Origin: an uncultured Verrucomicrobiota bacterium
Lineage (GTDB): Bacteria; Verrucomicrobiota; Kiritimatiellia; CAIVKH01
Reading direction: 5' to 3'
Length of the DNA: 64,000 nt
NCBI GenBank assembly: GCA_937872895.1
Contig: CALMUP010000028.1
Location: 62,001-126,000, forward strand
A model generated the notes under the pieces. That model was not told where the DNA came from. It was given only the letters and a program-made list of their open reading frames with translations, and did no database searches. Of this stretch, positions 1 through 64,000 are shown in pieces; position 1 is the first letter of the stretch, and each line of letters begins with the position of its first letter. Position numbers and translations under genes: made by a program.

Positions 1-795
1 GTTCTGCTTCAGGCCGAGCGAAATGCGATCCTTCTCGCGGTCCACGTCGAGGATCATCACGTCGATCTCCTGGCCCACCTTCACCACCTCGGACGGATGG
101 TTGATGCGGCCCCAGCTCATATCGGTGATATGCAACAGGCCGTCCATGCCGTTGAGGTCCACGAACGCACCGAAGTCGGTGATGTTCTTGACCACGCCAC
201 GGCGCATCTCGCCGATCTTGATGTCGGACAACAGAACCTTCTTCTGCTCGCGGCGGCGTTCTTCCATCAACTCGCGGCGCGATACGACAATGTTGCGGCG
301 CTCGCGGTTGATCTTGATGATCTTGAATTCAAGCTCGCGCTCCATCAGGTCGTCACCGCCACGCATGGGCATGACATCCACCTGGGAACCGGGCAGGAAC
401 GCATCCACGCCCACGTCCACGATCATGCCGCCCTTCACGCGGCCTTTGATCGTGCCAATGATCGTGCTGCCTTCGACGTAGTTGGCGAGCACACGATCCC
501 AGTTGCGCTGTTGTTCGGCACGGCGCTTGCTCAGCACCACCATGCCCTGCTCGTCTTCGAGCGTCTCGAGGAAAACTTCCACCTGATCCCCCGGCTTGAG
601 GGTCTCCAGGTCCTTGAACTCGTTGGCGGGAATGACACCTTCGGACTTGTATCCGATGTCCACCAACACTTCGTTCTCGCGGATATCGATGATCTTGCCG
701 GGAACGATCGTCCCCTCGGCAATGTTCTTCAGGGTTGCTTCGTACATGACGGCCGTCGTCGAGGACGAGGCGTCGGGTTTGTTTGATTTGGCCAC
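1..795 (-). CDS. rpsA: 30S ribosomal protein S1 (N-terminal part; gene continues beyond the window)
   Basis: Ribosomal protein S1 helps the 30S subunit capture and unfold mRNA. About 265 codons are visible. Successive S1 (OB-fold) repeats start near residues 25, 110 and 190, with typical phrases such as GTIVPGKIIDI, GGMIVDVGVDAFLPGS and ITDFGAFVDLNGMDGLLHITDMSWGR (the last spans about residues 200-220). The start is taken as GTG at 795 because a GGAG lies 9 bases upstream; an ATG at 747 is the alternative. The 212 bases upstream (796-1007) hold no convincing gene or promoter. The C-terminal repeats are outside the window, so total length is unknown. Confidence 0.95.
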   Translation of the reverse strand, partial: MAKSNKPDASSSTTAVMYEATLKNIAEGTIVPGKIIDIRENEVLVDIGYKSEGVIPANEFKDLETLKPGDQVEVFLETLEDEQGMVVLSKRRAEQQRNWDRVLANYVEGSTIIGTIKGRVKGGMIVDVGVDAFLPGSQVDVMPMRGGDDLMERELEFKIIKINRERRNIVVSRRELMEERRREQKKVLLSDIKIGEMRRGVVKNITDFGAFVDLNGMDGLLHITDMSWGRINHPSEVVKVGQEIDVMILDVDREKDRISLGLKQN

Positions 796-1007
796 AATAA
801 TTCTCCATTCATCGGCCGCAGCCTCGACACACAGTGCCGAACCAAACCGCGACCATTCACCGGGATACAACAGGTATCCAAGGAAACGCGCACGGTACAG
901 GGATCACCGGTCAGGAGCAACCAAAATCCCCCCTTTTGCACGGTGCCGGAAAGGTCTGGGAACCTGCATCGTGGTCAACCTCGAAAGGAATTGGCGCAAG
1001 CGCTTCA

Positions 1008-1739
1008 TCACGAACGTATTGTGAAGTCCATGGCCAGCGGTAGATGGTCGCTTAGCGTGGAATCCGGCATCCAGAACCGCTCCGTCTCGATCTGGTTGCT
1101 GCACAGGATGAAATCCAGATGGCGTTTCGGAGCCCAGCTCGGAAACGAGGGCCGGCTCTCCTGGTTTACGTTGCGCAACCCGCTGGCGGCAAGAAAGAGG
1201 TCGATTTCCCGCTCCCCCCAAAGTGCGTTGAAGTCGCCCGCCACGATATGGGGCTTCTTCGTTTCCTTGACCAGCCGGTAGAGCATGGCGAGCTGCTGGT
1301 GGCGGATCCGGAAGCCCAGCGACAGGTGCACGAGAAACACCACCAGATTTTCCATTTCCAATTCGATGACCAATCGCTTGAACCCGCGTTCGAAATAATG
1401 ATAGCGGGCGTCCTGGATCGAATCGCGCGTAATAAAGGCATTCCCCTGCTTGTTCATGACCGGAACCCTCCGGGAGATCCGGCCATGCTCGCTGTACTTG
1501 GTCCGGTAGGCATGATAGTGGCCCAGCGCCTGGGCAATCGCCTCCGCCTGGTTGGTACGACCCGTGCGGTACGAACCACCATCAACCTCCACCAGCCCCA
1601 TGATGTCCGGCTCAAGCGGCTTGATGAACCGGATGATTTCGTCGAGATGCCCGTTGGTGCGGTTGAAGTACCCGCTCCACGGGAGCCGGGGCAGCCGCGC
1701 ACCCGTCGCATACCGGATGTTGTACAACAAGAACCGCAC
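1008..1739 (-). CDS. Endonuclease/exonuclease/phosphatase (EEP) family protein
   Basis: A 243-residue member of the EEP (DNase I-like) fold, which cleaves phosphodiester or phosphomonoester bonds with a divalent metal. The family motifs appear in order: N-terminal LLYNIRYATG, the metal-binding Glu in GLVEVDGG, a His in VHLSLG, the AGDFNALWG motif, LDFILCS, and C-terminal SDHLPLAMDF with the catalytic Asp-His pair. There is no signal peptide, so a cytoplasmic site is likely. The start is GTG with a weak ribosome site. The substrate (DNA, lipid headgroup or other) cannot be read from the sequence. It is transcribed away from the plus-strand operon at 1825. Confidence 0.85.
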   Translation of the reverse strand: MRFLLYNIRYATGARLPRLPWSGYFNRTNGHLDEIIRFIKPLEPDIMGLVEVDGGSYRTGRTNQAEAIAQALGHYHAYRTKYSEHGRISRRVPVMNKQGNAFITRDSIQDARYHYFERGFKRLVIELEMENLVVFLVHLSLGFRIRHQQLAMLYRLVKETKKPHIVAGDFNALWGEREIDLFLAASGLRNVNQESRPSFPSWAPKRHLDFILCSNQIETERFWMPDSTLSDHLPLAMDFTIRS

Positions 1740-1759
1740 GCTCTAGACCCGTTTGATCA

Positions 1760-1788
1760 TGATTGCTTCCGACACCACGGCGTACAAT
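1760..1788 (+). promoter_or_regulatory. Possible sigma70 promoter for the 1825-3916 operon
   Basis: A TACAAT -10 hexamer at 1783-1788 lies 17 bases after a poor -35 (TGATTG, 1760-1765). It sits in the divergent gap, about 37 bases before the first ATG. Only the -10 is a good match. Confidence 0.3.
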
Positions 1789-1824
1789 ACTACTCAATCA
1801 GAACCCTTTCACGGGATTTTTTAT

Positions 1825-2103
1825 ATGGATAAACCGCAGGTGACCGACCTTTACTTCATGGACGCCCGCTCGAGGTTGATCGAGTTGGCTGCCACCCTGG
1901 ACCGGTTGCACCGAGCCAGCGGCGAGACCGACTTCCGCTGGCACTGCCTCATGGACTGCCTGCCGATCCTGCAGGACACGGCCCCGGAAAAAACCGCCCG
2001 GATCCTCGAACGGATGAGCGACCCCACCACCGCCCCCATCCCCGCCGCCGGCGAAAAAGGAGCCTGTGGGGTGTGGCCCGGCTACCGCAGGGATCACACC
2101 TGA
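1825..2103 (+). CDS. Small unknown protein paired with the TatD/EboB-like hydrolase
   Basis: A 92-residue soluble protein I do not recognise. It is rich in charged residues, with an apparently helical N-terminal half ([19 protein letters not shown]) and a later [18 protein letters not shown] stretch. There is no signal peptide, membrane segment or metal motif. The start is the ATG at 1825; an in-frame upstream ATG at 1753 would add 24 unlikely residues. Its stop at 2101-2103 is one base before the next gene's ATG at 2105, which implies translational coupling and a shared role with the hydrolase. Function unknown. Confidence 0.7.
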
Positions 2104-2104
2104 C

Positions 2105-2911
2105 ATGCGCTACATCGAGCCACACGCCCACATGGTCAGCCGGACCACCGACGATTATGAACGGCTGCACCTCGCCGGTTGCCGTATCGTCTGCGAACCC
2201 GCCTTCTGGGCCGGATTCGACCGGTCCTCGGCCGCCGGCTTCCGGGATTATTTTGACCAAATCACCCGGTTCGAGCCGAAACGAGCCGCTGCCTATGGCA
2301 TCGCCCATTATGCCTGGATCTGCCTGAACCCGAAGGAAGCCGAAGATCTCGCCCTCGCCCGTGAAGTGCTGTCCCTCATACCCGACTTCCTCGACCGACC
2401 CTCCGTGCTGGGCATCGGCGAAATCGGCCTGAACAAGAACAGCAGGAACGAACTGGCCATCTTCCACGAACACCTCGATCTCGCTGTCCACCACCGGCAA
2501 CTGATCCTCGTCCATACCCCGCACCTCGAGGATAAACGCAAAGGGACACAGCTGATCCTCGATGCCATCCGCGAGCACCCGGATCTCGCCCCCGAGCGCG
2601 TACTCATCGATCATGTGGAGGAACACACCGTCCGCCTGGCTCTCGACCGCGGACACTGGGCCGGTATCACCTTGTATCCGACCTCCAAATGCTCGGCTGC
2701 ACGCGCCATCGACATGCTCGATGTACACGGCCACGAACGCCTGTGGCTGAACAGCGCCTGCGACTGGGGCGTGAGCGATCCGCTGGCCGTCCCCCAGGCC
2801 ATGCGCGAAATGCGCCGCCGCGGCCGCAGCGAAGCCGACATCGCCACCATCACCTGGCAGAACCCCGCCCGGTTCCTGTCCCAATCACCCCGCTTCCATC
2901 TCCCCGAGTGA
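2105..2911 (+). CDS. TatD-type metal-dependent hydrolase, EboB-like
   Basis: A 268-residue amidohydrolase-superfamily TIM barrel. Metal-binding signatures are the N-terminal HAH (His7, His9), a Glu in GIGEIGLN, His in LVHTPH, His in LIDHVEEH and a late Asp in NSACDWG. Phrases such as [11 protein letters not shown] and EPAFWAG match, as I recall them, the TatD-like protein (EboB) of ebo gene clusters, which are implicated in moving biosynthetic precursors to the periplasm. No other ebo gene (prenyltransferase, dehydroquinate-synthase-like) is in view, so this would be an orphan copy. It follows the 92-residue gene by one base and precedes pyrC by three. Confidence 0.75.
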
Positions 2912-2914
2912 CCC

Positions 2915-3916
2915 ATGACGAAACCCTGGATCATCCGTCAACCCCTCGACATGCACCTCCACCTCCGGCAGGGTGACATGCTGAAAACCGTGACCCCGGT
3001 CAGCGCCGAACCGTTCGTCGGTGCCGTGATCATGCCGAACCTGGTGCCCCCGGTCACCACCGTCGAGCACGTCATCGCATACCGCGATGCGATTCTTGCC
3101 ACCTCAGCCCCCCACGCGTTCGTCCCGCTGATGACCCTCTTCTTCCGCGATTACCGCGCCGAAGAACTTGCCGCCGCCAAACCGCACATCCTCGCCATCA
3201 AACTCTATCCCGACGGCGTGACGACCAACAGCGACTCCGATGTTCGCGACCTCGCCCGCTTCCACCATGTATTCAAGGCGATGGAGGAACTGCACATCCC
3301 GCTGCTCGTCCACGGCGAAACCCACGGGTTTGTCATGGACCGCGAGCGCGAATTCCTGCCCTCCTATGAATTTCTCGCCGAAAACTACCCAAGCCTGGTC
3401 ATCGTCATGGAACACATCACCACCGCCGACGCCGTGGCCCTGCTCGACCGCTATGAGAACCTCTACGCCACCGTCACGCTCCACCACCTGCTGCTGACCC
3501 TCGATGACATGGCCGGTCGCCTCCTCAAGCCGCACCTGTTCTGCAAGCCAATCCTGAAACGACCCGAGGACCGCGAAGCCCTGCAGCAAGCCGCACTCGC
3601 CGGCCACCCGAAATTGATGTTCGGCAGTGACTCCGCCCCCCACCCGGTTTCCGCCAAGGAGTGCCCCGGTTGCGCTGCCGGCGTCTTTACCGCGCCAGTC
3701 TGCCTGCCCCTGCTCGCCGACTTTTTCCGCCGCAACGGGGCAGACGAACGGTTGCAAGGCTTCATCTCCGATCACGCGCGCCAATTGCACCGGCTGGACC
3801 TGCCTGAAAAAAACATCCGCCTGGAGCAAATCCCGTGGAAGGTGCCGGAACGCTACGGTTCCGTCGTGCCGTTCATGGCCGGGGAAGAAATCGGCTGGCG
3901 CGCCACCGTAGTGTAA
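2915..3916 (+). CDS. pyrC: Dihydroorotase (class II)
   Basis: Dihydroorotase interconverts N-carbamoyl-aspartate and dihydroorotate in pyrimidine synthesis. The 333-residue length fits the class II enzyme of the E. coli type. Active-site elements are visible: DMHLHLR with His14 and His16, the carbamylated Lys96 in [14 protein letters not shown] (His133), MEHITT (His167) and the catalytic Asp in FGSDSAPH. It begins three bases after the TatD-like gene, so the three genes form one operon. A neighbouring amidohydrolase of unknown substrate next to pyrC is unusual but not evidence of a shared pathway. Confidence 0.95.
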
Positions 3917-3946
3917 ACCACCGGCACCGGGAGGACAGAAAAACGA

Positions 3947-4924
3947 TCAGCAGCCTTCCGGATACGCCGGGTAGCCCATTGCGGACAAGTACGGCTCAAA
4001 CCGGCCGAGGTTACGCGCGTACACCTCCCGGATCAAGGCCGGGGCCACCCGCTCACGACGACTCACCTTGCCCGCCAACGATCCGCGGGCCGGCTCGCCC
4101 AGGAAGGACATCAACCGCTCGTAGACCGCATCCGGCTGCGCACACAGGTCCTCGTACCGCAGGCTGAAACAACGATCATCCTCCAACATCCCGCGCTGGG
4201 CCAGGAAGGCGTCAAACGCCGCAACCAGATGGTTCAAGACCAGCTCCACCGCCTTGCCCGTGTGCATGAACAACCGGTGATGCATACGCTCGATCGGATT
4301 ATCCATGATCTCCCGGTACCGTTGATTCAGTTTGTACAGGTAGTGGTTCTTCTCATCGTACACCGACGTCCATGAATCGACATGCGAGGCCAGCACCACC
4401 AAGGGGTGCCGATGGTTTATGATGAAGCAAGCTTCGGGATAAAGACGTCGCACCGTATTCAGATTACCGTAGAACTCGTTAGGTTCCTTCAACAACAAAG
4501 GCTTATCCATGCCCGCCAACCAGCGCTTCTTGCGGCAGATCTCGTCGAAAAGCAAGCGGTTGGCCTCCGTTAATCGGGGAACAAACAGGTCATACCCGGG
4601 AAGGATAAAACCGTATTCCTCGGGCGCATCCACATCAACCGGAACATGGTCGATTCCGCGATCCGGCCCTTCGGCAAGCAACTCGGCCTGCAACGCAGCC
4701 TTCGCTTCATGCTCCTTTCCGCATGCCCGGTTCCGCAACACCGTATTGTACGCAATGACCTCGTAAGCGGAGAGGAAGTCAAAACGTCCCGAATCAGCCA
4801 GCAGGCGGTGCAGAAACGTGGTGCCCGAGCGATGGCATCCCATGATAAACACCAAGCGAGACGGACGCTCCACGGCCCCATCCAAATAGGGCGCATCAAT
4901 GGTGCTGGTGACGGATTCGTCCAT
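3947..4924 (-). CDS. PAPS-dependent sulfotransferase family protein
   Basis: A 325-residue protein of the sulfotransferase family, which transfers sulfate from PAPS to a hydroxyl or amine. The 5'-phosphosulfate loop GCHRSGTT is at residues 29-36, and the 3'-phosphate-binding strand appears as INHRHPLVVLASHVDSW. Other typical parts are LLKEPNEF and the C-terminal RYEDLCAQPDAVYERL. The ATG at 4924 is preferred because the alternative GTG at 4948 lies inside the terminator hairpin of the upstream gene. No clear ribosome site precedes the ATG. The acceptor (glycan, lipid or metabolite) is unknown; sulfated glycans would suit a marine PVC lifestyle. Confidence 0.85.
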   Translation of the reverse strand: MDESVTSTIDAPYLDGAVERPSRLVFIMGCHRSGTTFLHRLLADSGRFDFLSAYEVIAYNTVLRNRACGKEHEAKAALQAELLAEGPDRGIDHVPVDVDAPEEYGFILPGYDLFVPRLTEANRLLFDEICRKKRWLAGMDKPLLLKEPNEFYGNLNTVRRLYPEACFIINHRHPLVVLASHVDSWTSVYDEKNHYLYKLNQRYREIMDNPIERMHHRLFMHTGKAVELVLNHLVAAFDAFLAQRGMLEDDRCFSLRYEDLCAQPDAVYERLMSFLGEPARGSLAGKVSRRERVAPALIREVYARNLGRFEPYLSAMGYPAYPEGC

Positions 4925-4930
4925 GGCGGG

Positions 4931-4962
4931 AAAAAAGTCGGGGCGCACTTGGTGCGCCCCGA
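4931..4962 (-). terminator. Intrinsic terminator of the OmpA-family gene
   Basis: A perfect 11-bp stem (4938-4948 with 4952-4962, three-base loop) is followed on the minus strand by six T (4931-4936). It lies between the ompA-like stop at 4994 and the sulfotransferase ATG at 4924. Confidence 0.85.
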
Positions 4963-4969
4963 TGAGACC

Positions 4970-4975
4970 ATTATA
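4970..4975 (-). promoter_or_regulatory. Possible -10 element for the sulfotransferase gene
   Basis: A perfect TATAAT on the minus strand at 4970-4975. No good -35 is found 16-18 bases upstream (TGTGAT at best). If real, transcription would start just before the terminator hairpin and the transcript would run through it. Confidence 0.3.
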
Positions 4976-4993
4976 TCCAGATCACGGAAAGCA

Positions 4994-6307
4994 TCACAGA
5001 TCAGTTGCCGCGTCCGTCTTCAGATCAATGACCTGTCCGGTCGGGGAAATCGTGCTGGAATCACCCTTGCGGATGTAGATTTCCGTGCGACGGTTCTTCT
5101 GCATGTTCGGCTCGGTATCATTCGGCGCCACCGGACGGTCGAAGCCATAGCCATGGCTCGTCATACGACTACGCTCAATCCCGCCCACGTCAGCAATATA
5201 GTCCAGCACCGCTTTCGCCCGGCGCTCGGATAGGCGGATATTGTAGTCGCGCTTCGAGGTCGGGCGCTTGTCAGCATGGCCTTCGATACGCGCGGTTGCG
5301 CCGGGGTCACGTTGCAAGACCTTGATCACGACATCCAGATCATCATGGTACTGCGGGCGAAGATTCGATTTGTCATAATCGAATTCGATGTTCAAGGTGA
5401 ACAACTGGAGATCATCCGCAGGATCCAGTGGGTTGGTACCATCCTCGATGACTTCATGGCCATCCTTGACACCACCGTTGTCGGTGTCGGGATTCTTCGG
5501 ATCGGTACGGTAGGTCAACACCTCGGCGCCGTCCTTCAAACCATCCCAGTCCGTGTCCGGATTCAACGGATCCGTTCCGTAGGTCAGCACTTCCTCGCCA
5601 TCAGACAAGCCATCCTTGTCCGTATCCGGATCAAAGGGATTCGTGCCGATTTCAGCCTCCCGCGAATCGGTTAATCCATCACCATCACTGTCGATGTCGC
5701 CACCACTCAACGCATACTTGGGAGCAATGCGCGTGCCCCAGCGGTAGTTGGCGCCAACAAACAGAATCGAGGCGAATTCGGTATTGTCCCCGGCAATCGT
5801 GGTGCGCCAATCACCGCGCACCGACCAGGCATCGCTGAAGTGGTAAAAGAGGCCGGCACCCGCCTGAAAGCCCAAGGTATCCTTGTCACCATCATTATTA
5901 ATGGCGTCATCAAAGCTGATGTAGCTACCACCCACTGCAAGGTAAGGATCCCAGCGAAGATTATCCGTGTTGCGGAGATGGAACAGGGCATCCAATGACA
6001 AGCGGAATGCCGAGGTATCACTGTCGAGAGCATAACGGTTGTCGCCTTCCCGGAATACGGTGTTATCCAAGGTCGGGACATAATCAAATCCGAATTCCAG
6101 ACCGAAGTATTCATGGAGATCATGGCCGAGCCGCAGTCCGAGAAAGAAATCGTCCTGTACGACCGCGTCACCTTCAAAATTTACGTGTCCAACGCCGAAG
6201 CCGACGTACCAAGGTGCCTCTTCGAAAAGATCACGTTCTGCAGCGAATGTGGATGACACAAGCCCCGCAGCCAAAACGACTGCTCCCAACCAACGACGAA
6301 TGCTCAT
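4994..6307 (-). CDS. OmpA-family outer membrane protein with calcium-binding (TSP3-like) repeats
   Basis: A 437-residue protein with a signal peptide (residues 1-22, cleavage after FAA). An N-terminal beta-barrel-like region covers about 25-195. Asp-rich TSP3-like repeats lie at about 202-298 (repeated DTDxDGLxDGxE and [10 protein letters not shown] units), and an OmpA-type peptidoglycan-binding domain at about 305-414 ([32 protein letters not shown]). This is the OprF-like architecture: barrel, calcium-stabilised linker, wall-binding domain. It probably tethers the outer membrane to peptidoglycan. A GGAGG lies eight bases before the ATG. Transcription ends at the terminator at 4931-4962. Confidence 0.92.
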
Positions 6308-6342
6308 GAATGCCTCCGGATAAATACGTTTTTGACGAAAAA

Positions 6343-6371
6343 CCTATAGCCATAGACCCGCGATAATGCAA
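6343..6371 (-). promoter_or_regulatory. Candidate sigma70 promoter for the OmpA-family gene
   Basis: TTGCAT (6366-6371), 17-base spacer, TATAGG (6343-6348) on the minus strand, giving a leader of about 30 bases before the ATG at 6307. Matches are moderate; spacing is ideal. Confidence 0.4.
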
Positions 6372-6436
6372 TGAGAAAGCATACCGACCAAGGGCAAAAT
6401 CAAGCGCCGGGAATGGATGCCCTGCCGAAGAACCGA

Positions 6437-6778
6437 TCAAATCTTGAGCAACCCGGTCAGCAGGGCCAGGAGCAAGGCCAAGCTGACACCAAGGATGGCC
6501 ATGGAAAATTTCGGGCGGGGGCTCCCATCCAACCGGCTTCGCTCCAGCTTCAGCTTCGTTGCCATACCGGAAAGTCCGATGGTAACCAGCACGGCAACCA
6601 GAAACGCCGTATAGTTTTTAGGGTAATGGTAAACCTTGGCCCCGGCTTTACCAACCAAGGGAAGAATCATGCAGGTTACCAGGAACGACAATCCGGAAAG
6701 AATCGTCAAGATCGACCCAAACTCCTGGTTCACCACACCACGATCTTCCTTTTGCTGCTTACTTCTGGCCTGTCCCAT
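6437..6778 (-). CDS. Small three-helix membrane protein of unknown function
   Basis: A 113-residue protein with a basic, Gln-rich N-terminus (MGQARSKQQKED) and three hydrophobic segments, about residues 21-40, 52-71 and 90-110. I do not recognise a family. The ATG at 6778 is chosen because AAGGGAG lies eight bases upstream; an extension to 6808 lacks such a site. It lies between the rplQ terminator (6840-6868) and the OmpA-family gene, so it is probably a separate unit. Function unknown. Confidence 0.65.
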   Translation of the reverse strand: MGQARSKQQKEDRGVVNQEFGSILTILSGLSFLVTCMILPLVGKAGAKVYHYPKNYTAFLVAVLVTIGLSGMATKLKLERSRLDGSPRPKFSMAILGVSLALLLALLTGLLKI

Positions 6779-6839
6779 ACCATAAACTCCCTTGTCGCTA
6801 ACCCACATAGATCATGCACGTGGTTATGTTGTTCACAAC

Positions 6840-6868
6840 AAAAAAGGGCACGCTTGAACGTGCCCTTT
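6840..6868 (-). terminator. Intrinsic terminator ending the ribosomal protein superoperon
   Basis: A perfect 10-bp stem (6843-6852 with 6859-6868, six-base loop) followed on the minus strand by a run of six T (6840-6845). It lies 26 bases after the rplQ stop and closes the long translation-gene block. Confidence 0.9.
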
Positions 6869-6893
6869 CCTGCCCTGTAGGAAAACGCCAATC

Positions 6894-7337
6894 CTACTCC
6901 TTGGCCGCTTCCTCGGTCTTGGCGGGTTTCGCCTTCTTCTTGGCCACACCACCCTCGTCCGCGACTTTCGGGACCGGCAGGGAATAATTGACAAACTCAA
7001 GAAGCGCCATTTCCGAACTGTCACTGGCACGCTTGCCGAGTTTCAGAATGCGGGTGTAACCACCCTTGCGGTCGGCAAATGAAGGCGCAACCACGCTGAA
7101 CAGTTCCTTCACCGATTCCGTGCTCTTGAGCTTCGAAATGGCACGACGGCGAGCCGCCAGAGAACCATCCTTGCCAAGGGTTACCATCTTTTCGGCAAGG
7201 CTGCGGGCTACGCGAGCTTTGGGCAATGTGGTTTTGATCCGCTTGGAAGTAATCAGACTGCACACCATGTTGGCGAGCATGGCATCGCGATGAGCGCTGG
7301 TACGACCGAGTTTGACTGTACGTTTACGATGACGCAT
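6894..7337 (-). CDS. rplQ: 50S ribosomal protein L17
   Basis: L17 of the large subunit, near the exit tunnel. The N-terminus MRHRKRTVKLGRTSAHR and LITSKRIKTTLPKA are typical. At 147 residues it has a Lys/Ala/Glu-rich C-terminal tail beyond the usual core (about 120). It is the last gene of the alpha operon, directly after rpoA, and is followed by an intrinsic terminator. Confidence 0.97.
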   Translation of the reverse strand: MRHRKRTVKLGRTSAHRDAMLANMVCSLITSKRIKTTLPKARVARSLAEKMVTLGKDGSLAARRRAISKLKSTESVKELFSVVAPSFADRKGGYTRILKLGKRASDSSEMALLEFVNYSLPVPKVADEGGVAKKKAKPAKTEEAAKE

Positions 7338-7346
7338 GAACGAACC

Positions 7347-8366
7347 TTAACCTTTCTTGGCGAGATCATCCGCGGCGACAGGCTTGAGCAGATCCGCTTC
7401 AAAGGTCATGCCCAGGCTCAGGTTCAGCTCTTCCAGCTTCGCCTTGATCTCATTCAACGACTTCTTGCCAAAGTTGCGGTACTTCAGCATTTCCGCCTCG
7501 GTTTTCTGCGCCAACTCACCCACGGTGGTGATGTTCGCGTTGTTGAGGCAGTTCGCGGCGCGGACGCTCAATTCAATTTCATTGACGCTCATCAGGAGTT
7601 TGCGCCGCAAATCTTCGCGCTCAGCGTCGACTTGCTTCTCGTTCTCCTCGAACTCAACCAGGTCTCGATCAAGGCTGACGAAAACATCCAGATGATGACG
7701 CAGAATGGCGGCCGACATGGTCAACGCTTCTTCCGGCGTAACCCGGCCATCAGTCCAGATGTCGATGACTAGCTTGTCGTAATCGGTGCGACGCCCCACG
7801 CGGGTGCTGTCAACCGCGTACGCAACACGGCGAACCGGCGAGAACAATGCGTCGATGGGAATCAATCCGATTTCCTGATCGGCTTTCTTGTTCCACTCGG
7901 CCGGACAGTATCCACGACCGATCTTCACTTCCAGTTCGGCGCTGAACGCACCATCAGCATCCAAGGTGCAGATGTGCTGATCTGGATTCAGGACCTCAAC
8001 CGTGCCATCCGTGATAATATCCTTGGCCGTCACCTCGCCCGGACCCTTCACATTGATCTTCACAATCCGTGCATCACGGCTGTAAAGTTTGAGCAGGACC
8101 TTCTTGAGATTCAGGATGATATCGGTCACATCCTCCACGACGCCTTGCAGCGAACAGAATTCGTGCATGGCGCCATCAATCTTGACCGACGTGATGGCCG
8201 CGCCTTCCAGCGATGAAAGCAAGACGCGACGAAGCGAGTTGCCAATGGTACGACCATAGCCAGCCTCGAACGGCTCGGCAATAAAGCGGCCGAAATGGGG
8301 AGCCGACTCCGACTCATCCTTGGTAATACGCTTCGGCATTTCGAAGCGTCCGATTCTCTTGGGCAT
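7347..8366 (-). CDS. rpoA: DNA-directed RNA polymerase subunit alpha
   Basis: The 339-residue alpha subunit: N-terminal dimerisation and assembly domain (GYGRTIGNSLRRVLLSS, VVEDVTDIILNLK), linker, then the C-terminal domain for DNA and activator contacts (about 255-330, ELSVRAANCLNNANITTVGEL). The start at 8366 has GGGAG upstream. The first residues are odd: MPKRI appears at position 1 and again at position 10, and the second ATG sits in the loop of a perfect 8-bp hairpin (8328-8349). It lies between rpsD and rplQ as in most bacteria. Confidence 0.97.
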   Translation of the reverse strand: MPKRIGRFEMPKRITKDESESAPHFGRFIAEPFEAGYGRTIGNSLRRVLLSSLEGAAITSVKIDGAMHEFCSLQGVVEDVTDIILNLKKVLLKLYSRDARIVKINVKGPGEVTAKDIITDGTVEVLNPDQHICTLDADGAFSAELEVKIGRGYCPAEWNKKADQEIGLIPIDALFSPVRRVAYAVDSTRVGRRTDYDKLVIDIWTDGRVTPEEALTMSAAILRHHLDVFVSLDRDLVEFEENEKQVDAEREDLRRKLLMSVNEIELSVRAANCLNNANITTVGELAQKTEAEMLKYRNFGKKSLNEIKAKLEELNLSLGMTFEADLLKPVAADDLAKKG

Positions 8367-8421
8367 AGTGCGATTCTCCCAGGGCCGGGCGTTAGCCGGT
8401 CCGTATGGTGATGTAGTCTAC

Positions 8422-9048
8422 TTACTTCGAGTACAATTCGACGATCAGCTGCTCATTTACCGTCGGCGCGATTTCCTCGCGGGTCGGGATATGCGTGATC
8501 CGGCCTTCCAGTTGGCCCTTGTCCAGCGCAAGCCAGGACACGATGCCGCGGCTCTCCGCCTGTTCCACATACTGCTTGGCGTAGTTCTTGCTATGTTCAA
8601 CAGACTTGACTGCAACCACATCACCATCCTTCAGGACGGTGGAGGGAATGCTGGATTTCTTGCCGTTCACCGTGATATGACCATGCAGGACAAACTGACG
8701 TGCAGCACGGCGGGAAGGGGCGAAACCAAGGCGGTACACCAGGTTGTCCAAGCGCATTTCCAGCAGTTGAAGCAACTTCTCACCCGTGATGCCACGGCCC
8801 TTCAAGGCACGCTGGAAGAACAAGCGGAATTGGGTTTCCTGCATGCCATAGGTACGACGAAGCTTCTGCTTCTCGCGCAACTGCGTTCCGTAGTCGGACA
8901 TCTTGTTGCGCCGCTGACCGTGCATGCCAGGTGCAGAGCGACCCTGCTCGATCGGGCACTTCGCCATGTAGCATCGATCGCCCTTGAGGAAAAGTTTTGT
9001 TCCTTCGCGACGGCACTGTTTGCAAGCTGGACCAGTATATCTACCCAT
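8422..9048 (-). CDS. rpsD: 30S ribosomal protein S4 (zinc-binding form)
   Basis: S4 nucleates 16S rRNA folding. At 208 residues it keeps the N-terminal zinc site (Cys9, Cys12, Cys26, Cys31) and the S4 RNA-binding domain (MRLDNLVYRLGFAPSRRAARQ, then HITVNG). It lies in the alpha operon between rpsK and rpoA. Confidence 0.97.
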   Translation of the reverse strand: MGRYTGPACKQCRREGTKLFLKGDRCYMAKCPIEQGRSAPGMHGQRRNKMSDYGTQLREKQKLRRTYGMQETQFRLFFQRALKGRGITGEKLLQLLEMRLDNLVYRLGFAPSRRAARQFVLHGHITVNGKKSSIPSTVLKDGDVVAVKSVEHSKNYAKQYVEQAESRGIVSWLALDKGQLEGRITHIPTREEIAPTVNEQLIVELYSK

Positions 9049-9076
9049 AAACTACGTACGCTCCTAAATTACCTGA

Positions 9077-9565
9077 TTACACGCGGCGGCGCTTGCGGGC
9101 CCGGCAGCCATTGTGAGGCATGGGCGTGACATCCTTGATCGCCGTAACATTGATACCCGAGGCCTGTACGGCTCGGATCGCGCTTTCGCGACCGGCCCCA
9201 GGTCCCTGTACCAGGACTTCCACTTCCTGCAACCCATGATTCATGGCCTGGCGCGATGCATCCTGGGCCGCCATCGTGGCTGCAAACGCCGTGCTTTTGC
9301 GCGACCCCTTGAAGCCGGAACGACCAGCCGTGCTCCAGCCGATGACATTACCCTTAAGATCCGTGATTGAAACAACCGTGTTGTTGAAGCTGGAATTGAC
9401 ATGAACAATGCCAATCGGGATGTTCTTGGCACCCTTGATCTTGACCCGCTTGACCGGAGCCGGAGTGCTGTCCAGCAAACTAGCCGCCGTGGGATTGTCA
9501 CCGGCGACAATGCTGGATTCTACCTTGGCCTCATCGGCACTCTTATTCTCTTTCGCGTCTGCCAT
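9077..9565 (-). CDS. rpsK: 30S ribosomal protein S11
   Basis: S11 of the small-subunit platform. The core ([44 protein letters not shown]) is canonical. About 45 extra N-terminal residues (Asp/Glu/Ala-rich, then [12 protein letters not shown]) make it 162 residues against about 129 in E. coli. The ATG at 9565 follows GAAGGA; an earlier TTG at 9580 would place the ribosome site inside the gene. Confidence 0.95.
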
Positions 9566-9592
9566 AAAATCGTCCTTCAACTGCTAGTATTG

Positions 9593-10000
9593 TTACTTGG
9601 GAGCGGCCGCCTTCACAGCCGAGCGGGCTTCCTTGCCACGCACTGCACCCACGGTCTTGCGCGGACCCTTACGGGTACGGGCATTGGTCGACGTACGCTG
9701 ACCGCGTACCGGAAGACCACGACGATGGCGAGATCCACGGTATGAATTGATGCTGATCAAGCGGCGTATGTTCTGGGATACCTCACGACGCAAATCGCCT
9801 TCCGTGCGATAAACGGTCTGCAAAAGATGCGTAATCTTGGCAATTTCATCGTCGGTCAACTCGTCCGCCTTCTTTGCACCATTGATCCCGGTCTTCGCAA
9901 TGATTTCCCGGGAAAGGGCCGGCCCGATGCCGTAAATGTAACGGAGGGAATACTCCACACGTTTCTTCCCGGGAATATCGATACCAAAAATACGCGGCAT
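9593..10000 (-). CDS. rpsM: 30S ribosomal protein S13
   Basis: S13 of the small-subunit head, contacting P-site tRNA and L5. It starts [19 protein letters not shown] and has [20 protein letters not shown] near the end. At 135 residues it is slightly longer than usual because of an Ala-rich tail. It follows rpmJ by ten bases. Confidence 0.97.
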
Positions 10001-10010
10001 GTCGGACTCC

Positions 10011-10124
10011 TTAACCCTGACGCTGTTTGTGACGGGGATTGGTGCAGATCACCCGGACGACACCCTTGCGCCGGATCATCTTGCAACGTTCGCAAATTCT
10101 TTTCACCGAGGTTCTTACCTTCAT
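10011..10124 (-). CDS. rpmJ: 50S ribosomal protein L36 (zinc-binding form)
   Basis: A 37-residue protein beginning [15 protein letters not shown] and ending NPRHKQRQG. The zinc ligands Cys11, Cys14, Cys27 and His32 are all present. It sits between infA and rpsM, the normal spc/alpha junction. Confidence 0.96.
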
Positions 10125-10134
10125 GATCTCAATC

Positions 10135-10383
10135 CTAAGCAATTATCAATTCACCACGACTCATATCATACGGCGACATCCGCACCTTCGCGTTGTCACC
10201 CACCGACCACAGGCAGGATGCTTCTCCCGCCACCGACCGGGGATAGTAAGCCACCAACGTGTGCCCATTTTTCAGGGTCGCACGAAAAGCCCTGCTATGT
10301 ATCATTTCCTTCAGAAGAACGTCCAGTACAATCATCTCGGAATTTTCGTCCGCTTCCGATTCGTCGATACCGGGGTTGTGCAT
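10135..10383 (-). CDS. infA: Translation initiation factor IF-1, divergent
   Basis: IF-1 occupies the 30S A site during initiation. This 82-residue OB-fold protein keeps [15 protein letters not shown] and [20 protein letters not shown], the two most recognisable IF-1 strands, and lies between adk and rpmJ as expected. It is divergent: an acidic N-terminal extension of about 11 residues, and the usual basic loop (family form close to GKMRKNYIRI) replaced by [14 protein letters not shown]. The ATG at 10383 shares one base with the adk stop (TGATG), so translation is probably coupled. Identity rests on context plus partial similarity. Confidence 0.85.
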
Positions 10384-11030
10384 CAGTCGTTGAGGTGCTG
10401 GACAATCGCCAACTCAGTCTCAAGCCGGTCTTCGGCATTAACCCGGACCAGGATGTTCTTCTTTTCGTAATAGCTGATCAATTCAGCGGTCTGCCGCTCG
10501 TACACATCGAGACGATTGTTCAACGTCTCCTCGGTATCGTCAGCACGCTGGTAAATATCATTGCTTCCGCAAAAATCACAAATTCCATCCACTTTGGGTC
10601 GCTTGGTGTGAATATTGTAAACCGCCCCGCACGAACGGCAGATTCGACGACCGCAGATTCGGCGAACCAGAACCGGTCGAGCCACTTCAAGCAGGAAAAC
10701 GAATTTTACCGCCGAGCCGCCGGCGCCGAGCATCTCGTCGAACTTTTCGGCTTGAGCCGTCGTGCGCGGAAAACCGTCAAACATGTAACGGGCATCCTTG
10801 GGACCACTCACCAGCAAATCACGAACAATCGAGACGATCAAATCATCCGGAACCAACTCCCCCCGTTCCATGTAACGCTTGGCCTCGTTGCCAAGTTCAG
10901 TCCCGCTCTTTACCGCATTGCGGAGGACATCACCGGTCGAAATATGCTGGTAGTTGACCGAGTTGCGGATATCTTCCGCAACGGTCCCCTTCCCCGAACC
11001 TGGCGCCCCCAGCAATACGATCGTTTCCAT
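10383..11030 (-). CDS. adk: Adenylate kinase with zinc lid
   Basis: Interconverts ATP + AMP and 2 ADP. The P-loop GAPGSGKGT is at residues 8-16, DGFPRT at 85-90, and the LID domain carries a four-cysteine zinc site (Cys131, Cys134, Cys151, Cys154), as in the long zinc-containing form. 215 residues is the usual length. It lies between secY and infA, the standard spc-operon position. Confidence 0.97.
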   Translation of the reverse strand: METIVLLGAPGSGKGTVAEDIRNSVNYQHISTGDVLRNAVKSGTELGNEAKRYMERGELVPDDLIVSIVRDLLVSGPKDARYMFDGFPRTTAQAEKFDEMLGAGGSAVKFVFLLEVARPVLVRRICGRRICRSCGAVYNIHTKRPKVDGICDFCGSNDIYQRADDTEETLNNRLDVYERQTAELISYYEKKNILVRVNAEDRLETELAIVQHLND

Positions 11031-11033
11031 GGC

Positions 11034-12380
11034 CTAGCGCCGCCCCCGAAGTTTGCCCTTCTTAAGAAAACCGTCGTAGTAACGAGTGACCAAATGGGAC
11101 TCGATCTGACGCATGGTGTCCAGCATTACACCGACAATAATGAGCAGGCTGGTACCGCCAAAGAACTGAGCGACAATCCATGGCACCCGGAAATTCTGGG
11201 CCATGATGGAAGGAATCACCGCGATGATTGCAAGGAAGATGGCACCGGCCAAGGTGATACGGGTCATGGTGTGGTCAAGGAACTCCGCCGTTGGTTTGCC
11301 GGGACGAATGCCGGGAATGTAACCACCATGCTTCTTCAGATCATCCGAGATCTGCACCGGATTGAATTGCGTGGCGACCCAGAAGTAGGAGAAAAAGAGG
11401 ATCATCAACCCGTAAAGGATATTATGGAGCGTCGTGTCCGGACGGAGATGGATGGCCAGACGCTGGAAGAAATCGACGGGAATCATTTCCAGAAGTTTCG
11501 GAGGAAACATCAGGATCGCCTGGGCGAAAATGATCGGCATGACGCCGGCATAGTTGACACGCAACGGCATGTAGGTGCTCTGCCCGCCATACACTTTGCG
11601 ACCAACCACGCGCTTGGCATACTGGACCGGAATCTTGCGTTGAGCCTGCGTCACCGCGACCACCGTAATGATCACCGCGAGGATCATTACCAAAAGCCCG
11701 ACGGCATGGAAAACCGTGAATTGCACAACGCCATCGACGGGTCGGAACATTGCGATGGCCTTCTGGATGGCACTGGGAAGCGAGCTGACAATGCCGATGG
11801 TGATGATGATGGATATCCCGTTACCGATACCACGGTCCGTGATTTGTTCACCGAGCCACATCAACAACATGGTTGCCGTGGTCATGGTCACGATAGTCAG
11901 CAGGCGGAAACCCCACCCTTCCATGTGAACAATTTTCCCGGGTACACCGAACGCCTCGGGGTTCTCGAGAGTAACCGCCATGGCATACCCCTGAACCACG
12001 CAAAGGAATACAGTCAGGTAACGGGTGTACTGGGTGATCTTTGCGCGGCCGGCATCACCCTCGCGCGCCAATCGCTCGAGCGAAGGGACTACAGCCGTCA
12101 GCAACTGCAGGATGATCGACGCACTGATGTAAGGCATGATACCCAAGGCGCCAACGGCGCAATTCTGCAGCGCTCCGCCACTGAAAAGATCGAACATGCC
12201 GACAAAGCTGCCCCCGGCCATGTTGTGCAACTGATCGATGAATTGACGCAGCAACACGGCATCAACTCCCGGCGTGGGAACGACCGCTACCAACCGGCAG
12301 ATGAAAATCATGCCGAAGGTAAAGAATATGCGCTGGCGCAATTCGGGTATGCGAAGACTGTTGGCGAATGCGGATAGCAT
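11034..12380 (-). CDS. secY: Protein translocase subunit SecY
   Basis: The channel subunit of the SecYEG translocon. The 448-residue polytopic protein has about ten membrane helices, with the N-terminal plug region (TPGVDAVLLRQF), GIMPYISASIILQLL, and the cytoplasmic loop ending GIRPGKPTAEFLD. It follows rplO and precedes adk; secE is at 35514-35708 at the other end of the same block. Confidence 0.97.
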   Translation of the reverse strand: MLSAFANSLRIPELRQRIFFTFGMIFICRLVAVVPTPGVDAVLLRQFIDQLHNMAGGSFVGMFDLFSGGALQNCAVGALGIMPYISASIILQLLTAVVPSLERLAREGDAGRAKITQYTRYLTVFLCVVQGYAMAVTLENPEAFGVPGKIVHMEGWGFRLLTIVTMTTATMLLMWLGEQITDRGIGNGISIIITIGIVSSLPSAIQKAIAMFRPVDGVVQFTVFHAVGLLVMILAVIITVVAVTQAQRKIPVQYAKRVVGRKVYGGQSTYMPLRVNYAGVMPIIFAQAILMFPPKLLEMIPVDFFQRLAIHLRPDTTLHNILYGLMILFFSYFWVATQFNPVQISDDLKKHGGYIPGIRPGKPTAEFLDHTMTRITLAGAIFLAIIAVIPSIMAQNFRVPWIVAQFFGGTSLLIIVGVMLDTMRQIESHLVTRYYDGFLKKGKLRGRR

Positions 12381-12393
12381 TGGATACAGCCTG

Positions 12394-12837
12394 TTACTCT
12401 ACCGTTATACACTGGCCGCCTGCGGCCTCGATCTTCTCGCGAGCGGAACTGCTGAACGCATCGGCCTTGACCGTCAACTTGCGGTTCAACGCACCATCGC
12501 CCAGGATCTTGATCGGTCGTTTGGTATCATGCACCAATCCCGCATTGACCAGAGCGACGGCGTCCACCTCGGCACCGTTCTCGAAAACATCAAGATCAAT
12601 GATGTTCACCGGAGCGAATACGACCTTGACCGGATTGTTGAAGCCGCGTTTCGGCATACGACGAATGAGACGCATCTGTCCGCCTTCGAACGTTGCCTTG
12701 CGCTTGTGACCCGAACGGGACATCTGGCCCTTGGTACCACGGCAAGAGGTCTTGCCATGGCCGGATGATTCGCCACAACCGACACGCTTCTTCTTGCGCA
12801 CGGCGCCCTTGGAATTCTTTATCGAATGGAGGTGCAT
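12394..12837 (-). CDS. rplO: 50S ribosomal protein L15
   Basis: L15, a late-assembling 23S rRNA binder. The glycine-rich basic N-terminus (KKKRVGCGESSGHGKTSCRGTKG, about residues 16-38) and GGQMRLIRRMPKRGFNN are typical. 147 residues. It follows rpsE directly; the usual rpmD (L30) gene between them is absent. Confidence 0.96.
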   Translation of the reverse strand: MHLHSIKNSKGAVRKKKRVGCGESSGHGKTSCRGTKGQMSRSGHKRKATFEGGQMRLIRRMPKRGFNNPVKVVFAPVNIIDLDVFENGAEVDAVALVNAGLVHDTKRPIKILGDGALNRKLTVKADAFSSSAREKIEAAGGQCITVE

Positions 12838-12855
12838 GATCTTGGAAACCCCTGT

Positions 12856-13356
12856 TTACTTCGTAGCGATGGTGATGCCGCGTTCCTCGAGAATGGCTTC
12901 ACGTGAGGACAACTTCTGCAGTCCGAGCATCGTGGCGCGGATTACATTCAGCGGATTGGTGCTGCCCATGGACTTGGCCAGGACGTCGCGAACACCGGAC
13001 AATTCCAGGACGGCACGCATGCCGCCGCCCGCAATCACACCGGTACCCTCTGAAGCCGGACGCATGTACACGGAAGCACCATCAAACTTGCTCATCACCT
13101 CATGGGGAATGGTCTTGTTTTTCATGGTTATGCGCACCGCATTGCGTTTGGCGGCTTCCGTACCCTTGCGGATGGCATCCGCGACCTCGTTGGCCTTGCC
13201 AAGGGCAAAACCCACGCGGCCATTGCGGTCACCGACCACGATCAGCGCGCTGAAACTGAAACGGCGGCCGCCTTTTACGACCTTCGCGCAACGGTTCACA
13301 TGAATGACCCGCTCTTCGAAGTCCGACTTGCTCTCTCTGTCCTTGAATTGACTCAC
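12856..13356 (-). CDS. rpsE: 30S ribosomal protein S5
   Basis: S5, at the mRNA entry channel and important for decoding accuracy. It shows the double-stranded RNA-binding fold (ERVIHVNRCAKVVKGGRRFSF), VVGDRNGRVGFALGKANEV and the C-terminal ALELSGV-type segment (here AVLELSGVRDVLAKSMGS). 166 residues, normal length. Confidence 0.97.
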   Translation of the reverse strand: MSQFKDRESKSDFEERVIHVNRCAKVVKGGRRFSFSALIVVGDRNGRVGFALGKANEVADAIRKGTEAAKRNAVRITMKNKTIPHEVMSKFDGASVYMRPASEGTGVIAGGGMRAVLELSGVRDVLAKSMGSTNPLNVIRATMLGLQKLSSREAILEERGITIATK

Positions 13357-13376
13357 GACAAATTCTCCTGGTTACC

Positions 13377-13736
13377 TTAAAAAACGAGACCGTTTTCGCG
13401 CGCGGCTTCAGCCATCAGCTTGATCCGGCCACGGTAGGGAAAACCACCGCGATCAAAAACAACAGCCTTCAAGCCTACATGCTTCGCCGCTTCCGCAGCA
13501 AGAGCGCCCAGCTTCCTGGCCGATTCGCTGTTTGCGCGCACCGCGCCTGCCATACCGGCAGACTTCGTAGACACGGCCGCAAGGGTACGCGATGCATCGT
13601 CGTCGATAAACTGTACGTAAATGTGCTGGTTGGATACGTACACGCTCATACGAGGACGGGCGGCTGTTCCACGCACTTTCTGGCGCAGACGAAGATGGCG
13701 ACGGGTACGGTATTCTGCCTTGGTGTTGACTTTCAT
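13377..13736 (-). CDS. rplR: 50S ribosomal protein L18
   Basis: L18 binds 5S rRNA. It has the basic N-terminus (KAEYRTRRHLRLRQKVRGT), RPRMSVYVSNQHIYVQFIDD and the C-terminal VVFDRGGFPYRGRIK. 119 residues, the normal length. It lies between rplF and rpsE. Confidence 0.97.
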   Translation of the reverse strand: MKVNTKAEYRTRRHLRLRQKVRGTAARPRMSVYVSNQHIYVQFIDDDASRTLAAVSTKSAGMAGAVRANSESARKLGALAAEAAKHVGLKAVVFDRGGFPYRGRIKLMAEAARENGLVF

Positions 13737-13738
13737 GA

Positions 13739-14275
13739 TTATGCAACCGCCTTGCCGGCTTTACGGCGAACATGCTCACCCTTGTAACGGACGCCCTTGC
13801 CCTTATAGGGTTCGGCCGGGTAGAAGGACCGAATACGGGCGCTGACCTGACCAACCAATTGCTTGTCTGGACCACTCACCAAAATATTGGTGTTGTCCGT
13901 GACCTTGACGGCAATGGAGGCCGGGAGTTCAAACTCGATCGGATGCGAGTAACCCAATGCGAGGTTTAATTTCTGTCCCTGCACACTGGCCTTGAAACCG
14001 ACGCCTTGAATCTCGAGTTCGCGCGAGTAGCCTTGGGCGACACCCTGAACCATGTTGGCGACCAGGCTTCGAACCGTTCCGTGCATGGCACGAGCAAACG
14101 GGGTCTGCGAGGTGGGCGATACCTGTGCCTCGTTTCCTTCAACCTTAACGGAGACTTCCGCCGGGAAGGTCATGACCAATTCGCCCTTAGGGCCCTTGGC
14201 CTTGATCTGATTACCATCCACCCCGAGGGTTACCCCGGCGGGCACAGCCACTGCTTTCTTGCCAATACGAGACAT
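13739..14275 (-). CDS. rplF: 50S ribosomal protein L6
   Basis: L6, near the GTPase-associated centre. It starts MSRIGKKAVAVPAGVTL; the second repeat carries YSRELEIQGVGFKA and the C-terminal signature PEPYKGKGV-type (here PAEPYKGKGVRYKGE). 178 residues, normal length. Confidence 0.97.
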   Translation of the reverse strand: MSRIGKKAVAVPAGVTLGVDGNQIKAKGPKGELVMTFPAEVSVKVEGNEAQVSPTSQTPFARAMHGTVRSLVANMVQGVAQGYSRELEIQGVGFKASVQGQKLNLALGYSHPIEFELPASIAVKVTDNTNILVSGPDKQLVGQVSARIRSFYPAEPYKGKGVRYKGEHVRRKAGKAVA

Positions 14276-14282
14276 AAAAACC

Positions 14283-14681
14283 TCACCAAACGTAACAAAT
14301 GACTTCGCCGCCGATCTTCGAACGGCGTGCTTCTTTATCGGTCAACAAGCCACGGGATGTACTCAAAATAGCCACCCCGATGCCGCCGAACACTTTCGGC
14401 AGCTCGCCCGAACCGACATACTTGCGCAGGCCGGGCTTGCTGATCCTGCTCAATCCACGGATTACCGCCTTGTCACCACGACCATACTTGAGGGTAAGGC
14501 GTATGTAGCTGCGCGTTTCAATCTGTTCAATCGAATAGCCGGCGACAAATCCCTCGCGGGTAAGGATCCGGGCGATCTCAGCCTTCAGGCGAGAGTGCGG
14601 GACATCCACGGTTGCATGGCCAGCCGTTGCGGCATTGCGCACTCGGGTAAGCATATCGGAAATTGGATCATTGAGACTCAT
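14283..14681 (-). CDS. rpsH: 30S ribosomal protein S8
   Basis: S8 organises the central domain of 16S rRNA. It starts MSLNDPISDMLTRVRNA and ends with the signature STSRGLLTDKEARRSKIGGE. The ATG at 14681 gives 132 residues, the family length; the longer frame to 14804 overlaps rpsN and is rejected. Confidence 0.97.
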   Translation of the reverse strand: MSLNDPISDMLTRVRNAATAGHATVDVPHSRLKAEIARILTREGFVAGYSIEQIETRSYIRLTLKYGRGDKAVIRGLSRISKPGLRKYVGSGELPKVFGGIGVAILSTSRGLLTDKEARRSKIGGEVICYVW

Positions 14682-14695
14682 ACGTGAACTCCTGC

Positions 14696-14881
14696 TTACC
14701 AGCTCGCCTTGACGACGCCAGGGATCTTTCCTTCCAGCGCCAATTCGCGGAAGCAAATACGGCAAAGCTGGAACTTGCGGATGTAGGCGCGGGGACGGCC
14801 GCAATTACGGCAACGGTTGTAGCCTCGCGAAGAGAACTTCGGCGGGCGTGATGCTTTAACGACTAGGGATGTCTTGGCCAA
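14696..14881 (-). CDS. rpsN: 30S ribosomal protein S14 (type Z, zinc-binding)
   Basis: The short, 61-residue S14 with two CxxC pairs (Cys24/Cys27 and Cys40/Cys43) around a zinc ion. [16 protein letters not shown] and RICFRELA are typical of this form. It lies between rplE and rpsH. Confidence 0.97.
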
Positions 14882-14898
14882 GGTGGTTCCTCCAGAAA

Positions 14899-15453
14899 TT
14901 AGCGCTCAAACGGCACTCCGAGCAATTTGAGCAACTCCAACGCCGCCTCGTTGCTCTTGGCCGAGGTGACGATGGTGATATCCATACCCTGCGTCCGCTT
15001 GACACGGTCCGGATCGATCTCCGGAAACAGCGTCTGCTCGGACAAGCCCAAGGTGTAGTTCCCCTTGCCATCAAAGGCCTTGCGGGAAACACCGCGGAAG
15101 TCGCGGATACGAGGAAGCACCACGTACAGCAAGCGCTCCAGGAATTCGTACATCAACTGACCGCGCAACGTAACTTTTGCACCAATCGGCATGTCCTCGC
15201 GCAGCTTGAAATTTGAAATGCTCTTGCGAGCCGTGGTGACCACCGGTTTCTGCCCGGCGATCTTGGCCAGTTCATCGGTCATCAACTTGAACTGATCCTT
15301 GTCAACCGACGTGTTGACACTCATGTTGATGACGACTTTTTTCAATCCGGGGATGTCCATCGGATTGCCGATGTTCAGCGCCTTCTGAAGTGCGGGGCGG
15401 ATCTCCGATTTGTAGCGTTCGCGGAGACTGGGAATGATTGTTGGGGCTACCAT
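14899..15453 (-). CDS. rplE: 50S ribosomal protein L5
   Basis: L5 binds 5S rRNA and contacts S13 and P-site tRNA. Recognisable parts are [35 protein letters not shown] (about residues 68-87) and the C-terminal [19 protein letters not shown]. 184 residues, close to the usual 180. Confidence 0.97.
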
Positions 15454-15477
15454 ATGCGTGCTCTCTATACCGGCGCT

Positions 15478-15762
15478 TTAGGCCTGCTTGCGGCCGGGTT
15501 TATCTTTCGAACGTTCCACCACACGCAAGTTGGACAGGGCGATGGTCCCCTCCTTCTCGACAATTCCGCCTTCGGGATTGTCCTGAGTCTTGCGCATGTG
15601 TTTCTTGACGAAATTCAATCCTTCGACGATGGCGCGTCCCTTTTCCGGAAAAACCCGGAGGATCTTGCCTGATTTACCACCTGCGGCATCATCACCGGCA
15701 ATCGCGACAACAATATCGCCACGACGAACATGAACATGGGGCTTGCGAGCGACGGCTTTCAT
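15478..15762 (-). CDS. rplX: 50S ribosomal protein L24
   Basis: L24, an early assembly protein with an N-terminal KOW motif (VRRGDIVVAIAGDDAAGGKSG, about residues 12-32). It continues with RAIVEGLNFVKKHMRK and the C-terminal EGTIALSNLRVV. 94 residues. Its ATG overlaps the rplN stop by one base (TAATG). Confidence 0.96.
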   Translation of the reverse strand: MKAVARKPHVHVRRGDIVVAIAGDDAAGGKSGKILRVFPEKGRAIVEGLNFVKKHMRKTQDNPEGGIVEKEGTIALSNLRVVERSKDKPGRKQA

Positions 15763-16127
15763 TAGAGCACCTCGGGAGCCAGGGAAATGACCTTCATGAA
15801 ATTCTTGTCACGCAATTCGCGGGCAACCGGCCCGAAGATGCGCGTTCCCTTCGGATTCTTGTCGGCATCGATGATGACGGCGGCATTGTGGTCGAATTTC
15901 AGTTTCGAACCGTCAGGACGGCTGATGGTCTGGCGGGTACGGACAATCAGGGCACTGTGAACCTCACCCTTCTTGACCATCCCGGTGGGGATGGCTTCCT
16001 TGACGCTGACCTTGATGATGTCACCAATACGCGCAAACGTCTTGCGCTGACCCAGTACATGAATACACATCAGGGATCGTGCACCGGTGTTGTCGGCTAC
16101 TTCCAGTCGCGTTTGCTTGGTAATCAT
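15762..16127 (-). CDS. rplN: 50S ribosomal protein L14
   Basis: L14, at the subunit interface. It starts [24 protein letters not shown] and has the highly conserved [31 protein letters not shown] end (parts of residues 91-121). 121 residues. Its ATG overlaps the rpsQ stop by four bases. Confidence 0.98.
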
Positions 16128-16402
16128 TCGGCACCCCGCACCGACTTGTGTACGATCTCAACCAACCGCCAATTTTTCAGGCGGCTAAGCGGACGGGTTT
16201 CGACAATGCGAACCTTGTCGCCGAGATGAGCCTCGTTGCGCTCATCATGTGCGTGAAACTTCTTAACCCGGGTAACGGTCTTGCCATACACGGGATGCCG
16301 GAACCGGTCGGTTACGGCGACAACAATGGTCTTGTCCATCTTGTCGCTGGTAACCACACCGGTGCGGCTCTTGCGAACACCACGTTGAACTGCCTCTGTC
16401 AT
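16124..16402 (-). CDS. rpsQ: 30S ribosomal protein S17
   Basis: S17, an OB-fold 16S rRNA binder. It has [39 protein letters not shown] and the signature [20 protein letters not shown], which spans about residues 62-81. 92 residues, slightly long at the C-terminus. Confidence 0.97.
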
Positions 16403-16408
16403 TACCTA

Positions 16409-16609
16409 TTACCCCTTGCTCAGCTGCTTTTCGCGCACAACCGTGTTGATGCGGGCGATGTTGCGACGCAATTCACGGATGCGGGACGGCTTTTCCAGCC
16501 GACCGGTTGATTGTTGAATTTTAAGGTTCACGAACTCGGTGCGCGCATCCTGCAACTGTTGCTGCAGTTCGGCATCGGTCGACTCCCGGATGGTGGCGGC
16601 TTTTTTCAT
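16409..16609 (-). CDS. rpmC: 50S ribosomal protein L29
   Basis: L29, a helical hairpin at the exit tunnel. The 66-residue protein includes LQQQLQDARTEFVNLKIQQS and TGRLEKPSRIRELRRNIARI. Its ATG overlaps the rplP stop by one base (TAATG). Confidence 0.96.
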   Translation of the reverse strand: MKKAATIRESTDAELQQQLQDARTEFVNLKIQQSTGRLEKPSRIRELRRNIARINTVVREKQLSKG

Positions 16610-17022
16610 TACAGACCTCGCGTCACGAAACGGGTGGCTATCGGCATTTTGCTTGCGGCCAGGCGAAAAGCCTCACGGGCCAGGGCTTCCGAAATGCCAT
16701 CAAGCTCGAAAATCATCGTACCAGGACGCACCACGGCAACCCAGCCCTCGACCGGACCCTTGCCTTTACCCTGGCGGACTTCCAACGGCTTCTTGGTGTA
16801 GGGCTTGTCGGGATAAATGCGAACCCAGAGCTTGCCTTTTCGTTTCATGGCGCGGCTGACCGCGACACGGCAGGCTTCAATCTGGATGTTGGTGATCCAC
16901 GCACGGCCCAACGATTGGATCCCGTATTCACCAAAGGCAAGCGTGTTGCAGGAGGTGGCGTTCCCCTTGCGCGAACCACGTTGTACTTTGCGGTACTTGA
17001 CCCGCTTAGGCATAAGTGGCAT
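16609..17022 (-). CDS. rplP: 50S ribosomal protein L16
   Basis: L16, beside the A-site tRNA elbow. It has the typical [14 protein letters not shown] start, [23 protein letters not shown] and [19 protein letters not shown]. 137 residues. The first ATG (17022) has AAGGAG seven bases upstream; the gene overlaps the rpsC end by 17 bases. Confidence 0.97.
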
Positions 17023-17668
17023 GAGTCTGCTCCTTCACAACTGGTTCTTCATTCTTGCGGCATATCCACACCTTGACGCCGATACAACCGGCAACGGTGC
17101 GAGCCTCGGTAAAACCATACTGAATGTTGGCGCGCAGGGTGTGCAATGGCACCTTACCCTCCTTGTAGCCCTCGGTACGGGCTAGTTCTGCGCCCCCCAA
17201 ACGGCCAGCAACCCGGACCTTGATGCCCAAGGCACCGAGATCCATGGACAACTGAACCGCACGTTTCAGGGCACGTCGGAAGGAAACCCGGCGTTCCAAC
17301 TGGACGGCAATATTCTCGGCCACCAGTTGGGCCGTGATGTCGGGATCCTTCACTTCGCGGATCTCAACGTAGATCTCCTTGCCGGTCTTCTTCGAGATCT
17401 CTTCCTTGAGCTTCTCGATGTCCTGACCCTTGCGGCCAATGACAATTCCAGGCCGAGCCGTGAAAACCGTGATGCGGGCGCGGTTGGCGTAGCGCTCGAT
17501 CACGACTTCCGGTACGGCGGCATCCTTGAGACGGCTCTTGACCATCTTGCGGATCTCAATGTCCTCGTGGAGGAGATCACCGAATTCCTTCTTGCTGGCA
17601 AACCAGCGGGAACGCCAATCCTTGTTGACGGCTACCCGCAAACCATTTGGATTTACTTTCTGTCCCAA
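17006..17668 (-). CDS. rpsC: 30S ribosomal protein S3
   Basis: S3, part of the mRNA entry helicase. It starts [20 protein letters not shown], has the KH domain ([21 protein letters not shown], about residues 69-89) and the C-terminal signature [20 protein letters not shown]. 220 residues, normal length. Confidence 0.97.
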
Positions 17669-17698
17669 GTCATGCTCCTTTCGGAAAACGAAAAACGC

Positions 17699-18046
17699 TT
17701 ATTTTGCGGCGGTTTTGTTATCCGTCAATACAATCTTGATGTGACTCATTTTTTTCTGGATAGGACCCGCACTTCCGCGAGCACGGGGCTGGAATCGCTT
17801 CATCATGTGGCCCTGGTCGACAATCGCCGACTTCACGACCAAATCATCTGCGGAAAGACCATTGTTGTTTTCCGCATTGGCAATCGCGGACTTGAGGGTC
17901 TTGCCGATATAGAGACCCGCCTTGCGTTCGCTGAACAGGGTGATCTTCAGGGCATCCGATGCGGAACGACCCTGGATTTCCCGCGCCATGTCGCGAATCT
18001 TCGTCGGTGAAACCCGTGCATCTTTAGTTATAGCCACGACGTCCAT
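17699..18046 (-). CDS. rplV: 50S ribosomal protein L22
   Basis: L22 lines the exit tunnel. The start ATG at 18046 (MDVVAITKDARVSPTKIRD) has GAGG eight bases upstream. The C-terminal tunnel loop includes DQGHMMKRFQPRARGSAGPI and SHIKIVLTD. 115 residues, normal length. Upstream in-frame codons overlap the unknown gene at 18054-18623 and are rejected. Confidence 0.96.
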   Translation of the reverse strand: MDVVAITKDARVSPTKIRDMAREIQGRSASDALKITLFSERKAGLYIGKTLKSAIANAENNNGLSADDLVVKSAIVDQGHMMKRFQPRARGSAGPIQKKMSHIKIVLTDNKTAAK

Positions 18047-18053
18047 GTTTACC

Positions 18054-18623
18054 TCATCCATCCTGCGTACTTCGTAAAACCAACCGATCCCCCGCTTCGG
18101 GAAACGGCATCCGTTCATTCCACTCAATCAAACCACCGGCAATACGTTCCCGGACATCCGTTATCCGTATCACCGCCAACACATCATTTCCTCGAACAAC
18201 CGAGAACCGCATTCCCTGCTTCATCCCGGAGCGGACGCCGCCACTTACCACGGCGACCATCATCTCTCTATTTACCTCGACGACCTGCAACCGCGCCGGG
18301 TCCGACATGACCTCCGGCGGTACGGTCATCGATTTCGGCGAACCGACCGGTGTCCGCTCTCCACCACCTGCGATCCCCAGGTCCAACTGGACCCTGGATT
18401 CCGCAAGCTTCAACTCCAGCAACATCACCTGGCGGGTCAGGTTGGTGACCTGGCTAGCCAGCCGTTGATTCTCCTGCTGCAACAGAATCAACATTTCAGC
18501 TGTTTCCCCATCGCTGGGTTTCGGGGTCAGCTTCTCTCCCCGCGCGTTCAACCAGTCGCCACTGGGGGCCACCACCATCATCAATGCCAGTCCGTAAACC
18601 AGCCTTGCCGCGGTGTGACCCAT
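18054..18623 (-). CDS. Unknown exported or membrane-anchored coiled-coil protein inside the S10 operon
   Basis: A 189-residue protein I cannot assign. Residues about 8-20 (LVYGLALMMVVA) form a signal peptide or N-terminal anchor. Residues about 42-80 make a leucine-rich coiled coil (LLQQENQRLASQVTNL, then LLELKLAES). Residues about 105-189 form a beta-rich domain (VVEVNREMMVAVVSGG, GMKQGMRFSVVRG, ITDVRERIAGGLIEW, EAGDRLVL). The anchor/coiled-coil/beta layout loosely resembles MreC, and the last domain resembles the end of the CsgG-like protein at 60731-61708. It sits between rpsS (10-base gap) and rplV (7-base gap), which are normally adjacent, so it is cotranscribed with ribosomal genes. Confidence 0.8.
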   Translation of the reverse strand: MGHTAARLVYGLALMMVVAPSGDWLNARGEKLTPKPSDGETAEMLILLQQENQRLASQVTNLTRQVMLLELKLAESRVQLDLGIAGGGERTPVGSPKSMTVPPEVMSDPARLQVVEVNREMMVAVVSGGVRSGMKQGMRFSVVRGNDVLAVIRITDVRERIAGGLIEWNERMPFPEAGDRLVLRSTQDG

Positions 18624-18633
18624 GATCCGTCAG

Positions 18634-18918
18634 TTACTTCAAGGTGACGGTTTTGTCCGTTGCCGCACCGTGACGGCGGAAGGTCCGGGTCGGGGAGAAT
18701 TCACCCAACCGGTGTCCGACCATGTTTTCCGTCACGAAAACCGTATTGAACATCTTGCCGTTGTGGACGGAGAATGTGTGGCCGACAAAATCAGGGATGA
18801 TCATGGAACGGCGCGACCATGTCTTGATCGGACGCTTTACGCCGCTAAGGTTGAGCTTCTCAACCTTCTTGATCAACTTTTCCTCTACGAACGGACCCTT
18901 CTTGAGTGAACGTGACAT
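18634..18918 (-). CDS. rpsS: 30S ribosomal protein S19
   Basis: S19 of the small-subunit head. It starts [20 protein letters not shown] and has the signature [14 protein letters not shown] and [17 protein letters not shown]. 94 residues. In most bacteria rplV follows; here an unknown gene is inserted. Confidence 0.97.
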
Positions 18919-18921
18919 CGA

Positions 18922-19743
18922 TTACTTTCTCCGTTGAATGATGAAGCGACCCGAGGTCTTGCGTTTCTGGCGGGTCTTCTTGCCCTTGGCCAGCTGACCC
19001 CACGGGGAGCGAGCCAGACCACCGGAGGCACGACCTTCACCACCACCCATGACGTGATCGACCGGGTTCATGGCAACACCACGAACAGTCGGTCGGATAC
19101 CGAGCCAGCGCTTGCGGCCCGCCTTGCCGAGGGAAACGTTTTGATGTTCGGTGTTGCCGACCTGACCAACAGTGGCCACGCAACGCTCATTGATCAGGCG
19201 AATCTCTCCGGAGGGAAGCTTGATCTGAGCCATACCAGCCTCGCGGGCCATGATCTGGGCACCCATACCGGCACCACGAACCATCTGTCCGCCCTTGCCG
19301 GGAACCAGTTCGATGTTGTGCACGGGCAGGCTGAGGGGAATATTCGCCAACGGCAGGGAATTGCCGATTTTCGGCTCGGCAGTGGGCCCAGACATCAGTT
19401 CCTGCCCGACTTCGAGGCCCATCGGGGCTAAGATGTAGCGCTTCTCGCCATCAGCATAATGCAGCAAGGCGATGCGGGCCGAGCGGTTGGGATCGTATTC
19501 AATCTCCGCAACCTTGGCCGGAATTCCAAACTTCTCACGCTTGAAGTCGATAACACGGTAACGCTGTTTATGGCCACCACCACGGTGACGAACCGTCAAG
19601 CGGCCATAGGCATTGCGACCACCCGACTTTTTCTTCTTGCGGGTCAGCGATTTCTCCGGCTTGCCTCGGGTTATTTCCGAGAAGTCCGGCAGCACCGTGA
19701 AGCGTTGGGACGCGGTATAGGGATTGTGTTGCTTAAGCGGCAT
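18922..19743 (-). CDS. rplB: 50S ribosomal protein L2
   Basis: L2, required for subunit joining and peptidyl transferase activity. The C-terminal signature [18 protein letters not shown] contains the essential His of this region. It starts [20 protein letters not shown]; 273 residues, the normal length. Confidence 0.98.
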
Positions 19744-19754
19744 GGTTCAATTCC

Positions 19755-20039
19755 TCAGGTAAGCTCAATCTTGTCGCCGGCCTTGAGCGTAACCACGGCG
19801 CGCTTCATCGAAGCACGTCGACCCATCCGGGAACGGCGGTCACGCTTCATCTTGCCCAAGCGATTCATGGTATTCACGCGGACCACACCGACTTTGAACA
19901 TATCCTCGATCGCCTTCTTGATCTCGATCTTGTTGGCGTCGGGGTGAACGTTGAACAGATACTGATTCAGGTCCGTGCTGAGACGGGTCCCCTTCTCGGT
20001 CAGCAGCACTTTCTTGATAATGGCAAGGGTGGGTTTCAT
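19755..20039 (-). CDS. rplW: 50S ribosomal protein L23
   Basis: L23, docking site for trigger factor and SRP at the tunnel exit. It has LLTEKGTRLSTDLNQYLFNV, the helix ANKIEIKKAIEDMFKV and VVRVNTMNRLGKMKR. 94 residues. Its ATG overlaps the rplD stop by four bases. Confidence 0.97.
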   Translation of the reverse strand: MKPTLAIIKKVLLTEKGTRLSTDLNQYLFNVHPDANKIEIKKAIEDMFKVGVVRVNTMNRLGKMKRDRRSRMGRRASMKRAVVTLKAGDKIELT

Positions 20040-20680
20040 TGAGCGGCTTCCTTGGACCCGGCTGTGCGCTGCTCGATCACACCCAAGGCGGCCTTGGTGA
20101 TCAGCAATCGCGGATAGCGGGCGACTTGATACACATTGACATGACTGGCCCGGGCCACTTCAACGCCCGGAATGTTGCGAGCGGCCAACAGCAGGTTGTT
20201 GTCGGGATCATCCACAACGACCAACACACCCTTTGCCAAGCCCAGTTTCTTGAGCAATTGGACGAAGTTCTTGGTTTTGGCATCTGCGACGGTCAAGGAT
20301 TCGACCACGGTGACCGCCTGCTGGGAAACCCGGTCGGCAAAGATTCTAGCGAAGGCGAGGCGCAGCATCTTGCGGTTCAGATCGCGGTTATGGCAACGCG
20401 GCTTGGGACCGAACACCACACCACCACCGCGCCAGATCGGAGACTGACGGTAACCGGCGCGGGCGTTGCCGGTACCCTTCTGGCGCCAGGGTTTCTGACC
20501 GTTACCGGCAACTTCACCTTTGGTCTTGGTGCTGGCCGTACCTTGCCGCTGGTTGGCGTGGTAGGCGACTATGGCGTCGCGAACTACCTGTCCACCGCGG
20601 CTGGTGTCAACCAAGTGCGCCGGTAGCGCGACGCTACCGACCGACTGGCCTTCGAGATTGGTGATGGTAAGAGTGCTCAT
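20036..20680 (-). CDS. rplD: 50S ribosomal protein L4
   Basis: L4 extends a loop into the exit tunnel. The loop region KPWRQKGTGNARAGYRQSPI and WRGGGVVFGPKPR is conserved. 214 residues, normal length. In E. coli L4 also autoregulates the S10 operon; no leader hairpin of that kind was recognised here. Confidence 0.96.
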   Translation of the reverse strand: MSTLTITNLEGQSVGSVALPAHLVDTSRGGQVVRDAIVAYHANQRQGTASTKTKGEVAGNGQKPWRQKGTGNARAGYRQSPIWRGGGVVFGPKPRCHNRDLNRKMLRLAFARIFADRVSQQAVTVVESLTVADAKTKNFVQLLKKLGLAKGVLVVVDDPDNNLLLAARNIPGVEVARASHVNVYQVARYPRLLITKAALGVIEQRTAGSKEAAQ

Positions 20681-20685
20681 CAGAT

Positions 20686-21315
20686 TCAGCCTTTCTTGAG
20701 GGCCTTGCGAACCACAACAATCGTTCCGGTCGGGCCTGGAACCGCGCCATGCACGAGAATCGCATGATCCTCCTTGCGCAATTGAACAACCTTCAAATTC
20801 GGCATGGTGATGTTGACATGGCCCATGTGGCCAGGGAGACGCTTATTCTTGAAAATTCGACCTGGCGTCGTGCGCATACCAATGGAGCCAGGACGACGAT
20901 GCATGGTGTGACCGTGAGCGGCTGGCTGACCAGCCATACCGTGGCGCTTCATGACACCTTGAAAACCTTGACCCTTGGTCATACCAAGGACATCGACGTA
21001 GGTTACACCTTCCAGAATTTCCGCGGTGAGGGTGTCGCCCTCCTTGGCGGCATTCGAAGCATCAACACGGAATTCCTTGACGATCTTCTTGGGGGTGACT
21101 CCGGCTTTCTTGAAGTGTCCGGCCTGCGGTTTGTTCACGCGCTGCGGTTTCTGGTCGAGATAACCGACCTGGACGGCCTCATACCCATCGCGAGCGGCGA
21201 TCTTGCGTTGCAGGACCACACAGGGACCGACCTCAATAACCGTGACCGGGATATGATGCCCGTTGGCATCATAGACCTGCGTCATACCCAACTTTTTTCC
21301 GATTAAACCTTGCAT
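20686..21315 (-). CDS. rplC: 50S ribosomal protein L3
   Basis: L3, near the peptidyl transferase centre. It starts [19 protein letters not shown]; the central signature [10 protein letters not shown]-type appears as [21 protein letters not shown], with [20 protein letters not shown] following. 209 residues. Confidence 0.97.
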
Positions 21316-21323
21316 GACCAGCC

Positions 21324-21632
21324 TCAGATTTTAATGGTGATGTCAACGCCCGCGGGAAGATTCAGCTTCTTCAGCTCGTCCACGGTCTTGATGGTGGGCT
21401 CGATGATATCCAATAAACGCTTGTGCGTGCGGATTTCGAACTGCTCCATCGACTTTTTGTCGGCATGTGGACTGCGGTTCACCGTGTAGCTTTCGATGCG
21501 CGTCGGCAACGGAATCGGTCCGGCCACCCGGGCACCCGTGCGTTTGGCAGTTTCGACGATGTCACTCGCGGACTGATCCAGTACGCGGTGATCATACGCC
21601 TTCAAGCGGATTCGTATTTTCTGTCCATTCAT
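21324..21632 (-). CDS. rpsJ: 30S ribosomal protein S10
   Basis: S10, a 30S head protein and (as NusE) a transcription antitermination partner of NusB. It has [20 protein letters not shown], the signature [19 protein letters not shown] and [14 protein letters not shown]. 102 residues. It follows fusA by two bases, so the str and S10 operons are joined without tuf. Confidence 0.98.
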
Positions 21633-21634
21633 AA

Positions 21635-23761
21635 TTACCGATTCAGTATGCTGTTTTTTAAATTGTCAGGAACCACATCAAACTGACTTGGCTCCATGCT
21701 GTAACTTGCCCGGCCACGCGTGACCGAACGCAAGCTGGTCGCATACCCGAACATTTCCGCGAGGGGGACCTCGACATGTACGGTATGAAACCCGTCTTGC
21801 GCGACCATATCCTTCACCTTGCCACGCCGACCGTTTATATCACCCAAGACATCGCCAAGGTGCTCGTCCGGCACGACAATTTCCACTTTCATAATTGGTT
21901 CGAGCAGAACCGGTTGGGCCGCCCGAACCGCATCACGAAAAGCCATGATCGCGGCAGACCGGAACGCGACTTCCGTCGAAAATTCCGGGTGGAAACCGCA
22001 TTGTATAACACGCACCTCTAAATCAATCAACGAATAATTTCCTAAAATTCCTGTTACCAGTCCGGATTCGATGCCCTCACGCAATGGAATCTCGAATTCC
22101 TTAGGAAAACGATCTGATTTTACCGAGGTAAGGAGCAGGTTGCCGTCCCCGCGACGACGCGGGGAGACCTCCAATTCGACCTGGGCGTATTGACGAGATC
22201 CAGCCAATTCGCGATCAAACGTATGTTGAGCCTGGGCTTTGGCCGAGATTGTTTCGCGGTACGCCACCATCGGTCTGCCGGCATTGGCCTGAACACGAAA
22301 CTCGCGCAACATGCGGTCCTTGATGATTTCAAGGTGCAGTTCCCCCATCCCGCTGATGATGGTCTGGGATGTTTCGGCATCCATGGTTACCCTGAAGGTT
22401 GGATCCTCCTCGCCCAACGTCTGCAACGTGGCGACCATCTTTTCCTTGTCAGCCTGTGTTTTCGGCTCGATCGCCATGGAGATGACAGGTTCGGGAAAGG
22501 TAATGCGCTCAAGAACCACCGGATGCTGTTCGGCGCACAACGTGTCGCCCGTAGTCACTTCCTTCTGGCCACTGATCGCCCCGATTTCTCCGGCGTAAAG
22601 GACCTCTACATCCTCGCGTTGGTTCGCGTGCACCCGCAGGATGCGCATCAGCTTTTCACGTTTACGGGTGCGAGGATTGAAGGCATTGGTGTTTTTCTTG
22701 AGTTGTCCGGAATATACCCGGACATAGGCCAGCTTACCTACATAGGGATCCGTAGCAATCTTGAAGGCGAGTGCGCTGAGTGGCTCATGGTCACTGGCAG
22801 CACGTTCAACCTCCTCGCCAGTTTTCGGATGCGTACCGCGAATCGCTGGTACATCTAGTGGTGATGGCAGGAAATCGACCACCGCATCCAGCAGCAATTG
22901 AACGCCCTGATTCCGCAACGAACTACCGCAGGCGACCGGGAGCAAGCTACCGGCGATGACACAACGGCGGATCGCGGCGCGCAAGGCGGAGGCATCAACC
23001 TCCGGCTTTTCCATGTAGCGATCAAGCAGCACCTCGTCGCGTTCCGCAACCGATTCGATCAGGATGGAACGGTGCAACTCCACGTCCGCGAGCATGGGTT
23101 CCGGAACCGGGATCTCGATGATTTCCGCACCCATACTGGTCGAATCAAAACGGTAGGCTTTTCCGCCTATCAGGTCAATGATGCCATCGAAGGCCTCCGC
23201 TTCCCCGATCGGCAACTGGATGGGAATGGCCGGAACGGAAAGTTTGGCGCGGATGTGTTCCACGACCCAGTGGAAACGCGCACCCATTCGATCGATCTTG
23301 TTGACAAAGGCGATGCAGGGAACGCGGTATTTGCGGGCCTGACGCCATACGGTTTCCGATTGTGGCTGGACGCCCGCCACGCCACAGAACACGCCGACGG
23401 CACCATCCAACACCCGTAGTGATCGTTCCACTTCGACGGTGAAATCAACATGACCCGGGGTGTCGATGATGTTGATCTGGTGGTCACGCCAGAAACAGGT
23501 GGTGGCGGCGCTCGTGATGGTGATCCCCCGCTCCTGCTCCTGAACCATCCAGTCCATCGTGGCTGTGCCTTCATCGACACTGCCCATTTTGTAGACTCGC
23601 CCGGTGTAATAGAGCATGCGCTCGGTGGTCGTGGTCTTGCCGGCATCAATGTGGGCCATGATGCCGATGTTGCGAATGGAATGAAGCGGGTGTGCGCGAC
23701 CATCCGCATCGGGCGATGCCGGGCCATGGGCAGACGAACCATCTGTCGGCGAATCGCCCAC
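21635..23761 (-). CDS. fusA: Elongation factor G
   Basis: EF-G drives translocation. G-domain motifs are present: [14 protein letters not shown], a normal switch I ([11 protein letters not shown]), DTPGHVDF and NKID; domains II-V follow ([19 protein letters not shown]). The start is uncertain. There is no ATG before the G domain; GTG at 23761 has a weak GGGA upstream and gives 708 residues, while TTG at 23794 overlaps the rpsG stop by seven bases and gives 719. Either way about 25-40 extra Asp/Ser/Pro-rich residues precede the usual [11 protein letters not shown] start. Confidence 0.95.
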
Positions 23762-23787
23762 GACGTTTTTCCCGAAAAGGTTGGGAA

Positions 23788-24258
23788 TTACCAACGGTAG
23801 TGAGCGAACGCCTTGTTGGCTTGCGCCATCTTGTGCGTGTCGTCGCGTTTCTTGATCGCGTTGCCCTGATTCTTGGCGGCATCCATCAGCTCAAGGGCCA
23901 AGGCGCGTTTCATCGGGACACCCTTGCGGGCCTTGGAGAATTGGACGATCCAACGCATGGCCAATGCCGTCTGGCGAGCAGCATCCACTTCGACCGGGAC
24001 CTGGTAAGTTGCGCCACCAACGCGACGGGATTTGACTTCGAGACGGGGCTTGGCGTTGTTCAAGGCCTGCAACAGGACTTCCATGGGATCTGCACCGGTC
24101 TTGTCCTTCACATGATCCAACGCATCGTACACGATCCCTTCGGCGACCGAGCGTTTGCCGCTGTTCATGATCTTGCTGATGAGGAGGGATACATCCTCGC
24201 TGGTGTAGCGAAGATCTTTTGCGGCCGGGCGTTTTTCTGCTCTGCGTCTGCGTGCCAT
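23788..24258 (-). CDS. rpsG: 30S ribosomal protein S7
   Basis: S7 nucleates the 30S head. It starts [21 protein letters not shown] and has the signature [20 protein letters not shown] (about residues 80-99) and ending KAFAHYRW. 156 residues, normal length. It lies between rpsL and fusA. Confidence 0.97.
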
Positions 24259-24284
24259 ACCTTAACCTATACCCTTGTCGATCG

Positions 24285-24683
24285 TTATTGTTGTTTCTTG
24301 GGGCGCTTGGTTCCGTACTTGGAACGGCCACGGCGGCGTTGGCCCCAACCCGGCTGCTCATCCACACCCTTGCAATCCAGTGAACCGCGGACAATGTGGT
24401 AGCGAACACCCGGCAAATCCTTCACACGACCACCGCGGACCAGGACCATGCTGTGTTCCTGGAGGTTATGGCCGACACCCGGAATGTAGGCGGTGACTTC
24501 AATCCCGTTGGTGAGACGAACACGAGCGACCTTGCGGAGCGCCGAGTTCGGCTTTTTCGGGGTCTGGGTCTTGACCAGCAGACAAACGCCACGGCGCTGA
24601 GGACATTTCGACAGCGCCGGCGACTTGTTCTTCTTGCGGGCCAATACGCGACCCTTTTTCACGAGCTGATTGATTGTCGGCAT
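24285..24683 (-). CDS. rpsL: 30S ribosomal protein S12
   Basis: S12, at the decoding centre. Start [12 protein letters not shown] at the ATG 24683; the upstream in-frame extension to 24734 is not family-like. [17 protein letters not shown] and [11 protein letters not shown] carry the wild-type lysines typical of streptomycin-sensitive S12. 132 residues. It follows rpoC directly, so the rif and str operons are joined. Confidence 0.97.
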
Positions 24684-24761
24684 AATTCTTACCTGTATCG
24701 ATTTAAGAGCGCGGTAACGTAACAAAGCGACCACGCTCTTACAATCATTTCTTCATTCCAG

Positions 24762-28913
<4,152 letters not shown>

Positions 28914-28954
28914 TGGTCATCTCCATAATCACAGGGCCCGGAGGCCGACAAACA

Positions 28955-32701
<3,747 letters not shown>

Positions 32702-32765
32702 TGACCACCTTCAGGCTGCTACAGCCATAGAAAGACTTCACCCGCCTCCACACCTACCTGCCCAG

Positions 32766-32802
32766 AAAAAACACTCCGATCCCGCCCCACCGGGATCGGA
32801 GT
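32766..32802 (-). terminator. Attenuator-like intrinsic terminator between rplL and rpoB
   Basis: A perfect 12-bp stem (32773-32784 with 32791-32802, six-base loop), followed on the minus strand by a G and six T (32766-32771). It begins 11 bases after the rplL stop and lies 64 bases before the rpoB ATG. In E. coli a partial terminator in the same place lowers rpoBC relative to ribosomal protein transcription. Confidence 0.85.
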
Positions 32803-32812
32803 TTGCCGAAAC

Positions 32813-33223
32813 CTACTTGATTTCGACTTTTGCGCCAGCCGCCTCGAGCTTGGCCTTGATCTCGTTGGCTTCTTCCTTCGACGCGCCTTCCTTGACGGTC
32901 TTCGGAGCGCCATCGACGAGATCCTTGGCTTCCTTCAGGCCGAGGCTGGTAACCGCCCGCAATTCCTTGATCACATTGATCTTGTTTGCGCCGGCATTGG
33001 CCAGGACCACGGTGAACTCGGTCTTCTCTTCGACCGGAGCTGCGGCGGCTGCACCACCAGCCGGAGCGGCGGCGACGGCAACCGGAGCCGCGGCGGAAAC
33101 GCCGAGGCGGTCTTCGAGAACCTTCACGAGCTTCGAGAGCTCGAGCACGGAAATCGACTCAATCCACGAAACAAATTCTTCCATCTTGCCCGTGGCCACT
33201 ACTTTTTCTGCTGTTTCTGACAT
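32813..33223 (-). CDS. rplL: 50S ribosomal protein L7/L12
   Basis: The stalk protein that recruits translation factors. N-terminal dimerisation domain ([20 protein letters not shown]), Ala-rich hinge (about residues 44-64), and C-terminal factor-binding domain ([40 protein letters not shown]). 136 residues, a little longer than in E. coli (121) at the N-terminus and hinge. It follows rplJ. Confidence 0.97.
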
Positions 33224-33253
33224 GTTCTTCTCCTCTACGCTTTCTTGAACAGA

Positions 33254-33772
33254 TTACTGATTACCTTTTTTATCCGCCGCCGCCTGCAACACATACAGCA
33301 AGCTGGACACCTTCTGCTGGAAGACGCCAACCAACTGACTCATCGGTGCGGCAATCGTACCCACCATCATTCCCAACAACGTCTCGCGTGCGGGCAGCGA
33401 GGCTAACTGCTCGACATCGGCCGCGGTCAGGACAGCTCCCTCAAGGGCGCCGACCTTGATGACCGGGCGCTCATTTTCCTTGATAAAATCCTTCAGGATC
33501 TTCGCGGCCTGGGTGACATCACCCTTGCCATAGACCATGGCGGAAGGACCGGTCAGGTGGTCGCGCATGGCGCCCAGTCCCGATTCTTTCGCGATATGGC
33601 CGAGTACACGGTTTTTGACCACCTGGATGCGGGCATCGGCCTTGGCCAGGCGCTGACGCAACACTTCGGTCTTGCTGACAGTCAAACCCTGGAAGTCGGC
33701 GACGATGACGAACACGGAGTCGTCGACCTTACCGCGCAACTCATCAATGATCGATTGTTTTTCTGGTCTCAT
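33254..33772 (-). CDS. rplJ: 50S ribosomal protein L10
   Basis: L10, base of the L12 stalk. It has the N-terminal RNA-binding fold (IIDELRGKVDDSVFVIVADF, GLTVSKTEVLRQRL) and C-terminal helix for L12 dimers (MSQLVGVFQQKVSSLLYVLQA). 172 residues, normal length. In other bacteria it autoregulates rplJL. Confidence 0.96.
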   Translation of the reverse strand: MRPEKQSIIDELRGKVDDSVFVIVADFQGLTVSKTEVLRQRLAKADARIQVVKNRVLGHIAKESGLGAMRDHLTGPSAMVYGKGDVTQAAKILKDFIKENERPVIKVGALEGAVLTAADVEQLASLPARETLLGMMVGTIAAPMSQLVGVFQQKVSSLLYVLQAAADKKGNQ

Positions 33773-33796
33773 GGTATTGATTCCTCTACCGACGCC

Positions 33797-34495
33797 TTAG
33801 GCGGCAACGGCATCCTTCACATTGACATGGAGGCCCGGTCCCATCGTGGAACTCAGGGTCACCCGCTTGATGAACACGCCCTTGGCCGTCGGGGGCCGGG
33901 AGTGGGCAACGGCTTCGATGACCGCCTTGCAGTTGTCGTGGAGCGACTCGACGCTGAACGAAAGCTTGCCGAAAGGAACCTGAACATTGCCATTCTTGTC
34001 CATGCGGTACTCGACGCGGCCAGCCTTGAACTGCTTAACGGCGTGTGCCGTGTCATCGGTGACGGTACCGGTCTTCGGGTTCGGCATTAGGCCGCGGGGA
34101 CCGAGCACCTTTCCGAGCTTGCGGACTTCCTTCATCGCTTCCGGGGTTGCGATGATAACATCCATGTCGGTCCAGCCGCCCTTCACCTTCTCGAGCAGCT
34201 CGTCATAGCCAACTTCATCCGCGCCGGCGGCACGGGCGGCTTCGGCCGCCGGGCCGGTTGCGAACACGACCACGCGAACATTCTTGCCGGTTCCGTGCGG
34301 AAGCGAGACGGTACCGCGGACGTTCTGGTCGGATTGGGTCGGATCGACACCGAGACGGAACGCAATTTCGGCGGTTTCGTCAAACTTCGCGACCTTGTTC
34401 TGCTTCAAGAACGAAATGGCATCGGCCACTTCATACAACTTGGTGCGATCCACCTTGGCCTTGACGGCCGTCAACTTTTTGCCTTGCTTAGCCAT
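33797..34495 (-). CDS. rplA: 50S ribosomal protein L1
   Basis: L1, the mobile stalk that guides E-site tRNA. It has [20 protein letters not shown], the signature [17 protein letters not shown] and the C-terminal [12 protein letters not shown]. 232 residues. It is 2 bases downstream of rplK. Confidence 0.97.
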
Positions 34496-34497
34496 GA

Positions 34498-34920
34498 TTA
34501 TACCACCTCGACGCCCATGCTGCGGGCGGTGCCTTCAATGATCCGGCACGCGTGATCCACATTACGGGCATTCAAATCCTTTTCCTTGGTCTTGGCGATG
34601 TCGCGGACCTGGTCCTTGGTCACCTTGCCGACCTTGTCGCGGTTCGGCGTCGCCGAACCCTTGGCGATTCCAGCAGCCTTTTTCAGAAGGGCGGAAGCGG
34701 GGGGGCTCTTGGTGATGAAGCTGAACGACTTGTCCTGATAAACGGTGATGACTACCGGAATTACGATACCGGCGTCCTTCTGGGTGGCCGCGTTGAATTC
34801 CTTGCAGAAGGCCATGATGTTCACGCCTTGCTGACCGAGCGCGGGACCTACCGGCGGCGCGGGATTCGCCTGACCGGCCGGAATCTGCAAACGAACAATA
34901 CCTGTTACTTTTTTTGCCAT
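34498..34920 (-). CDS. rplK: 50S ribosomal protein L11
   Basis: L11 of the GTPase-associated region. N-terminal thiostrepton-contact segment ([35 protein letters not shown]) and C-terminal RNA-binding domain ending [16 protein letters not shown]. 140 residues, normal length. Confidence 0.97.
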
Positions 34921-34938
34921 ACCATGCTTTCCTGCGGA

Positions 34939-35487
34939 TTACGCCCGCTCGACCTGCCAATATTCCAGTTCCACCGGCGCGGAGCGGCCGAAAATGGAAA
35001 CCGAAACCTTCAGTTTTCCACGTTCCGGATCGATCTCGTCGATGGTTCCGTTGAAGTTCAGGAACGGACCGTCATTGATCTTCACGGTTTCACCCAAGGC
35101 AAAGGCGACCTTTGGCGCAACCTTTTCCTGCTTCTCCTCGATCTGATTGAGGATACTGTCCACTTCATCCTTCCGCAGCGGAACCGGACGGTCACCACCG
35201 ATAAAACCGATGATGCCCGATGTCTGCTGAATGAAGTACCAGGACTTCTCGTTCAGACCCTTCTTTTCGTCATACAATTGAATGTTGATCAACACGTAGC
35301 CCGGATAGAACTTCCGGGTCGTGGTGGTCTTCTTGCCTCGCTTCACCTCGGAGACCTTCTCGGTCGGGACGAGCACGTCCCCGATCAAGTCACCCATCTC
35401 CTCCAGCTTGGCGCGGCGTTCGATGTTTTCCTTGACCCGAGACTCCTGCCCGGAGAGGGTATGCAATACAAACCACTGTTTTTCCAT
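34939..35487 (-). CDS. nusG: Transcription termination/antitermination protein NusG
   Basis: NusG binds RNA polymerase through its N-terminal domain (WFVLHTLSGQE at residues 4-14, KFYPGYVLINIQL) and Rho or S10 through the C-terminal KOW domain (LGETVKINDGPFLNFNGTID, WQVERA). Start MEKQW at 35487 gives 182 residues, the family length; an ATG at 35505 would add six residues and neither has a strong ribosome site. It lies between secE and rplK. Confidence 0.95.
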   Translation of the reverse strand: MEKQWFVLHTLSGQESRVKENIERRAKLEEMGDLIGDVLVPTEKVSEVKRGKKTTTTRKFYPGYVLINIQLYDEKKGLNEKSWYFIQQTSGIIGFIGGDRPVPLRKDEVDSILNQIEEKQEKVAPKVAFALGETVKINDGPFLNFNGTIDEIDPERGKLKVSVSIFGRSAPVELEYWQVERA

Positions 35488-35513
35488 GATCGTAGATGAT
35501 CCCATGTGCGCTA

Positions 35514-35708
35514 TCAGCGGATGACCAGTTTCATGACCTGCATCAGAATGAGGTCACTGACGCTGACGACGGCCGCGAGGATGAACACCGACACAATCAC
35601 CACACCGGTTGATTGGATCAACTCGGAGCGGGTCGGCCAGGCGCACTTCTTCAGCTCCTCCTGAACCTCGCCGACAAACTGCTTTGTTCCGCCGATGACG
35701 TTGCCCAT
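35514..35708 (-). CDS. secE: Preprotein translocase subunit SecE
   Basis: The small SecE clamp of the translocon. From the ATG at 35708 it is 64 residues: an amphipathic segment with the typical VGEVQEELKKCAWPTRSEL, then one membrane helix (about residues 34-58). A longer in-frame extension runs through the tRNA-Trp gene and is rejected. Followed by nusG. Confidence 0.95.
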   Translation of the reverse strand: MGNVIGGTKQFVGEVQEELKKCAWPTRSELIQSTGVVIVSVFILAAVVSVSDLILMQVMKLVIR

Positions 35709-35755
35709 CTTGCTTCGTTTCCTTCGTTCGTTCAGACCGTTACCTGATGCTTCAC

Positions 35756-35831
35756 TGGCAGGCCAGGAGGGACTTGAACCCACAACACCCGGTTTTGGAG
35801 ACCGGTACTCTGCCAATTGAGCTACTGGCCT
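35756..35831 (-). tRNA. tRNA-Trp (anticodon CCA)
   Basis: A 76-base cloverleaf. Acceptor stem AGGCCAG pairs with CTGGCCT, D-arm GCTCAATTGGCAGAGT is present, the anticodon loop CTCCAAA sits between CCGGT and ACCGG, the T-arm is GTGGGTTCAAGTCCC, and G73 is followed by an encoded CCA. It lies between rpmG and secE, as in Chlamydia and many other bacteria. Confidence 0.97.
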
Positions 35832-35852
35832 ATGCTTCTGTGAATCGTCCGA

Positions 35853-36005
35853 TTACTTGATCTCGCGATGAATCGTGTGCTTACGCTCGGCCGAGCAGAA
35901 TTTCTTCAGCTCAACACGCTCGGTGCTCAGCTTCTTGTTCTTGGTCGATGTATAATTGCGACGCTTGCACTCGGTACAAGCCAATGTAATCAATTCCCGG
36001 GCCAT
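35853..36005 (-). CDS. rpmG: 50S ribosomal protein L33, with an incomplete zinc site
   Basis: A 50-residue L33 ([34 protein letters not shown]). The first zinc pair (Cys10, Cys13) is present, but the second pair has lost one member: Cys37-Ser-Ala-Glu40 instead of CxxC. The start is the ATG at 36005; the frame upstream is not family-like. It lies between tuf and tRNA-Trp. Confidence 0.95.
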
Positions 36006-36032
36006 GTGATCCTCGTCGGATAACATCCACGA

Positions 36033-36058
36033 CCCCGGCCAGCCTGAACTGACCGGGG
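36033..36058 (-). other. Hairpin between tuf and rpmG
   Basis: A 10-bp stem with one G-U pair (36033-36042 with 36049-36058) lies 20 bases after the tuf stop. No T run follows on the minus strand, so it is more likely an RNA processing or stability element than a terminator. Confidence 0.4.
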
Positions 36059-36077
36059 CCGCGTTGTTGATCAATCG

Positions 36078-37286
<1,209 letters not shown>

Positions 37287-37342
37287 ATTTGCTCTCCTCG
37301 CCTACGATGTCCGTTTATCTTGTTACACGTTACTAGTTTTTC

Positions 37343-37418
37343 TGGAGCCCACGAGCGGGATTGAACCGCTGACCTCGTCCTTACCAAGGACGTGCTCTAC
37401 CAACTGAGCTACGTGGGC
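37343..37418 (-). tRNA. tRNA-Thr (anticodon GGT)
   Basis: A 76-base cloverleaf. Acceptor GCCCACG pairs with CGTGGGC, D-arm GCTCAGTTGGTAGAGC is present, the anticodon loop TTGGTAA sits between GTCCT and AGGAC, the T-arm is GCGGTTCAATCCCGC, and the discriminator T is followed by an encoded CCA. It is 56 bases upstream of tuf in the same direction. Confidence 0.97.
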
Positions 37419-37812
37419 CGATCCCATCGCACGTCCAAACCGTCGGTACAGGCAACCGCAAAACCCCGCCTGAAACCGGCCAAACCCGCCTTACCGGCTA
37501 ATGCCAGTCAGGCAACCCGCACACCCAAACCCGAAGGCCATCGCCTGCCGTGCTAGACGACAAGACAAGACAACCGCGACCCTTCACCCTACATCCCCGA
37601 GGGGTTACGCGTTGCTTGGCTGTGTGATTATCGTTCTGTTCAAGGGGGTTTTCACCACCTTTTCGAGAAAGAATCAGTCCGCAAATGTAGCGACCAACGA
37701 CGGCAAGTCAACAGGATTTTTACAAAAAATAAAATGTCTTTTCAGGATTCGATGAAATCGGCATCGTCCTGCGCAGGGCTGCCAAACGATAGCGGTCCGA
37801 TTGGATATCAGA
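37419..37812 (-). other. Divergent control region between tRNA-Thr/tuf and purK
   Basis: About 390 bases without a convincing gene. An 84-codon plus-strand frame at 37501-37755 has no family features and contains an AT-rich tract, so it is not called. The region contains a minus-strand promoter candidate (37684-37711) and, on the plus strand, a TAAAAT at 37730-37735 that could serve as a -10 for purK without a clear -35. Confidence 0.6.
37684..37711 (-). promoter_or_regulatory. Candidate sigma70 promoter of the tRNA-Thr/tuf superoperon
   Basis: TTGACT (37706-37711), 16-base spacer, TACATT (37684-37689) on the minus strand. It would leave a leader of about 260 bases before tRNA-Thr; a nearer promoter cannot be excluded. 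Confidence 0.4.
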
Positions 37813-38955
37813 ATGGATAAACCGTTGCAATTGGGAATTTTAGGAGGCGGGCAACTCGCCCTGATGCTGGCACAGGCCGCCGCGGCTCTGCCCATCCGGA
37901 CCTCGATCATGGTAAAACGCTTGACGGATGCATTGCCCGGTCTGACCGGCTCGGCGATCGAGGGTGATTGGGATGACCCGGCCGTGGCGGCCGCGTTTGC
38001 CGGTACCGTGAATGTGGTTACGCTGGAAAATGAGTTTGTCGCGCCGGCGGCCCTGGCGGCGATCGAAGGTGCCGGGGTGTTGTTGCGGCCCGGCTTGGCG
38101 ACCATCCGGTTGATTCAGGACAAATGGACGCAGAAGGAGGCGATGGTCCGCCATGGATTGCCGGTGGTGGCGAGCCGGCCGGTGGGGCAACCGGGCGACC
38201 TGGCGGCTTTTGCGGCGGAACATGGCTGGCCGGTGGTCCTCAAGCGCCGTCATTTCGGTTACGACGGGAAAGGCAATGCCACGGTCCGCGGTCCCACGGA
38301 TGTCGCCGCGGCGTGGGAGAAACTGCACGTGAATGCGGCTGGCCTCTATGCCGAGGCGTTCTGTCCGTTTGTCCGCGAACTGGCGGTCATGGTGACACGT
38401 GGCGCGGATGGCGCGTGCGCGGTGTATCCGGTGGCCGATACGGTGCAGCGCGATCATATCTGCCATGTGGTGACCGCGCCTTCGGATCTGTCCCCTGCCC
38501 TCGCCGCGAATGCGCAGGACCTGGCCCGCCGCGCGGTGGAATCCATCGACGCGGTGGGTACGGTGGGTGTGGAGATGTTCCTGACTTCCGACCACCGCAT
38601 CGTGATCAACGAACTGGCCCCGCGCGTCCATAATTCCGGCCACTACACGATCGAGGGTTGCGTGTGCTCGCAATTCGAGAACCACCTGCGGGCGGTGGCA
38701 GGGTTGCCGCTGGGCTCGACCGCGATGGTAGCCCCGTACGCGGCGATGGTGAACCTGCTGGGTGATGGCGATGGCGATGGCCACCCGGCCGGGTACGAGG
38801 AGGCGGTGCGGGTACCCGGCGCACACCTGCACCTGTATGGCAAGGCGCGCAGCACACGCGGCCGGAAGATGGGCCATGTGACCGCTCTGGGCACCACCCG
38901 GGAGGAAGCACTGGAAACCGCGCAACGTTGCGCTGCGGCATTGCGTTTCGGCTGA
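37813..38955 (+). CDS. purK: N5-carboxyaminoimidazole ribonucleotide synthase
   Basis: PurK uses ATP and bicarbonate to carboxylate aminoimidazole ribonucleotide in purine synthesis. ATP-grasp fold: N-terminal LGILGGGQLALMLAQAA, ATP-binding VVLKRRHFGYDGKGNATV and Mg-binding INELAPRVHNSGHYTIEGC. The ATG at 37813 gives 380 residues; a TTG at 37801 is less likely. It is followed after 21 bases by purE, which acts next. Confidence 0.95.
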   Translation: MDKPLQLGILGGGQLALMLAQAAAALPIRTSIMVKRLTDALPGLTGSAIEGDWDDPAVAAAFAGTVNVVTLENEFVAPAALAAIEGAGVLLRPGLATIRLIQDKWTQKEAMVRHGLPVVASRPVGQPGDLAAFAAEHGWPVVLKRRHFGYDGKGNATVRGPTDVAAAWEKLHVNAAGLYAEAFCPFVRELAVMVTRGADGACAVYPVADTVQRDHICHVVTAPSDLSPALAANAQDLARRAVESIDAVGTVGVEMFLTSDHRIVINELAPRVHNSGHYTIEGCVCSQFENHLRAVAGLPLGSTAMVAPYAAMVNLLGDGDGDGHPAGYEEAVRVPGAHLHLYGKARSTRGRKMGHVTALGTTREEALETAQRCAAALRFG

Positions 38956-38976
38956 GCTTGGCTTTATCCTCCGCGC

Positions 38977-39462
38977 ATGAAACCACTGGTCGGCATCATC
39001 ATGGGCAGCGATTCGGACCTGCCCACCATGCAGAAAGCGGCGGAAGCCCTCGCGGAGTTCGGCATACCCTACGAGATCAAGGTGGTCTCCGCCCACCGCA
39101 CCCCGGACGATATGGCGCGGTATGCGAAGGCGGCGGCGCGGCGCGGCCTGAAGGTGATTATCGCCGGGGCGGGCGGTGCGGCCCACCTGCCCGGCATGAC
39201 CGCGAGCCATACCGTGCTGCCGGTGATCGGCGTGCCGATCGAATCGAAGGCGTTGAAGGGCATGGACTCGCTGTTGTCGATCGCCCAGATGCCGGCCGGG
39301 ATCCCGGTGGCGACGGTGGCGATCGGGAACGGGCGGAATGCCGGCCTGCTCGCCGCGGCGATGCTGGCCATCCACGACGCGAAACTCACGGCGAAACTCG
39401 AGGCGTTCCGCAAGCAGCAAGCCGCCGAATCGCGGCGCAAGAACCGCAACCTTCCGGGATAA
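38977..39462 (+). CDS. purE: N5-carboxyaminoimidazole ribonucleotide mutase
   Basis: PurE moves the carboxyl group of N5-CAIR to make CAIR, the step after PurK. It shows [42 protein letters not shown] and [20 protein letters not shown]. 161 residues, the class I length, and the PurK partner confirms the bacterial two-step route. Confidence 0.97.
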
Positions 39463-39547
39463 CCGATCGGAAGATTCCAAGGCCTGGACAGAACGGACGC
39501 GGTCTTTTCCAATCCTTGGACAATCTCGCGGGAGAAAACGCGGCCGT

Positions 39548-40510
39548 TCAGCGCGCGAGGTAGGTCGACACGTAGTCCGCCACCCCGGCCTCGAGCGTGG
39601 TGAACGCATCGCGGTAGCCGGCAGCCCGCAACTTATCGATGCGCGCCTCGGTGTGGTACTGGTACTTGGCGCGCAGCGTTTCCGGCATCTCGATGAACTC
39701 GATGTTCGCGGGGCGCTTCATCGCGGCAAACACGGCGCGCGCGAGATCGAGCCAGGTGCGGCAGGCCCCGGTGCCGACATTGAATAAACCGGACACGTCG
39801 CGGTGGCGGTCGAAGTACAGGCAGACATTCACCGCATCCTTGACGTAGACGAAGTCGCGCACCTGTTCGCCGTCGCGGTAGTCGGGATGGTAGGACTTGA
39901 ACAGCTTGACCGCACCGGTGGCGAGGATCTGGCCGTAGGCCTTGTGAACAACCGAGCGCATGTCGCCCTTGTGGTCTTCGCGTGGGCCGTAGACATTGAA
40001 GAACTTGAGGCCGACGATCCGGCCGAGCAGGTTGTTGCGCAGGGCCCAGAGGTCGAACATGTGCTTGGAATAGCCGTACATGTTCAGCGGCCGCAGGGTC
40101 GGGGTGACCGCATCGTCGTCGGAATAGCCGAGGGCACCGTCGCCGTAGGTCGCGCCGCTGGAGGCATAGATGAAGCGCGTGCCGGAGGCGAGGCACCAGG
40201 AGCAGAGTTCCTTGGTCACGGCAAAGTTGTTGTCGGCGAGGTAGGCGGCATTGGTCTCCGTGGTGGCGCTGCATGCGCCCATGTGGAAGATGGCGGAAAC
40301 GCTGCCGAGCTTGTTGTCGGCGACCGCGCGGCGGAAGGTGTCGCGGTCCATGTAGTCATCGTACTTCAGGCCGACGAGGTTCTTCCATTTCTCGTCGCAG
40401 GCGAGGTCGTCGACGACGAGGATGTTGTCATCGCCGCGTGCGTTGAGGGCCGCGATGATGTTGCTGCCGATGAAACCGGCGCCGCCGGTGACGATGAAAC
40501 GTTCGCTCAT
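39548..40510 (-). CDS. rfaD: ADP-L-glycero-D-manno-heptose 6-epimerase
   Basis: RfaD (HldD) epimerises ADP-heptose for the LPS inner core. SDR fold: NAD-binding GGAGFIGSNI at residues 8-17, the catalytic Ser/Thr region YASSGATYG and Tyr-Lys in MYGYSKHMFD, followed by KFFNVYGPREDHKG. 320 residues. Its ATG overlaps the stop of the heptose adenylyltransferase gene by four bases, so the two consecutive enzymes are translationally coupled. This supports a heptose-containing LPS. Confidence 0.95.
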   Translation of the reverse strand: MSERFIVTGGAGFIGSNIIAALNARGDDNILVVDDLACDEKWKNLVGLKYDDYMDRDTFRRAVADNKLGSVSAIFHMGACSATTETNAAYLADNNFAVTKELCSWCLASGTRFIYASSGATYGDGALGYSDDDAVTPTLRPLNMYGYSKHMFDLWALRNNLLGRIVGLKFFNVYGPREDHKGDMRSVVHKAYGQILATGAVKLFKSYHPDYRDGEQVRDFVYVKDAVNVCLYFDRHRDVSGLFNVGTGACRTWLDLARAVFAAMKRPANIEFIEMPETLRAKYQYHTEARIDKLRAAGYRDAFTTLEAGVADYVSTYLAR

Positions 40511-41007
40511 GGCTTCTCCCGATAGACTTCCAGTATACGCTGGATCGCGTTCGAGGTCGAGCGCCCGGCCACCATGTCGGCGAGCACGACCTTGCCGCCA
40601 TGGGCCTCGACGATGTCGCGCCCGCTGACGTAGTGCGCCCAGTCGGCACCCTTGACCAGCACCTGCGGGATGATCTCGCCGATGAGCTCCTTCGGCTCGT
40701 CCTCGTCGAACACCACGACGTAATCAACACACTCGAGGCCGGCGAGGACCAGGGCCCGGTCGCCCTGCGGATTCACCGGGCGCTTGTCGCCCTTGTAGCG
40801 TTTCACGGAAGCGTCGGAGTTGAGTCCAACGACCAGTGCATCGCCCTGGGCCCGCGCGAAGTTCAGGTACGTAACGTGACCGGCATGGAGGATATCGAAC
40901 GCCCCGTTGGTGAAGACCAGGGAGCGCCCCTCGCGCTGCAGGCGGTCCCGCTCCGCGCGCATCGCGGAACGGGACAGGATCTTCTCGCTGGGGGCGCGCA
41001 CCGGCAT
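40507..41007 (-). CDS. rfaE2: D-glycero-beta-D-manno-heptose 1-phosphate adenylyltransferase
   Basis: Activates heptose 1-phosphate with ATP to ADP-heptose, upstream of RfaD. The 166-residue protein is the nucleotidyltransferase half of HldE alone: FTNGAFDILHAGHVTYL with HxGH at 41-44, VVGLNSDASVKRYKG, and the C-terminal GRSTSNAIQRIL. The kinase half (HldA type) is not in the window. The ATG at 41007 is two bases after the icd stop; a longer frame overlapping icd is an artefact. Confidence 0.95.
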   Translation of the reverse strand: MPVRAPSEKILSRSAMRAERDRLQREGRSLVFTNGAFDILHAGHVTYLNFARAQGDALVVGLNSDASVKRYKGDKRPVNPQGDRALVLAGLECVDYVVVFDEDEPKELIGEIIPQVLVKGADWAHYVSGRDIVEAHGGKVVLADMVAGRSTSNAIQRILEVYREKP

Positions 41008-41009
41008 GG

Positions 41010-42266
<1,257 letters not shown>

Positions 42267-42304
42267 GTCGTATTCCCCTTCTTCTCGTTGTCGTTAAAAC
42301 GTCG

Positions 42305-44953
<2,649 letters not shown>

Positions 44954-44983
44954 ACGGGGCGATGCTCCAGCGTGGCGGCGGGT

Positions 44984-46054
44984 TTAGTCTTCGGAACCGG
45001 AACCGGCTCCGGCCAGCACCACGTCCTTCGACTTCTCCATGATTTTCTCGATCAGGGTCTTCTGCATTTCCGGGTCGTTCTTCAGCGCATCGCGTACCCC
45101 GTCGCGGCCCTGGCCCAGTTGCTGGCCGTCGTAGGACAGCCACGAACCGCGCTTCTCGATCAGGCCGAGGGTGATTGCGGCATCGATGATCGAGCCGGTC
45201 CACGAGATGCCCTCGGAGTAGAGGATGTCGAATTCGGCTTCGGCGAACGGAGGGGCCACCTTGTTCTTGACCACCTTGACCTTGGTGCGGTTGCCGACGA
45301 CCTTGCCGCTCGGGTCCTTCATCGTGGCGATACGGCGGATGTCCATGCGGACCGAGGCGTAGAACTTCAGCGCGCGGCCGCCGGGGGTCGTTTCCGGGTT
45401 GCCGAACATGACGCCGATCTTCTCGCGGATCTGGTTGGTGAAGATGCAGCAGGTCTTGGACTTGTTGATCGAGCCGGTCAGTTTGCGGAGGGCCTGCGAC
45501 ATCAGGCGGGCCTGGAGGCCGACATGGGAGTCGCCCATCTGGCCCTCGAGTTCCGCGCGCGGGGCGAGGGCGGCCACGGAGTCGATGACGATGACGTCGA
45601 GCGAGTTGCTCTTGACCAGGGTCTCGGCGATGTTCAGCGCTTCTTCACCGGAGTCGGGCTGGGAAACCAGCAGTTCGTCGAGGTTGACCCCGATCTTCTT
45701 GGCGTAGCCGGGATCCAGCGCGTGTTCGGCATCGATGAACGCGCAGAGCCCGCCCGCCTTCTGGGCGTTGGCGATGATGTGGGAAACCAGCGTGGTCTTG
45801 CCCGAGGATTCGGGGCCGAAGATCTCGATCACGCGGCCGCGCGGCACGCCGCCGACGCCGAGCGCGATATCGAGGGTAAGGGCGCCGGTCGAAATGGCCG
45901 GGACCGACTTCTTCGATTCCTCGTTGCCGAGGCGCATGATCGCTCCGTCGCCGAATTCCTTCTGGATCTGGGCGAGGACCGCGCTCAGGGCGGCGGGCAG
46001 TTTCGATGCGCCTTTTTCGGCGACCACGTCGGTGTTCTTGGAGGCTTTGGCCAT
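44984..46054 (-). CDS. recA: Recombinase RecA
   Basis: RecA catalyses strand exchange and co-activates the SOS response. Walker [10 protein letters not shown] is at 80-88. [20 protein letters not shown], the L2 DNA-binding loop region ([20 protein letters not shown]) and [20 protein letters not shown] are typical. 356 residues, normal length, with the usual acidic C-terminus. Upstream is a near-consensus promoter; no LexA box was recognised. Confidence 0.98.
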
Positions 46055-46175
46055 GGCTCGGGATTCCTTTATGGGTAAAGTGCGACTGATTATGTGGTTG
46101 TGACGGGGACCCGATCCATGGTGTGCGGGCTGCTGGGCACAGTACGCGATCGACCGGAACCTCGGCGAAGTGCGT

Positions 46176-46205
46176 ATTGTTAATCCACGGAATTGCGGAT
46201 GTCAA
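46176..46205 (-). promoter_or_regulatory. Candidate sigma70 promoter of recA
   Basis: TTGACA (46200-46205), 18-base spacer, AACAAT (46176-46181) on the minus strand. It leaves a leader of about 115 bases before the recA ATG at 46054. The -35 is perfect; the -10 is fair. Confidence 0.45.
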
Positions 46206-46245
46206 TGCGCCCGCACGAGGGGTTTCGGGTGCCGAACGGGGGCGG

Positions 46246-47139
46246 TCAGCGCGGTCCGATGACGCGCCAGCGGCCGAGGCCGTTGGTGAATCCGGACAGC
46301 GGCTCAGCCTCGAAGACCAGATCGTCGCCGTCCGGGATCGTGCAGTAGACCTCGACATAGCCGGTGCGGCCGTACTGCATCAGGAAACTCACGCGGCCGG
46401 TACCGTCGATGTCGGACAAGCCGACGATGCGCCACGGCAGGAGGGTGGCCGGATTGTCCGAACCGGCGATGGGGCTGACCTCGAGAAGTTCCGCGCCGTT
46501 CATCCAGAGGATGGCGGCTTCGCCGGTGCGCGGGCGTTCGACCACGATATCCGGGAAGGTGTCGCCATCGACATCACCTGCGGCGACCACGGACCAGGTG
46601 CGGTAGGTTTCCCATCCCTGAATGAAGACAAGCGAGACCAGTTCAAAATCAACCAGGTAGGCGATGGCCCACACGCCGGACGCTTCATGCCGCACGAGCA
46701 GGTCGCCATACCCGTCGGCATCGAAATCCGCGGTGGTCAGTACGCTCCAGCCTTTGAAGGTGTCGGCGTCGAACAGGAAATCGGTGGCGATGATGTTGGT
46801 CTGGTTCATGATCGACCAGATGTACTGATCGGTATCGCCGTAACGCCACAAGAGGTCCTCGGTGCCATCGAAATCGAGATCCAGCGAACCAATCAGGCGA
46901 AGCGGCCGCACATCGAATCCGCCGCCGAGGTAACCACCCCATACCCATTCGTTCTCCACCAGGCCGAGGGCGGCGACGTAGCCGGTTTCCTGGTGTTGAA
47001 GGATGACGTCGCCATAGCCATCGCCGTCGAGATCGCCCTTGGCCGCGCGGGCCACGGTGTTGGTGTTGGTCTGGGCGAACAGCGGGGTGGCGAATCCGGA
47101 GAGCAGAAGGGCCACGAAGATCCATCGGTGCATGTTCAT
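46246..47139 (-). CDS. Secreted FG-GAP/VCBS repeat protein
   Basis: A 297-residue protein with a signal peptide (residues 1-22, ending PLFAQ) followed by five tandem repeats of about 50 residues. Each opens with a calcium-type Asp motif (GDLDGDGYGDVILQH, GSLDLDFDGTEDLLWR, ADFDADGYGDLLVRH, GDVDGDTFPDIVVER, SDIDGTGRVSFLMQ) and ends in a Gly/Trp strand. This matches integrin-like FG-GAP blades, although five is fewer than a full seven-blade propeller. Role probably extracellular binding; no catalytic residues are evident. It lies between recA and cinA as a likely single gene. Confidence 0.8.
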   Translation of the reverse strand: MNMHRWIFVALLLSGFATPLFAQTNTNTVARAAKGDLDGDGYGDVILQHQETGYVAALGLVENEWVWGGYLGGGFDVRPLRLIGSLDLDFDGTEDLLWRYGDTDQYIWSIMNQTNIIATDFLFDADTFKGWSVLTTADFDADGYGDLLVRHEASGVWAIAYLVDFELVSLVFIQGWETYRTWSVVAAGDVDGDTFPDIVVERPRTGEAAILWMNGAELLEVSPIAGSDNPATLLPWRIVGLSDIDGTGRVSFLMQYGRTGYVEVYCTIPDGDDLVFEAEPLSGFTNGLGRWRVIGPR

Positions 47140-47174
47140 GGTGATACCCTAGCGGGAAAGGGCGCTGCTGTTAA

Positions 47175-48407
47175 TCACGATTTTTGCAGGGCCCGGCGCA
47201 ACAGGTCCAGGGCGAGGGTGGCGGCGGACTCACGGATGACGCCGCGTCCCCCACCCAACCGCAACGCGGCGGTGCTGGAACCGGCCGCGCCTTCACAGGC
47301 GATATAAACCAGGCCGACCGGCTTCTCGGGCGTGCCGCCATCGGGACCGGCCACGCCAGTGATCGCGACGCCCCAATCGGCTCCGAGCCGCTGCCGTGCC
47401 CCGTGCGCCATGGCGCGGGCGACCGGCTCGCTGACCGCGCCGTGAGCAGCGAGAAGATCGGCCGGTACATCCAGCAGGTCGCGCTTCGCATCGTTGTGGT
47501 AGGCAATGACCCCGCCGCGGAAGTAGCGCGACGACCCCGGCAGGTCGGTCATCCGTTGTCCGAGCAATCCGCCGGTGCAGGATTCGGCCACCGCCATGGT
47601 TTGACCGGCCGCTTTCAGCAGATCGGCCACCACCTGTTCCATCGTGGTTTCGGCCTCGGCGTAGATCCATTCACCCAGCGCGCCGCGTACCGCCGCGGCG
47701 GCCTGGTCGAGCGCGTCGGCGTTTCCATCCTGCTCGCGCAGCCGGATCGACACCCGGCCCGGTTCGGCGCAATAGGCGGCCTCGACCGGCAGCCCGGGAA
47801 ATGGTGTACCGGCCAGTTTCGCTGCAATATCCGATTCCCCCAACCCGGCGGTCTGGAACGATACCACCCGGGTGGCGCGTGCCGCCCCGGTGGCCAGGAG
47901 CCACGGCAATACATGGTCGATCATCACGCCCTGGAATTCGCGGGGTGGACCGGGAAGCAGGAAGACGTGGCGATCACCGACCGACAGGTGCTCACCCGGC
48001 GCGAGTCCGTGGCGGTTGGCAAGCACCACCGCGTCTTCGACGACGAGGGCATGGCGCTCGACGGTCGCATTCAGCGGTTTGTTGCGTTCACGGTAACAAT
48101 CCACGACATACTGGCGGGTGGGTTCGTGCATTACCACGCGGGAGCGGGCCCACGCGGCCACGACATCGCGGGTGACATCGTCGGTGGTGGGGCCGAGTCC
48201 GCCGGTAAGGATCACCACCTCGGCGCGGGAGGCGGCGCCGATCAGGGCATCGCGGATGGATGCCGCATCGTCGGAGACCGTCGTGTCGCGGGCAAGGTCC
48301 CAACCGATGGCCGCTAGTTTCGCACCGAGCCAGGCGGCATGGCGGTTGACGACCCGGCCGTCGAGCAATTCGGCACCGGTGGTGACCAGTTCCAGCCGCG
48401 GGGTCAT
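47175..48407 (-). CDS. cinA: CinA-family NMN amidase / ADP-ribose pyrophosphatase
   Basis: CinA salvages pyridine nucleotides. The N-terminal molybdopterin-binding-like domain (ELVTTGAELLDGRVVNRHAA, VILTGGLGPTTDDVTRDV) is a COG1058 pyrophosphatase, and the C-terminal PncC amidase domain has MAVAESCTGGLLGQRMTDLP and GVAGPDGGTPEKPVGLVYIA. The ATG at 48407 gives 410 residues and overlaps the galE stop by four bases; the longer frame from 48491 runs inside galE and is rejected. Confidence 0.93.
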   Translation of the reverse strand: MTPRLELVTTGAELLDGRVVNRHAAWLGAKLAAIGWDLARDTTVSDDAASIRDALIGAASRAEVVILTGGLGPTTDDVTRDVVAAWARSRVVMHEPTRQYVVDCYRERNKPLNATVERHALVVEDAVVLANRHGLAPGEHLSVGDRHVFLLPGPPREFQGVMIDHVLPWLLATGAARATRVVSFQTAGLGESDIAAKLAGTPFPGLPVEAAYCAEPGRVSIRLREQDGNADALDQAAAAVRGALGEWIYAEAETTMEQVVADLLKAAGQTMAVAESCTGGLLGQRMTDLPGSSRYFRGGVIAYHNDAKRDLLDVPADLLAAHGAVSEPVARAMAHGARQRLGADWGVAITGVAGPDGGTPEKPVGLVYIACEGAAGSSTAALRLGGGRGVIRESAATLALDLLRRALQKS

Positions 48408-49375
48408 TTCGGGTAGCCGCAGGGGTGGCGTTGATGCCAGCTCCACGCATGCTGCATGATCGTGCTCAGCTCGGGATATTCCGGCTTCCAACCCAGGACG
48501 GCATGGGCCTTGTCGGCAGCGGCAATCAGCTTGGCCGGATCGCCGGGGCGGCGCGGCGCGAGGTCCACCGGAATGGCATGCCCGGTGATCTCGCGGGCGA
48601 TCTTGATGACTTCGAGCACGGAATAACCGTCACCGTTGCCGAGGTTGAAGGCGCCCTGCATCGCGCCTTCGAGGGCGAGCCGGTGGGCCTGGGCCAGATC
48701 GACGATGTGGATGTAGTCACGAACGCAGGAACCATCCGGCGTCGGATAGTCGGTTCCGAACACCTGCACCTTGTCGCGTTGTCCGAGGGCAACCCTCAGC
48801 ACATTCGGGATCAGATGGGTCTCGGGTTCGTGGTCCTCGCCGAAGCGCTCGGTCGCGCCGGCGGCGTTGAAGTAACGCAGGAAGACGGACTGGAGGTTCT
48901 TGCGCTCGCGGAACCAGGTCAGAACTTTCTCGAATTGGAGCTTCGATTCGCCATACGGGTTGGTCGGACGCTGCGGCAGGTCCTCGGTCATCGGGACGAT
49001 CTCAGGCTGGCCGTAGGTTGCGCAGGTGGAGGAAAAGACGATGCGTGGGACACCGACCGTGGTCATCGCCTCGACGAGGTTAAGACCGCCGACCACGTTG
49101 TTGCGGAAATACATCATCGGGTCATCCATCGACTCCCCGACCAGGGCGTACGCGGCGAAGTGCATCACCGCGTCGGGTTTGACCGACTTCATCGCGCCGA
49201 GAATGTCGGAGGGGTTGCGCAGGTCGCCCTGGATGAAGGTGGCGCGCTCATCCACCGCGGCACGGTGTCCCCTCTCCAGGCTGTCGAAAACCCACACCTT
49301 GTGACCGCGGTTCAGAAGCTGCTCGGTGGTTACACTGCCGATGTAGCCGGCCCCGCCGGTGAGTAGAATATTCAT
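48404..49375 (-). CDS. galE: UDP-glucose 4-epimerase
   Basis: Interconverts UDP-glucose and UDP-galactose for surface glycans and galactose use. SDR fold: NAD-binding GGAGYIGS at 7-14, FSSTCATYG (active-site Ser/Thr), and the catalytic pair Tyr141 and Lys145 in YGESK. GEDHEPETHLIPNVL and GTDYPTPDGSCVRDYIHI are typical of the family. 323 residues. Followed by the coupled cinA. Confidence 0.95.
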   Translation of the reverse strand: MNILLTGGAGYIGSVTTEQLLNRGHKVWVFDSLERGHRAAVDERATFIQGDLRNPSDILGAMKSVKPDAVMHFAAYALVGESMDDPMMYFRNNVVGGLNLVEAMTTVGVPRIVFSSTCATYGQPEIVPMTEDLPQRPTNPYGESKLQFEKVLTWFRERKNLQSVFLRYFNAAGATERFGEDHEPETHLIPNVLRVALGQRDKVQVFGTDYPTPDGSCVRDYIHIVDLAQAHRLALEGAMQGAFNLGNGDGYSVLEVIKIAREITGHAIPVDLAPRRPGDPAKLIAAADKAHAVLGWKPEYPELSTIMQHAWSWHQRHPCGYPK

Positions 49376-49435
49376 GGGTTTATCCTAGTCCGACTGACTT
49401 GCCATGCAATGTTTTTTGGGATTCACCAACGAACA

Positions 49436-49900
49436 TTACCCTTTCTCGTCTACTGGCGAATCCCCGTCAGGCTTGTGCTGTTCCAGCGCCCAACTCATAT
49501 CATCGGCGCGGTCGAGCACCTCGTCAGCGATTAGGATTGGGGCCTTCAGTTGTAGTGCCAGTGCGATGGAGTCGCTGGGTCGCGCATCGACCTCGAGCAT
49601 GTTGCGCCCCCCACCCTCCAGTTGCTGGTACATGAACAGGCGGGCGAAGTAGGTGTCCTCCTTGAGGTCGTTGATCACGACCTTCTGCAGGACAACGCCG
49701 AGCCCGCCGAGGATGTTCTCGATCAGGTCGTGGGTCAGCGGGCGGGGCTTGCGGATGTCGTGCATGGCCATGGTGATGGCTGCGGCGACGGAGTGATCGA
49801 CGAAAATCGCGATGACCTTCACGCCATCGGTGAGGAACACGCCACAACCGTTTGGGGTGGGAACCAGTGCTTTGACGGTAACGGGGACTTCGTGTTTCAT
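49436..49900 (-). CDS. BFN-domain (DUF151, bifunctional nuclease family) protein
   Basis: A 154-residue protein with the BFN domain at about residues 8-130: GVFLTDGVKVIAIFVDHSVA, DLIENILGGLGVVLQKVVIN and the highly conserved EVDARPSDSIALALQLKAPI. Members occur in many bacteria and in plants, where nuclease activity has been reported; the bacterial role is unclear. The C-terminal 20 residues are acidic and variable. It is followed by nothing coding for 60 bases and preceded by the 24-residue peptide. Confidence 0.88.
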   Translation of the reverse strand: MKHEVPVTVKALVPTPNGCGVFLTDGVKVIAIFVDHSVAAAITMAMHDIRKPRPLTHDLIENILGGLGVVLQKVVINDLKEDTYFARLFMYQQLEGGGRNMLEVDARPSDSIALALQLKAPILIADEVLDRADDMSWALEQHKPDGDSPVDEKG

Positions 49901-49924
49901 GGTGTTCCCGTCCGGAGGTACACC

Positions 49925-49999
49925 TCACATCCCCTTGGTGATGTGGTACACCATGTAGAAGATGCCGATGATCATAAACGCTGACAGTGCGGTATCCAT
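49925..49999 (-). CDS. Putative 24-residue single-pass membrane peptide
   Basis: A short frame (MDTALSAFMIIGIFYMVYHI and four more residues ending KGM) with a single hydrophobic segment. AAGGGA lies five bases before the ATG, which is a good ribosome site. It sits between clpB (29-base gap) and the BFN gene (24-base gap), all on the minus strand. Too short to assign to a family; the ribosome site and the hydrophobic pattern argue it may be made. Confidence 0.5.
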   Translation of the reverse strand: MDTALSAFMIIGIFYMVYHITKGM

Positions 50000-50028
50000 G
50001 GATCCCTTACTTCACGACGTCATCATGG

Positions 50029-52644
50029 TTATTCCACGGTCAGGGTCAAGCCGTCTTGCGCGTCGCGGTGATCAAACACCGCGGTTCCTCCAGGCGGGAT
50101 CGATCCGGCGAGGATTTCCGAGGCGAGCCGGTCGACGATTTGGCGCATGATGACCCGCTTGAGCGGGCGGGCGCCAAAGGCCGGATCGTAGCCGACCCGG
50201 GCGATGTGATCGAGCGCGGCATCGGTCAGTTTCAGGCTGACATGGCGGTCGGCCAGGTGCTTGCGCACCCGCTCGACCTGGAGGTCCACGATGCGCCGGA
50301 GCTGGTCGCGGTGCAGGCTGTGGAAGATGATGGTATCGTCGACGCGGTTGAGGAATTCCGGCCGGAAATGGGCGCGTAGCAGGTCGTGGACCTTGGCCTC
50401 CATCTGCTCGTACAACGGGTGATCGCCCCCGATATCGGGATGGGCGGTCAAGGTTTCGTGGATCACCGGCCCGCCGATGTTGGAGGTCATGATCACGATG
50501 GTATTCTTGAAGTCCACGGTGCGCCCCTGACCGTCGGTCAGGCGTCCGTCGTCGAGCAGTTGCAGCAGCACGTTGAACACGTCGGGGTGGGCCTTCTCGA
50601 TTTCATCAAAGAGCACCACGGCATACGGGCGACGCCGCACCTGTTCGGTCAGGTAGCCGCCCTCGTCGTAGCCGACATAGCCGGGCGGTGCACCGATCAG
50701 GCGGCTGACCGAATGCTTCTCCATGTATTCGGACATGTCGATGCGGACCATCGCGTGTTCGTCGTCGAACAGGAACTCGGCGAGCGCGCGCGACAGCTCG
50801 GTCTTGCCAACCCCGGTGGGGCCGAGGAAGATGAACGAGCCGATCGGACGGTTCGGATCCTGCAGGCCGGAGCGCGAACGCCGCACCGCATTGGCGACCG
50901 AGGCGATGGCCTCGCGTTGCCCGATCACCCGCTGCTGCAGGCGATCCTCCATCCCGAGCAGCTTGGCCTTCTCGGTCTCCAAGAGCTTGCTGACCGGGAT
51001 GCGGGTCCAGTTCGACACCACGGTGGCGATGTCCTCGTCGTCCACCTCCTCTTTCAGCATGCGCTGGTCCTTCTGGAAGGCGACGAGTTGCTGCTGGGCC
51101 TCCTTGATCTGCCGCTCCACGCTGGGGATTCTCCCGTACAGGATCTCCGCGGCACGGCCGAGGTCGTTCTCGCGGCGGGCGGTCTCCTCTTGCGTGCGCA
51201 GCAGATCGAGGGACTGGGTGAGGTCGCGGATGGTCGATATCAGCTCCTTCTCCCGCGTCCAGTGGAGCTTCAGCCGAGTCTCCTCGGTGCGCAACCGCAC
51301 GAGGTTCTCCTCGAGTTTGGCGAGCCGCTCGCGCGCCTCCTCCTCCTTGTCCTTGCGGAGGGCCTCGCGTTCGATCTCGAGCTGCAGCACGCGGCGGCGG
51401 ATCGTGTCGATCTCGGTGGGCATGCTGTCGATCTCCATGCGCAACCGGCTCGCCGCCTCGTCCACGAGGTCAATCGCCTTGTCGGGCAGGAACCGTTCGG
51501 TGATGTAGCGGTTGGACAGGGTGGCCGCCGCGACCAGTGCGGAATCCTGGATGCGCACCCCGTGGTGTACCTCGTAGCGCTCCTTGAGGCCGCGCAGGAT
51601 GGCGATGGTGTCCTCGACCGTCGGTTCGCCGACCAGTACCGGCTGGAAGCGCCGCTCCAGCGCGGCATCCTTCTCGATGTGCTTGCGGTACTCGTCGAGC
51701 GTGGTCGCGCCGATCGCCCGCAACTCGCCGCGGGCCAGCGGGGGTTTGATCATGTTCGAGGCGTCCACGGCCCCCTCGGCGCCGCCCGCACCCACCAGCG
51801 TGTGCAACTCGTCGATGAACAGGATGATCTTCCCCTCCGCCTCCATGACCTCCTTGATGAAGGCCTTGAAGCGGTCCTCGAATTCACCACGGTATTTCGC
51901 GCCGGCGATCATCGCACCGAGGTCGAGCGAGACCACGGTCTTGTTGGACAGGCTTTCCGGGACATCCCCGGCGATGATCCGCTGGGCGAGCCCTTCAACG
52001 ATGGCGGTCTTGCCCACCCCCGGTTCACCGATCAGCACCGGATTGTTCTTGGTGCGGCGGGACAGGACCTGGATCACCCGGCGGATCTCGGTATCACGGC
52101 CGATCACCGGATCCAGCTTGCCCTTGCGCGCCGCCTCGGTCAGGTCATGGCCGTATTTTTTGAGGACTTCATACTTGTCTTCGGGGTTGGCATCGGTCAC
52201 GCGTTGCGACCCGCGCACCGCCTGAAGCGCTTTCAACGCGGCATCACGGGTCAGTCCGGCCTTGGCCGCCAAGGCCGGGAAGGCGGCCTCCTTGACGTCG
52301 AGCAGGGCCAGGAACAGGTGTTCCACACTGACGAACTCGTCGCGCATGGTTCGGGCATCCTGCCGCGCCCGGTCCAGCACGGCGCGGAAGGCCTTCGACG
52401 GATAACGTTCGGACGCGCCGGAAACCTTGGCTTGCCGATCGAGTTGGCGGACAATCGCCTCTTCGAGCAGGGACGGCTCGACCCCCATCCGCGCCAGCAA
52501 GGCGCGGACCACGCCGTCGGCGGGCCGGATCAGGGCAAGGGCGAGGTGTTCGGGCAGAACCTCGGCATGGCCGTGCTCACCAGCCAGGTTCTGTGCCTGC
52601 TGCAATGCTTCCTGGGCCTTGATGGTGAATTGATCGACGCTCAT
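50029..52644 (-). CDS. clpB: ATP-dependent disaggregase ClpB
   Basis: ClpB rescues aggregated proteins with DnaK. 871 residues in the standard order: Clp N-domain (1-145), AAA+ module 1 with Walker A GEPGVGKT (206-213), the coiled-coil middle domain (about 400-520, which separates it from ClpA/ClpC), AAA+ module 2 with Walker A GPTGVGKT near 610 and Walker [13 protein letters not shown], and the C-terminal domain ([16 protein letters not shown]). Start ATG has AAGGAG upstream. No heat-shock promoter or CIRCE element was recognised. Confidence 0.97.
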
Positions 52645-52713
52645 GGTACGAGTCTCCTTTTTCCGGCTCTATTGGACACCGGACGACCTCCATCCGTTCA
52701 GCCGCGGCAGGGC

Positions 52714-53091
52714 TTAGACGACCGGGGGTTTTTCGACTTTTTTCTCAAACCGCTCACAGGTATCGGTGGCCTCGACGTCGCGGCGATGCAGTCCGCACCA
52801 TTGGCGGAACGGGTTGACGGTGTAATGCCGGCAATACCGGCAAAGCCGCTCGTTTTCCCCGGCATTGAACAGGTGGATTTGAGGCGAGCGGTCCTCTTCG
52901 CTGAAGATGGACGGGAGCTTGCGGCTGGCGGTGGTCTCAGCGGTGCCCTTGGCTTCGGATCCGGGCATGGTCATCGCGTGGCGGCACACGGCACAACGCT
53001 GGCGCTCCCCGATGCGGGTGAAGCCCTCATACACCGGCTCCACGATCATCAGGGTTTTCTTCCCGCAGGATGGACAAAACGCTTCCGGCAT
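52714..53091 (-). CDS. Cysteine-rich double zinc-ribbon-like protein
   Basis: A 125-residue soluble protein with paired cysteines: CPSC (6-9) with CAVC (33-36), a typical treble-clef/ribbon pair, then a second set CRYC, WCGLH and TCERF near residues 84-114, which resembles the CxxC...C...C tails of small iron-sulfur or zinc modules. The middle is Ser/Thr-rich and probably flexible. It is the last gene downstream of the zinc-type ABC cassette (54-base gap) and upstream of clpB. Family not recognised; a zinc sensor, chaperone or RNA-binding role are all possible. Confidence 0.7.
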   Translation of the reverse strand: MPEAFCPSCGKKTLMIVEPVYEGFTRIGERQRCAVCRHAMTMPGSEAKGTAETTASRKLPSIFSEEDRSPQIHLFNAGENERLCRYCRHYTVNPFRQWCGLHRRDVEATDTCERFEKKVEKPPVV

Positions 53092-53145
53092 GATGCGCGA
53101 TCATACGCGGTCAACGGGTAAAGCGCAAGCGGGTGGCCCGTGCCG

Positions 53146-54012
53146 TCAGGAATCGACCGGCTTCCGCCGTGCGCGCAGGGAGCCGGGCAGGCCGTAGCGC
53201 GGACTTGCCAGGAATCCGACGAGGAAAAACGCCGCCAGCAGGATGACCATCACCGCCCCGGTCTGCAGGTCCGCGATATTCGTGATCACCACCGCACCGA
53301 CCGAAATCACCACCCCGGCGATGCCGCCTCCCCAGAGGATGACTGCCGGCCGGTCGGAGAACAGGTACATCGTCGCCGCCGGCGCGACCAGCAGCCCGAT
53401 GGCGAGCAAGGCCCCGACCGCCTGCAGCGAGGTCACCATGGTGATCACCACCAGGGCGGCAAGCAGGTAGTCCATCAGCCGCACCGACAATCCATACGAC
53501 GCAGCCAGGTTGTTGGAGAAGATGAAGATAAGCAGCGGACGCTGGAACAGGATCAAGGTCGATAACACAATAAAGCCAGCAAGGTAGACGAACCACAGAT
53601 CCCAGTTGGACACGCGGAGGATATTGCCGAACAGGTAGTCTTCCACGCGGACATAGGTTCCCAGCCGCTCCAGCACCAGCAAGCCTCCCGCCGTTGCCGC
53701 GGTGTACAGGATGGCCATGACCGCCTCGCGGTCCACCCGCGAATGCGCCGCCACCCCCTGGCTGCCCAGGCCGACCACCAAGGCCATGACGAAGGCGCCG
53801 ATCAAGGCGCTGTAGGGATTCAATCCGGCGATCAATGCACCGACCGCAATGCCGGGGAACAAGGTGTGCGACAATGCACCGGCGAACAGTGCGCCGCGGC
53901 GCAGCACCACGTACCCGCCGGTGTAGCCGTTGAGGAAACCGATCATCACCGCGGCAAGCAGCGCCCGCTGGTTGAACTGGTACGACAGCATGTCCTGGAG
54001 GGCATCGATCAT
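53146..54012 (-). CDS. Zinc/manganese ABC transporter permease (ABC-3 family)
   Basis: A 288-residue membrane protein of the ZnuB/TroC/MntB family. About eight or nine membrane helices are visible; typical segments are RGALFAGALSHTLFPGIAVG near the N-terminus, DYLFGNILRVS and VTSLQAVGALLAIGLLVAPAA. Together with the ATPase it imports Zn(II) or Mn(II) across the inner membrane. Its ATG overlaps the ATPase stop by four bases. Confidence 0.93.
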   Translation of the reverse strand: MIDALQDMLSYQFNQRALLAAVMIGFLNGYTGGYVVLRRGALFAGALSHTLFPGIAVGALIAGLNPYSALIGAFVMALVVGLGSQGVAAHSRVDREAVMAILYTAATAGGLLVLERLGTYVRVEDYLFGNILRVSNWDLWFVYLAGFIVLSTLILFQRPLLIFIFSNNLAASYGLSVRLMDYLLAALVVITMVTSLQAVGALLAIGLLVAPAATMYLFSDRPAVILWGGGIAGVVISVGAVVITNIADLQTGAVMVILLAAFFLVGFLASPRYGLPGSLRARRKPVDS

Positions 54013-54749
54013 GACGGGGCTCCGAAGGCCCGCACCAGGTTGTCAGGGGTCATCACTTCGCGGCTGGGTCCGTGCGCGATCATGGCTCCGTTGAGCAGGA
54101 TCGCCTGGTCGAAGATGTCGCTGACCGTCTTCAGGTCGTGGTGCGAGGCCACAACGAGGTGGCCGCTGCCCACCAGTTCGCGGAGCAGGCACACCAGCAG
54201 CTCCTGCGAGGGCTGATCTAGCCCGGCGAACGGCTCGTCGAGCAGCAGCACATGCGCATCCTGGGCGAGTGCGCGGGCGATCATCACCCGCTGCTGTTGT
54301 CCGCCGGAGAGCTGTCCAATCTGCCGACCAGCCAAGGCTCCGATCTGCATGCGAGCCATGGCACGTTCGACCGCCTCGAGGTCGGCGGCGGCAAAGGGCT
54401 TCCAGGGGCCGATCAGCGGATACCGCCCGAGTTCCACCAGGCCGCGCACGGTCAACGGAAACGACCAGTCCACATCGGAACGCTGGGGCAGGTAGGCGAT
54501 CTCGTGGGTGCTCTGGGCCATCGGCACGCCGCGCCAGATCACCTGCCCGGCGCTGGGCGGGATCAGTCCCACCATGCGTTTCATCAGCGTGCTCTTGCCG
54601 GCGCCGTTGCCACCGATCAACGCCACGGCGGTGCCGCAGGTCAGCTCGAAACTCACGTCATGCAACGCGCAGATCGAGCCGTAATGCACATGCAGCCCGT
54701 CGGCTCGCAGGGCATGGTGGCGGTGCTCCTCGATGCGCGCACCGTTCAT
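54009..54749 (-). CDS. Zinc/manganese ABC transporter ATP-binding protein
   Basis: The 246-residue ATPase of the metal importer. Walker A GGNGAGKST, Q-loop (YLPQRSDVDWSFPLTV, characteristic of the ZnuC/MntA branch), signature LSGGQQQR and Walker B HVLLLDEPFAGLD are all present. The ATG at 54749 overlaps the upstream gene's stop by four bases (ATGA), favouring it over the frame start at 54761. The N-terminus has a short His-rich stretch (EEHRHHALRADGLHVHYG). Confidence 0.93.
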   Translation of the reverse strand: MNGARIEEHRHHALRADGLHVHYGSICALHDVSFELTCGTAVALIGGNGAGKSTLMKRMVGLIPPSAGQVIWRGVPMAQSTHEIAYLPQRSDVDWSFPLTVRGLVELGRYPLIGPWKPFAAADLEAVERAMARMQIGALAGRQIGQLSGGQQQRVMIARALAQDAHVLLLDEPFAGLDQPSQELLVCLLRELVGSGHLVVASHHDLKTVSDIFDQAILLNGAMIAHGPSREVMTPDNLVRAFGAPS

Positions 54750-55171
54750 CGCGCACCCCACAGGAATTCAATGCGCTCCGCGAGCGGACCCTCGGTCCAC
54801 ACGGTGCGGGCCCGGCGCGGGAAACCATCGACATCGAGGGTGACTTCGACCGCGTGGTTTCCGTCCGGCAATGCGACCTCCAACGTGAAATCCACGCCGA
54901 GGTCATCAATCGCCAGCTCGATGTCGGTTTCGAAACGCCGGTCGGAAGGGGCGTCGTCGCGCCAGACCACCCGATCACCCTGAAGCACCGCCACGCTGGA
55001 GGGTCGCGCCGAACACTCGATGGTCACCCAGGCATGCGTCAACCGGCCTGCCGGTACTTCGGCGGATGGCGTAGCCGTGCTATCCGCATCGGTCACCCGC
55101 AGGATCGGCCAGGCCAGGGCCAGCCAACCTGCCGCAAACGCCAGCCATTGCCACCAGGGACGACCGCGCAT
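54746..55171 (-). CDS. Small membrane-anchored protein of the metal ABC cassette
   Basis: A 141-residue protein I cannot assign. An N-terminal hydrophobic segment (about 7-24, WWQWLAFAAGWLALAWPIL) acts as signal or anchor. The remainder reads as alternating beta strands (AWVTIECSARPSSVAVLQGD, DFTLEVALPDGNHAVEVTLD), suggesting a periplasmic Ig-like or beta-sandwich domain. There is no cysteine or histidine cluster. It is located between the binding protein (6-base gap) and the ATPase (4-base overlap), so it is almost certainly made with the transporter; a periplasmic helper role is inferred from position only. Confidence 0.75.
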   Translation of the reverse strand: MRGRPWWQWLAFAAGWLALAWPILRVTDADSTATPSAEVPAGRLTHAWVTIECSARPSSVAVLQGDRVVWRDDAPSDRRFETDIELAIDDLGVDFTLEVALPDGNHAVEVTLDVDGFPRRARTVWTEGPLAERIEFLWGAR

Positions 55172-55177
55172 CGCCGG

Positions 55178-56092
55178 TCACCGCCCCTTCGTCAAGGCTT
55201 CGGTAATCACCGAAATGTTGTGGCGGATCATCGCCTCGTAGGTGGGGTCGTCCAACCCGACCATGTCGGCATACAGGTGGCCACCGATCGTTACCCCCGC
55301 TTCGCGCGCCAGGCTCTCCAGCACCTTCGGATTGGCATTGACCTCCGGGAACACGGCCTTCACCTCGTGATCACGCAGGTTCTTGATAACCTCCTTCAGG
55401 TAGCCCGGCTCCGGCTCGTGGGCATTGGTCAGGCCGAGGATGGTGATCGAGCGGAGGCCCAGCTCGCGGCACAGGTAGCCGAAGGCGGCATGGGCCGTGG
55501 TCAACTCGCGGTCCGCGCGCGGAATCGAGGCGATTTCCGCCTTGGCCCACGCATACAGGGCATCGAGCCGCAGGGCATACGCCCTGGCGTTCTGCCTGAA
55601 CAGTTCGGCCGACTCGGGGCGAAGGCGCGCGAGCTCATCGGCGAGTGACAACGCGGCCCGGCGGGCATTTCTGACGCTGTGCCACCAGTGTGGATCAATC
55701 GCACCGTGCGCATGGTTCGGACAGCAGACAAACACCTCGTCCGCCTCCACACGCAACGAGGGGACCGACCTCCCTACTTCAAAAACCGGGACGCCCCCTC
55801 CGAGCGATTGCCTGAACTCATCGAGGTAGGTCTCGAGCCCCTTGCCGGCCGCGATGACCAGGTCGGCGTCGGAAGCCGCCTTGAGGTTTGCCGGGGTCGG
55901 GTAGTAGGTGTGCGGGTTGGAGTCCAGCGGCATCAGGTCGGTGACGATCACCGCATCTCCGCCCACCTGCCGGGCCAGATCGCTGACGATCGGGTGCAGG
56001 GAAGCGATGCGAAGCGGCGCCGAGGGGGCGGCATGCCCCCAGCCGGCCGCGAGCAACCAGCCGGCCAACCACCAGCGGGTCAAGCTAGACAT
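55178..56092 (-). CDS. Metal ABC transporter substrate-binding protein (ZnuA/TroA-like)
   Basis: The periplasmic cluster A-I metal binder, 304 residues. A signal peptide covers about 1-21 (ending GWGHAA). Likely metal ligands are His61 (SNPHTYYPTP), His135 (DPHWWH), His201 (LTTAHAAF) and an acidic residue near the end (Glu250 or Asp276). The three-histidine pattern suggests zinc rather than iron. A CCPNHAHG loop (123-130) adds two cysteines and two histidines. It is 8 bases downstream of the His-rich barrel gene and heads the transporter genes. Confidence 0.92.
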   Translation of the reverse strand: MSSLTRWWLAGWLLAAGWGHAAPSAPLRIASLHPIVSDLARQVGGDAVIVTDLMPLDSNPHTYYPTPANLKAASDADLVIAAGKGLETYLDEFRQSLGGGVPVFEVGRSVPSLRVEADEVFVCCPNHAHGAIDPHWWHSVRNARRAALSLADELARLRPESAELFRQNARAYALRLDALYAWAKAEIASIPRADRELTTAHAAFGYLCRELGLRSITILGLTNAHEPEPGYLKEVIKNLRDHEVKAVFPEVNANPKVLESLAREAGVTIGGHLYADMVGLDDPTYEAMIRHNISVITEALTKGR

Positions 56093-56100
56093 GGTTACTC

Positions 56101-57381
56101 CTAGCGGACTTCAGCGCCGCCCCAGGCCAACCCGAGTTGCAGCCAGACGGTGTGTTCCTCGGAACCATCATCCAAATCATCATAATTGTACTGGGCTCGG
56201 ATCGAGGTGCGTCGGAATGGATCGGGATACACCGTGATGGCGGGGCTGATCTGGAAGCGCTCTCCGGTCTCGAGGTCATCGTTCCCTTCCACATAGCCCA
56301 CCCGCGTACCGAGATCAAGTGCCGGATTGGGTGAATAGACAAACTGCGAGTAGAAACCGAACTCGGCACCGCCGGGAAGACCCTCATGGTCGTGATCGCT
56401 ATCCGCATGGTCTTCACCCTCGTGCTCCTCCCCATGGTCGTGGCCGCTTCCGCCATCCTCGACATCCCGGTACAACACCTCGGTGGTCCAGATGTAGGAA
56501 CGGCCTCCGGGAGCGAGACCATTTTGACGCCAGGCATAGGTGAAATCCCATCCGAACACGGTCATCCGGCGGCCGGTCTCCTCATCGCCCACTGCCAGGG
56601 ATAGCCCTGATTCGTAGGAACGGAAATCATCAAGGCTGCGCTGGGTGAACAGACGGGCCGATGTAACGTCGTCGTCGAAGGCAAGTTCACCACCATGTGC
56701 ATGATCATGGTCATCATCATGTTCGGCATGCTCCTCACCTTCGTGTTCCTCCTCGTGCTCGGCGTGTTCTTCGTCGGCATGCTCGCCCCCGCCGTGCTCA
56801 TGCTCATGGCCAACGGCCTTGCCGTACGCCACGGTCAACCCGTAGGTAACGCCGACATCCTGGTGAAGCCAGGTGAGGTCTGCGCCGTCGAACCACAACC
56901 CGTGATCACCGAGAAAACGCCCCAGCACCAGCGGGGTATCCACAAAACTCCAGGCATGAAGATGGCGCGCGTTCTGGTATCCGAACCGCCCTAGCATCCG
57001 ACCGCCACGCACCTCGAAACCACCAGGAAGATCCCGAATCTTCAAGAACGCCTCCTCCCACTCATTCTCCCACTCCTCCTCCGCGCCATAGGAAATCGCG
57101 TAAGTGGCAAACGCCTCTACCTGGCCCAATCGCAGGGACAACCCGGGCTCAATGGCCTGCACTGAACCATCCTCTCGGGTTGGATCATGGTGACCAACAG
57201 CCAAGGCCTCCGCATCACCCGAGGAATCTCCAACGGCAGCATTGATGTGCAGACTGGGTGTCAGCGGCCCAACCGTTGGAGCCAGCCACCAAGGCTCGGC
57301 AGCATCCTCGGCAACTACCGGCACCACCGCACCACAAACCAACAACAAACCGCATCCAATGACCCATCTGTAAATCGTCAT
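56101..57381 (-). CDS. Histidine-rich putative outer membrane beta-barrel protein
   Basis: A 426-residue protein with a signal peptide (1-24, VVPVVAEDA) and many alternating amphipathic strands ending in a C-terminal strand (VWLQLGLAWGGAEVR). It carries two acidic histidine-rich segments: residues 191-230 (12 His, DNA 56692-56811) and 314-332 (6 His, DNA 56386-56442), placed like surface loops between strands. His-Glu-Asp repeats of this kind bind Zn, Ni or Co. It is first in the metal ABC cassette, behind the promoter at 57409-57437. Likely role: capture or passage of zinc across the outer membrane; no TonB box or plug domain was seen. Confidence 0.8.
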   Translation of the reverse strand: MTIYRWVIGCGLLLVCGAVVPVVAEDAAEPWWLAPTVGPLTPSLHINAAVGDSSGDAEALAVGHHDPTREDGSVQAIEPGLSLRLGQVEAFATYAISYGAEEEWENEWEEAFLKIRDLPGGFEVRGGRMLGRFGYQNARHLHAWSFVDTPLVLGRFLGDHGLWFDGADLTWLHQDVGVTYGLTVAYGKAVGHEHEHGGGEHADEEHAEHEEEHEGEEHAEHDDDHDHAHGGELAFDDDVTSARLFTQRSLDDFRSYESGLSLAVGDEETGRRMTVFGWDFTYAWRQNGLAPGGRSYIWTTEVLYRDVEDGGSGHDHGEEHEGEDHADSDHDHEGLPGGAEFGFYSQFVYSPNPALDLGTRVGYVEGNDDLETGERFQISPAITVYPDPFRRTSIRAQYNYDDLDDGSEEHTVWLQLGLAWGGAEVR

Positions 57382-57403
57382 AGAACCCTCTCCAATTGAT
57401 AGT

Positions 57404-57419
57404 TGATAATAGTAAATCA
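57404..57419 (-). promoter_or_regulatory. Fur/Zur-like dyad over the metal cassette promoter
   Basis: TGAT and ATCA half sites separated by eight AT-rich bases (57404-57407 and 57416-57419), inside a longer AT-rich stretch with GATAnT repeats that resembles Fur-family operators. It covers the -10 hexamer, the expected position for repression by metal-loaded Zur. The match is by eye only. Confidence 0.4.
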
Positions 57420-57437
57420 GTAGCCGCTTCGTGTCAA
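57409..57437 (-). promoter_or_regulatory. Sigma70 promoter of the metal-uptake cassette
   Basis: Perfect TTGACA (57432-57437), exactly 17-base spacer, TACTAT (57409-57414) on the minus strand, about 28 bases before the barrel gene ATG. A GGAG lies before that ATG. Confidence 0.65.
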
Positions 57438-57505
57438 TGACTAGCCGCCGGGATTCGGGTGAACCTCCGGACCGGGTGTCGGGAGTGGAAGTTGCACACG
57501 AGATT

Positions 57506-57533
57506 TAGTGGACTTAATCAGGCGTATCCACTA
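57506..57533 (+). promoter_or_regulatory. Inverted repeat upstream of hisG
   Basis: TAGTGGA (57506-57512) and TCCACTA (57527-57533), a perfect 7-bp inverted repeat with a 14-base spacer, 36 bases before the hisG ATG. It overlaps a palindromic CACTAGTG (57529-57536). Could be a repressor site or leader hairpin; no clear promoter was picked out here. Confidence 0.35.
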
Positions 57534-57568
57534 GTGTCACCACCCCTTATAGAAGAGAAAGAAGCGCC

Positions 57569-58447
57569 ATGGACAAGAAAAAGATCGTATTGGGTTTGCC
57601 CAAGGGAAGTTTGCAGGAATCGACCTTCTCGATGATGAAGAAGGCTGGATTCACGCTGCGCACCGGTTCCCGCTCGTACATTCCGTCGGTGGATGACCCG
57701 GAAATCGATTGCCGCCTGATCCGTGCCCAGGAAATCAGCCGCTACGTTGAACAGGGCGTGCTGGATGCGGGTTTGACCGGGCATGATTGGGTGGTTGAAA
57801 ACCAATCCACCGTCCACGAGGTCGCCAACCTGGTTTATGCCAAAGTCGGCTTGAAACCCGTGCGCTGGGTTGTCGCGGTTCCAAATGACTCCACGATCCA
57901 GTCGGCGAAAGACCTCGAGGGCAAACGGATTGCCACCGAGGCCGTGGGCCTGACCCGCCAGTATCTGGCCAAGCACAAGGTGAACGCCGAGGTGGAGTTC
58001 TCCTGGGGTGCAACCGAGGTCAAGGCTCCCGAACTGGTGGATGCCATCGTCGAGATTACGGAAACCGGCTCGTCACTGCGCGCGAACAACCTCCGTATTG
58101 TCGATACGGTTTTGGAGTCGACAACCCGCTTCATCGCCAACCAGCAAAGCTGGAAGGATGCTTGGAAACGCAGTAAGATCGAGCAGATCGCGATGTTGCT
58201 GCAGGGTGCCCTGGCCGCCGAAACGAAGGTCCTGATCAAGCTGAACGCGCACAAGGACAACCTCGAACGCGTGACCAAACTCCTTCCCGCCCTCCATGCC
58301 CCTACCCTCAATCAACTGGCTGCCGACGGCTGGTTTTCGATCGAGTCGGTGGTGGACGAATCCGTGGTGCGCGAAATCATCCCGCAACTCAAGGCCGCCG
58401 GGGCCGAGGGCATCATTGAAATCGGTTTGAACAAAGTCGTCCCCTAA
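57569..58447 (+). CDS. hisG: ATP phosphoribosyltransferase (long form)
   Basis: First enzyme of histidine synthesis. At 292 residues it is the long, homohexameric form with its own C-terminal regulatory domain (about 215-292), so no HisZ partner is needed. Catalytic parts: GLPKGSLQESTFSMMKKAG, the D(A)GLTGHDW motif as VLDAGLTGHDWVVEN, and VDAIVEITETGSSLRANNL. Transcribed divergently from the metal cassette. No other his gene is in the window. Confidence 0.96.
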   Translation: MDKKKIVLGLPKGSLQESTFSMMKKAGFTLRTGSRSYIPSVDDPEIDCRLIRAQEISRYVEQGVLDAGLTGHDWVVENQSTVHEVANLVYAKVGLKPVRWVVAVPNDSTIQSAKDLEGKRIATEAVGLTRQYLAKHKVNAEVEFSWGATEVKAPELVDAIVEITETGSSLRANNLRIVDTVLESTTRFIANQQSWKDAWKRSKIEQIAMLLQGALAAETKVLIKLNAHKDNLERVTKLLPALHAPTLNQLAADGWFSIESVVDESVVREIIPQLKAAGAEGIIEIGLNKVVP

Positions 58448-58472
58448 AGGACCAACAAGGAAACAGAGTACT

Positions 58473-58562
58473 ATGGGTTCCGTGAAGAAAAAGCGGCGGA
58501 AGAAGATGGCCAAGCACAAACGCAAGAAACGCTCGGCCGCTGACCGCCACAAGAAGAGATAA
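58473..58562 (+). CDS. 29-residue basic protein of the AURKAIP1/COX24 family
   Basis: A tiny, extremely basic protein (MGSVKKKRRKKMAKHKRKKR plus nine more residues), too short for ordinary gene calls. The pattern GSVxKKRRKKMxKHKxKK matches the AURKAIP1/COX24 domain, related to mitochondrial ribosomal protein mS38 and found as a short 30S-associated protein in some bacteria. It lies 25 bases after hisG and 41 bases before the TPR lipoprotein gene; AAGGAAAC is the likely ribosome site. Confidence 0.8.
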   Translation: MGSVKKKRRKKMAKHKRKKRSAADRHKKR

Positions 58563-58603
58563 CCGTGCGGGGTTCGCCCCGCCGTGAACAACTGAATAGC
58601 CGA

Positions 58604-60676
58604 ATGAACACAGCCGTCATCCATCGTGGACTGCTCGGTTTTTCGGCGTTGGTGCTTCTGGCGGGCTGTGCTTCGGTGGTGTTTCCACGCCAACACGAGC
58701 AGGTCGGGGCCGGGCCCAGCGCCGCCGACCAGCGCATCGACCAAACATCGCGCTCGCTCGCCCACTACAGCATGGCTGTACTGGAAGGTTACAGCGGATC
58801 CGATGCGGATGCCGTGCAGCACTACGAAGCGGCGATCGCCAGTGATCCGGAGCATGTAGGGTTACGGATGGAATTGGCCGTGGCTTATTTCCATCAGAAC
58901 CGATTTGACGATATGGCGGTGGTTCTGGAGGAAGTCCTGCAACGCGACCCAACCAACCTGCGTGCCTTGCAGCTCAGTGCGCTGGGTTTGCGTATCCAAG
59001 GGCGCCACCGCGAGGCATTGATCCCGCTGACCCGTGCCGCAACCGTGGAGCCGAAGGAAGCGGCCCACTACCTGGAAATCGCGTCCGTTCATGCACGGCT
59101 GAAAGATCGCGATGAAGCCATTCGTACCCTCGAACACGCTCTCGGCAAGGTGGATGACCGCCTGGGTATCTATCAGGCCCTGGGTGAACTGTACCTGAAC
59201 GATGCCTCGGCCATCCGGGCCAAGAACCGGTCGGCGCCCCTCCCCAAGGGACCACTCGAGGTGTTGGCCACCGCTACGGAAGCATTTCCCGAGGACCCCT
59301 ACCTGCTAACCCAGTATGGGGACCTGCTTATCCTGCACCGCCATATCGAGGAGGCCATCGAGGTGTTCGCCCGGATCGAGGCATTGAGTCCGGACGACCT
59401 GATGATTCGCCAGAAACTCGCAGTCAACCTGGCCGCAGTCGGAAACCGGGGAAAAGCCATTGAACTCCTCGAACAGATCGCGGAAGGACAACCCGACAAC
59501 ATCCGTCTTCTCTACTATCTGGCCGAGTTGTATGACCAGGACGAGCAACCGGACAAGGCGCGCGAGAAACTGGCCGCGGTCATCGCCATCAACCCGAATG
59601 CCCCCGAGGCTTACATCAAGTTGTCCTTCCAACTGCTCGCCCGCAACCAGGTTGCCGAAGCCCTATCCTTGCTCCTGGAAGCACGCGGTGAAATGCCCAA
59701 CGACATGCGCATCGTGGAAATGCTCGGTTATGCCTATGCCGCCAATACCAACCACGCCGAGGCCGCGGCCCAGTTTTCCTTGGTGGAGGACGGCATCGCG
59801 ACCACCGATCGTTCCCCGTTGATGTCGAACTTTTACCTGAACCACGCCATCAGCCTTCAGCTTGTTGGCGCCTATCAGGATGCAGCGGATCGCTTGCGCA
59901 CCGCCACCGCCACCAATCCCGACGCGGTGGAGGACTACCTGTCCATCAACCTGCGCAGTCCGAACCGTGCGGATCGGATAACGGCCACCCTGGCCGTGCT
60001 CGACCTGATTCCCGATATCCTGCCGGAAACCGTGGCCTTCCAAACCCTGCACGGCATGGCTGCCTTTCAAGCCGAACAACCAGCCTTGGCCCTCCAATTG
60101 CTCGAAAAGGCCTATGCACGCGCAGACGAGGAGGAGTCCATCGATTCATTGAGCGGCCAGTTCTTCTTCTGGCTGGGCGCCGCCGCTGAACGCACCAAGG
60201 ACTATGACAAAGCCGAGTTGTACTTTCTCGAAGCCGTAAGGGTTGAACCCGGGCACGCCGACTCCCACAACTACCTGGCCTACATGCATGCCGAACGCGG
60301 CATCAAGCTCGACATGGCCTATCATCACATCGGGATAGCCCTCGATCTTGAACCGGACAACGCCGCCTTTATCGACACGCGCGGCTGGATCTATTTTCAC
60401 CAGGGCCAGTACACCAACGCCCTGGCCGACATCCAACGGGCGGCCGACCTGCTTCCCGATGACCCGACCATCGCCGACCACCTCGGCGACATCCACCAGG
60501 CCCTTGGCCAGCCGGAGGAAGCACGACGCTGGTGGTCACGCGCCTTGGAGTTGGATCCCGCCAACGATACCGTGCGCGCGAAGCTCGAGACGGTCGCCTT
60601 CCCATCGTCGGACCGCGTGGACAAGGACGATGAATCAGAATCGATCCACCCCGAGCCAGAACCCGTCACGGAATAA
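58604..60676 (+). CDS. Large TPR lipoprotein
   Basis: A 690-residue outer-membrane-type lipoprotein: signal sequence with lipobox LLAGC (residues about 16-20) followed by at least a dozen tetratricopeptide repeats (AIASDPEHVGLRMELAVAYF, AVIAINPNAPEAYIKLSFQL, EAVRVEPGHADSHNYLAYMH, ALDLEPDNAAFIDTRGWIYF and others). TPR arrays act as protein-binding scaffolds; similar proteins work in envelope biogenesis or export. The ATG at 58604 is preferred over a GTG at 58565. The last 20 residues are acidic. Downstream of the COX24-like gene; partner unknown. Confidence 0.88.
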   Translation: MNTAVIHRGLLGFSALVLLAGCASVVFPRQHEQVGAGPSAADQRIDQTSRSLAHYSMAVLEGYSGSDADAVQHYEAAIASDPEHVGLRMELAVAYFHQNRFDDMAVVLEEVLQRDPTNLRALQLSALGLRIQGRHREALIPLTRAATVEPKEAAHYLEIASVHARLKDRDEAIRTLEHALGKVDDRLGIYQALGELYLNDASAIRAKNRSAPLPKGPLEVLATATEAFPEDPYLLTQYGDLLILHRHIEEAIEVFARIEALSPDDLMIRQKLAVNLAAVGNRGKAIELLEQIAEGQPDNIRLLYYLAELYDQDEQPDKAREKLAAVIAINPNAPEAYIKLSFQLLARNQVAEALSLLLEARGEMPNDMRIVEMLGYAYAANTNHAEAAAQFSLVEDGIATTDRSPLMSNFYLNHAISLQLVGAYQDAADRLRTATATNPDAVEDYLSINLRSPNRADRITATLAVLDLIPDILPETVAFQTLHGMAAFQAEQPALALQLLEKAYARADEEESIDSLSGQFFFWLGAAAERTKDYDKAELYFLEAVRVEPGHADSHNYLAYMHAERGIKLDMAYHHIGIALDLEPDNAAFIDTRGWIYFHQGQYTNALADIQRAADLLPDDPTIADHLGDIHQALGQPEEARRWWSRALELDPANDTVRAKLETVAFPSSDRVDKDDESESIHPEPEPVTE

Positions 60677-60702
60677 AAAAGGCCGCCGGTTACCCGGCGG
60701 CC
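60675..60702 (-). terminator. Intrinsic terminator of the csgG-like gene
   Basis: A perfect 9-bp stem (60681-60689 with 60694-60702, four-base loop) followed on the minus strand by six T (60675-60680). It lies 28 bases after the csgG-like stop and touches the stop codon of the convergent TPR gene. Confidence 0.88.
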
Positions 60703-60730
60703 GATGCGGTTGATCCCGCGTTCAGGCAGC

Positions 60731-61708
60731 TTACTTCTTCAGCTTGACCGTCGTGCCCGGCTCCGGATTGGCTTCGCCGGATACCACGTCCGCATAGCTG
60801 ATCTTCTCGGTAACCCGGGCAATGCGGATCACACCGATCTCCTCGCCTTCCTCGTTGCCCAGCAGTTCCCCGGTATCGGGATCGAGCAACTCTTCGCCTT
60901 GCTCGGCCATGACCAGTTCCTGCCCGACCGTAACGCCAAATTCGGAACCGCGGTTGATCAGGATCTGTCCCTTGTCGGAGACCTTGATCACGCTGCCCTC
61001 AAACGGAAAGTTTTCCATCTGCTTGGCGAAAAACTTCGCGGCCTGGTTGATCACGTCCTGCGCGGCCTCGCCGAGCGGCGTCTTGGTGAACCCGCCCAGA
61101 TCGGCGCCGAAACTGCTACCGGAGTATCCGATGCTGGCACCAATGCCACCGGGTTTGCCAGTGATGCGTTCCTTCGCCACGATTTCACCCGTCGAGGTGT
61201 CGATCAGCTTGGCAATGATCGTGATTTGAGCCTTCGATCCGCCCAACCCAACCCGAAATCCGCCGACACTCACGCCCCCGCCGCCACCTGAAGCGGCCTC
61301 TTCAACCGTCGTGATCGTGCCGGTAGCAATGTAGCGCGCCGAACGGATGACTCCGGTCCTGGCCACCTTGGCCGCCTTCGCGGTGCGGCCGCTTGCCGCC
61401 AGATCCTGCTCGGCAATGACGTCGGTCAGCTTTTCGCGCTCAACCAGGACGAAACGTCCGGTATCGAACAGCGCGGACTCGAGCATCGCAGCGAGGTTGT
61501 CGCCCAGTTCCCACTGGCCCCGCCAACCTGCCTCGTTCTCAAATCCCTTCACGCCGACGGCATGCTTCAACCCCTTGTATTCACCGAGGCCCATGTCGGC
61601 GTTGGTGCGCTCGGTAGGGGTATTTCCGGTGAATTGGCCCAAGGTCTGGCAGCCGGTCAAGGACACGGCGCACAACAGGCCGGTCGCAATCAATGTCACA
61701 CTCTTCAT
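60731..61708 (-). CDS. CsgG-family lipoprotein with an added C-terminal beta domain
   Basis: A 325-residue lipoprotein: signal peptide with lipobox SLTGC near residues 15-19, then a CsgG/curli-assembly domain (about 45-225; GDNLAAMLESALFDTGRFVL, AKAAKVARTGVIRSARYIAT, ITIIAKLIDTSTGEIVAKER). CsgG-type proteins form or support outer membrane export pores. After the core, residues about 235-325 form an extra domain (VIKVSDKGQILINRGSEFGV, GVIRIARVTEKISYADVV, PGTTVKL). The ATG at 61708 has GGAGG upstream; the long frame to 62041 overlaps serA and is rejected. No csgA/csgF-like genes are nearby. Confidence 0.88.
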   Translation of the reverse strand: MKSVTLIATGLLCAVSLTGCQTLGQFTGNTPTERTNADMGLGEYKGLKHAVGVKGFENEAGWRGQWELGDNLAAMLESALFDTGRFVLVEREKLTDVIAEQDLAASGRTAKAAKVARTGVIRSARYIATGTITTVEEAASGGGGGVSVGGFRVGLGGSKAQITIIAKLIDTSTGEIVAKERITGKPGGIGASIGYSGSSFGADLGGFTKTPLGEAAQDVINQAAKFFAKQMENFPFEGSVIKVSDKGQILINRGSEFGVTVGQELVMAEQGEELLDPDTGELLGNEEGEEIGVIRIARVTEKISYADVVSGEANPEPGTTVKLKK

Positions 61709-61734
61709 GAATCCTCCACGTGGTGATTGAGTTA

Positions 61735-61769
61735 CCTTCCCATCGTTGTATTCAACCAACGAAGGGAGG
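61735..61769 (-). other. Hairpin between serA and the csgG-like gene
   Basis: A 13-bp stem with one mismatch (61735-61748 with 61757-61769) in the 100-base gap. No T run follows on the minus strand, so it is a weak terminator at best, or a leader structure for the csgG-like mRNA. Confidence 0.35.
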
Positions 61770-61808
61770 GCAAGCGGATTGTAGACGCGGATCGGCCGGG
61801 AAAGGCGA

Positions 61809-63395
61809 TCAGGCCGACGGGAAATCAATGCTGAACCAGGTTTCCGCCTTGATATCGGCGGCAATCCGGGACAGTACGTCGCCCGGAATCTTCTGGTTGA
61901 CCTTGAGGATCGCGATCGACTTCTCGCACTTTGAATCGTGCGGGTTGCGGACGTCGTCGATGTTGATCTTCGCGGCGGCCAGGGCGGCTCCGATATGGCC
62001 GAGCACACCCGGGCGGTCGTCGTAGATGAACAGGACGGCATGGCCCTTCGGCTCGAAGTACAGGCTGTGGAAGTCGTTGATCCGCGAGATCATCATGACC
62101 CCCTCGGTCAACGTGCCCCGCACGCTGACCCGGCGCAGATTGCTGTCGGACAGCGCGGCGGTAAGGTCGAGGGTGATCGAATTGTCGTACCCCTTCTTGT
62201 CGTCCGTCTCGCGGTCTTCAAAATCAATGCCCATGTCCTTCAGGTACTGCAGGGCGGCGCGCGGATCGGAGGAGCGATCGAAGTCATCGCTGATCGCCGC
62301 CACCACCGGAACCAGCAGCCACTTGGCATAGGGTTTGAGCGAGCCGTAGAAGCTGCTCTCGATCAACTTCAACTTGGCGTCGCGACCAACCAACTGGCGG
62401 CACAACCGGGCCAGCAGGAAGGCCAGTTCGCCATAAGCCTCATCGAGGCCGGGCGGAATGTCGCGGTTGACGATATAGCTGCTGATCCCCTTCTCGTCGA
62501 ACTCGATCAGTTCCTCGGCGGCATGCAGGGCAGCCTTGAAATTGGCCTCCTTGGTGCTGGCGCCGAGATGCGGCACCATGATGTCGGCGATGTCGGCGAT
62601 CGGCTTCGGTCCCTCGGCGTCCTTCGGATACACATCATTCAGCAAGCGGAGCTTCTTGGCTGCCTTCTGAGCACGGAAGTCCTCTTCATTGATGATGCCG
62701 GCACGGGCGCAATTGACCAGGGTCGCCCCATCCTTCATGCGGGCGATCAACCCGGCGTTGACCAGGCCGCGTGTCTCGTTGTTTTCCGGAATGTGCAACG
62801 TGATATAGTCGGCCTGCTCGAACAGCGAACCGAGATCAACCAACTCGACATTGACCGAGCGGGCCCGCTCCTGGGAGATAACCGGATCGTACCCGATCAG
62901 GCGCACGTCGAACCCGGCCAGGCGTTTTGCCACCAACTGGCCGATCGCACCGAGTCCGACAATACCAACGGTCTTGCCGCTGACTTCCCGGCCCATGAAC
63001 AGGTTCTTCTCCCATTTGCCCGCGCGGGTCGAGGCATCGGCTGGAATCAGGTGGCGCGCATCCGCCAGCATCAAGGCAACAACCTCCTCGGCCACCGCAT
63101 TCGCGTTCGCGCCGGGCGTGGTCATGACATCAATGCCCTTCTTGCGGGCATACTTGGTATTGATGTTGTCGTAGCCGGAACCCGCCCGGATGATCACCTT
63201 CAGAGAGGGCAACTGGTCAATCACCTCGGGCGTCACCTTCTCGCTGCGCACGATCAAGGCGTAGGCATCGGTATGCTGCTGCAGGAATCCGTTCAAATCC
63301 TTGGTTTCTTCCAATACGACGTGGTAGCGACCGGTCGCCTCGAGGGTCTCCTTGACGATCTTGTTCAGCTTGGTTGGAATGATCACTTTTTTCAT
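61809..63395 (-). CDS. serA: D-3-phosphoglycerate dehydrogenase
   Basis: First enzyme of serine synthesis, NAD-dependent. 528 residues in the long form: catalytic and Rossmann domains (VGIVGLGAIGQLVAKRLAGF, IRAGSGYDNINTKYAR), a middle domain, and a C-terminal ACT domain (about 450-528, HAVLFIYDDRPGVLGHIGAA). Catalytic Arg (NCARAGIINE) and His (PHLGAST) are present; the usual Glu in DVFxxEP is replaced by Asp in LNDVYPKDAEGP. The ATG at 63395 is chosen over an extension to 63464. Confidence 0.95.
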   Translation of the reverse strand: MKKVIIPTKLNKIVKETLEATGRYHVVLEETKDLNGFLQQHTDAYALIVRSEKVTPEVIDQLPSLKVIIRAGSGYDNINTKYARKKGIDVMTTPGANANAVAEEVVALMLADARHLIPADASTRAGKWEKNLFMGREVSGKTVGIVGLGAIGQLVAKRLAGFDVRLIGYDPVISQERARSVNVELVDLGSLFEQADYITLHIPENNETRGLVNAGLIARMKDGATLVNCARAGIINEEDFRAQKAAKKLRLLNDVYPKDAEGPKPIADIADIMVPHLGASTKEANFKAALHAAEELIEFDEKGISSYIVNRDIPPGLDEAYGELAFLLARLCRQLVGRDAKLKLIESSFYGSLKPYAKWLLVPVVAAISDDFDRSSDPRAALQYLKDMGIDFEDRETDDKKGYDNSITLDLTAALSDSNLRRVSVRGTLTEGVMMISRINDFHSLYFEPKGHAVLFIYDDRPGVLGHIGAALAAAKINIDDVRNPHDSKCEKSIAILKVNQKIPGDVLSRIAADIKAETWFSIDFPSA

Positions 63396-63549
63396 GTAAG
63401 TGCGAGTCCTTTTGTCATGCCTGCGACACGGGGTTGAAATACAGGCGTGAGAGGATAGGGTCAAAACCCCACCGAATCAAGCCGTTCAGTGCGACAACCT
63501 TGCCTTTACCGCTTGACCACCCCCCCTGCGCTACCTATCGTTCCCCACC

Positions 63550-64000
63550 ATGTTGCGTATGTTCCATCCCGTTCCCCGCCTGTTGCTGATGATGGTGCTT
63601 CTGGCCTTAGCCGATACCGCGATGGCCAGATCCGAACCATACGAGGAAACCGGCAAGAAACACTCCTGGTTCAGCTTCAACCGACCGGCCAAGGACAACC
63701 CGAAAGACCAACTGGCCCACGCCCGCGAGCTGGCCCGACAGGATGAGTTGCGCAAAGCCGGCCGCGCCTTCCGAGCCCTGGTCATGACCTGGCCATCCTC
63801 CCGGGAAGCCGCCGCCGCCCAATGGGCATATGCTAAAATCCTCGAAAAACGCGACAAGCCACGTCAGGCGTTTGATGCCTACCAGCTTCTGATGGAGAAC
63901 TATCCCGGGCAATTCCCCGACTACGATGCCGTGCTGCAGCGTCAATTTGAAATCGCCCGTCAGGTCATGACCACCCGCAAGGCCAAATTCCTGTTCATGC
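63550..64000 (+). CDS. Exported TPR protein, BamD/YbgF-like (N-terminal part)
   Basis: The first 150 codons of a gene that runs off the window. Signal peptide of about 25 residues (LLLMMVLLALADTAMA) without a lipobox cysteine, then helical repeats: QLAHARELARQDELRKAGRA (about 58-77), YAKILEKRDKPRQAFDAYQL and LMENYPGQFPDYDAVLQRQF. The spacing and the ENYPGQFPDYD phrase match outer membrane assembly (BamD/YfiO) or Tol-Pal TPR proteins. Divergent from serA. Assignment is by pattern. Confidence 0.7.
   Translation, partial: MLRMFHPVPRLLLMMVLLALADTAMARSEPYEETGKKHSWFSFNRPAKDNPKDQLAHARELARQDELRKAGRAFRALVMTWPSSREAAAAQWAYAKILEKRDKPRQAFDAYQLLMENYPGQFPDYDAVLQRQFEIARQVMTTRKAKFLFM

Follow-up and report, generated by a model that had tools for sequence, protein, structure and literature searches.

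The S10 ribosomal protein operon of this Kiritimatiellia genome carries a gene between rpsS and rplV that encodes an exported protein, referred to below as X. Judged by the conservation of its sequence and position, X is an old, selected feature in most of the sampled classes of Verrucomicrobiota, including relatives of Akkermansia, and not an oddity of one genome. The reading favored here, at a probability of about one half, is that X is a scaffold-type protein of the periplasm, ancestral to Verrucomicrobiota broadly defined, and that its output follows that of the ribosomal proteins. One would not expect the core ribosomal operon of a whole phylum to include a conserved gene for an exported protein, and no description of an insertion between rpsS and rplV was found in the literature searched, subscription papers and supplements aside, including the papers on PVC signature proteins (PMC3444138, PMC2474590). 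The gene, its neighbors and the parts of its product lie as follows in the window, which is the whole stretch of 64,000 nt that was analyzed:

17699..18046, minus strand, rplV (ribosomal protein L22), the downstream neighbor and the one that X homologs keep
18054..18623, minus strand, coding sequence of X, 189 aa, with an ATG start (conserved homologs; dN/dS)
18057..18305, minus strand, FlgT_C-like β domain of X, C-terminal, residues 107-189 (domain model, Foldseek, TsaP profile match)
18363..18512, minus strand, coiled-coil helix of X, residues 38-87 (AlphaFold2, pLDDT 93-97 over most of it; alignments)
18567..18611, minus strand, N-terminal hydrophobic segment of X, about residues 5-19, a signal peptide or membrane anchor (Kyte-Doolittle)
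18634..18918, minus strand, rpsS (ribosomal protein S19), the upstream neighbor of X

The gene order is rplW, rplB, rpsS, X, rplV, rpsC, rplP and is otherwise normal for the operon. The stop codon of rpsS is separated from the ATG of X by 10 nt and the stop codon of X from the ATG of rplV (at 18046) by 7 nt; these coordinates verify the earlier note, which had described the gene as wedged between its two neighbors with gaps of that size. Four of the six homolog pairs that were compared give a dN/dS of 0.18-0.33, the remaining two being a very close pair with few changes (0.64) and a saturated one, and by this comparison X is under purifying selection. As many genomes place their homologs alike and these dN/dS values are low, the placement of X goes beyond chance; the refuting cases named in the earlier note, a gene found in only one genome with no conserved residues or a gene that is not translated, are excluded as far as can be judged from sequence.

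The N-terminal segment of X reaches a 15-residue Kyte-Doolittle maximum of 1.92 over residues 5-19, and a comparable stretch (15-residue mean of at least 1.5 near the N-terminus) is present in 52 of 57 family members; three of the other five fall just under the cut and two may have mis-set starts. Signal peptides in the family were judged from hydropathy only, and the manner of anchoring appears to vary, as a clear lipobox is rare among the members. The AlphaFold2 model of full-length X (mean pLDDT 80.9) places a helix at residues 38-87 and a β domain at residues 113-183; taken with the hydropathy, it supports the N-terminal anchor, coiled coil and β-rich C-terminal part that had been read from the sequence beforehand. 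The coiled coil is long in Verrucomicrobiae and Lentisphaeria and absent in Opitutia, in which X has 111-127 aa and consists of the export segment and β domain only; because the coiled coil ranges from long to absent, the β domain is taken to be the conserved core of the protein. The family shares a motif of roughly V-x2-VN-x2-L-x2-VVL-x2-G-x3-G-x-R-x-GM ... VVDVR ... GD, and the C-termini of its members vary in sequence.

Searches of Pfam, NCBIfam and the PDB with X as a single protein give no significant match, and a Foldseek search with the full-length model returns mostly F1-ATPase barrels and MreC. A clearer result was obtained with the C-terminal 83 residues modeled alone from 56 aligned sequences (pLDDT 92.0, pTM 0.81); FlgT structures rank first (3w1e, TM 0.69) and third (8z5n, TM 0.76, rmsd 2.6 Å), with a probability of 1.0, TM scores taken over the query, E-values of 0.013-0.017 and many F1-ATPase barrels among the matches. 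The matched chain of 8z5n was taken as FlgT from its chain length and the title of the entry. Among viral structures, the second match is a phage protein with the FlgT C-terminal domain in its name. In sequence, the Pfam FlgT_C family (PF16538) gives weak matches in 8 of 30 X members (E 0.01 for the best member), and its gathering cut-off of 27 bits is reached neither by X, which has no match, nor by the members scanned, nor in the genome itself; the sequence profile of the C-terminal domain also weakly matches TsaP in 3jc8 (E=0.0017). The C-terminal domain of X is thus predicted to have the FlgT C-terminal β fold, a match of fold that is not proof of common descent.

Homologs of X were searched for in 58 related genomes, and all strong matches (E below about 1e-9) for which the surroundings were checked are flanked by rpsS and rplV or else immediately precede rplV. 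A survey of the region upstream of rplV in 44 Kiritimatiellia families (81 loci) places a homolog directly upstream of rplV at 31 loci; 17 families have X there in at least one sampled genome and 27 have none there. The conserved position that the earlier note had proposed as a check across Kiritimatiellota, and as support for a function, is borne out and extends well beyond that group. The gap from X to rplV is 6-13 nt in most Kiritimatiellia, and where X is missing and rpsS is adjacent, the gap between rpsS and rplV ranges from -1 to 257 bp and is mostly 10-30 bp. A profile search finds X nowhere in the sampled genomes of X-less families such as f10, f16 and f30, so in these families X seems to have been lost outright and not moved elsewhere. 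As several families have lost it, X is not universally essential, and it is dispensable in those Kiritimatiellia families that lack the gene.

Several junctions in the class have features of their own. A "Kiritimatiellae bacterium" (L183) and another genome of the class (G023) have in common a 178-bp gap with a short reading frame inside it, a likeness that supports the assignment of the earlier note to Kiritimatiellota. At one locus of family f12 (L073, genome G018), where rpsS is not a neighbor, X precedes rplV but is read in two overlapping frames (1442-1756 and 1693-2097) and may contain a frameshift. In family f18 (L083-L086), the S10 operon is likewise interrupted between rpsS and rplV, the latter being preceded by unrelated genes such as an integrase-like one. 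An apparent fusion of rpsS and rplV at L193 and L223 is an artifact of parsing. The X-less family f8 (L052-L056, L060, L061) has gaps of 198-223 bp and, in seven genomes, a conserved promoter-like element, TTGGCA followed after 17 bp by TAGTAT or a near variant, at about 141-150 bp upstream of rplV; a different block is conserved at about 41-49 bp upstream of rplV in families f30 and f16. These blocks suggest that transcription may start at the rpsS-rplV junction in the three lineages, most single-sequence shuffles being non-significant.

In the other groups of Verrucomicrobiota that were sampled (Verrucomicrobiae, Opitutia and Lentisphaeria), a homolog lies directly upstream of rplV in 38 of 43 loci, with a spacing that reaches 30-100 nt. 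Among named genomes, for which loci were gathered through the conserved rplV, X occupies this site in records of Roseibacillus, a Prosthecobacter debontii MAG, Akkermansiaceae, Opitutaceae, Chthoniobacterales and Lentisphaeria/Victivallales. One record titled as an Akkermansia muciniphila MAG (L212) has a short X of the Opitutia type (114 aa, as against roughly 240-250 aa in Akkermansiaceae), and the name of this MAG may be wrong. X is absent from 39 named loci of non-PVC phyla (Pseudomonadota, Bacillota, Actinomycetota, Spirochaetota and Bipolaricaulota), where the rpsS-rplV gap ranges from -1 to no more than 84 bp. In a tree built from rplB, rpsS and rplV, X is found in every main branch and its presence changes 13 times, compared to a mean of 40.7 for shuffled labels; this is a quick tree in which many branches are weak, and X matches guided part of the sampling, so loss counts are not firm. 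An early origin of X followed by losses is the simplest reading of these sequences, and the suggestion of a lineage-specific insertion gives way to that of a phylum-wide gene secondarily lost in some lineages. X offers a practical genomic marker for the Verrucomicrobiota group in which losses can be traced, with homologs in named Verrucomicrobiales and Akkermansiaceae.

In the favored reading, the hydrophobic N-terminal segment would export or anchor X, which would reside in the periplasm and may oligomerize there through the coiled coil of variable length while the FlgT_C-type β domain docks onto an envelope partner; by analogy to FlgT and TsaP, which are ring proteins of the periplasm, the role of X would be that of a structural or scaffold protein. 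Being encoded immediately upstream of rplV, X is probably co-transcribed with it, and its output would then track that of the ribosomal proteins, likely making X abundant, at a level scaling with growth. A bolder form of this proposal, in which the junction of rpsS and rplV starts a separate transcription unit led by X and ribosome synthesis sets envelope building across the phylum via an abundant periplasmic scaffold, seems unlikely. If X output does follow ribosome production, the protein would provide a direct test of the matching of envelope building to translation capacity. Co-occurrence points to no partner for X, as its presence follows neither secretin nor MreC; secretin is found in 146 of 146 genomes of the class and MreC in 141 of 146, with or without X, so that neither accounts for where X occurs and, both being nearly universal, their co-occurrence with X is uninformative.

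The exported function of X may instead be unrelated to growth, its place being kept merely by the slow change of S10 gene order after an insertion became fixed. This is possible, if less probable than the scaffold reading; S10 gene order is indeed conservative, several families have lost X cleanly and retain gaps of 10-30 bp, and X is dispensable where MreC and secretins persist. A passive passenger is, however, harder to reconcile with the operons that have broken between rpsS and X, in which X has stayed beside rplV. In the Lentisphaeria-type families f47, f53, f55, f65, f68 and f72, and likewise in f56, f59, f62 and f70, rpsS is absent from the upstream stretch that was fetched and X still lies immediately before rplV; X adjoins rplV without an adjacent rpsS in named Lentisphaeria, and one Kiritimatiellia genome has the same break. 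The exception is the Lentisphaeria-type genome G257, with no X at rplV and a match on another contig. It has also to be considered that X is a cis-acting leader, the translation or export of which regulates rplV in the manner of SecM, so that the protein product itself matters little. An exported product encoded immediately upstream of rplV and the short gap in most Kiritimatiellia would suit such a leader, but the most conserved part of X is a folded 83-residue domain and not a C-terminal arrest motif, the spacing to rplV widens in other classes, and paralogs with an X-type domain exist away from ribosomal genes; this explanation is improbable.

Least probable is that X is a miniature MreC paralog that acts in rod-shape control. 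The earlier note had likened its layout to MreC in miniature, and this holds as a rough likeness in the order of the parts (anchor, coiled coil, β) that does not extend to descent. Profile A2 matches MreC in the PDB at E=1.3e-4 and several NCBIfam MreC models match weakly; on the other hand, X has no match to the Pfam MreC model (PF04085), and the same genome has mreB, mreC and mreD together at a separate locus (G000:C8, L182), its MreC matching at E 1.8e-44. Alignment of the X profile to this MreC by hhalign gives a probability of 33% and spans the coiled coil and a short glycine-rich motif only, X has one β domain and not two, and the C-terminal domain alone matches TsaP and FlgT, not MreC. 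The identification of X as MreC was rejected on the separate mreBCD, the hhalign probability and the FlgT_C fit.

In comparison to known systems, the scaffold reading likens X to periplasmic ring proteins. FlgT, which contributes to the H ring of the Vibrio flagellum (PMC7693769), has the C-terminal β-domain fold in common with X; unlike FlgT, X has no FlgT N or M domains, carries ahead of its β domain either a coiled coil or just the export segment, and is encoded in a ribosomal operon. TsaP, the type IV pilus secretin-associated protein, is a periplasmic envelope protein for which a role in anchoring the pilus secretin to peptidoglycan has been proposed (PMC8811193), and it resembles X in the profile of the C-terminal domain; its N-terminal peptidoglycan-binding LysM domain was found neither in X nor among the Pfam families listed for 30 and 32 members, and the presence of X does not track that of secretin, which all 146 genomes of the class have. 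MreC shares its order of parts and the glycine-rich motif with X and differs in its second β domain and in being encoded in mreBCD, not the S10 operon. X also has paralogs in Verrucomicrobiota, proteins of 240-320 aa with a coiled coil and an X-type C-terminal domain that are not linked to ribosomal genes; these differ from X in belonging to another C-domain subfamily, with the motif V.N..WNFVV.D.G..DG. The genome studied here encodes one such paralog of 279 aa, with anchor, coiled coil and X-type C-terminal domain, away from its ribosomal genes (L263:3977-4816, minus strand; G000:C9), and the subfamily to which it belongs is widespread in the phylum, often as a tandem pair.
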